The notes below the pieces were generated by a model. It was given only the letters and a program-made list of their open reading frames with translations. It searched no databases and had not been told where the DNA came from. Position numbers and translations under genes: made by a program. A stretch of DNA of 33,113 bases from Faecalibacterium sp. An121. Lineage in GTDB: Bacteria > Bacillota > Clostridia > Oscillospirales > Ruminococcaceae. The stretch is taken from assembly GCF_002160915.1 (NCBI RefSeq), contig NZ_NFLM01000026.1:1-33113 (forward strand), written 5' to 3'. Of the stretch, positions 1-33,113 are shown one piece after another (within the stretch, counting starts at the first letter, position 1; each line of letters opens with the position of its first letter).

Positions 1-1563
1 TGCGGGGTCAATTACCTGCACCTGATGCCTCTGCTGGCCAGCCCCCGGGGCAAAAGCGACGGCGGCTATGCCGTGGCGGATTTCCGCACCATCCAGCCCG
101 AACTGGGCACCATGGAGGATTTCAACGCCCTGACCAGCGCCTGCCACCAAAAGGGAATCAGCGTCTGCCTCGACTTTGTGATGAACCACACCTCGGAGGA
201 GCACGAGTGGGCCCGCCGCGCCTGCGCCGGAGAGAAAGAATACCAGGACCGGTACTTCTTCTTTGACGACGACACCATCCCCAACCAGTACGAGCAGACC
301 TGTCCGCAGGTGTTCCCCACCACTGCGCCGGGCAACTTCACCTGGCTGCCCGACTGCCGGAAGATGGTGATGACCACCTTTTACCCCTACCAGTGGGACC
401 TGAATTACGCAAATCCGGTGGTCTTCAACGAGATGGCGGGCAACCTGCTCTACCTTGTCAACCAGGGTGTGGACGTGGTGCGGCTGGACGCGGTGCCCTA
501 CATCTGGAAGCAGCTGGGCACCAGCTGCCGCAACCTGCCCCAGGTCCACACCATCGTGCGGATGATCCGGATGATCTGCGAGATCGTCTGCCCCAGTGTC
601 CTGCTGCTGGGCGAAGTGGTGATGGAGCCGGCCCGGGTCGCCCCCTACTTCGGCACCCCCGACAAACCCGAGTGCCATATGCTGTACAATGTCACCACCA
701 TGTGCACCACCTGGCACACGGTGGCCACCGCCGACACCGCCCTGCTCCGCCGCCAGCTGGACATCCTGGCCGGTCTGCCCCAAAACTGCATCTTCCAGAA
801 CTACCTGCGCTGTCACGACGACATCGGCTGGGGCCTTGACTACGATTTCCTGGCCCGGTTCGGAATGCAGGAGGTCCCGCACAAAAAGTACCTGAACGAT
901 TTCTTTACCGGCAAGACGGCGAACTCCTTCGCCATCGGGGAGCTGTACAACGACGACCCCCGCCTGGGGGACGCCCGCCTCTGCGGCACCACGGCCTCCC
1001 TCTGCGGCATCGAGCGGGCCGGCTTCGCCGGGGACAAGGCCGCGCAGGAAAAGGCCGTCCGGCTCGACCTGACCCTTCACGCCTTTATGCTCTCACAGTC
1101 GGGCCTCCCTGTGCTGTACAGCGGGGACGAGATCGGCCAGCTCAACGATTACAGCTACAAAGACGACCCCGAAAAGGCTTCGGACAGCCGTTACATCCAC
1201 CGCGGCGCCTTCCCCTGGGCGCTGGCCGCCAACCGCAGCATACCCGGCACGCTGCAAAACGAGCTGTTCCCGGCCCTGCGCCGGATCGAGGAAGCGCGCC
1301 GCAGCCACAGCGTCTTTGACGCCGGGGTGCCGTTTCACACCATCGACACCCAAAACCGGGCGGTCCTCGGTCTTGTCCGCGAGAACGAGAGCGAAACATT
1401 CATTGGCCTGTACAACTTCGGCGGCGAGCGGTGCACAGTCTGCACCGGCGAAACCGGCCTCTATACGGATCTTGTCACCGGTGAAGCCGTCGATGCCGGA
1501 AACGTCCCTCTGGAGCCCTTTGGCTTCCGGTGGCTCTGGAAAGGAACACCCGCCCATCCCTGA
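1..1563 (+). CDS. Amylosucrase-like GH13 glycoside hydrolase (5'-truncated by window)
   Basis: The reading frame is open from base 1, so the N-terminus lies upstream; the first in-frame ATG (base 25) is internal. The segment SDGGYAVADFR is typical of the amylosucrase/sucrose hydrolase branch of GH13. The expected (beta/alpha)8 catalytic residues are present: the nucleophile Asp in VVRLDAVPY (487-489), the acid/base Glu in LLGEVV (613-615) and the transition-state Asp in CHDDIGW (817-819). CHDDIGW matches the amylosucrase form of this motif. A C-terminal beta domain follows from about base 1240. Family knowledge: these enzymes cleave sucrose and transfer glucose to glucan, or hydrolyse it. Whether this one polymerises or hydrolyses cannot be told from sequence, and trehalose synthase-like activity is a weaker alternative. 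The gene ends with TGA at 1561-1563 and is followed by a large hairpin. Confidence 0.85.
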   Translation, partial: CGVNYLHLMPLLASPRGKSDGGYAVADFRTIQPELGTMEDFNALTSACHQKGISVCLDFVMNHTSEEHEWARRACAGEKEYQDRYFFFDDDTIPNQYEQTCPQVFPTTAPGNFTWLPDCRKMVMTTFYPYQWDLNYANPVVFNEMAGNLLYLVNQGVDVVRLDAVPYIWKQLGTSCRNLPQVHTIVRMIRMICEIVCPSVLLLGEVVMEPARVAPYFGTPDKPECHMLYNVTTMCTTWHTVATADTALLRRQLDILAGLPQNCIFQNYLRCHDDIGWGLDYDFLARFGMQEVPHKKYLNDFFTGKTANSFAIGELYNDDPRLGDARLCGTTASLCGIERAGFAGDKAAQEKAVRLDLTLHAFMLSQSGLPVLYSGDEIGQLNDYSYKDDPEKASDSRYIHRGAFPWALAANRSIPGTLQNELFPALRRIEEARRSHSVFDAGVPFHTIDTQNRAVLGLVRENESETFIGLYNFGGERCTVCTGETGLYTDLVTGEAVDAGNVPLEPFGFRWLWKGTPAHP

Positions 1564-1574
1564 CCGAAATCCAT

Positions 1575-1630
1575 GCAAAAAATCCCCGCTCGGACGAATG
1601 CTTCATCCATTCGCCGGGGCGGGGATTTGC
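1575..1630 (+). terminator. Long inverted repeat after the GH13 gene, probable terminator
   Basis: The arms GCAAA...TCCCCGC and GCGGGGATTTGC enclose a second pairing of CGAATG with CATTCG, giving a long stem that begins 12 nt after the stop codon. There is no clean U-tract after it; part of the A/T signal lies inside the stem. It probably ends or stabilises the GH13 mRNA and could also act on the opposite strand. Confidence 0.55.
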
Positions 1631-1690
1631 AGGTTCAGGGGACAGAAAACCTTCCGTTTCTTCTATCCTCCCTGCAAACAACTTTTGATA

Positions 1691-1740
1691 AAGAAAAAAC
1701 GTACCCGAACCCTTCCTCGTAGAGAACTGGGTTCGGATAC
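1691..1740 (-). terminator. Rho-independent terminator of tRNA-Val
   Basis: On the minus strand, GTATCCGAACCC pairs with GGGTTCGGGTAC (one mismatch in 12; plus-strand arms 1729-1740 and 1701-1712). A T-rich tract follows immediately (A-run at 1691-1699 on the plus strand). It begins 9 nt past the tRNA 3' end. Confidence 0.8.
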
Positions 1741-1748
1741 GCCTTGTT

Positions 1749-1824
1749 TGGTGGACGGTACAGGACTCGAACCTGTGACCTCCTGCACGTCAAGCAGATG
1801 CTCTACCAGCTGAGCTAACCGTCC
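1749..1824 (-). tRNA. tRNA-Val (anticodon GAC)
   Basis: The minus strand folds as a full cloverleaf. Acceptor GGACGGT pairs with ACCGTCC. The D arm is GCTC/GAGC. The anticodon stem TCTGC/GCAGG carries loop TTGACGT, so the anticodon is GAC, which reads GUC and GUU. The T arm contains GGTTCGAGTCC, the discriminator base is A and CCA is encoded (1749-1751). Length is 76 nt. It is a single tRNA gene with its own promoter upstream and terminator downstream. Confidence 0.95.
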
Positions 1825-1853
1825 AACTCGGTACCGCGGTGTGCGGCCTGATT

Positions 1854-1882
1854 ATCATAGCATATTCTGCGGCAAAATGCAA
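1854..1882 (-). promoter_or_regulatory. Sigma-A-type promoter of tRNA-Val
   Basis: On the minus strand TTGCAT (1882-1877) and TATGAT (1859-1854) are separated by 17 bp. The -10 is preceded by TGC, giving an extended -10. The -10 ends 29 bp upstream of the mature tRNA 5' end. Confidence 0.75.
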
Positions 1883-1979
1883 GAGGAAAATGCAAAAAAA
1901 TCAAAATCGTCCGAAAGTCCGTATGCGGCCCTGCTGCGGCCGCCGGGGCGCGGCACATCAAAAGAGGGCAGGGTGTGAT

Positions 1980-2008
1980 TTGCCATTCCTGCCGCGCTGT
2001 GCTATACT
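1980..2008 (+). promoter_or_regulatory. Sigma-A-type promoter upstream of ruvC
   Basis: TTGCCA (1980-1985) and TATACT (2003-2008) have 17-bp spacing, with TGC before the -10. The predicted start is about 55 nt before the ruvC GTG, so it would serve the ruvCAB-glmM cluster. Confidence 0.75.
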
Positions 2009-2071
2009 ATTACAGTATCTTTTTCGGCGCGTGCTGCGCCAAAAATCGGGAAAGGAAGGTCGGCGCAGAGG

Positions 2072-2584
2072 GTGAGAGTGTTGGGCATTGACCCCGGTTA
2101 TGCCATTGTGGGCTGGGGCGTGGTGGATTATGGAGGCAACCGGTTCACGCCGGTGGATTTCGGCGCGGTGACCACCGACGCAGGCCGGCCTTTTGAAGAA
2201 CGTCTGGCGGCCGTCTACGACGGCGTGTGCGGGGTGATCCACCGGACCAGGCCCCAGGTGCTGGCCATCGAGAAGCTGTTCTATCAGCACAACCAGACCA
2301 CCGTCATCGGGGTGGCGGAAGCCAGAGGGGTCATCCTGCTGGCGGCGGCCCAGGCGGGGCTTCCCGTCTACGAATACACCCCCATGCAGGTCAAACAGGC
2401 GGTGACCGGCTATGGCAAGGCGGTGAAAAAACAGGTGCAGGAGATGACCCGCATCCTGCTGCATCTGCCCGCCGTGCCCAAACCCGATGATACCGCCGAC
2501 GCTTTGGCCATGGCCATCACCTTCTGCCACACCAGCGCCAACCAGCTGACGCGGCTTTCGGTGCACAGGCCCGGGCCGATCTGA
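2072..2584 (+). CDS. ruvC: Crossover junction endodeoxyribonuclease RuvC
   Basis: This is the Holliday-junction resolvase that cuts four-way recombination intermediates symmetrically in complex with RuvAB. The 170-residue length is normal. The metal-binding acidic residues of the RNase H-like fold are present: Asp7 in GIDPG, Glu67 in LAIEKLFY, and Asp140 and Asp143 in KPDDTADALAMAI. A GTG start at 2072 is chosen because MRVLGIDPG is the expected N-terminus; purine-rich AAAGGAAGG (2051-2059) and GCAGAGG just before the start can serve as ribosome binding sites. It is first in a cluster with ruvA (23-nt gap) and ruvB, the common ruvC-ruvA-ruvB order of Firmicutes. Confidence 0.95.
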   Translation: MRVLGIDPGYAIVGWGVVDYGGNRFTPVDFGAVTTDAGRPFEERLAAVYDGVCGVIHRTRPQVLAIEKLFYQHNQTTVIGVAEARGVILLAAAQAGLPVYEYTPMQVKQAVTGYGKAVKKQVQEMTRILLHLPAVPKPDDTADALAMAITFCHTSANQLTRLSVHRPGPI

Positions 2585-2607
2585 CCAGCTGAGAGGGAGG
2601 GGAAAAC

Positions 2608-3216
2608 GTGATCTATTGCCTGAACGGGAAAATCGTCAAAAAAACGCTGGACAGCGTGGTGGTCGCCTGCGGCGGCGTGGGCTATCTGGCCCAGTGCCCC
2701 ACCTCTGTGGCTGCGGCACTGCCCGGCGCCGGGGCGGAGGCCACCCTCTACACCGTCTTGAACGTGACCGAGAACGACATCAGCCTCTACGGCTTTGCCA
2801 CCGAGGAGCAGCAGAACTGCTTCAAGCTGCTGACGGCGGTGTCGGGGGTGGGGCCCAAGGTGGGACTGGCCATCCTCAGCGTCATGGAACCGGACCGGGT
2901 CTACCTGGCGGTGTCCGCCGGGGACCACAAGGCCTTCAAGGCGGCCAGCGGGGTAGGGCCCAAGCTGGCCCAGCGCATCGTGCTGGAATTGAAAGATAAG
3001 GTGGCCAAGGGCGCTGCGGGCTCTGCGGTGCTGGAGGACCTCTCGGGGGTGTCGGCGGCAGCCGGCGGCCAGACCGGCGCCCAGGCCATTGCGGCGCTGG
3101 TATCCCTGGGGTACAGCCAGAGCGAGGCGGCGGTGGCCATTTCCAAGATCGACCCTGTGCTGCCGGTGGAGGAGATCATCCGCCTGGCGCTGCGGGGGAT
3201 GGCAGGGGGGAGATAA
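2608..3216 (+). CDS. ruvA: Holliday junction branch migration protein RuvA
   Basis: RuvA binds the four-way junction as a tetramer and loads the RuvB motor. The protein has 202 residues. It shows an N-terminal OB-fold (about 1-63, starting MIYCLNGKIV), two helix-hairpin-helix motifs (AVSGVGPKVGLAIL and AASGVGPKLAQRIVLELK), and a C-terminal RuvB-contact domain (about 150-202) after a Gly/Ala-rich linker. It starts with GTG behind a strong GGGAGGGGAA ribosome binding site. Only 3 nt separate its stop from ruvB, consistent with translational coupling. Confidence 0.96.
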   Translation: MIYCLNGKIVKKTLDSVVVACGGVGYLAQCPTSVAAALPGAGAEATLYTVLNVTENDISLYGFATEEQQNCFKLLTAVSGVGPKVGLAILSVMEPDRVYLAVSAGDHKAFKAASGVGPKLAQRIVLELKDKVAKGAAGSAVLEDLSGVSAAAGGQTGAQAIAALVSLGYSQSEAAVAISKIDPVLPVEEIIRLALRGMAGGR

Positions 3217-3219
3217 ACC

Positions 3220-4272
3220 ATGCAGGACCAAGCGATCTATGGCGCAAAAATGATGCAGCCCGGCCTGACCGCTGCGGACACCGAGGAAAACAACCTCCGC
3301 CCGCAGCATCTGGAGGACTATATCGGGCAGGAAAAGGTCAAGCAGAACCTGAAGGTCTACCTGGAGGCGGCCCGCCGCCGGGGCGAGGCCATGGACCATG
3401 TGCTGCTCTACGGCCCTCCGGGCCTGGGCAAGACCACCCTGGCGGGGATCATTGCCAACGAGATGGGGGTGCAGATCCGGATCACCAGCGGCCCCGCCAT
3501 CGAAAAGCCCGGGGACCTGGCCGCTTTGCTGACCAACCTCCAGGAAGGGGACGTGCTGTTCATCGACGAGATCCACCGGCTGTCCCGTCAGGTGGAGGAA
3601 GTGCTCTATCCGGCGCTGGAGGATTACGCCCTGGATATCATCATCGGAAAGGGGCCCAGCGCCCAGAGCATCCGGATCAACCTTCCCCACTTCACCCTGG
3701 TGGGGGCCACCACGCGGGCGGGCCAGCTGACCGGCCCGCTGCGGGACCGCTTCGGGGTGCTGCTCAAGCTGGAACTGTACAGCCCGGACGAGCTGGCCCA
3801 GATCATCCGGCGCAGCGCCGGCATCCTGGACCAGCCCATCACCCCCGAGGGCGCCTACGAGCTGGCCAAACGCAGCCGGGGCACCCCCCGTGTGGCCAAC
3901 CGCTTTCTCAAGCGGGTGCGGGATTTTGCCACCGTGCTGGGGGACGGCGTGATCGACCGGGAGGTCTGCCTGATGGCTCTGCGCCGGATGGATGTGGACG
4001 AACTGGGCCTGGACGAGCTGGACCGCAGCCTGCTGCGGGCCATCATCGAGATGTACGGCGGAGGGCCGGTGGGCCTGGAGACCCTGGCCGCTGCGCTGGG
4101 GGAGGAGGCCGTCACCCTGGAGGACCTGTGCGAGCCCTATCTGATGCAGATGGGCTTCCTCACCCGTACCCCGCGGGGCCGCTGCGTCACCCATCTGGCC
4201 TACCAGCATCTGGGGATGCGCCCGCCCGAGGACCTTTCCCCTGAGGACAGCGGCCAGCAGAGTATGTTTTGA
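3220..4272 (+). CDS. ruvB: Holliday junction DNA helicase RuvB
   Basis: RuvB is the hexameric AAA+ motor that drives branch migration with RuvA. At 350 residues it is of family length. Visible motifs are Walker A GPPGLGKT (65-72), Walker [11 protein letters not shown], sensor 1 GATTRAG, the RDRFGV segment containing the arginine finger region, and the C-terminal winged-helix domain ending in THLAYQHLG. The ATG lies 3 nt after ruvA, with the G-rich ribosome binding site inside the end of ruvA. glmM follows after 66 nt. Confidence 0.97.
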
Positions 4273-4338
4273 CCGTTTTGACATACTGTTTTGATAGAAG
4301 GAGCCGCGCTGCGGCCTGAGAAGAAGGGATCTGACACT

Positions 4339-5694
4339 ATGGGAAAGTATTTTGGCACCGACGGCGTCCGGGGCATTGCAGGCGCCGATCTGACCTGTGA
4401 GCTGGCCATGAAGCTGGGCCGGGGGGTGGCCGCCGTCCTCACCGACGGCACCGGCCGCAAGCCCCGCATCCTGATCGGCAAGGACACCCGCCAGTCGGGA
4501 GATATGCTGGAGGCGGCGCTGACCGCCGGCCTGTGCAGCGTGGGGGCTGACGTGGAGACCCTGGGGGTGCTGCCCACCCCTGCGGTGGCCTATCTGGTCA
4601 CCAAGTACAAGGCGGACGCGGGCGTGGTCATCTCGGCCTCCCACAATCCGATGGAGTTCAATGGCATCAAGGTGTTCGCCTCCACCGGCTACAAGCTGCC
4701 CGACGAGGTGGAAGGGCGGATCGAAGCCCACATCGACAACGATTGCAAGGATATCCCCCTGGCCACCGGCGCCGGGGTGGGGCAGGTCTCCTTCCGCTCC
4801 GACGGCCTGCGGGACTATGTGGACCACCTCTATGAGGCCATCAACGGGGACCTGTCCGGGCTGAACATCTGCATCGACTGCGCCAACGGAGCCGCCGCCG
4901 CAGTGGCCCAGAAGCTGTTCCCCCGGCTGGGGGCACGGTGCAGCTTCCTCGGCGTCACGCCCGATGGCCGCAACATCAACGACGGGGTGGGCAGCACCCA
5001 TCTGGAGAAGCTGGAAAAAGAGGTGGTGGAGGGCGGCTATGACTGCGGCATCGCCTTTGACGGGGACGCCGACCGGTGCCTGGCCTGCGATGAGCAGGGC
5101 CGGGAGATCGACGGCGACAAGATCATCGCCCTGCTGGCCATGATGATGAAGCAGAAGGGCCGGCTGGACGCCGATACCGCCGTGGTCACCGTCATGTCCA
5201 ACCTGGGCTTTGTCAAGTTCATGGAGTGCCAGGGCATCCGCACCGAAAAGACCGCCGTGGGCGACCGGTATGTGCTGGAGAATATGCGGGAAAACGGCTA
5301 CGCCATCGGCGGCGAACAGAGCGGCCATGTGATCCTGCTGCACCACGCCACCACCGGCGACGGGGAGCTGACCGCCGGCAAGCTGCTCAAACTGCTGGCC
5401 GAGAGCGGCAAAAAGATGAGCGAGCTGAACGGCATCTACGCCCAGTTCCCCCAGGTGCTGATCAACGTGGAGGCCAACGCCGCCCAGAAGGCCGCCTATA
5501 AAGAGGACGAGGTGCTGGCCGGCTTCATCGAGAACGAGCAGCAGAAGCTGATGGGGATGGGCCGGGTGCTGGTGCGCGTGTCGGGCACCGAGCCCAAGAT
5601 CCGGGTGATGGTGGAAGGCGAGGATCTGGAGGAGATCCAGGCCTGCGCCCAGCGGATCGTGGAGCGGATCGGGCGCCGCATTTTGAACAAGTGA
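4339..5694 (+). CDS. glmM: Phosphoglucosamine mutase GlmM
   Basis: GlmM converts glucosamine-6-phosphate to glucosamine-1-phosphate for UDP-GlcNAc and peptidoglycan synthesis. The 451-residue protein has all hallmark elements: N-terminal GKYFGTDGVRG, the phosphorylated serine Ser101 in ISASHNPMEFNG, metal-binding Asp241/243/245 in DGDADR, the sugar-binding loop GEQSGH, and the C-terminal phosphate loop VRVSGTEPKIRVM. The start at 4339 is preferred over the in-frame upstream TTG at 4291 because the family begins at MGKYFGTDG and AGAAGGGA lies just upstream. In other Firmicutes glmM is often near cdaA; here it follows ruvB instead. Confidence 0.96.
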   Translation: MGKYFGTDGVRGIAGADLTCELAMKLGRGVAAVLTDGTGRKPRILIGKDTRQSGDMLEAALTAGLCSVGADVETLGVLPTPAVAYLVTKYKADAGVVISASHNPMEFNGIKVFASTGYKLPDEVEGRIEAHIDNDCKDIPLATGAGVGQVSFRSDGLRDYVDHLYEAINGDLSGLNICIDCANGAAAAVAQKLFPRLGARCSFLGVTPDGRNINDGVGSTHLEKLEKEVVEGGYDCGIAFDGDADRCLACDEQGREIDGDKIIALLAMMMKQKGRLDADTAVVTVMSNLGFVKFMECQGIRTEKTAVGDRYVLENMRENGYAIGGEQSGHVILLHHATTGDGELTAGKLLKLLAESGKKMSELNGIYAQFPQVLINVEANAAQKAAYKEDEVLAGFIENEQQKLMGMGRVLVRVSGTEPKIRVMVEGEDLEEIQACAQRIVERIGRRILNK

Positions 5695-5710
5695 AAAGAA
5701 AGGGCAGACC

Positions 5711-6589
5711 ATGAGAGCAGCCGACAGCTGGAAGGATTATGAATTACTGGACGCCACCGGGGGCAACCGGCTGGAGCGGTGGGGCACGGCCCTGCTGGTG
5801 CGGCCCGACCCCCAGGTGGTGTGGAAAAGCGCCCCCCAGAGCCCCCTGTGGGCCAAGGCGGACGCCGTCTACCACCGCTCGAGCAAGGGGGGCGGCCAGT
5901 GGGAATACCGCCGCTCCCTGCCCGAACGCTGGCAGATCCACTGCGGCGAAGGGGAGGACCGGCTGACTTTGATCGTCAGCCCCACCGGTTTCAAGCATAC
6001 CGGCGTCTTTCCCGAACAGGCGGTCAACTGGGCCTGGTATGGCCGCAAGATCCGGGCTGCGGGCCGGCCCATCCGGGTGCTGAACCTGTTCGGCTACACC
6101 GGCGGGGCCACCCTGGCCTGCGCGGCGGCAGGGGCCTCGGTGTGCCATGTGGACGCCTCCAAGGGGATGGTGCAGTGGGGCAAGGAGAACGCCGCCGCCA
6201 GCGGCCTGGCCGGCCGGCCCATCCGCTGGCTGGTGGATGACTGCACCAAGTTCGTGGCCAGGGAAAAGCGCCGGGGCAGCACCTACGACGCCATCATCAT
6301 GGACCCGCCCAGCTATGGCCGGGGGCCCGGGGGCGAGGTGTGGAAGCTGGAGGACTGCGTCTACGACCTGATCTGCCAGTGCGCCGACCTGCTGGGCAGC
6401 CAGCCGCTGTTCTTTGCCATCAACAGCTACACCGCAGGGCTGAGCCCGGCGGTGATGGAATATATCCTCAAGACCACCCTGGTGCCCCGGTTCGGGGGCG
6501 GCGCCAGCTGCGACGAGATCGGGCTGCCGGTGACCGCCACCGGAGGGGTAGTGCCCTGCGGCTCTACCGCCATCTGGGAGGCGCTGTAA
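5711..6589 (+). CDS. Class I SAM-dependent methyltransferase, RlmI/RlmK-like
   Basis: This resembles the C-terminal catalytic part of the 23S rRNA methyltransferases RlmI and RlmK (COG1092-type). SAM-binding motif I is VLNLFGYTGGATLACA (around 120-135), with an acidic VDASKG segment after it. Motif IV MDPPSYGRG and the late INSYTAGLSP segment also fit. The 292-residue protein lacks an N-terminal PUA domain that RlmI has, so the RNA target is uncertain. It starts 16 nt after glmM and probably shares its transcript. Methyltransferase class is secure; the substrate is inferred. Confidence 0.8.
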   Translation: MRAADSWKDYELLDATGGNRLERWGTALLVRPDPQVVWKSAPQSPLWAKADAVYHRSSKGGGQWEYRRSLPERWQIHCGEGEDRLTLIVSPTGFKHTGVFPEQAVNWAWYGRKIRAAGRPIRVLNLFGYTGGATLACAAAGASVCHVDASKGMVQWGKENAAASGLAGRPIRWLVDDCTKFVAREKRRGSTYDAIIMDPPSYGRGPGGEVWKLEDCVYDLICQCADLLGSQPLFFAINSYTAGLSPAVMEYILKTTLVPRFGGGASCDEIGLPVTATGGVVPCGSTAIWEAL

Positions 6590-6665
6590 AAAACAAAAGA
6601 CGATCCTGAGAATGGGGCGCAGCCCGGGCAGAAGGCGGGCGCGCCACCGGAAAAGAGAGCGAAAG

Positions 6666-7505
6666 ATGAACGAGACCATTTTGCAGGCAAAGGACCTGCG
6701 TTTCCGCTACGACCCTGAAAACGGCCCCTATGCACTGGACGGGGTGTCGGTGGGGGTCAGGCGGGGAGAGTTCGTGGCGGTGCTGGGGGCCAACGGGTGC
6801 GGCAAGTCCACCCTGGCCAAGCACTTCAACGCCATCCTGCTGCCCGAGAGCGGCACCGTGACGGTGGAGGGGATGGACACCGCCGACGACAGCAAACTGT
6901 ATGACATCCGCCAGAAGGTGGGGATGGTGTTCCAGAATCCGGACAACCAGATCGTGGCCACCGTGGTGGAGGAGGATGTGGCCTTCGCCCTGGAAAACCT
7001 GGGCGTCCCCACCGGAGAGATGCGCCGCCGCATCGACGACGCCATGAAGATGACCGGCATCTACGAGATGCGCCACCGCCCCCCGCATAACCTGTCGGGC
7101 GGGCAGAAACAGCGGGTGGCCATCGCCGGCGTGGTGGCCATGAGCCCCGACTGCATCGTGCTGGACGAGGCCACGGCCATGCTCGACCCCCGGGGCCGGG
7201 AACAGGTGATGCAGACCATCCACCGGCTCAACCGGGATATGGGCATCACGGTGGTGGCCATCACCCACTATATGGAAGAAGCCGCCCAGGCCGACCGGGT
7301 GGTGGTGATGAGCCATGGCCGGATCGTGATGGAGGGCACCCCCAAAGAGGTGTTCAGCCAGACCGACCGGGTCCGGGCGCTGCACCTGGATGTGCCCCAG
7401 GCCGCCGAGCTGCGGGACGAGCTGGTGCGGGCGGGCATCCCCATGCCCGAAGGGATCATCGACCCGGGAGAATGCGCGCAGGCTCTCTATGAGCTGCTGA
7501 AGTGA
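6666..7505 (+). CDS. ecfA1: ECF transporter ATPase EcfA1
   Basis: This is one of two ATPases that power energy-coupling-factor vitamin and metal uptake. The 279-residue protein shows Walker A GANGCGKST (41-49), a Q-loop FQNPDNQIVATVVEEDVAF, which is the ECF ATPase form, signature LSGGQKQRVAIAG and Walker B CIVLDEAT. The ATG at 6666 is preferred to the in-frame ATG at 6612: homology starts at MNETILQAKDLRFRY and GAGAGCGAAAG sits just upstream. It is followed by ecfA2 (12 nt) and ecfT. No substrate-binding S component is present, as expected for a shared (group II) module that serves S components encoded elsewhere. Confidence 0.93.
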   Translation: MNETILQAKDLRFRYDPENGPYALDGVSVGVRRGEFVAVLGANGCGKSTLAKHFNAILLPESGTVTVEGMDTADDSKLYDIRQKVGMVFQNPDNQIVATVVEEDVAFALENLGVPTGEMRRRIDDAMKMTGIYEMRHRPPHNLSGGQKQRVAIAGVVAMSPDCIVLDEATAMLDPRGREQVMQTIHRLNRDMGITVVAITHYMEEAAQADRVVVMSHGRIVMEGTPKEVFSQTDRVRALHLDVPQAAELRDELVRAGIPMPEGIIDPGECAQALYELLK

Positions 7506-7517
7506 GGGAGGGCGGAT

Positions 7518-8441
7518 ATGGCAAGCATCATCAAGGTAGAACACCTTTCCTATGTGTACAACCCCGGGATGCCCGGGGCGGTCACCGCCCTGGACGACGT
7601 CAGCTTTGAGGTGGAAGAAGGGGACTTCGTGGGCATCATCGGGGCCACGGGCTCGGGCAAGAGCACCCTGATCGCCCACATGAACGGCCTCAACCGCCCC
7701 ACCAGCGGCCGGATCATCATCGACGGCCGGGACGTCTGGGCGGACCCGGGCAAGATCCGGGATTTCCGGTTTTTGACCGGGCTGGTGTTCCAGTATCCCG
7801 AATACCAGCTGTTTGAGGAGACCTGCTATAAGGACATCGCCTTCGGACCCAGGAACATGGGCCTGGACGAACCGGAGATCGACCGCCGGGTACGGGAGGC
7901 GGCGCGCTTTGTGGGCCTGGACGAAAAGCTGCTGGACCGCAGCCCCTTTGAGCTGTCGGGCGGCCAGAAGCGCCGGGTGGCCGTGGCCGGCGTGATGGCC
8001 ATGGAGCCCCGCATCCTGGTGCTGGACGAGCCGGCTGCCGGACTGGACCCGGAAGGGCGGGATTCGATCTTGTCGGCCATCCGGGAATACCACAAAAAAA
8101 CGGGGGTCACGGTGCTGCTGGTGTCCCACAGCATGGAGGACATCGCCCGCTATGCGGACCGGGTGCTGGTGATGGCCCAGCGCAAGGTGGCCATGTATGA
8201 CACAGTGGAAAACGTCTTTGCCCGGGCCGAGGAACTGCTGGCTCTGGGCCTGTCGGTGCCCCAGGTGACCAAGATCTTCCTCAAGCTGCGCCAAATGGGC
8301 ATCGATGTGCCGGCGGATGTGTATACCATCCCCTATGCCGTCAAAAAGCTGGTGGAGGCCAAGGCCCGCCATGACGCAGGGGAGAGCCTGGAACTGCCCC
8401 GCCCGGGCAGCGCCGCGCAGAAAGGGGGCGCCGCAGAATGA
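7518..8441 (+). CDS. ecfA2: ECF transporter ATPase EcfA2
   Basis: This is the second ATPase of the ECF module, forming a heterodimer with EcfA1. It has 307 residues: Walker A GATGSGKST (42-50), Q-loop FQYPEYQLFEETCYKDIAFG (the ECF pattern), signature LSGGQKRRVAVAG, Walker B ILVLDEPAAGLDPEG and switch His in VSHSMED. The C-terminal extension after about residue 230 is typical of EcfA2. A GGGAGGGCGG ribosome binding site precedes the ATG. Its stop overlaps the ecfT start by 4 nt (ATGA), indicating coupled translation. Confidence 0.93.
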   Translation: MASIIKVEHLSYVYNPGMPGAVTALDDVSFEVEEGDFVGIIGATGSGKSTLIAHMNGLNRPTSGRIIIDGRDVWADPGKIRDFRFLTGLVFQYPEYQLFEETCYKDIAFGPRNMGLDEPEIDRRVREAARFVGLDEKLLDRSPFELSGGQKRRVAVAGVMAMEPRILVLDEPAAGLDPEGRDSILSAIREYHKKTGVTVLLVSHSMEDIARYADRVLVMAQRKVAMYDTVENVFARAEELLALGLSVPQVTKIFLKLRQMGIDVPADVYTIPYAVKKLVEAKARHDAGESLELPRPGSAAQKGGAAE

Positions 8442-9253
8442 TCCGTGACATCACCATCGGCCAGCACTTCCCGGGCAACAGCCTGGTGCACCGCTTTGAC
8501 CCGCGGCTCAAGCTGGTGCTGACCATCGTCTATATCGCGGTGCTGTTCGCCGCATCCAACCCCCTGGGCCTGGCCCTGTCGGTGGTCTTTCTGGCCGCCA
8601 TGTACCTGGTGGCCCAGATCCCCCTCAAGATGATCGGGCGGAGCCTCAAACCCATCCTGCCCATCATCCTGTTCACCGCAGTGCTCAACGTGTTCTTTGT
8701 CAGCGGGGAGGGGGAGCCGCTGTTCCGCTGGGGCTTTGTGACCATCTACGCCGCCGGCGTCCGCTATGCCGTCGTGATGGCGGTGCGGGTGGCCGCCCTG
8801 ATCGCGGGGACAAGCCTTTTGACCTATACCACCAGCCCCATCGTCCTGACCGACGCCATCGAGGCGCTGCTGCGCCCGCTGGCCCGGCTGCGCTTCCCGG
8901 TGCACGAGCTGGCCATGATGATGAGCATCGCCCTGCGGTTCATCCCCACCCTGATCGAGGAGACCGACAAGATCATGAACGCCCAGAAAGCCCGCGGGGC
9001 CATGCTGGACACCGGCAAACTGACCGACCGGGTCAAGGCGCTGGTGCCGGTGCTGATCCCGCTGTTCATCTCGGCGTTCCGCCGTGCCGATGAGCTGGCC
9101 ATGGCCATGGAATGCCGGTGCTACCGGGGCGGCGAGGGCCGCACCCGGCTCAAGGTGCTGCGGTGCTGCGGCCAGGACTACATCGACCTGGCGTTCTGCA
9201 TCGTGTGCTTTCTGGTCATCCTGTCCTCCCGCATGGTGTTCCCCAACTATTAA
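8438..9253 (+). CDS. ecfT: ECF transporter transmembrane protein EcfT
   Basis: EcfT is the membrane scaffold that couples the ATPases to exchangeable S components. The 271-residue protein starts with the typical FDPRLKLVLTI segment and has hydrophobic stretches near 30-65, 75-90, 105-130 and the C-terminus. Two coupling-helix signatures are visible: AQKARGAM and AMECRCYRGGEGRT. The second reads CRC where many homologues have ARG. The gene overlaps ecfA2 by 4 nt, and truA follows after a hairpin, matching the ecfA1-ecfA2-ecfT-truA order common in Firmicutes. Confidence 0.93.
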   Translation: MIRDITIGQHFPGNSLVHRFDPRLKLVLTIVYIAVLFAASNPLGLALSVVFLAAMYLVAQIPLKMIGRSLKPILPIILFTAVLNVFFVSGEGEPLFRWGFVTIYAAGVRYAVVMAVRVAALIAGTSLLTYTTSPIVLTDAIEALLRPLARLRFPVHELAMMMSIALRFIPTLIEETDKIMNAQKARGAMLDTGKLTDRVKALVPVLIPLFISAFRRADELAMAMECRCYRGGEGRTRLKVLRCCGQDYIDLAFCIVCFLVILSSRMVFPNY

Positions 9254-9267
9254 AGAGCTGCAATACG

Positions 9268-9292
9268 GGGCCCCGGGCCTGCCCGGCGGCCC
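9268..9292 (+). terminator. Probable terminator between ecfT and truA
   Basis: GGGCCCCGGG (9268-9277) pairs with CCCGG-c-GGCCC (9282-9292), giving ten base pairs with one bulged C and a four-base loop. The next bases are T-rich (GTCGTTGTTCTTTT). It could separate the ecf transcript from truA, but no convincing promoter is visible before truA, so partial read-through is likely. Confidence 0.5.
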
Positions 9293-9352
9293 TGTCGTTG
9301 TTCTTTTCCCATTTTCGCCAAAGAACCATGTTACATTGAAAGGAGCGCTGGT

Positions 9353-10111
9353 ATGACCTGGCTGCTGACCCTGGCTTTTGACGGGACTGAATACTGCGGC
9401 TTTCAGGTGCAGCCCAACGGGCGCAGCGTGGCGGCCGCCTTCCAGGATGGACTGGAGGCGGTGATCGGCTGCCGGCCGGATATCAAGGGGTGCAGCCGCA
9501 CCGACGCGGGGGTGCACGCTCTGGGCTTTGCCCTCAGCTTTGAGGCCGAACTGGCCATCCCGCCCCAGAAGCTGCCCCTGGCCCTGAACACCAAACTCCC
9601 CCGGGACATCCGGGTGCTGAAGGCCCGGCAGGTGCCCGACGGGTTCCATGCGCGGTATGCGGCCCACACCAAGACCTACCTCTACCGCATCCACAACAGC
9701 CCCATCGACTCCCCCTTTGAGGAGCGGTATTACTGCCGGATGCCCGGCCGCCTGGACGAGGAAAAAATGGCCCGGGCGGCGGCGCATTTTGTGGGGCGGC
9801 ATGATTTCCTGGCCCTGTGCGCCGCCCACAGCTCGGCGGCGGCCCATGGGGATACCGTCCGCACCATCACCCGGTGCGATGTGTCCCGCCGGGGGGATAC
9901 GGTGGAGATCACGGTGACGGCGGACGGCTACCTGTACAATATGGTGCGCATCCTGGCGGGCACCCTGTGTGAGGTGGGGGCGGGCCGGCTGGAGCCGGAC
10001 GCAGTGCCCCGGATCCTGGCCAGCCGGGACCGCCGGCAGGCCGGGCCTACCCTGCCGGCCAAGGGGCTGTTTTTGCACCATGTAGACTACGGAAAGGAAG
10101 CAGAGGGATGA
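9353..10111 (+). CDS. truA: tRNA pseudouridine(38-40) synthase TruA
   Basis: TruA isomerises uridines 38-40 in the tRNA anticodon arm. The 252-residue protein has the catalytic Asp51 in CSRTDAGVHALG, the N-terminal LAFDGTEYCGFQVQ motif, and the C-terminal YNMVRILAGTLCEVG motif. A good AAAGGAG ribosome binding site lies 7-8 nt before the ATG. The stop codon overlaps the following gene by 4 nt (ATGA), so truA and the next membrane protein are translationally coupled. Confidence 0.96.
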   Translation: MTWLLTLAFDGTEYCGFQVQPNGRSVAAAFQDGLEAVIGCRPDIKGCSRTDAGVHALGFALSFEAELAIPPQKLPLALNTKLPRDIRVLKARQVPDGFHARYAAHTKTYLYRIHNSPIDSPFEERYYCRMPGRLDEEKMARAAAHFVGRHDFLALCAAHSSAAAHGDTVRTITRCDVSRRGDTVEITVTADGYLYNMVRILAGTLCEVGAGRLEPDAVPRILASRDRRQAGPTLPAKGLFLHHVDYGKEAEG

Positions 10112-11343
10112 GAAAGACCGGCCGGAAGGCCCGCATGGAGGAGATGTCCGCGGGCCGGATCGAATATCTGGAGGCCGCCCGCCGCCGCGTGAACAACCGC
10201 CGGCTGCGGCGCACCGCGCTGCTGGTGGCAGTGGTGGCGGCGCTGGTCATCTACCTGACCGGGCTGGTCAACACCTCGGTGATGGTGCTGGAGGACCTGG
10301 CCGACTCGGTGCGCATCGCGCTGATGCCGGAGCAGGGCTTTCCCCAGCAGACGGGGGTGGGGAATGTCTACCAGGCCGAGAGCCTGGGGGACAGCTTTGT
10401 GGTGCTGGGGGAGGACGGCTGCGCCGTCTTGGCCGACAGCGGCGGACGTCTGAACACCATCAGCACCGGCTATGCCCGGCCTGCCATCGCGGCGGGCAAA
10501 AACGGCTTTGTGCTGTACAACCGCTCGGGCAGCGAGCTGCGTGTGGAGAGCCGCACCCGGGAGATGTACACCCGCCAGACCGAGGGCAGCATCTTCCTGT
10601 GCGCGCTGAGCAACGGCGGAGAGCTGGCGGTGGCCACCGACGACGTGCGCAAGTTCGCGCTGCTGACCGTCTATGACTCCCACCGGAAGGAGCTGCTGAC
10701 CTGGAGCCTGACCACCGCCGAGGGGGTGCCCATGCGGATGGACTTTTCCCCCGACGGCACCCAGCTGGCCATTGCGGCGGTGACCGCCCAGGAGGGCCAG
10801 ATCATCTCCAACCTGTATCTGCTCAACCTGCGGGCAGGGGAACCCCAGCTGCTGGCCAGTGAGCCGGGCAGCACCCCTCTGGACCTGCAATGGATGAGCA
10901 ACGACAGACTGCTGGCCGTGTACGATACCCACGCGGCTCTCTTTGGCTCCAGCGGCGCGGTCCAGGCCCGCCGGGAGTTCGGGGGCGCGGCGGTGGCCGG
11001 CGTGTCGGTGGGGCAGGGCGGGGCCGCCGTCCTGCTGGGCAGCGGCCAGCTGAGCACCACCGCCCTGGCGCTGGACGCCGGACTGAACACCCGCTACGAG
11101 GGCCCTGTGCCCAGCGCCAACGACATTGTGTGGACGGCGGACGCCTTTTATCTTTTGTGCGACAGCTCGGTGGAATGCTTCTCCCTGGAGGGGGCGTACC
11201 AGTGGAGCATGCCTCTGGATGCCCGGCCCCAGGCCATGGTGGCGGGCAAGGGCGGGCTGTTCGTCCTGACCGAGAATATGGCCCGGCGGGTCACGCCCCC
11301 CGCCCAAGACCAGGAACAGGCCGGCAGTCCGCCCGCAGCGTAA
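10108..11343 (+). CDS. Membrane-anchored beta-propeller-like protein (DUF5711-like)
   Basis: The 411-residue protein has a basic cytoplasmic N-terminus (1-35), one transmembrane helix (about 36-54) and a large extracytoplasmic part. The latter is rich in short beta-strand units such as FSPDGTQLAIAAV and GFVLYNRSGSELRV, which suggests a WD40/YVTN-like propeller. This is the architecture of the DUF5711 family found in Clostridia; the family assignment is from memory of its pattern. The biochemical role is unknown. It overlaps truA by 4 nt and is followed 43 nt later by a CvpA-family gene, so the pair may act at the membrane together. Confidence 0.7.
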   Translation: MRKTGRKARMEEMSAGRIEYLEAARRRVNNRRLRRTALLVAVVAALVIYLTGLVNTSVMVLEDLADSVRIALMPEQGFPQQTGVGNVYQAESLGDSFVVLGEDGCAVLADSGGRLNTISTGYARPAIAAGKNGFVLYNRSGSELRVESRTREMYTRQTEGSIFLCALSNGGELAVATDDVRKFALLTVYDSHRKELLTWSLTTAEGVPMRMDFSPDGTQLAIAAVTAQEGQIISNLYLLNLRAGEPQLLASEPGSTPLDLQWMSNDRLLAVYDTHAALFGSSGAVQARREFGGAAVAGVSVGQGGAAVLLGSGQLSTTALALDAGLNTRYEGPVPSANDIVWTADAFYLLCDSSVECFSLEGAYQWSMPLDARPQAMVAGKGGLFVLTENMARRVTPPAQDQEQAGSPPAA

Positions 11344-11386
11344 AAAGTTTGGCACTCAGACGGCCTGTCTGATAAGAATTTTGTCT

Positions 11387-12082
11387 ATGTTCATGAATCC
11401 GTCATTTCTTTTTGATATTATTTGTACGGCGATCTGGATCGGCCTGACCATACACTATGCCCGCAAGGGGCTTTTGGCCGCCCTGGTGCAGATCGCCGGC
11501 AACCTGTTCAGCCTGGTCGGAGCACAGCAGCTGGCGGCCTGGGGCTCGGGGGAAGTGTTCGACCGCTTTTTTGCGGGCAGCTTCCGGGAGCGGATCGCCG
11601 CCAGCCTGGCAGCGGGCGGCGCCGCCGACCTGGACCGGATCGCCCAGCGGTATGCGGGCTTTCTGCCCGAGAGCATCCGCCGCCAGGTGGTGGAGGCCTG
11701 CCAGCGGGCGCTGGACGGCCTTCTGACCGACAACGTGCTGGTCATCGCGGACACCATCGTCCAGGACGTGGTGCGTCCGCTGCTGACGCCGGTGTTTTCG
11801 GTGGTGCTGTTCTTTCTGTGCTTCGCCGCCCTGCGTATGCTGATCAGCCTGCTGGTCACCGTGCTGGGACTGGTCAACCACCTGCCGGTGATCGGGGCGG
11901 TCAACCGGTGGCTGGGGGTCTCTGTGGGAGCCCTGGCAGGGGTGGCAGACCTGTTTTTGCTGCTGTGCGTGGTCTGGGCCCTGATGGTCATTACCGGGGG
12001 CAATCTGCCCGCCCTGAATGAGACCACCCTGAGCGGCAGCTTTTATTATCAAATCTTCAGCCTCATCAACCCGTTTGTATAG
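11387..12082 (+). CDS. CvpA family membrane protein
   Basis: The protein of about 231 residues has four hydrophobic segments. The first, FDIICTAIWIGLTIHYARKG, carries the CvpA-type motif of a helix followed by a basic RKG turn. The others are near 130-160, 172-185 and 190-215, including LVNHLPVIGAVNRWLG, the family's conserved loop. CvpA proteins in Gram-negatives are linked to colicin V production and envelope stress; the role in Firmicutes is not established. The start is uncertain: TTG at 11381, ATG at 11387 and ATG at 11393 are in frame and none has a strong ribosome binding site. Confidence 0.75.
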   Translation: MFMNPSFLFDIICTAIWIGLTIHYARKGLLAALVQIAGNLFSLVGAQQLAAWGSGEVFDRFFAGSFRERIAASLAAGGAADLDRIAQRYAGFLPESIRRQVVEACQRALDGLLTDNVLVIADTIVQDVVRPLLTPVFSVVLFFLCFAALRMLISLLVTVLGLVNHLPVIGAVNRWLGVSVGALAGVADLFLLLCVVWALMVITGGNLPALNETTLSGSFYYQIFSLINPFV

Positions 12083-12135
12083 CGCATGAAATAGAGAGTG
12101 GATTGGGCAAGGCTTTGCGATAGGAGGAAACGCCT

Positions 12136-14448
12136 ATGGTTTGCGTTCGATGCAAAAAAAGACCGGCCATCATCTTCATCCAGCGGATGGAGAATGGCCA
12201 GATGAAGCAGGAGGGCTACTGCCTGCACTGCGCCCGTGAAATGCACATCAAGCCCGTGGAGGACCTGATGAAGCAGTTCGGTATGTCCGAACAGGATATG
12301 GACAATATGGAAGACCGGATGGATTCCATGATGGAAGAGATGGGGGACGGCGCCAACCCCCTGGCCATGATGATGGGGATGCAGCAGGACGGCGGCGATG
12401 ACGGCGGGGAGGATACCGACGGCTTTACCCCGGGCGGCAACGCCACCTTCCCGCTGAGCATCAACAGCCAGGAGGGCAGCCAGGGCGGCCAGGGCCCCAA
12501 AAACGGCAAGGGGGGCAAAAAGCCGCCCCGCCGCAAATACCTGGACACCTACTGTGAGAACCTGGTGGCCAAGGCCCGCGCCGGCAAGCTGGACAACATC
12601 GTGGGCCGGGACCGGGAGATCTACCGCACCATCCAGATCCTGTCCCGCCGTCAGAAGAACAACCCCTGCCTGATCGGCGAGGCCGGCGTGGGCAAGACCG
12701 CCATTGCCGAGGGCATCGCCGAGCGGATCGCCGCCGGGCAGGTGCCGGCCCAGCTGAAGGACAAGGAGATCTATCTGCTGGACCTGACCGCCCTGGTGGC
12801 GGGCACCCAGTTCCGCGGCCAGTTTGAGCAGCGGGTCAAGGGCCTGCTGAACGAGGTCCGCCAGGCGGGCAACGTGATCCTGTTCATTGACGAGATCCAC
12901 ACCATCACCGCCGCCGGCGAGAGCGAGGGCGCCATGAACGCGGGCAATATCCTCAAGCCCGCCCTTTCCCGCGGGGAGATCCAGGTCATCGGCGCCACCA
13001 CCTTTGCGGAGTACCGCAAGTATATCGAAAAGGACCAGGCCCTGGAGCGCCGGTTCCAGCCGGTGCGGGTGGAGGAGCCCAGCATTTCGGATACCATCGC
13101 CGTGATGAACGGCATCAAGCGCTACTACGAGGCGTACCACCATGTTCAGGTGCCGCCCGCCGTGGTCAGCGCCGCCGTCACCCTGTCGGAGCGGTACATC
13201 ACCGACCGCTACCTGCCCGACAAGGCCATCGACCTGCTGGACGAGGCCTGCGCCAGCTGCAACCTGGCCCACCCCGAGATCTCGGCCTATCTGGAGGCCC
13301 AGAAGGAGCTGGACGCCCTCCGGCAGGAGGAAGCGGAGATGGAGACGGACTCGGCCGACCAGCCCATCGACTACGAGGCAGTGGCCGAGCGCAAGACCCG
13401 CATCGCCCAGCTGGAGGCCGAGGTGCCCGCCAAACAGGCGGCTGCCAGCGAGATCCAGGTGTCGATGGACGACCTGGCCCGGGTGATCGAGCTGTGGACC
13501 GGCATCCCGGCGGTCAAGATCCGGGAGACGGAGTACGTCCGCCTGGCCGGCCTGGAGGATGAGCTGAAAAAGAAGATCATCGGCCAGGACGAGGCGGTGC
13601 ACCTGGTGGCCCAGGCGGTCAAGCGCAGCCGCGCCGACCTGGCGGGCCGCCGCCGTCCGGCCAGCTTCATCTTTGTGGGCCCCACCGGCGTGGGCAAGAC
13701 CGAGCTGGTCAAGCAGCTGGCCAGCCAGCTGTTCTCGGGTCCCGATCCCCTGATCCGGCTGGACATGAGCGAATATATGGAGAAATACGCCGTATCCCGG
13801 ATGATCGGGTCGCCTCCGGGCTATGTGGGCTATGAGGAGGCCGGCCAGCTGACCGAGAAGGTCCGCCGCCGCCCCTACAGCGTGGTGCTGTTCGACGAGA
13901 TCGAAAAGGCCCACCCCGATGTCATGAACATCCTGCTGCAGATCCTGGACGAGGGCAAGATCAACGACGCCCAGGGCCGCACGGTGGACTTTTCCAACAC
14001 GGTCATCTGCATGACCTCCAACGCCGGCTCCTCCGAGCACGGCACCGGGAGTCTGGGCTTCAACAAGAGCGCCGAGCAGATGAACGAGGATAAGACCATG
14101 AAGGCCCTGAGCAGCTTCCTGCGGCCCGAATTCCTGGGCCGTGTGGATGAGATCGTGGTGTTCAAACCCCTCGGCGGCGAGGTGCTGGAGAAGATCGCGG
14201 CCCTGATGCTGGAGGAATACCGCGCCGGCATGGAGGCCAAGGGCATCGCTTACAGCTACACCCCCGAGGCCCTCAAGGCTCTGGTGGCCCAGTGCCAGGG
14301 CGGCAAGTTTGGCGCCCGCGACCTGCGGCGGATCATCCGCAAACAGGTGGAGGACCCCGCCGCCAGCCGCATCATCGACGGGGAGCTGGCCATGGGCGGC
14401 AGCCTGACGGTGGATGCCGAGGCGGGCAGCGTGGTGCTGCGCACCTGA
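12136..14448 (+). CDS. ClpE-like ATP-dependent Clp protease ATPase subunit
   Basis: This is a Hsp100/Clp AAA+ unfoldase of 770 residues. It has an N-terminal zinc finger (Cys3, Cys6, Cys29, Cys32), as in ClpE, instead of the Clp_N repeats of ClpC. A Met-, Gly- and Asp-rich linker spans about 40-130. Domain 1 has Walker A GEAGVGKT (181-188) and Walker B LFIDEIHTI. A short coiled-coil middle domain follows (about 395-450). Domain 2 has Walker A GPTGVGKT (515-522) and Walker B VVLFDEIEKAHPDV. The loop containing LGF (640-642) corresponds to the ClpP-docking tripeptide, so it likely works with ClpP. The ribosome binding site TAGGAGGAAA is strong. No obvious CtsR box is visible in the short upstream gap. 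Confidence 0.88.
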   Translation: MVCVRCKKRPAIIFIQRMENGQMKQEGYCLHCAREMHIKPVEDLMKQFGMSEQDMDNMEDRMDSMMEEMGDGANPLAMMMGMQQDGGDDGGEDTDGFTPGGNATFPLSINSQEGSQGGQGPKNGKGGKKPPRRKYLDTYCENLVAKARAGKLDNIVGRDREIYRTIQILSRRQKNNPCLIGEAGVGKTAIAEGIAERIAAGQVPAQLKDKEIYLLDLTALVAGTQFRGQFEQRVKGLLNEVRQAGNVILFIDEIHTITAAGESEGAMNAGNILKPALSRGEIQVIGATTFAEYRKYIEKDQALERRFQPVRVEEPSISDTIAVMNGIKRYYEAYHHVQVPPAVVSAAVTLSERYITDRYLPDKAIDLLDEACASCNLAHPEISAYLEAQKELDALRQEEAEMETDSADQPIDYEAVAERKTRIAQLEAEVPAKQAAASEIQVSMDDLARVIELWTGIPAVKIRETEYVRLAGLEDELKKKIIGQDEAVHLVAQAVKRSRADLAGRRRPASFIFVGPTGVGKTELVKQLASQLFSGPDPLIRLDMSEYMEKYAVSRMIGSPPGYVGYEEAGQLTEKVRRRPYSVVLFDEIEKAHPDVMNILLQILDEGKINDAQGRTVDFSNTVICMTSNAGSSEHGTGSLGFNKSAEQMNEDKTMKALSSFLRPEFLGRVDEIVVFKPLGGEVLEKIAALMLEEYRAGMEAKGIAYSYTPEALKALVAQCQGGKFGARDLRRIIRKQVEDPAASRIIDGELAMGGSLTVDAEAGSVVLRT

Positions 14449-14520
14449 GATCGCGCTCCAAAGCCCCCTGCCCGCCCGCTTGAGCAAACTGTGAAATCTG
14501 AGCCGGGGGATGGGCTTTCA

Positions 14521-14550
14521 TTGCAATTCGCAGGCCGGATGTTGTATACT
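14521..14550 (+). promoter_or_regulatory. Promoter of the pectinesterase-family gene
   Basis: TTGCAA (14521-14526) and TATACT (14545-14550) are separated by 18 bp. The block GGATGTTGTATACTGGGG is nearly identical to the promoter at 18453-18482. A small hairpin GGGCC-TAT-GGCCC (14578-14590) lies in the leader just before the alternative ATG at 14591. Confidence 0.7.
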
Positions 14551-14605
14551 GGGGAGGACCGAAAGCAGATGACAGAGGGGCCTATGGCCCATGGAGGCTG
14601 GAACC

Positions 14606-15562
14606 ATGCTTACCATCACCGTAGCGCAGGACGGCAGCGGCAACTTTGCCAGCATCGGCGAAGCTGTTATGGCAGTGCCTTATGATACCCCTGCCCGGAT
14701 CCTGATCGGCCCGGGCACCTACCGGGAAAAACTTGTATGCGAAAAACAGCAGATCACCCTGAAGGGGGCGGGGATGGAACAGACCCGCCTGGTGTGGAAC
14801 GACGGCGGCAAGCTGCCCCACCGGGACGGCCGCCCCACCCATACCTTCCGCAGCTGGACCGCATTTTTCAGCGGGGACGATCTGACGGTAGAGGATATGA
14901 CCATCCAGAACGACGCCGGTCCCGGGGCCCAGGTGGGCCAGGCCATTGCGGCCTATGTGGACAGCCGGCGGGCGGCTTTCCGCCATGTGCGGCTGCTGGG
15001 CAACCAGGATACCCTGTTCTGTGCGCCCCTGCCCGAGAAAGAGCGGGAGAAGGACGGCTTTTTGGGGCCCCGGGTGTTTGCGCCGCGGCGGCCCAGCGCC
15101 CAGTATTACCAGGGGTGCGTCATCGAAGGGGACATCGACTTCATCTTTGGCGGGGGCGACGCTCTGTTTGAACAGTGCGTGGTGCGCTCGGTGGACAACG
15201 GACCCGGCCGGGAAGGCCGCGGCTATGTCACCGCCCCGTCCACCCCGCCGGATGGGCTGGGGTTCGTATTTTGGGACTGCGACTTTGTGTCGGACTGTCC
15301 CGCCGGCTCGGTGTATCTGGGCCGCCCCTGGCGTCCCACCGGCAAGACCGCGGTACTGGAGTGCCGGCTGGGCCAGCACATTGCGCCGGAGGGCTTCTGC
15401 CCCTGGAACAACCGCTCGGACTGGGACAAAGCCTTCTTTGCAGAGGAGGGCAACACCGGCCCCGGCGCCAAAGAGCGGCAGGGGGGCCTGGTAAAGATGC
15501 TGTCCGCCCGGGAGGCGGGAGAAGTGCTGATCCAGGCCCGCAAACGGTGCCGCCCCGAATGA
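14606..15562 (+). CDS. Pectinesterase-family (CE8-like) protein without signal peptide
   Basis: The 318-residue right-handed beta-helix protein carries the pectin methylesterase signature residues: Gln112 in GQAIAAYVD, Asp135 in GNQDTLF, nucleophile Asp178 in GDIDFIFGG and Arg240 in YLGRPW. The start at 14606 is chosen because similarity begins at MLTITVAQDGSGNF and GGAGG lies 8-9 nt upstream; ATG 14591 is an in-frame alternative adding five residues. There is no signal peptide, so a cytoplasmic role on imported methylated oligogalacturonides or another ester is inferred. No other pectin genes are nearby. A small membrane-peptide gene follows 34 nt later. Confidence 0.85.
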   Translation: MLTITVAQDGSGNFASIGEAVMAVPYDTPARILIGPGTYREKLVCEKQQITLKGAGMEQTRLVWNDGGKLPHRDGRPTHTFRSWTAFFSGDDLTVEDMTIQNDAGPGAQVGQAIAAYVDSRRAAFRHVRLLGNQDTLFCAPLPEKEREKDGFLGPRVFAPRRPSAQYYQGCVIEGDIDFIFGGGDALFEQCVVRSVDNGPGREGRGYVTAPSTPPDGLGFVFWDCDFVSDCPAGSVYLGRPWRPTGKTAVLECRLGQHIAPEGFCPWNNRSDWDKAFFAEEGNTGPGAKERQGGLVKMLSAREAGEVLIQARKRCRPE

Positions 15563-15596
15563 AAGGAACAGGGATCGGAAAGGAAGGGACAGGCCG

Positions 15597-15758
15597 ATGC
15601 AGCGTCTGCCGGATTGGCTCAAATGGCTGGTAGTGGTACTGGCACTGGTGGTGCTGGGCGCTCTGATGCTGGCGGTGGATGACCGGGCTTCCCGGGTGGA
15701 TATGCCCGACCCGGACGATACCTTCGGCATCTACCAGAGCAGCAGCGTACCTGCATAA
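15597..15758 (+). CDS. Small single-pass membrane protein (53 aa)
   Basis: An ATG at 15597 lies 8 nt after a strong ribosome binding site (AAGGAAGGG, 15580-15588) and opens a 53-codon frame ending at TAA 15756. The peptide begins MQRLPDWLKW, has one helix of Val/Leu/Ala residues (about 11-27) and an acidic tail with DMPDPDDTFGIYQSSS. No family is recognised. Its position behind the pectinesterase-family gene and its good ribosome binding site support expression; function is unknown. Confidence 0.6.
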   Translation: MQRLPDWLKWLVVVLALVVLGALMLAVDDRASRVDMPDPDDTFGIYQSSSVPA

Positions 15759-15778
15759 AAACGGAAAAACAACAAAAA

Positions 15779-15815
15779 TGTCCCGTCCAGCCGACATGTG
15801 CGGATGGACGGGACA
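15779..15815 (-). terminator. Perfect 11-bp hairpin with minus-strand T-tract
   Basis: TGTCCCGTCCA (15779-15789) is the exact complement of TGGACGGGACA (15805-15815). Read on the minus strand the hairpin is followed by a T-rich run (the A-rich 15757-15778 on the plus strand), so it is a good minus-strand terminator. On the plus strand there is no U-tract. Confidence 0.65.
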
Positions 15816-15824
15816 CATACAGGG

Positions 15825-15886
15825 AAATTTGGCGCTGAGAGTGTGCGAGCCGCTTTGCGGCAAGTGCGCGGTTCAGCGCTAAATTT
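15825..15886. repeat. Imperfect inverted repeat with internal hairpin
   Basis: AAATTT-g-GCGCTGA (15825-15838) is matched by TCAGCGC-t-AAATTT (15873-15886). An inner hairpin GCCGC-TTT-GCGGC sits between the arms. No known element or RNA family is recognised. Confidence 0.5.
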
Positions 15887-15903
15887 TGTCCAAAAGGGGG
15901 ATA

Positions 15904-15957
15904 TTAGGGGGAAAGAATTTCTGACCTGCGCAGCAGGCAGAAATAGGTTCCCCCTAA
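15904..15957. repeat. Inverted repeat with nested stem
   Basis: TTAGGGGGAA (15904-15913) is the exact complement of TTCCCCCTAA (15948-15957). Inside it ATTTCTG pairs with CAGAAAT and CCTGC pairs with GCAGG around a GCA loop, making an almost continuous stem of about 22 pairs. Neither side has a T-tract, so it is not a standard terminator. Confidence 0.55.
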
Positions 15958-15980
15958 AGCGTGTCGTTTTTCGACACGCT
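15958..15980. repeat. 9-bp hairpin with T5 loop
   Basis: AGCGTGTCG (15958-15966) and CGACACGCT (15972-15980) form a perfect stem around TTTTT. It begins one base after the previous inverted repeat and ends one base before the next. Confidence 0.5.
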
Positions 15981-15981
15981 C

Positions 15982-16011
15982 AAAGGGCCTGCCGGAGAAG
16001 GCAGGCCCTTT
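15982..16011. terminator. Bidirectional terminator between convergent genes
   Basis: AAAGGGCCTGCC (15982-15993) and GGCAGGCCCTTT (16000-16011) form a perfect 12-bp stem with a 6-nt loop. The end of the histidine kinase gene (16018) lies 6 nt away, so it should terminate that transcript. On the plus strand the tail is TGCTTGTTC, moderately T-rich. Confidence 0.75.
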
Positions 16012-16017
16012 GCTTGT

Positions 16018-17568
16018 TCAGGTGGTCTCGGGGACGGGGGGCGGGCTCATGATGAACCAGAAAACGGTGCCCTTGCCCAGGGTGCTCTGCACCCCGAAGC
16101 GGAAGCCGTGCTGCTGGAAGATGGCCTTGGTGATGGAGAGCCCCAGGCCGGTGCCGGCCTTTCCGGCGTCCGAGCGGGAACGGTAGTACCGCTCGAAAAT
16201 GTAGGGCAGGTCCTCGGCGGAGATGCCGGGGCCGTGGTCCTCCACTTCCACCCGGACCCCGGCCGTACAGCGCACCGCCCGCAGGATGAACACCCCGTCG
16301 GGGCCGATGTGATGCATGGCGTTGCCCAGCAGGTTGTGCAGCGCCCGCTCGATCATGGCGGGGTCGGCCCAGACGTCCAGCGGCTCGTCGGGCAGTTCCA
16401 GACGCAGGGCCCAGCCGTTCTGGCGGCAGACCGCTTCGTACCGCTCGCTGACCTCGTCGCACAGCTGGCCCATGTCAAAGCGGACCGGCTCGCACTTTTC
16501 GGCACCGCTGGTGACTTTGCTCAATTCCATCACGCTGGAGACCAGGGCGGTCAGCCGGTCGGTCTCGTCCACGATGATGTTCAGCTGCTCGTCCCGGTGG
16601 GCCTTGTCGTCCCCGGTGATGTCGCGGACCGTCTCGGCATACCCCTTGATGAGGGTGAGGGGGGTGCGCAGGTCGTGGGAGACGTTGGCCAGCAGGTCGC
16701 GCTGCATCTGCGCCGAACGCTGGACCTCCCGGGCCATGTGGTTGAAGTCTTCGGCCAGGGTGCCCAGCTCGTCCCGGCGGTTGGCGTCCAGATGCACCGA
16801 GTAGTTGCCGCCGGCCATCTGGCGGGCCGCTGCCGAGAGTTCCCGCAGGGGCCGGGTGAACCACTGGCTGAACAGCCAGGCCGCCGCCAGGGCGAAGGCG
16901 AACACCAGCACGGCAATGAGGGGCAGCATATCGCTGAGCACCTGCCCGGCCTCGGCCACATGGACCAGGCTGGTGGAGACCAGCACCGAATAGGAGCCGT
17001 CGCCGCTCATCCGGCCCACCACCACCTGGGAAGAACCGCCGCTGGTGTTCAGTACCTGGGTCCAGCTGCCGTTGATCCGGCAGGCCCGGCGCATCTCGAT
17101 GACGGTGGATTTGTCCCAGGAGAAAGCGTTGTCGTCGGAGCGGGTGGTCAGGGTGCTGTTGTGGAGCAGGCAGGGGTAGAGGTTCTCGATGGTGATGATG
17201 CTGCGCAGGGTGGAGTCGGAGATGTCCACGCAGAAGTTGGTCAGCTGGGTGTTGGCCGAAAGCAGCTCGTACAGCCGGGTGCGGAAGGTGTTGTCCACCG
17301 CCAGGATGCCGAAATCCCAGCTGGAAATGATATCGCCCTGGTCCTGGGTGGCGTCGATCAGGTTGACGATCTCGTCCGCCTGGCTGGTCAGCTGGGCTTC
17401 GATCCGCTGGTTATACAGCGGCTCCAGCAGCTGGGTGGAAAGGAACCAGTACAGCCCCAGCAAAAACAGGCAGATGAAGGTGAGGAACAGCATCAGCTGG
17501 GCGCGGATGCCGGGGGATGGGTGCTGCTGTCCCGCAGGGGGCGCGGGGATGTGACAGGGCCACTTCAT
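16018..17568 (-). CDS. Sensor histidine kinase (two-component system)
   Basis: This is the membrane sensor kinase partner of the adjacent OmpR-type regulator. Numbering from the alternative GTG at 17577: transmembrane helix 1 at about 27-47, an extracytoplasmic sensor region at about 50-216, transmembrane helix 2 at 218-240, then a HAMP domain. The dimerisation/H-box is NVSHDLRTPL with His301. The ATP-binding domain shows an N-box NLLGNAMHH, G1 DHGPGIS and G2 GTGLGLSI. I chose the ATG at 17568 (12 nt after the regulator stop); GTG 17577 adds three residues. Neither has a clear ribosome binding site, which suggests coupling to the regulator. The signal sensed is unknown. Confidence 0.92.
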   Translation of the reverse strand: MKWPCHIPAPPAGQQHPSPGIRAQLMLFLTFICLFLLGLYWFLSTQLLEPLYNQRIEAQLTSQADEIVNLIDATQDQGDIISSWDFGILAVDNTFRTRLYELLSANTQLTNFCVDISDSTLRSIITIENLYPCLLHNSTLTTRSDDNAFSWDKSTVIEMRRACRINGSWTQVLNTSGGSSQVVVGRMSGDGSYSVLVSTSLVHVAEAGQVLSDMLPLIAVLVFAFALAAAWLFSQWFTRPLRELSAAARQMAGGNYSVHLDANRRDELGTLAEDFNHMAREVQRSAQMQRDLLANVSHDLRTPLTLIKGYAETVRDITGDDKAHRDEQLNIIVDETDRLTALVSSVMELSKVTSGAEKCEPVRFDMGQLCDEVSERYEAVCRQNGWALRLELPDEPLDVWADPAMIERALHNLLGNAMHHIGPDGVFILRAVRCTAGVRVEVEDHGPGISAEDLPYIFERYYRSRSDAGKAGTGLGLSITKAIFQQHGFRFGVQSTLGKGTVFWFIMSPPPVPETT

Positions 17569-17580
17569 ACGGTACACCGG

Positions 17581-18267
17581 TTACCGGCGGGCGTCGGGGT
17601 CAAACTTGTAGCCGATGCCCCACACGGTGACGATATAGCTGCGGCAGGCCCCCAGATGGCCGCGCAGCATCTTGACGTGGGTGTCCACGGTGCGGTCCTC
17701 GCCGAAGTAGTCGTAGTTCCACACCTTTTGCAGGATCTTTTCGCGGGACAGGGCGATCCCCTTGTTGGAAGCCAGGAACACCAGCAGGTCGAACTCCTTG
17801 GGGGTCAGGCTGACCTCCTCGCCCCCCACCCTGACGGTGTGGCTGGCGGTGTCGATGGACAGCTCCCCGAAGGTCATGATGCTGGCGGCCGTTTCGGGGT
17901 GGGAGAGGGTGCGGTTGAGCACCGCGCGCACCCGGGCCACCAGTTCCCGCGGGGAGAAGGGCTTGACCACATAGTCATCGGCGCCGCCCTCCAGGCCGGC
18001 CAGCTTGTCGTATTCCTCGCCGCGGGCGGTCAGGATGATGACGGGGGTGTTGATGTGACGGCTGCGCATCTCCCGCAGGCAGGTCATGCCGTCCATAAAG
18101 GGCATCATGAGATCCAGGATCACAAGATCGTAGCTGGCGCTGGTCACCTGGGCCAGGGCTGCGGAACCGTCGGCGGCCTCCTCACAGGTGTAGCCTGCGT
18201 ATTGCAGATGCTCCCGGATCAATTCCCGGATGCGGGGTTCGTCATCGACGATCAATATTTTTGCCAT
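17581..18267 (-). CDS. OmpR/PhoB-family response regulator
   Basis: The 228-residue transcription regulator has a receiver domain starting AKILIVDDEPRIREL, with phospho-acceptor Asp52 in LVILDLMMP, Thr in VIILTARG and Lys in VVKPFSPREL. It is followed by a winged-helix DNA-binding domain ending in YIVTVWGIGYKFDP. The ATG at 18267 is chosen because the receiver fold begins there and GGAGGA (18278-18283) lies 10 nt upstream; ATG 18285 is an alternative. It is first in a two-gene operon with the kinase. TTCACA-type repeats upstream suggest autoregulation. Confidence 0.93.
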   Translation of the reverse strand: MAKILIVDDEPRIRELIREHLQYAGYTCEEAADGSAALAQVTSASYDLVILDLMMPFMDGMTCLREMRSRHINTPVIILTARGEEYDKLAGLEGGADDYVVKPFSPRELVARVRAVLNRTLSHPETAASIMTFGELSIDTASHTVRVGGEEVSLTPKEFDLLVFLASNKGIALSREKILQKVWNYDYFGEDRTVDTHVKMLRGHLGACRSYIVTVWGIGYKFDPDARR

Positions 18268-18316
18268 GGGACGGTTGTCCTCCATTTCTTCGATTTACAG
18301 GGCATGGCCCTGGATT

Positions 18317-18364
18317 TTCACATTTCATTACCATAATAATACGGAAAATGTGAAGAAGTGTGAA
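18317..18364. promoter_or_regulatory. Candidate response-regulator operator (TTCACA repeats)
   Basis: On the minus strand two TTCACA units lie 10 bp apart (18364-18359 and 18354-18349). A third TTCACA is on the plus strand (18317-18322), forming an inverted pair TTCACATTT/AAATGTGAA across an A/T-rich centre. OmpR-family regulators usually bind tandem hexamers about one helical turn apart. The block lies between the divergent regulator gene and the propeller gene. Binding is inferred only. Confidence 0.4.
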
Positions 18365-18452
18365 CTTTGGGTGAATCCTTTGGAAAAGATGCATCCCACA
18401 CCCATTGTATCACAGTCTGCCGGCCCGGTGCAATCCAAAACCGGCCCGGCTC

Positions 18453-18482
18453 TTGCATTCGCCCCACAGGATGCTGTATACT
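18453..18482 (+). promoter_or_regulatory. Promoter of the TatA-like propeller gene
   Basis: TTGCAT (18453-18458) and TATACT (18477-18482) are separated by 18 bp. The -10 region GGATGCTGTATACTGGGG differs by one base from that at 14521-14550. The -10 ends 46 nt before the ATG. Confidence 0.7.
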
Positions 18483-18528
18483 GGGGGCGCACGCCCAACC
18501 ACTGGATGAGAGAAAAGGAAAAGACTCC

Positions 18529-19815
18529 ATGCGTTTTGGACTGACAGAATTTTTGCTGGTGCTGCTGATCGCAGTGCTGGCCTTTGGACCCCGTGTGTCG
18601 GCCTGGATGAACCGCTGGTCCCGCCAGGCCAGGGCCACCCGGGCCGAGGACGCCCGCCGCCGTGCCGCCTGGGAGGCGGAGCGCCGGGCCCGGCGGGATT
18701 TTATCCTGCACCGGTTTCAGATCGCGGCGGCGGTGCTGGCCATCCTGACGGCTGCCGCCCTGGTCTATACGTTGGGGTTCCGCCCCATCGAAGCTGAACC
18801 GCAGAGCTACACCCTGCCGGCCGCCGCCGCGCCTGCGGGCGGGCAATCCATTTCGGACACCGCCGCCCTGGCCGTGGAGGGCTACCAGCCCCCCGACTGC
18901 ATCCAGGTGCGGGACGGCTGGATCTATCTGGCGGCCCGGCCGGCAGAGGGAGAGGGCAGCGCCCTGCTGCGGATGCGGGAGGATGGCAGCGGTCTGATGA
19001 CGGTGCTGACCGAGGAAGGCCGGATCACCGCGTTTGCCTTTGACCCGGCGGGCGACATCTGGTACACTGTCCTGACCGGGGAGGGCGGGGCCCTCTGCCG
19101 CGCCTCCCACGACGGCTGGGGCACCACCGCCGAACAGGTCGTCACCCAGATCGACGGCAGGCGTCTGACTTATCCCGCCGCGGTGGCCGCCGGCCCCGAC
19201 GGCCAGATCTATTTTACCCAGGCGGCGGACTTTGGCCCCCAGGCCGGCAGCCTGGACGAGGCCCTGCGGTCCGAGCTGATCGGCCACACCGCCACCGGCT
19301 GGGTCTATGCCTATGACCCCGCAGGCCGCGCCGTGCGGCGGGTGATGGGCGGCATCGCCGGAGCGGCGGGCCTGGCCCTCTCCCCCGACGGCGAGACCCT
19401 GTATGTCTCCGACCTGGGCAGCCGCTGCATCTGGGCGGTGGACGCCGCAGGCCGGGAGCTCACCGCCGGCGGCAAGGGATGCCGTCTGTTTGCGGGGGAC
19501 TTGCCGGGCTATCCCACCGCTCTGGCGGTGGATGCGGACGGCAGCGTCTATGTGACCTATCCCTGGGCCGCCGCCCGCTGGCTGGAGGACCGGGCCGCAG
19601 ATCCCGGCATCCGGGGCATTGCGGCACGGCTGCCCCGGAGCGTCCAGCGCAGCCTGTTTGCCGCCTGCCCGGCCGCCGCCCAGAGTTTCCGCCCCGACGG
19701 CAGCCTGGAGGCGGACTACGCCGCCGATGCCGTTGCCAGCGGGGCGCTGGCCCCCAGCGGCAACCGGCTCTATCTGCCCGGGGCGGAGAGCGGCGTATGC
19801 TATTTCCGCTTGTAA
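18529..19815 (+). CDS. Strictosidine synthase-like beta-propeller with TatA-like N-terminus
   Basis: The first 35 of 428 residues look like a TatA/TatB N-terminus: GLTEFLLVLLIAVLAFGP, with an acidic residue at 7, a short helix and the FGP hinge, then a basic amphipathic stretch. A second hydrophobic helix follows (about 64-82). The rest is a six-bladed propeller pattern resembling strictosidine synthase-like/SMP-30 proteins: AAGPDGQIYFTQAADFG, LALSPDGETLYVSDLGSR and LPGYPTALAVDADGSVYVTY. Catalytic function is unknown. The ATG at 18529 follows AAAAGGAAAAG and a matching promoter. It is divergent from the two-component system, which may control it. Tat transport itself is not shown. Confidence 0.7.
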   Translation: MRFGLTEFLLVLLIAVLAFGPRVSAWMNRWSRQARATRAEDARRRAAWEAERRARRDFILHRFQIAAAVLAILTAAALVYTLGFRPIEAEPQSYTLPAAAAPAGGQSISDTAALAVEGYQPPDCIQVRDGWIYLAARPAEGEGSALLRMREDGSGLMTVLTEEGRITAFAFDPAGDIWYTVLTGEGGALCRASHDGWGTTAEQVVTQIDGRRLTYPAAVAAGPDGQIYFTQAADFGPQAGSLDEALRSELIGHTATGWVYAYDPAGRAVRRVMGGIAGAAGLALSPDGETLYVSDLGSRCIWAVDAAGRELTAGGKGCRLFAGDLPGYPTALAVDADGSVYVTYPWAAARWLEDRAADPGIRGIAARLPRSVQRSLFAACPAAAQSFRPDGSLEADYAADAVASGALAPSGNRLYLPGAESGVCYFRL

Positions 19816-19818
19816 AAG

Positions 19819-19839
19819 CCGGGGCCGGAACCGCCCCGG
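19819..19839 (+). terminator. GC hairpin after propeller gene, possible weak terminator
   Basis: CCGGGGC (19819-19825) pairs with GCCCCGG (19833-19839) around a 7-nt loop, 4 nt after the stop codon. The following GATGGTTTTGTTG is only partly T-rich, so termination is probably incomplete. Confidence 0.4.
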
Positions 19840-19870
19840 GATGGTTTTGTTGGGAAAGAGGCGTTTTGCG

Positions 19871-20431
19871 ATGACCGAACAAGAAAAGACCGAGATCACC
19901 CGCCAGGCTCGTCAGGCCGTGGAGGAACTGCTGGCTGTGGCCGGCCTCCAGGCAGGGGACGTGTTTGTGGTGGGCTGCTCCTCCAGCGAGATCGTGGGGG
20001 GCCACATCGGCAAGGACAGCAGCATGGAGGCTGCCGGCGCAGTCTACGAGGGGATCGCCCCGGTGCTGGCCCGGCAGGGCATCTGGCTGGCAGCCCAGTG
20101 CTGCGAGCACCTGAACCGCGCCCTGATCCTGGAGCGGGAGGCCGCCCGGACCTATGGCTGGGAGGAAGTATGCGTGGTGCCCCGTCCCCATGCGGGGGGC
20201 AGCTGGGCCACCACCTGCTGGAAGCGGTTTGCGCACCCGGTGGCGGTGGAGGAGATCCGGGCCCACGCCGGGCTGGATATCGGGGGCACCCTGATCGGGA
20301 TGCACCTGCGGGCCGTGGCGGTGCCGGTGCGGCTGAGTCTGGACCACATCGGCAAGGCGCTGCTGCTCTGTGCCCGCACCCGCCCCAAGCTGATCGGCGG
20401 GGAACGGGCCAAATACACAGAGGAGGATTGA
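19871..20431 (+). CDS. UPF0340 / TIGR01440 family protein (YwlG-like)
   Basis: The 186-residue protein matches the conserved UPF0340 family of Firmicutes. Recognisable segments are VVGCSSSEIVGGHIGKDSS, AAQCCEHLNRALILERE, VPRPHAGGSWAT and DIGGTLIGMHL. The family is typically about 180-190 residues and has no established biochemical function, although the conserved Cys, His and Gly motifs suggest an enzyme or ligand binding. The ATG at 19871 follows AAAGAGG. The gene ends 8 nt before the YggS-family gene and is likely cotranscribed with it. Confidence 0.88.
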   Translation: MTEQEKTEITRQARQAVEELLAVAGLQAGDVFVVGCSSSEIVGGHIGKDSSMEAAGAVYEGIAPVLARQGIWLAAQCCEHLNRALILEREAARTYGWEEVCVVPRPHAGGSWATTCWKRFAHPVAVEEIRAHAGLDIGGTLIGMHLRAVAVPVRLSLDHIGKALLLCARTRPKLIGGERAKYTEED

Positions 20432-20439
20432 GGACAGGT

Positions 20440-21162
20440 ATGACAGAACGGAATCTGGAACAGATGGAGCAGGCGGTGGCGGAGATCCGCCGCAAAATGG
20501 CAGACGCGGCCCGCGAGGCCGGGCGGGACCCCGCCGGCGTCCAACTGTGCGCGGCCTGCAAGACCCACACGCCCCAGACCATTGCCCTGAGCGCCCGGCT
20601 GCCCATCGACCTGTTTGGGGAGAACCATGTGCAGGAGCTGTGCGCCAACAGCGACGCCGGGGCCTACTGCGGCAAGCCGGTCCATTTCATTGGCCACCTG
20701 CAAACCAACAAGATCCGGAAAGTGCTGGGCCGGGCTGCCGTGATCCAGAGCGTGGACAGCCCCCGGCTGGTGGCTGCCCTGGAAAAAGAAGCATCCAAAA
20801 TGGATATCGTTCAGGATATTCTACTGGAAGTCAATATTGGTGAGGAGGCCAGCAAGACCGGCGTCTCTCCGGAAGAACTGTGGGCGCTGCTGGATCTTGC
20901 GGCGGCCCAGCCCCATCTGCGGGTGAGAGGGCTGATGGCCATTCCCCCGGTGAATGAGGATGACGCCCAAAACCGGGCCTTGCTGGGACAGGTGTACAAG
21001 CTGTTCGTCCGGGCGGGGGAGCGCGGCTACGACAATGTCCGGATGGAGATCCTCTCGATGGGGATGAGCGGCGACTTTGAAAACGCCATCCGGGAAGGCG
21101 CCACCCTGGTGCGGATCGGCACCGCCATCTATGGCGCCCGGGATTACGGCCCCAAAGCCTGA
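20440..21162 (+). CDS. YggS/PLPBP family pyridoxal phosphate homeostasis protein
   Basis: This is the alanine racemase-like single-domain PLP-binding protein that controls free pyridoxal phosphate and amino/keto acid balance. The 240-residue protein has the PLP lysine Lys41 in CAACKTHTPQ, the GENHVQEL motif, WHFIGHLQ-like HFIGHLQTNK, LEVNIGEEASKTG, LSMGMSGDFENAI and VRIGTAIYGAR. The start at 20440 follows AGGAGGATTGAGGACAGGT and gives the normal family length. In many Firmicutes this gene stands before sepF in the cell-division cluster; here it is next to an ABC exporter instead. Confidence 0.93.
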   Translation: MTERNLEQMEQAVAEIRRKMADAAREAGRDPAGVQLCAACKTHTPQTIALSARLPIDLFGENHVQELCANSDAGAYCGKPVHFIGHLQTNKIRKVLGRAAVIQSVDSPRLVAALEKEASKMDIVQDILLEVNIGEEASKTGVSPEELWALLDLAAAQPHLRVRGLMAIPPVNEDDAQNRALLGQVYKLFVRAGERGYDNVRMEILSMGMSGDFENAIREGATLVRIGTAIYGARDYGPKA

Positions 21163-21210
21163 ACGGGCTAAAATACGACAACGATTTAGAAAAACAACAG
21201 GAGAATCAAC

Positions 21211-23022
21211 ATGGTGGATTTGAACGACGTCGAAAAGCCGAAGTATCAGGACCCCAACGCCCGCCATACCTCGGCCCTCGACCTGCTGCGGCGGTTCTGG
21301 CCGTATGAGCGGAAATACTGGCAGACCATGGTCTTTGACCTGTTCTGCGCGGCCCTGACCTGCATCTGCGACCTGGTGCTGCCGCTGATCCTGCGGTATA
21401 TCACCAACACCGCGGTCAACGATCTGGCCGCCCTGACCATCGGCATCGTGCTCAAGCTGGGGCTGCTCTATTTCGTGCTGCGGATCATCGACGGCCTGGC
21501 GGCCTATTATATGTCGGATATGGGCCACGTCATGGGGGTGTATATCGAGACGGATATGCGCCGGGACGCCTTTGCCCATCTGCAGCGGCTGAGCGTGGCC
21601 TACTACTCCAACAACAAGATCGGCCAGATCATGGGCCGGATCACCAACGACCTGTTCGATGTGACCGAGTTTGCCCATCACTGTCCCGAAGAATTTTTCA
21701 TTGCAGCTGTCAAGATCCTGGCCAGCTTCCTGATCTTGTGCCGGTACAGCATCGGCCTGACGGTGCTGCTGTTCCTGTGCGTGCCCCTGATGGGGGTGGT
21801 GTCGGTCAAGCTGAACTCGAAGCTGCGGGCCACCCAGCGGGCCCAGCGGGTGCAGGTGGGCGAGCTGAACGCCCAGATCGAGGAGAGCCTGCTGGGCGAG
21901 CGGGTGGTCAAGGCCTTCTGCGCCGAAAAGACCGAGAACAAAAAGTTCGAAGTGGGCAACGGCACCTTCCAGCGGCTCAAGAAAAACAGTTATAAGGTGA
22001 TGGCGGCCTTCCAGACCTCCACCCGGATGTTCGACGGCCTGATGTACCTGGTCACCATCCTGGGAGGCGGCATCTTTGTGGTGCAGGGATGGATCCTGCC
22101 CGGCGACCTGGTGGCCTACTCGCTGTATGTGTCCACCCTGATCGCCACCATCCGGCGGATCGTGGAGTTTGCCGAGCAGTTCCAGCGCGGCATGACCGGC
22201 ATCGAGCGGTTCTTTGAGATCCTGGATACCCCCATAGACATCCAGGATGCCCCCGACGCGGTGCCCCTCAAGCCGGGGCCCGGGGATATCCAGCTGGAGC
22301 ACGTCAGCTTTGAGTATCCCGACGACCACAACAAGGTCCTGCGGGACGTGAACATCCACATCCCTGCGGGCCAGCGTCTGGCCCTGGTGGGGCCGTCGGG
22401 GGGCGGCAAGACCACCCTGTGCAACCTGATCCCCCGGTTCTACGATGTGACCGCCGGCCGCATCTACATCGACGGCCAGGACATCCGCAAGGTGACGCTC
22501 GAAAGCCTGCGCGCGTCCATCGGCATCGTGCAGCAGGACGTGTACCTGTTCAGCGGCACGGTAGCCGAGAACATCGCCTACGGCAAACCGGGAGCCACCC
22601 GTGAAGAAATCGCCGCCGCGGCCCGCCTGGCCGGCGCCGAAAAATTCATCCTGGCCCTCAAGGACGGCTATGACACCTATGTGGGTGAACGGGGCGTCAA
22701 GCTGTCGGGCGGCCAGAAACAGCGGCTTTCCATTGCCCGGGTCTTTTTGAAGAACCCGCCCATCCTGATCCTGGACGAGGCCACCAGCGCTCTGGACAAC
22801 GAGAGCGAGATCCTGGTAGGCCAGAGCCTGGAGAAACTGGCCCATGGCCGCACCACCCTGACCATCGCCCACCGGCTGACCACCATCAAGGATTACGACC
22901 GCATCCTGGTGCTGGGAGCCGAGGGCATCCTGGAGGATGGCACCCATCAGGAACTGTTGGAGAAGCAGGGGATCTACTACCGCCTGTGGAACCAGCTGCC
23001 CGGCGATGAGATGCTGTGGTAA
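21211..23022 (+). CDS. ABC transporter half-exporter (permease plus ATPase)
   Basis: The 603-residue type IV exporter half-transporter (MsbA/BmrA class) would dimerise with itself or a partner. The transmembrane domain spans about 30-320 with six predicted helices. The nucleotide-binding domain has Walker A GPSGGGKTT, Q-loop VQQDVYLFSGTVAENIAYG, signature LSGGQKQRLSIAR, Walker B ILILDEATSALD and switch His in IAHRLTTI. The ribosome binding site is CAGGAGA. There is no second half-transporter beside it, so a homodimer is likely. The substrate cannot be inferred. It is the gene immediately upstream of promoter cassette A. Confidence 0.93.
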   Translation: MVDLNDVEKPKYQDPNARHTSALDLLRRFWPYERKYWQTMVFDLFCAALTCICDLVLPLILRYITNTAVNDLAALTIGIVLKLGLLYFVLRIIDGLAAYYMSDMGHVMGVYIETDMRRDAFAHLQRLSVAYYSNNKIGQIMGRITNDLFDVTEFAHHCPEEFFIAAVKILASFLILCRYSIGLTVLLFLCVPLMGVVSVKLNSKLRATQRAQRVQVGELNAQIEESLLGERVVKAFCAEKTENKKFEVGNGTFQRLKKNSYKVMAAFQTSTRMFDGLMYLVTILGGGIFVVQGWILPGDLVAYSLYVSTLIATIRRIVEFAEQFQRGMTGIERFFEILDTPIDIQDAPDAVPLKPGPGDIQLEHVSFEYPDDHNKVLRDVNIHIPAGQRLALVGPSGGGKTTLCNLIPRFYDVTAGRIYIDGQDIRKVTLESLRASIGIVQQDVYLFSGTVAENIAYGKPGATREEIAAAARLAGAEKFILALKDGYDTYVGERGVKLSGGQKQRLSIARVFLKNPPILILDEATSALDNESEILVGQSLEKLAHGRTTLTIAHRLTTIKDYDRILVLGAEGILEDGTHQELLEKQGIYYRLWNQLPGDEMLW

Positions 23023-23079
23023 GGTGAAAGTAAAAATATTTTTACTATTTCTCTGCGAAAACTGAATAAAGTGTCCCCA

Positions 23080-23110
23080 AAGCGCACGCGAAAGCGTGCG
23101 CTTTTCGTTT
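23080..23110 (+). terminator. Terminator in cassette A (end of ABC transporter)
   Basis: AAGCGCACGC (23080-23089) and GCGTGCGCTT (23094-23103) form a perfect 10-bp stem with a GAAA tetraloop, followed by TTCGTTT. Confidence 0.85.
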
Positions 23111-23191
23111 GCCTACAGATCCCCTCCTCCGAAGTTAGATAATGCAAACTAAAGAAAATAAAGAAAAATGGGAAAAATTTGAAATTGGGTC

Positions 23192-23216
23192 TTGACACGG
23201 GGGGGTATGTTATGAT
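23192..23216 (+). promoter_or_regulatory. Promoter A with G-tract spacer, upstream of lipoprotein
   Basis: A perfect TTGACA (23192-23197) precedes C plus seven G and then TATGT, followed by TATGAT (23211-23216) with an upstream TGT (extended -10). Spacing is only 13 bp, versus 15 in copy B. No better -10 is found at 16-18 bp, so the extended -10 is the probable core. Confidence 0.65.
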
Positions 23217-23223
23217 AGGCACA

Positions 23224-23245
23224 CAAAGGAAAGGACCTTCCTTTG
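23224..23245 (+). other. 5'-end stem-loop of the lipoprotein mRNA
   Basis: CAAAGGAA (23224-23231) pairs perfectly with TTCCTTTG (23238-23245) around AGGACC. It begins about 7 nt after the -10, so it would sit at the extreme mRNA 5' end and could protect the message from decay. The same hairpin is at 33075-33096. Confidence 0.5.
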
Positions 23246-23297
23246 AACCTGTTTTGGGTCTCTATCTTTTATACACCATAAGGAGGAAAAATTCATT

Positions 23298-23948
23298 ATG
23301 AAACTCAAGAAGATTGCTTCTCTGGCGCTGGCCGGCATCATGGCCGTCAGCATGCTGGCTGGCTGCAATGGCTCTTCTTCCAGCACCCCTACCGAGCCTG
23401 AGACTCCCGCTACTTCTAACTATGCAGCTACCTTGCAGGATGCTCTCGAGGGTGATGCACGCCGCATTGTGACTGAGGCTGTTGCCAACTCTGAGCTGGA
23501 TTCCGCTCTGCAGAGCGCTGTGGATACCTATTACAATGACTTGCAGCTCCGGTATGCTAATGATACTGATGTTGAATTCCTGAAGTATGATAAAGCGGCA
23601 GGTGGAGACATCAACTCTGCTGTTGTGAAGGCGTTGAGCGCTGAAGATACTATTGAGGCTCTTGACAACAATAATGATAAAGACACTGTTGCGGTTGAGG
23701 TGTACGCTGTGAGCGCTAGTGTGAGCAACACCAAGGCTCTGGAGCTGGTTGCTGATAAAATTACCAATACCATTAGCGGCAATGTTAATAATGGAAAATT
23801 CACTGAGAAGTCTAGTAACGGTGAGTATGATTACAGCTACGACATCGCTGCAAGCATTGTCACCAAGAACTACTCGACCGTGGGTGATATGAGCGTGGGC
23901 GTGAAGTACATTGCTATCGCTGTGACCCAGCACGTTACCCGCGTCTGA
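23298..23948 (+). CDS. Secreted lipoprotein, family not recognised
   Basis: The 216-residue protein starts MKLKKIASLALAGIMAVSM and has a lipobox LAGC with Cys23, then a Ser/Thr/Pro/Glu-rich linker (about 25-41). The rest is a soluble, acidic domain ending in IAIAVTQHVTRV. The ribosome binding site AAGGAGGAAAA is very strong. Codon choice (GCT, GTT, ACT, TCT, GAT) differs clearly from the C/G-ending codons of neighbours, which may mean very high expression or acquisition. The C-terminal part (YDYSYDI...VKYIAIAVTQ) resembles that of the protein at 24527 (YDYRYVV...VYYVVVTVTR). Function is unknown. Its promoter cassette is repeated at the window end. Confidence 0.85.
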   Translation: MKLKKIASLALAGIMAVSMLAGCNGSSSSTPTEPETPATSNYAATLQDALEGDARRIVTEAVANSELDSALQSAVDTYYNDLQLRYANDTDVEFLKYDKAAGGDINSAVVKALSAEDTIEALDNNNDKDTVAVEVYAVSASVSNTKALELVADKITNTISGNVNNGKFTEKSSNGEYDYSYDIAASIVTKNYSTVGDMSVGVKYIAIAVTQHVTRV

Positions 23949-24145
23949 GTTAACTTACTTATAACACCCCGGGGCACCATACCGGGAGATGATATAAGGG
24001 GCGAGCAGGTGCCAGAGACCACCTGCGCGCTCGGGTAAAACACCCATCCGATGTGGCGGCAAAGAGGAATAAAACCAATATTCCTTCTGTTGTTGATCGC
24101 ACCAAAACAAAAGAACTTTTGCGTCACGAAAGATAGGGTCCCTCT
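23949..24145 (+). other. Structured 3' untranslated region of the lipoprotein gene
   Basis: Between the stop and the terminator are several hairpins: CGAGCAGGTG...CACCTGCGCGCTCG (24002-24033), AGGAATA/TATTCCT (24066-24086) and CAAAAG-AA-CTTTTG (about 24112-24125). No ORF with a ribosome binding site is seen in it. It may be a stabilising 3' UTR or contain a small RNA. Confidence 0.4.
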
Positions 24146-24183
24146 GCGGGGGCCGGCTTTGCAGCCGGCCCCCGCATTGTTCT
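24146..24183 (+). terminator. Strong terminator hairpin
   Basis: GCGGGGGCCGGCT (24146-24158) and AGCCGGCCCCCGC (24163-24175) form a perfect 13-bp stem with loop TTGC, followed by ATTGTTCT. It ends only 17-25 nt before the next ATG. Confidence 0.8.
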
Positions 24184-24199
24184 ACAAGGGAATGATAGG

Positions 24200-24439
24200 A
24201 TGAAGGAAAGTTTACTGGATCGACTGGCGGCCCGGATGGGCTGCACATATCTGTCTGACCTGCATTGGCTGGACAGGATACAAAAAGCGAAACTGGCAAG
24301 TGTGGTATGGCACATAGAACCGGAAGACGCCACCCTGTTTGAATGGAATGACGCATTGCTTTACCTGGCAGGCGATCCACCGGCAGAGACCGCCGGGGCC
24401 GCACGGGAAAAGCTGCTGGACTATCTGTCGGATCGATAA
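24200..24439 (+). CDS. Small hypothetical protein (79 aa)
   Basis: The frame starts at ATG 24200 behind AAGGGAATGATAGG and encodes a soluble, mostly helical 79-residue protein beginning MKESLLDRLAARMGC, with a central EWNDALLYLAG segment and a charged C-terminus. There is no signal peptide, transmembrane helix or known motif. It sits directly behind a strong terminator and has no recognisable promoter of its own, so expression would depend on read-through. It could be a regulator or simply a weakly expressed gene. The secreted repeat protein follows 87 nt later. Confidence 0.55.
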   Translation: MKESLLDRLAARMGCTYLSDLHWLDRIQKAKLASVVWHIEPEDATLFEWNDALLYLAGDPPAETAGAAREKLLDYLSDR

Positions 24440-24526
24440 GGCCGGCGCAGCCGCACATCTGCCCGCCGCCCTGCATATACATGGGTCAGACCAAACCGGA
24501 GCCATTGACCGCAAGGAGGAAGACCC

Positions 24527-25696
24527 ATGTTCTGTGAAAAAATCGTTTCGCTGGCGCTGTGCGCTGCTGCCGCGGTCAGCTGTTGTTTTTGCCCGTGGCT
24601 GGGCGGCGGGGCGGGGGATGCCGGCAGTTCCAGCAGCTCTGGCAGTTCCAGTTCCGGAGTGACGGACGATCCCGGCAACCCCAATATCCCTTTGGTTCCG
24701 GGCGGCGGAGCATCCAGCACGCCGACTGCACCCGAGACCCCGGGCGGCGGCGCGTCCAGCGCACCGACCACGCCCGAGACCCCGGGCGGCGGAGCGTCCA
24801 GTACACCGACTGCACCCGAAACCCCGGGCGGCGGCGCATCCAGCACACCGACCACACCCGAGACACCGGGCGGCGGAGCGTCCAGCACGCCGACCACACC
24901 CGAGACCCCAGGCGGCGGCGCGTCCAGCACGCCGACTGCACCCGAAACCCCGGGCGGCGGAGCATCCAGCGCACCGACCACGCCCGAGACCCCGGGCGGC
25001 GGCGCATCCAGCACGCCGACCACACCCGAGACCCCGGGCGGCGGAGCGTCCAGTACGCCGACCACACCCGAGACCCCGGGCGGCGGTGCATCCAGTACGC
25101 CGACTGCACCCGATACTCCGCAAAGGCCGGACATTGACTTTACGGGTATGCTGGAGGATGACCTGCCGCCCGCAGCCAAGAAGGACTTCATCACCTTTGA
25201 GGACAGCATCCAGGATGAAGACGCCCTCCAGGACGCACTGAACAGTCTGGTCGCGGAGGCCACCGGCTCGATCCAGGAAGGGCAGATCACCCCCATTTAC
25301 AACACGTCGCCGGGGTATGGGCAGATGGTCAAGGACTTCGTCACTGCGCGGGGGATCAAAAATACCAGCCTCAAACGGGGCAACACCCCCGACGGAATGT
25401 ACTACTATTTCATCAATAACCCCACCCTGGACGCAGCCCAGCCCACCAAGTGCGCCGTCCTGTACGCGGCTCCCGGTTCGATGGGGCTGGAAGAGGCGAT
25501 CCGAAGGGTAGCCGCCCAGGTGGATCCGGTGCTGGAAAAGCTGCCCAGCAGCAACATGGGCGGCAGTCCGCGCTACGACTACCGCTATGTGGTCTCGACC
25601 AGCGCCGCAGGCCGCTCCCTGACCAATGAGGACGGGACGGCCATACCGGTCTATTATGTTGTGGTAACGGTCACCCGCATCCCCACCGCCGCATGA
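24527..25696 (+). CDS. Secreted repeat protein with ten 14-residue P/G/S/T repeats
   Basis: The 389-residue protein has an N-terminal export signal (MFCEKIVSLALCAAAAVSCC); Cys19 or Cys20 could be lipidated, but the lipobox is atypical. A Ser/Gly linker leads into ten perfect-length units of PGGGASSTPTAPET type (24698-25117), then a soluble domain (about 202-389). That domain ends YDYRYVV...IPVYYVVVTVTR, resembling the C-terminus of the lipoprotein at 23298. An Ala/Glu-rich helical segment (SMGLEEAIRRVAAQV) also aligns with SNTKALELVADKI there. The repeats probably form an extended stalk that displays the domain. The ribosome binding site AAGGAGGA is strong. A bidirectional terminator follows. 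Confidence 0.8.
   Translation: MFCEKIVSLALCAAAAVSCCFCPWLGGGAGDAGSSSSSGSSSSGVTDDPGNPNIPLVPGGGASSTPTAPETPGGGASSAPTTPETPGGGASSTPTAPETPGGGASSTPTTPETPGGGASSTPTTPETPGGGASSTPTAPETPGGGASSAPTTPETPGGGASSTPTTPETPGGGASSTPTTPETPGGGASSTPTAPDTPQRPDIDFTGMLEDDLPPAAKKDFITFEDSIQDEDALQDALNSLVAEATGSIQEGQITPIYNTSPGYGQMVKDFVTARGIKNTSLKRGNTPDGMYYYFINNPTLDAAQPTKCAVLYAAPGSMGLEEAIRRVAAQVDPVLEKLPSSNMGGSPRYDYRYVVSTSAAGRSLTNEDGTAIPVYYVVVTVTRIPTAA
24698..25117 (+). repeat. Ten tandem 42-bp coding repeats
   Basis: Ten consecutive 42-bp units each encode 14 residues. They vary mainly at two positions (Thr/Ala and Ala/Thr): the units run TA, AT, TA, TT, TT, TA, AT, TT, TT, TA. The last unit has Asp instead of Glu. Nucleotide identity between units is very high, with scattered third-base changes. 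Confidence 0.95.
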
Positions 25697-25702
25697 AAAA
25701 AG

Positions 25703-25731
25703 GCCCGCCTCCACAAAGAGGCGGGCTTTTT
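25703..25731. terminator. Bidirectional terminator
   Basis: GCCCGCCTC (25703-25711) and GAGGCGGGC (25718-25726) form a perfect stem, with TTTTT after it and AAAAAA before it. It ends the repeat-protein gene on the plus strand and the 63-residue gene on the minus strand. Confidence 0.9.
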
Positions 25732-25733
25732 GT

Positions 25734-25925
25734 TCAGTTGGCAAGGAACGGGCTGATGATCGCCAGGAGCACGATGATCCCCAGCAGGACCAGAAAGCAG
25801 CCGGCGCCGCCCCCGTTCCCACCTCCGCCTCCGCCCCCGCCGCCGCGCTGGGTGCGCTTGAAAGCGGTCATGTATTGGGCGTAGCCTGTGGAGCCTTTGC
25901 CAAAATAACCATAGTCCCGGGACAT
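25734..25925 (-). CDS. Small Gly-rich membrane protein (63 aa)
   Basis: The 63-residue frame begins MSRDYGYFGKGSTGYAQYM, has a Gly-rich hinge (28-42, nine Gly then Asn and more Gly) and one transmembrane helix (about 43-61). The ribosome binding site TAAAGGAGG is near-perfect and overlaps the tmcAL stop codon, so the two genes form an operon. A terminator follows immediately. No function is known. The strong ribosome binding site and clean terminator support it as a real gene despite low complexity. Confidence 0.75.
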   Translation of the reverse strand: MSRDYGYFGKGSTGYAQYMTAFKRTQRGGGGGGGGGNGGGAGCFLVLLGIIVLLAIISPFLAN

Positions 25926-25938
25926 GGAAAAACCTCCT

Positions 25939-27129
25939 TTACCATTTCACAAAAGGTGCGGTGTAGGCCGTCCCCATAGGCTGCAGGGCACGGCGGCAGA
26001 GGGCTGCCAGGTCGGCGGCGGCGGCCTGGGCCTGGGCGGTGCGGGCGCAGTCCGGACTGCACCGGGCCAGTTTGGCCAGAGAAGGGGAGAGGGGCAGCGC
26101 CGCCCCGGCCAGCAGGGACATGGCGTCAGCGCGGGCGCCCAGCAGATGAAGGTAGGGGGGCAGGTCGGGCAGCTCCAGCCAGCCGGGGCCTTTGCCATAG
26201 CCCAGGGCTGCGTCCATGACCAGGCGGCGCATCCGCGCCCGGGGATAGCGGACGGTGGTCATGGCGTCGCAGAGGGCGTCCAGGGTGACGGCCTCCCGCA
26301 GGCAGGTCTCCAGCCGGTGCTCCAGACCCTCGGTGGCTCCCCGCACCCCCGCAAAGCTCTGCCGGGCCCGCAGACGGGAGAGCACCGCCACGCTGAGGGC
26401 CTGCGGGTCGGTGCAGGCCCCCGCCGCAAAAGCGTCCTGATAGAGGGGCAGCGCCTGCGGGGGGACATACCCGGTCAGCCCGCCGGCCCCCTGGGCTGCC
26501 CAGCGGCCCCGCAGGGCGCTGGCGCTGGCATACGGGCCGTTGGTCAGGGCCTGGCCGTGTCCCGCGCCCTGCCGGGGCAGGGGGATGGGCTGCAGGTCTG
26601 CTCCCAGTTCCAGAATGGCCTTGCAGTATTCCACGGCCAGATTGTTGTTGGGGCGGTCCAGCAGCTGCTCCAGCCCCTGCCCGGGACAGATCCGGCCGAT
26701 GGCTGCCTGACGCGCGGCGGCAAAATTGCGGGCGCCGGCGGCCAGCTGCTCTTTCAGGGCATCCCGGTAGGAGGCGGAGGCCAGGGCCCGGGCGGCGGCC
26801 ATCAGGCGGCCGGGGTCGGGGTCCTCTGCCCCAAATACCAGGCTGTCGCAGCCGGCGGCGGCCAGCAGGGCCACCCCGGCCCGGGCAAAGCTCTCGGCCC
26901 CCGACATGGCCCAGGGAGCGGGCAGGGCAAACACCAGCCCCGCCCCTGCCTGCAGGGCCGCCCGCACCCGTACCCCTTCGGGGAGCAGGGGCGGCGCCCC
27001 CCGCTGGGTGAGGGCACAGCTGAGGGCCACCGCGATCTGCCGGGCCCCCATCTCCCGGGCGGCGGCCAGCTGCCAGGCGTGGCCGTTGTGGAAGGGGTCG
27101 TATTCTGCAATGATGCCTGCGAAGCGCAT
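25939..27129 (-). CDS. tmcAL: tRNA(Met) cytidine acetate ligase TmcAL (YlbM family)
   Basis: The 396-residue protein starts MRFAGIIAEYDPFHNGH with the nucleotidyltransferase HxGH-type motif HNGH (14-17), and has the family segments SGAESFARAGVALL, RPNNNLAVEYCKA and a C-terminal helical part. Family knowledge: TmcAL activates acetate with ATP to form N4-acetylcytidine at the wobble position of elongator tRNA-Met. The ATG at 27129 is chosen because the family starts there and GGAGGG lies just upstream. It is divergent from the acetate kinase gene ackA. The 63-residue membrane protein is downstream in the same operon. Confidence 0.88.
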   Translation of the reverse strand: MRFAGIIAEYDPFHNGHAWQLAAAREMGARQIAVALSCALTQRGAPPLLPEGVRVRAALQAGAGLVFALPAPWAMSGAESFARAGVALLAAAGCDSLVFGAEDPDPGRLMAAARALASASYRDALKEQLAAGARNFAAARQAAIGRICPGQGLEQLLDRPNNNLAVEYCKAILELGADLQPIPLPRQGAGHGQALTNGPYASASALRGRWAAQGAGGLTGYVPPQALPLYQDAFAAGACTDPQALSVAVLSRLRARQSFAGVRGATEGLEHRLETCLREAVTLDALCDAMTTVRYPRARMRRLVMDAALGYGKGPGWLELPDLPPYLHLLGARADAMSLLAGAALPLSPSLAKLARCSPDCARTAQAQAAAADLAALCRRALQPMGTAYTAPFVKW

Positions 27130-27186
27130 ATTCCCTCCTGTTTTGTTGCGTTGTACACAAGTTTTTGTCTTTTTGACCATTTTGTC

Positions 27187-27215
27187 TTGCAAAGCGTTCC
27201 ACTCTATTATATAAT
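27187..27215 (+). promoter_or_regulatory. Strong sigma-A-type promoter of ackA
   Basis: TTGCAA (27187-27192) and a consensus TATAAT (27210-27215) are separated by 17 bp. The leader is about 155 nt and contains a hairpin TTCAGGC/GCCTGAA (27254-27272). The promoter lies in the 248-bp gap shared with divergent tmcAL. Confidence 0.8.
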
Positions 27216-27377
27216 GTAGATGAATGGGACGCAACTGTTTGCAGAGGACGGCTTTCAGGCGGGGCGCCTGAATTTGGCAGATCCGCACAAACTCTTGGCG
27301 TTTTCTTTGTATGTGTTCCACAGGGTTGGCCAGAGGGGCCCGCCGGTGGACGAAATAAAACAGGAGGCAACGAGAAG

Positions 27378-28586
27378 ATGAAAGTTCTGGTTATCAACTG
27401 CGGTTCTTCCTCCCTGAAGTATCAGCTGATCGATATGGAAGGCGAGAAGGTGCTGTGCAAAGGCCTGTGCGAGCGCATCGGCATGGAGAGCAGCATGATC
27501 ACCCATGAGGCGAACGGCCACAAGGCCACTACCCCTGCGATTTTCCCCACCCACACCGAGGCTTTCCTTGAGCTGATCAAAAAGATGACCACCGGTGCAG
27601 GCAAGTGCATCGAGAACGTCAATGAGATCGACGCCATCGGCCACCGGGTGGTGCACGGCGGCGAGAAATTCAAGGAGAGCTGCCTGATCACCGACGAAGT
27701 CATCACCGCCCTGCGGGAGCTGAGCCCGCTGGCCCCTCTGCACAACCCCGCCGGCATCCTGGGCATCGAGACCGCCCGCAAGGTCTTTGGCCAGGATGTT
27801 CCCCAGATCGCTGTCTTTGATACGGCCTTCCACAGCACCATGCCTCCCAAGGCTTACATGTACGCCATCCCCTATGAGTACTATGAGAAGTACGGCGTCC
27901 GCCGCTACGGCTTCCACGGCACCAGCCACAAGTACGTCAGCCACAAGGCGGCCGAGTACCTGGAAGAGCCCATGAGCCGCCTCAAGCTGATCACCTGCCA
28001 TCTGGGCAACGGCTCCTCCATCACCGCCGTGGACCAGGGCCGTGTGGTGGATACCTCCATGGGCATGACCCCGCTGGCCGGCCTGATGATGGGCACCCGC
28101 TGCGGCGACCTGGATCCCTCCGTGGTCAACTACCTGAAATATACCCTGGACATCACCGGCCACGAGCTGGATGAGATCCTGAACAAGAAGTCCGGCCTGC
28201 TGGGCATCTCCGGTGTGTCCAGCGATATGCGCGACGTGGAGAAGTCCGCCAGCGAGGGCAACGACCGCGCCCAGCTGGCTCTGGATATGCTGACCTACCA
28301 GATCAAGAAGGTGGTGGGCAGCTACATCGCCTCCATGGGCGGCGTGGACGCCATCGTCTTTACCGGCGGCATCGGCGAGCATGACGACGTCATCCGCGCC
28401 AAAATCTGCCACCACATGGACTGGCTGGGCATCCGCATCGACACCGATAAGAACAAGAGCATCCGGGGCGATGTGTGCGAGATCACGGCCTGGGGCGCCA
28501 AGGTGCGCACCCTGGTCATCGCCACCAACGAGGAGCTGATGATCGCCCGCGATACCAAGGAAGTGCTGGAGAAGAACGCCGGCTGA
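27378..28586 (+). CDS. ackA: Acetate kinase
   Basis: Acetate kinase interconverts acetyl phosphate plus ADP and acetate plus ATP. The 402-residue protein has all family landmarks: N-terminal KVLVINCGSSSLKYQL, GHRVVHGGEKF with Arg90, FDTAFHSTMPP, YGFHGTSHKYV, HLGNGSSITAV, MGTRCGDLDPS and FTGGIGEHD. The ribosome binding site CAGGAGGC lies 13 nt before the ATG. No pta gene is adjacent. It has its own promoter and terminator, so it is a single-gene transcript. The neighbouring tmcAL uses acetate. Confidence 0.97.
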   Translation: MKVLVINCGSSSLKYQLIDMEGEKVLCKGLCERIGMESSMITHEANGHKATTPAIFPTHTEAFLELIKKMTTGAGKCIENVNEIDAIGHRVVHGGEKFKESCLITDEVITALRELSPLAPLHNPAGILGIETARKVFGQDVPQIAVFDTAFHSTMPPKAYMYAIPYEYYEKYGVRRYGFHGTSHKYVSHKAAEYLEEPMSRLKLITCHLGNGSSITAVDQGRVVDTSMGMTPLAGLMMGTRCGDLDPSVVNYLKYTLDITGHELDEILNKKSGLLGISGVSSDMRDVEKSASEGNDRAQLALDMLTYQIKKVVGSYIASMGGVDAIVFTGGIGEHDDVIRAKICHHMDWLGIRIDTDKNKSIRGDVCEITAWGAKVRTLVIATNEELMIARDTKEVLEKNAG

Positions 28587-28630
28587 ACGGCGGCTGTCCC
28601 CGCGTCTGATATGGAAGATTGATGCACCTG

Positions 28631-28667
28631 AGATCACACGTCTGCACAGGCGTGTGATCTTTTCTGT
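28631..28667 (+). terminator. Terminator of ackA
   Basis: AGATCACACG (28631-28640) and CGTGTGATCT (28651-28660) form a perfect 10-bp stem, followed by TTTCTGT. Confidence 0.85.
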
Positions 28668-28770
28668 ACAGGCCCGGCACAAATGCTGAAAACTGCGTTT
28701 TTTCGACAAATGAAAAGTGTGTCTTATGTTGCACAAAACAGAATTTCCCGCTTCTGGGGCTGATTTTTGG

Positions 28771-28799
28771 TTGACAAAACGAGCAAAGCAGGGTACAAT
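28771..28799 (+). promoter_or_regulatory. Consensus promoter of the zinc-ribbon gene
   Basis: TTGACA (28771-28776) and TACAAT (28794-28799) are separated by 17 bp. This is among the closest matches to the sigma-A consensus in the window. Confidence 0.85.
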
Positions 28800-28928
28800 A
28801 AGGAAGTCCTCGCTTTATGAGGATAGAACATGCTTCAAGCCCCTGGCAAGCTGACGATCGGCGCCCCAAAACCAAGGTGTAGTTCCAATCCTTCCGCGGG
28901 CAAGCACAAAACAAGAGGAGATACAACG
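28800..28928 (+). other. Long leader of the zinc-ribbon gene
   Basis: About 120 nt separate the predicted transcription start from the ATG. A small hairpin TCCTC/GAGGA lies near its 5' end (about 28807-28823), and the remainder is unusually C/A-rich with no ORF. I do not recognise a riboswitch family. Together with the ackA terminator region, this accounts for the 342-base gap before 28929; bases 28668-28770 hold nothing I can assign. Confidence 0.35.
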
Positions 28929-29222
28929 ATGTTTGAAGACAAGACTTTAGTTTGCAAGGACTGCGGCAAGGAGTTTGTTTGGACTGCTGGCGAGCAGGAG
29001 TTCTATGCATCCCGTGGCTTTGAGAACCAGCCCCAGCGCTGCAAGGCTTGCCGTGATGCCCGCAAGAACGGCGTCCGCCCCGCCGGCACCGGCGAGCGCA
29101 AGATGTACGACGCTGTCTGCGCTTCCTGCGGCAAGGCCTGCAAGGTGCCCTTCCAGCCCCGCGAGGACCGTCCGGTCTACTGCTCTGACTGCTTCGCACG
29201 CATCAAGCAGAACCAGAACTAA
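28929..29222 (+). CDS. Double zinc-ribbon protein (zf-trcl type)
   Basis: The 97-residue protein contains two four-cysteine zinc-binding modules: Cys9/Cys12 with Cys38/Cys41 (VCKDCGKEF...RCKACR) and Cys64/Cys67 with Cys85/Cys88 (CASCGKACKVPF...YCSDC). The first half matches the probable zinc-ribbon family (PF13451-like) with the GEQEFYASRGF segment. Such proteins are common in Clostridia; a role in nucleic-acid or ribosome binding is guessed, not shown. A strong promoter, AAGAGGAG ribosome binding site and efficient terminator suggest high expression. Confidence 0.85.
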   Translation: MFEDKTLVCKDCGKEFVWTAGEQEFYASRGFENQPQRCKACRDARKNGVRPAGTGERKMYDAVCASCGKACKVPFQPREDRPVYCSDCFARIKQNQN

Positions 29223-29233
29223 GTTTGCAGTGC

Positions 29234-29269
29234 AAGGGCCTCTGCCGTCAAGCGGCGGGGGCCCTTTTT
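29234..29269 (+). terminator. Terminator of the zinc-ribbon gene
   Basis: AAGGGCC (29234-29240) pairs with GGCCCTT, with an inner GCCG/CGGC stem, followed by TTTTTG at 29265-29270. Confidence 0.85.
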
Positions 29270-29282
29270 GTGACCCGGTTAC

Positions 29283-29311
29283 TTGTAAACCGACGGGTTT
29301 TGGGGTATAGT
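29283..29311 (+). promoter_or_regulatory. Promoter of the DUF1858-trmK-nif3 genes
   Basis: TTGTAA (29283-29288) and TATAGT (29306-29311) are separated by 17 bp. The predicted start lies about 50 nt before the ATG at 29371. Confidence 0.7.
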
Positions 29312-29370
29312 AGAAGCGTACAAAAGGGGCCGGCGGCCCCATATGCCAGACAGAGAAAGGACGAAAGTTC

Positions 29371-29625
29371 ATGTTTGATATTTTCAACAGCATCCGCAGC
29401 CACAGCGACGGGCCCTTCCAGGTGACCCGCCAGACCATCATCGGCGATATTCTGGACCTGGACAACACCACCGCGCCCTATTTTTTGGAGATCGGGATGC
29501 ACTGCCTGGGCTGCCCTGCTTCCCGCGGGGAGAGCATCGAGGAGGCCTGCGCCGTCCATGGCGTGGACTGTGACGCCCTGATCCAGAAGCTGAACGACCA
29601 CCTGGCAGCCAAGGCCAAGGCCTGA
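29371..29625 (+). CDS. DUF1858 / redox-disulfide domain protein
   Basis: The 84-residue protein has the CxxC pair Cys45/Cys48 in GMHCLGCPASRGESIEEA, the signature of the hybrid-cluster-protein-associated redox disulfide domain (TIGR03980/DUF1858). These small proteins are common in anaerobes; a thiol-redox or metal-binding role is inferred. The ATG follows GAAAGGACGAAAG. Its stop codon TGA overlaps the ATG of trmK by one base, so the two are translationally coupled. Confidence 0.88.
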   Translation: MFDIFNSIRSHSDGPFQVTRQTIIGDILDLDNTTAPYFLEIGMHCLGCPASRGESIEEACAVHGVDCDALIQKLNDHLAAKAKA

Positions 29626-30275
29626 TGGCTCTGGACGCACGGCTGGCGGCCGCGGCGGAGCTGTGCCGGCCGGGTCTGCCGGTGGCGGATGTGGGCTGCG
29701 ACCACGGCAAGCTGACCGCCGCTTTGGCCTGTTCGGGGCTGTATCCCCGGGTGATCGGCACCGACCTGCGCCCGGGGCCTCTGGCTAAGGCGCGCCGGAC
29801 GGTGGAGCAGGCGCAATGTCAAGACCGCGTCCAGCTTCGGCTGGGCGACGGTCTTTCTGTGCTGTCTGCGGGGGAGGTGGGCACCATCGTCATCGCGGGG
29901 GTGTCGGCCCAGACTGCCTGGCAGATGCTGGAGGCTGCCCCCTGGGTGTCCGATCCCGGCGGCCCGCGTCTGGTGTTGATCCCGGCCACCCGCCACGATG
30001 AACTGCGCCGCTGGCTGGCGGGACATGGATTCCGGCTGGTATGCGACAGGCCGGTGGAGGCGGCGGGCCGCTGGTATGCGGTGATGGCCGCCGAGTACGA
30101 TGGGACCTGCCGGCAGCTCACGCTGGCCCAGGCCCTGTATGGAGATACGGGCCGGTGGCCGGAGGCATCGGGCTACCAGGCCAAACAGAGAGAAAAGCTG
30201 GCCAAGCTGCGGCTGGGCACGCCGGACGGCACCCCTGCGGCCCGGGAGATCGACCAGCTGCTGAAGGGAGAATGA
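29625..30275 (+). CDS. trmK: TrmK-family tRNA (adenine22-N1)-methyltransferase, diverged
   Basis: The 216-residue protein has a class I SAM-binding motif I (VADVGCDHGKLTAAL), the GTDLRPGPL segment and LRLGDGLSVL, in the order of B. subtilis TrmK (YqfN). Where that family has an invariant-looking AGMGG, this protein has AGVSA, and the usual LILQP is VLIPA, so activity is uncertain. The C-terminal helical region (AKQREKLAKLRLG) is shorter than in B. subtilis. The 1-nt overlap with the upstream gene and the 3-nt gap to nif3 support an operon; trmK-nif3 pairing is the normal Firmicutes context and supports the family call. Confidence 0.75.
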   Translation: MALDARLAAAAELCRPGLPVADVGCDHGKLTAALACSGLYPRVIGTDLRPGPLAKARRTVEQAQCQDRVQLRLGDGLSVLSAGEVGTIVIAGVSAQTAWQMLEAAPWVSDPGGPRLVLIPATRHDELRRWLAGHGFRLVCDRPVEAAGRWYAVMAAEYDGTCRQLTLAQALYGDTGRWPEASGYQAKQREKLAKLRLGTPDGTPAAREIDQLLKGE

Positions 30276-30278
30276 ACC

Positions 30279-31064
30279 ATGGCTGAGATCCAAGCGATTT
30301 ACCAGGCGATGGCCCGGATGGCCCCGCCGGAACTGGCCGAGAGCTGGGACAATGTGGGTCTGCTGGTGGACTGCGGCCGGCCGGCTGCCCGTGCCCTGAC
30401 CGCCCTGGACATCACCCCCGAGGTGGTGGAGGAGGCCCGGCAGCTGGGCTGCGGGGTGATCGTGGCCCACCATCCGGTGATCTTCTCCCCCCTCAAGCGG
30501 CTGGACTGCCGGGACGTGGCCTTCCTGCTGGTGCAGGCGGGCATCTCGGCCATCTGTATGCACACCAATCTGGACGCCGCCGAGGGCGGGGTGAACGAGG
30601 TGCTGGCGGAGATCCTGGGCATCCGGGACCCGCTCCCCTTTGCGGGGGGCTGCGGCCGGGTGGGGGAGCTGGACGCCGTCTCCCCGCTCACGGTGCCCGA
30701 GCTGGCGCGGCTGGCCCAAAAAGAGCTGGCTGCCCGCTGCGTGCCGCCGCTGGAAGGGCCTGCGGTGCAGGTCAAGTATACCGACAACGGCAGGCCGGTA
30801 CGGCGGCTGGCGGTGATCAGCGGGTCGGGGGGCAGTATGTTTGAGGAGGCGCTGGCCGCAGGGGCGGACTGCCTGCTGACCGGCGAAGCCAACCACCACG
30901 CCGCCTGTGACGCCCGGCGGCTGGGTCTGGGGTTGATCGCCGCAGGGCACTATGCCACCGAATATCCGGCTGCTGCGGCTCTGGCCCGGCGGCTGGAAGC
31001 GGCTGTGCCGGGGCTGGAGGCTGTGGCCAGCCAGGCCAACCGGGACCCGTTTACATACCTGTAA
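30279..31064 (+). CDS. Nif3-like dinuclear metal centre protein
   Basis: The 261-residue protein belongs to the Nif3/YqfO family (annotated as GTP cyclohydrolase 1 type 2 homologue). Metal ligands are visible: His64/His65 in VAHHPVIFSP, Asp in HTNLDAAEGGVNEVLA, and the late AAGHYATE segment. It is the short form, lacking the PII-like insertion of longer Firmicutes homologues such as YqfO. The enzymatic role of the family is not settled. It lies 3 nt after trmK, the usual arrangement. Confidence 0.9.
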   Translation: MAEIQAIYQAMARMAPPELAESWDNVGLLVDCGRPAARALTALDITPEVVEEARQLGCGVIVAHHPVIFSPLKRLDCRDVAFLLVQAGISAICMHTNLDAAEGGVNEVLAEILGIRDPLPFAGGCGRVGELDAVSPLTVPELARLAQKELAARCVPPLEGPAVQVKYTDNGRPVRRLAVISGSGGSMFEEALAAGADCLLTGEANHHAACDARRLGLGLIAAGHYATEYPAAAALARRLEAAVPGLEAVASQANRDPFTYL

Positions 31065-31074
31065 GAAACAAGAT

Positions 31075-31103
31075 GGCGCGGCGGGACGCTGGACTGCCGC
31101 GCC
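31075..31103 (+). terminator. Hairpin between nif3-like gene and rqcH
   Basis: GGCGCGGC (31075-31082) and GCCGCGCC (31096-31103) form a perfect 8-bp stem with a 13-nt loop, followed by GTTGGTCTGTTT. It may be a weak terminator or an attenuating hairpin ahead of rqcH. Confidence 0.45.
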
Positions 31104-31130
31104 GTTGGTCTGTTTGAGAGGGGGAACATC

Positions 31131-32876
31131 ATGGCACTGGATGCCGCAACCCTGGCACTGACAGCGGCCGAACTGGGCCGCACGGTGACCGACGCTAAAA
31201 TTGCAAAGATCTTTGAGCCTACCCGGGACGAGCTGGTCATCACCCTGCGCACCCGCGCCGACACATACAGTTTGCTGCTGTCGGCGCGCAGCGGGTCGGC
31301 CCGGGTCTGCCTGACCGACGAGAGTTTTGAGAATCCCGAGACCCCGCCCTCCTTCTGCATGCTGATGCGCAAGCATCTGACCGGCGGACGGCTGGTGGCG
31401 GTGCGGATGGAGCCGGGAGACCGGATCGTCTACTTTGATTTTCTGTGCACCAACGAGATGGGGGACCTGGTGACCAACACCCTGTGCGCCGAACTGATGG
31501 GCCGCTATTCCAACCTGGTGCTGGTGCAGAACGGCAGGATCATTGACGCCCTCAAGCGGGTGGACTTTGAGGACAGCGAGATCCGGCAGCTGCTGCCGGG
31601 GCTGGCCTATACCGTTCCGCCCAAGCCGGCCCGCCCTGACTTTCTGGCGGCCAGCGCGGCCTCGATCGTAGCCGCCGCCTGCCAGAAAGACCTGCCGGTG
31701 GCCGCCGCCCTCAGCCGGACGGTGGCGGGGGTGGGCCCGGTGGTCTGCCGGGAAGCCGCCTGGCGGGCCTTTGGCGGGGAAGAAAAGATCGCCTGTGAGC
31801 TGGACGAGGAGGGCAAGCGCCGTCTGCTGGAGGCCATCGACGGTCTGAAAGCCGAACACGCCGCCGGCGGTGAACCGTGCAGCGTGGCCAGCCCCGAGGG
31901 CAAGCCCATCGAGTTCACTTTCTTCCGGCCCGGGCAGTATGGCGCGGGGTATGCCATCCGCACCTGGCCTTCCTTCTGCCAGATGCTGGAGGGTTACTAT
32001 GCCGAGAAGGACCGGGCCGAGCGGCTGCGCACCAAGAGCAAGGAGCTTCACAAGGCGGTGCACAATATGTATGAGCGGGCGGTCCGCAAACAGGCCGCCC
32101 GCAAGGAGGAGCTGGCCGCCAGCGAAAAAAGCGAACAGCTGCGCCTGTACGGCGAGTTGCTGTCGGCCAACCTCTACCAGGCCCAAAAGGGAATGGAGAG
32201 CATCACGGTGCCCAACTGGTACGACGAGGGCAAGCCGGTGACCATCCCTCTGGACCTGCGCTATACCCCCAGCCAGAACGCCCAGAATTTCTTTAAGGCG
32301 TACAAGAAAAAGCAGACCGCCGCCCGGATGCTGGTGGACCTGCTGGCGGAAGGGGAGCGGGAGATCGCCTATCTGGAAACGGTGCTCTATGAAGTGGAGA
32401 GCGCTCCCGGCGAGGCCGCCCTGAATGAGATCCGGGCCGAGCTGAAAAGCCAGGGCTATCTGAAATACTACAAGCCACGGGACCGGAAGCAGAAGCCCGC
32501 CGATTTTTACCGCTACATCTCCTCGGATGGGTTCGAGATCCTGGTGGGCCGCAACAACCTGCAAAACGAGCGTCTGACCCTGCACACGGCCCGGGGCAAG
32601 GATCTGTGGTTCCACACCAAGAACGCCCCCGGCAGCCACACGGTGGTGCTGAGCGGCGGCCGGGATATTCCTGACCGCACCCGCCAGGAGGCCGCCGAGC
32701 TGGCGGTGCTCCATTCCAGTCAGGCCAAGGGGGTCAAGGTGGCGGTGGACTACACAGAGGTCCGGAACATCCGCAAGACCGCTGGCCTCAAGCCGGGCAT
32801 GGTCCTCTACGATAAGTATGAGACGGCCTATATCACCCCCGACCCCGACCTGGCCGCCCGCCTGCGCAAAAAGTGA
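31131..32876 (+). CDS. rqcH: RqcH / NFACT-family ribosome quality control protein
   Basis: RqcH binds stalled 50S subunits and recruits alanyl-tRNA to add C-terminal alanine tails that mark nascent chains for ClpXP-type degradation. The 581-residue protein has an NFACT-N domain starting MALDAATLALTAAEL with the essential Asp97-Arg98 pair in EPGDRIVYF, exactly at the positions known from B. subtilis. It continues with a helix-hairpin-helix region, a coiled coil (about 285-430) and the NFACT-R domain (GFEILVGRNNLQNERL, DLWFHTKNAPGSHTVV). Older annotation calls this family fibronectin-binding protein. The ribosome binding site GAGAGGGGG lies 6-7 nt upstream of the ATG. Confidence 0.94.
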   Translation: MALDAATLALTAAELGRTVTDAKIAKIFEPTRDELVITLRTRADTYSLLLSARSGSARVCLTDESFENPETPPSFCMLMRKHLTGGRLVAVRMEPGDRIVYFDFLCTNEMGDLVTNTLCAELMGRYSNLVLVQNGRIIDALKRVDFEDSEIRQLLPGLAYTVPPKPARPDFLAASAASIVAAACQKDLPVAAALSRTVAGVGPVVCREAAWRAFGGEEKIACELDEEGKRRLLEAIDGLKAEHAAGGEPCSVASPEGKPIEFTFFRPGQYGAGYAIRTWPSFCQMLEGYYAEKDRAERLRTKSKELHKAVHNMYERAVRKQAARKEELAASEKSEQLRLYGELLSANLYQAQKGMESITVPNWYDEGKPVTIPLDLRYTPSQNAQNFFKAYKKKQTAARMLVDLLAEGEREIAYLETVLYEVESAPGEAALNEIRAELKSQGYLKYYKPRDRKQKPADFYRYISSDGFEILVGRNNLQNERLTLHTARGKDLWFHTKNAPGSHTVVLSGGRDIPDRTRQEAAELAVLHSSQAKGVKVAVDYTEVRNIRKTAGLKPGMVLYDKYETAYITPDPDLAARLRKK

Positions 32877-32940
32877 TTTGTGCCGGATGCTAAAAATATT
32901 TTTACCATTTCCCTGTGTGAACTGAATAAAGCGTCCCCAG

Positions 32941-32974
32941 AGCGCCCCGCCGATGCGGGGTGCTTTTTCTTTTG
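32941..32974 (+). terminator. Terminator in cassette B (end of rqcH)
   Basis: AGCGCCCCGC (32941-32950) pairs with GCGGGGTGCT (32955-32964) with one G-U pair and a CGAT loop, followed by TTTTCTTTTG. The stem sequence differs from copy A but its length does not. Confidence 0.85.
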
Positions 32975-33040
32975 CTTCCAAAGTTAGAATATGAAAACTA
33001 AAGAAAATAAAGAAAAAAAGGGAAAATTTGAAATTGGGTC

Positions 33041-33067
33041 TTGACACCGGGGGGGGTATGTTATGAT
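33041..33067 (+). promoter_or_regulatory. Promoter B with longer G-tract spacer
   Basis: TTGACA (33041-33046) is followed by CC plus eight G and TATGT, then TATGAT (33062-33067), giving a 15-bp spacer. The 5'-end hairpin CAAAGGAA/TTCCTTTG follows at 33075-33096. Confidence 0.65.
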
Positions 33068-33113
33068 AGGCACACAAAGGAAAGGACCTTCCTTTGAACC
33101 TGTTTTGGGTCTC

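Follow-up and report, generated by a model that had tools for sequence, protein, structure and literature searches.

Dispersed lipoprotein cassettes with poly-G promoter tracts and a conserved 3′ RNA in Faecalibacterium sp. An121: candidates for phase variation

The window, i.e. the whole stretch of 33,113 nucleotides that was analysed, represents the complete contig C19 of the draft genome of Faecalibacterium sp. An121 (2.71 Mb, 62 contigs). Two blocks 10 kb apart, copy A (23031–23262) and copy B (32891–33113), contain the same parts in the same order: a TAAAAATATTTTTA extension, a hairpin with T-run, an A-rich stretch, TTGACA, one or two C residues, a poly-G tract, TATGTTATGAT and a leader (Table 1). 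The two copies are homologous over their whole length, with 197 identities in 238 columns, while 200 shuffled versions of copy B showed a mean of 48% and a maximum of 53% identity to copy A. Within the last 75 nt the copies share 73 of 77 columns, and the differences are confined to the C/poly-G tract. These data confirm a sequence-only reading of the window, which had described two such blocks with near-identical ends, the first followed by a strong ribosome binding site and a lipoprotein gene and the second meeting the contig end ahead of any start codon.

Table 1 Positions of cassette features of copies A and B in the window
Feature	Position	Strand	Remark
Copy A upstream region: TAAAAATATTTTTA extension and terminator-like hairpin with T-run	23031–23112	+	Extension common only to copies A, B and C22
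Copy A A-rich block (GTTAGA ... AACTAAAGAAAATAAAGAAAAA ... GGGTC), common to cassettes	23131–23191	+	5′ block alignment
Copy A predicted −35, TTGACA	23192–23197	+	
Copy A spacer, 13 nt: C, G7, TATGT	23198–23210	+	TG of TATG = extended −10
Copy A predicted −10, TATGAT	23211–23216	+	
Copy A leader hairpin CAAAGGAA-AGGACC-TTCCTTTG	23224–23245	+	Near predicted transcript start
Copy A ribosome binding site, AAGGAGG	23280–23286	+	
Copy A lipoprotein, 216 aa, lipobox LAGC, Cys23	23298–23948	+	
Copy A conserved 3′ structured RNA	23958–24181	+	Terminator-like hairpin 24145–24176 at end
Copy B upstream region: same TAAAAATATTTTTA extension and terminator-like hairpin as copy A	32891–32973	+	
Copy B A-rich block	32980–33040	+	
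Copy B predicted −35, TTGACA	33041–33046	+	
Copy B spacer, 15 nt: CC, G8, TATGT	33047–33061	+	
Copy B predicted −10, TATGAT	33062–33067	+	
Copy B leader to contig end	33068–33113	+	By synteny resumes on contig C8

Terminator-like hairpins of the GCGC..GCGCTTTT type (23079–23112 and 32942–32973 in the window) precede many cassettes and differ in stem sequence. A neighbouring gene (24527–25696) encodes a protein with a long tandem repeat of the PETPGGGASS type, whose C-terminal part is related to the lipoprotein family (profile match at 25088–25690, E 3.5e-19). Inspection of the sequence upstream of this gene revealed no cassette promoter.

When compared with the genome, the last 84 nt of the window matched at 24 places, in 23 cases with 98–100% identity over 79–85 bases. 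The remaining match (94% over 50 bases) is a truncated remnant at C22:1402 with 6 Gs in its promoter and a leader that breaks off. Copy B is therefore no isolated two-site duplication, and the dispersed family under one promoter module proposed from the window is present at 24 sites, 23 of which bear the promoter. The block common to the copies begins near GTTAGA, about 60 nt upstream of the −35 element, and its upstream extent differs between copies. Terminator, promoter and leader hold together as one cassette only in part: the promoter-leader block is common, but the hairpin varies by site, and of the 24 copies only three, namely A, B and the truncated one on C22, have the TAAAAATATTTTTA extension. 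Read from 5′ to 3′, a unit begins with roughly 60 nt rich in A, followed by TTGACA, one or two C residues, the poly-G tract, TATG and TATGAT; the leader hairpin, AAGGAGG, the signal peptide, the mature protein and a 3′ RNA come next.

Of the 124 contig ends, 36 lie within cassette units (18 in the left side and 18 in the right side of a unit). Together with five units lying wholly inside contigs these halves yield 23 units, which equals the number of promoters counted directly. The window stops at 33113 because the repeat unit breaks the assembly there, and for the same reason such cassettes are easily missed in draft genomes.

The last base of the window corresponds to base 23262 of copy A and the first base of contig C8 to base 23263, the next one of the cassette. 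Since the break in contig C21 falls at the same position of the cassette, the break point alone is not diagnostic of the partner of copy B, whereas synteny is. Contig C8 opens with the leader, a ribosome binding site and a gene for a lipoprotein of 218 aa (36–692; the lipobox Cys is residue 23), followed by the 3′ RNA (704–928) and the conserved upstream region of a gene at C8:1537, which we take from its protein sequence to be rpsJ (S10). The gene upstream of copy B (581 aa, 31131–32876) is represented by a single match in each of 30 of the 31 genus genomes. It is followed by rpsJ within 1.5 kb in 21 of 29 relatives' loci and by something else in five; two loci are cut short and one lacks the anchor. 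From this synteny we infer that C19 is joined to C8, and the paralogue expected beyond the contig edge was found there. The leader was found at this locus in none of the 28 relatives with the anchor. The site filled in An121 is uninterrupted in the 21 loci with rpsJ next.

All 16 inspected An121 genes that follow an intact leader encode lipoproteins with a lipobox and Cys at position 23. Fifteen of them are open to normal length, while the gene at C8:57046 (L017, G000:C8:57164) has an in-frame TGA at codon 100. Family members comprise roughly 210–240 aa and share the signal peptide. The mature proteins within An121 have a mean identity of about 26%, and one profile covers all of them (the alignment comprises the window protein and 38 of 39 family proteins, leaving out L155). 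A shared signal peptide combined with a diverged mature part is also seen among the paralogues of variable surface lipoprotein families.

The AlphaFold model of the copy A lipoprotein (mean pLDDT 78.7) shows helices and long C-terminal strands, and a Foldseek comparison with the PDB gave no match at E ≤ 0.001. Profile search of PDB sequences returned nine hits at E ≤ 1, the best of them 28-residue stretches of designed helical proteins (E 7.6e-5). Among 39 family members Pfam recognised five families, each in a single member, and NCBIfam 13 families with at most six members each (best E 3.4e-4), several being lipoprotein families. The NCBIfam model NF058595 (lipo-invert) matched two of the 39 members at E ≤ 0.01 and residues 7–40 of the window protein with 19.1 bits, compared to a cut-off of 37. 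Thus, no known fold or family pointing to a function emerged from the fold, Pfam and NCBIfam searches.

The block following the copy A lipoprotein gene (23958–24181) has 27 matches in An121 and relatives after cassette genes in other species. This 3′ RNA of about 224 nt ends in a GC-rich hairpin and a short T-run. From 51 blocks picked by a conserved core motif, 39 were analysed by RNAalifold (nine An121 copies, L109, L120 and L091, a divergent block with a degraded terminator hairpin, were omitted), which predicted 68 pairs, 26 of which show substitutions in both partners. When this structure was imposed on the alignment, 97.5% of cells paired compared to 91.2% in shuffles, and none of 500 shuffles reached any of five measures, although the structure was derived from the same alignment and is favoured by it. 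Pairing fell to 40–45% when the partner was slid by 1–3 columns. Covariation is present in helices 1, 2 and 8 (7, 10 and 8 double-change pairs) and, with one pair, in helix 5. The core (GTGRCGACAAA ... TGTTGTTGATCGCACC ... TTTTGCGTCACGAAAGATAGGGTCCC) is near-invariant, and its pairs consequently have no support from covariation.

A search of the whole window with Rfam 15 at the gathering threshold revealed only a tRNA (1752–1824). Within 23930–24540, five weak matches were obtained at E ≤ 5, all around the terminator hairpin (best 20.5 bits, 35 required), and the leader gave three matches at E ≤ 1, all far under the gathering scores. Neither element could thus be assigned to a known RNA. The covariation gives good support to a structured 3′ RNA, for which Rfam has no family; in the simplest reading it would act within the 3′ UTR to protect or process the mRNA. 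One may object that it is merely an elaborate transcription terminator, since it ends like one and the same hairpin was matched elsewhere (in G091, see below). Nevertheless, two covarying hairpins and a long near-invariant core lie ahead of the terminator hairpin and a terminator needs neither, which makes this explanation quite improbable.

A covariance model detected the 3′ RNA in 10 of 31 genus genomes, and the leader block was found in the same ten. Among 297 family genomes, searched with stricter filters and seven candidates scored each, three matched the 3′ RNA: An121, G016 of the same genus and G091. The G091 match (E 4e-6) turned out on inspection to be a plain terminator hairpin and was rejected, leaving nothing credible outside the genus in these 297 genomes. 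Scanning genome contigs, which may omit the records of An121 itself, for the leader pattern yielded 55 stretches. Of these, 54 are filed under Faecalibacterium (An122, gallistercoris, faecigallinarum, intestinigallinarum, faecipullorum and uncultured bins), the remaining one under Gemmiger excrementavium. The Gemmiger contig (L153) is about 98% identical to the C26 region of An121 and probably represents a misbinned piece of the same species. The protein profile reached further, to 27 of 31 genus genomes at E ≤ 1e-5; beyond the ten, the best E was 6.8e-16 and the matches mostly covered the N-terminal half. In the sets searched the family is limited to part of one genus. Judged from species and sample names, the hosts are probably mainly chickens, and An121 itself is probably a bacterium of the chicken gut.

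The poly-G tract lies between the predicted −35 and −10 elements: TTGACA, C or CC, poly-G, TATGT and TATGAT follow each other in 23 of the 24 block matches. Its length varies among the 23 promoters of An121 (G7 twice, G8 in 13 and G9 in eight cases), giving spacers of 13–16 nt. The 151 nt after the tract, which contain the leader, the ribosome binding site and most codons of the signal peptide, are invariant in the eight copies readable to 175 nt, and the 15 shorter copies (52–99 nt) agree as far as they reach. Fifteen of the 23 tracts lie close to contig ends, where repeat collapse could blur the lengths, but the eight internal copies vary in length too. The leader itself folds no better than shuffled sequences (z −0.47), and the base of its hairpin stem is C-G here and G-C in other species.

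Poly-G length also varies in the multi-copy relatives G003, G004, G006, G010, G016 and G025 (spacers 12–17 nt), and G8 runs occur in every multi-copy species examined. In the low-copy species G021, G022 and G023, on the other hand, all five promoters are without a run of at least seven Gs and have a 17-nt spacer. A promoter with a fixed 17-nt spacer may therefore be ancestral, with the slippage-prone tract gained later and then spread.

Based on these data we consider it probable that the cassettes encode phase-variable lipoproteins and that poly-G slippage in the promoter spacer switches each copy independently. The tract would gain or lose Gs by slipped-strand mispairing, the distance between −35 and −10 would move through about 13–17 nt, and transcription of each cassette would go up or down on its own. 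Cells of one population would then display different sets of lipoproteins. Such phase and antigenic variation might serve to evade host antibody or phage, or to choose a niche.

The spacer lengths do not suit the simplest form of such a switch. A 17-nt spacer is found in none of the 23 An121 promoters and in 3 of 46 sites of multi-copy relatives (42 with 70 nt upstream and four shorter ones, which may duplicate others), so that a rule by which only 17 nt means ON would leave nearly all copies off. It is possible that spacing has a graded effect or that 16 nt suffice. Furthermore, all promoters tallied across species have a TGn extended −10, as the search pattern demanded, and this element may soften the dependence on spacing. 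The differences in tract length are differences between paralogues; the sole comparison at one locus (C26:4008 vs. L153) shows G8 in both, which counts against phase variation.

An alternative would be an ordinary family expansion with shared constitutive promoters, in which all copies are expressed together from the extended −10 and the tract differences are neutral slippage noise. Poly-G tracts drift easily, and this reading would account for the extended −10 at the counted sites and for the lack of the 17-nt spacer in An121. We regard it as unlikely, however, because all multi-copy species examined have a G8 run while the three low-copy species lack it, the mature domains are strongly diverged and the 5′ blocks cluster by genome.

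Antigen switching of such a kind is best known from pathogens and mycoplasmas. In Mycoplasma gallisepticum, which is associated with birds, the large vlhA/pMGA lipoprotein family carries a GAA repeat upstream of each promoter; the An121 cassettes resemble it in family size, in having an upstream repeat for each member and in the bird host, and differ in the position of the repeat. To our knowledge no 3′ RNA accompanies vlhA/pMGA. A poly-G tract between −35 and −10 is reported to affect transcription of the surface-protein genes porA of Neisseria meningitidis and tp0126 of Treponema pallidum, with 17 nt being optimal (PMC7864442). The position of the tract is the same here, but those are individual genes, whereas An121, a gut commensal, has 23 paralogous predicted promoters that would drive lipoprotein genes and are linked to a 3′ RNA. 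Changes of promoter repeat length that switch lipoprotein or surface-protein genes are described for Vlp of Mycoplasma hyorhinis, a gene family with a poly-A repeat, and for Vmm of M. mycoides, with a dinucleotide repeat in the promoter spacer (PMC10502178). Compared to these, the Faecalibacterium cassettes are dispersed over the genome, use poly-G instead of poly-A and have the additional 3′ RNA. In another gut commensal, Bifidobacterium breve, the sortase-pilus on the cell surface is controlled by slippage of a G-tract during replication (PMC9187656); this tract is intragenic, while that of the cassettes lies in the promoter.

Among the papers that searches of the PMC library, which omits most subscription papers, brought up, none describes the cassette family and none is, by its title, about the 3′ RNA. 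The proposed switch belongs to a known kind; within the reach of our searches, no description exists of its scale, of its occurrence in this genus or of the RNA attached to it. The sequence-only reading had understated the system; the poly-G differences, the 3′ RNA and the genus limits lay outside its view. Many studies deal with Faecalibacterium as a beneficial genus of the gut. If the switch operates as proposed, about two dozen independently switchable lipoproteins would provide a single isolate with very many possible surfaces, which would be relevant to host antibodies and phages.

Nearest neighbours were compared for 37 cassettes from seven genomes, selected from 59 for having 110 nt upstream and more than 150 aa (ties broken by list order). 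Of the 37 5′ blocks, 24 had their nearest neighbour within their own genome (shuffles: mean 6.3, maximum 18) compared to 9 of 37 mature proteins, and the 3′ RNA was intermediate (16 of 37, shuffle maximum 16). Orthologue pairs fit this picture only in part. Among six measurable pairs, the two with An122 have a clearly lower 5′ identity (0.82–0.83) than paralogues (means 0.89 and above). In the other four, from close species, it is about that of paralogues, which counts against the phase-variation reading. The simplest reading would be that the mature diversity is older than the species and that the 5′ block has been homogenised, as gene conversion would do.

A single locus may reveal an exchange between cassettes. 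Positions 218–946 of L153 (DXBO01000012.1) and the corresponding cassette on C26 (L011) are about 98% identical in flanking sequence. Their leaders agree completely as far as the ATG and their 3′ RNAs almost completely, while the lipoprotein in between differs. This suggests that the whole frame was exchanged between leader and 3′ RNA; alternatively, L153 may be a chimera of metagenome assembly.

The units could accordingly act as recombination cassettes, with the 5′ block and the 3′ RNA as homology arms between which frames are swapped by gene conversion, the poly-G tract being secondary. This possibility, which is compatible with phase variation, fits the clustering of 5′ blocks but not mature proteins by genome, as well as the different lipoproteins of L153 and C26. 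We consider it doubtful as the principal explanation: the exchange is a single case from a metagenome assembly that may be chimeric at repeats, the L153 contig terminates inside the 3′ RNA and its far flank lies beyond the end, and the 3′ RNA is less clearly clustered by genome. Both processes might also be combined in a two-layer variation of the surface, with a poly-G spacer switch for each cassette, a 5′ block/3′ RNA swap module that exchanges frames between loci and strains, and an RNA with a specific role in expression or exchange. Such a system would be new to a commensal; we think it rather unlikely.

Some cassette sites are apparently shared with relatives and others are uninterrupted there. 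Besides the copy B site, the latter applies to the site of the C20:5831 cassette, which is uninterrupted in An122. The uninterrupted sites and the TTGTGCC found on either side of the copy B insert would be in line with a mobile element that carries the lipoprotein gene and depends on a transposase in trans. The junctions at these two sites, the only ones read, nevertheless disagree: no duplication was seen at C20:5831, where the right side has an extra small ORF, and a clean transposon was therefore rejected. Moreover, the upstream extents differ between copies, a unit has space for one gene only, and several sites appear shared with relatives. The 3′ block matched no phage or plasmid sequence, which argues against such a source for the 3′ RNA. 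Mobility of this kind is hence very unlikely.

The small ORF after the C20:5831 cassette (L012) starts with ATGAAACACACAGGCGGG and separates the 3′ RNA from the conserved right flank; the An122 site does not have it. At G000:C30:8–1741 (L044, L231) two lipoprotein genes are arranged in tandem, the first without a 3′ RNA directly after it and the second with a diverged leader. Finally, a decayed cassette (L254, G000:C4:54989–55212) retains its A-rich block and 3′ RNA together with a truncated lipoprotein frame but has lost promoter and signal peptide.
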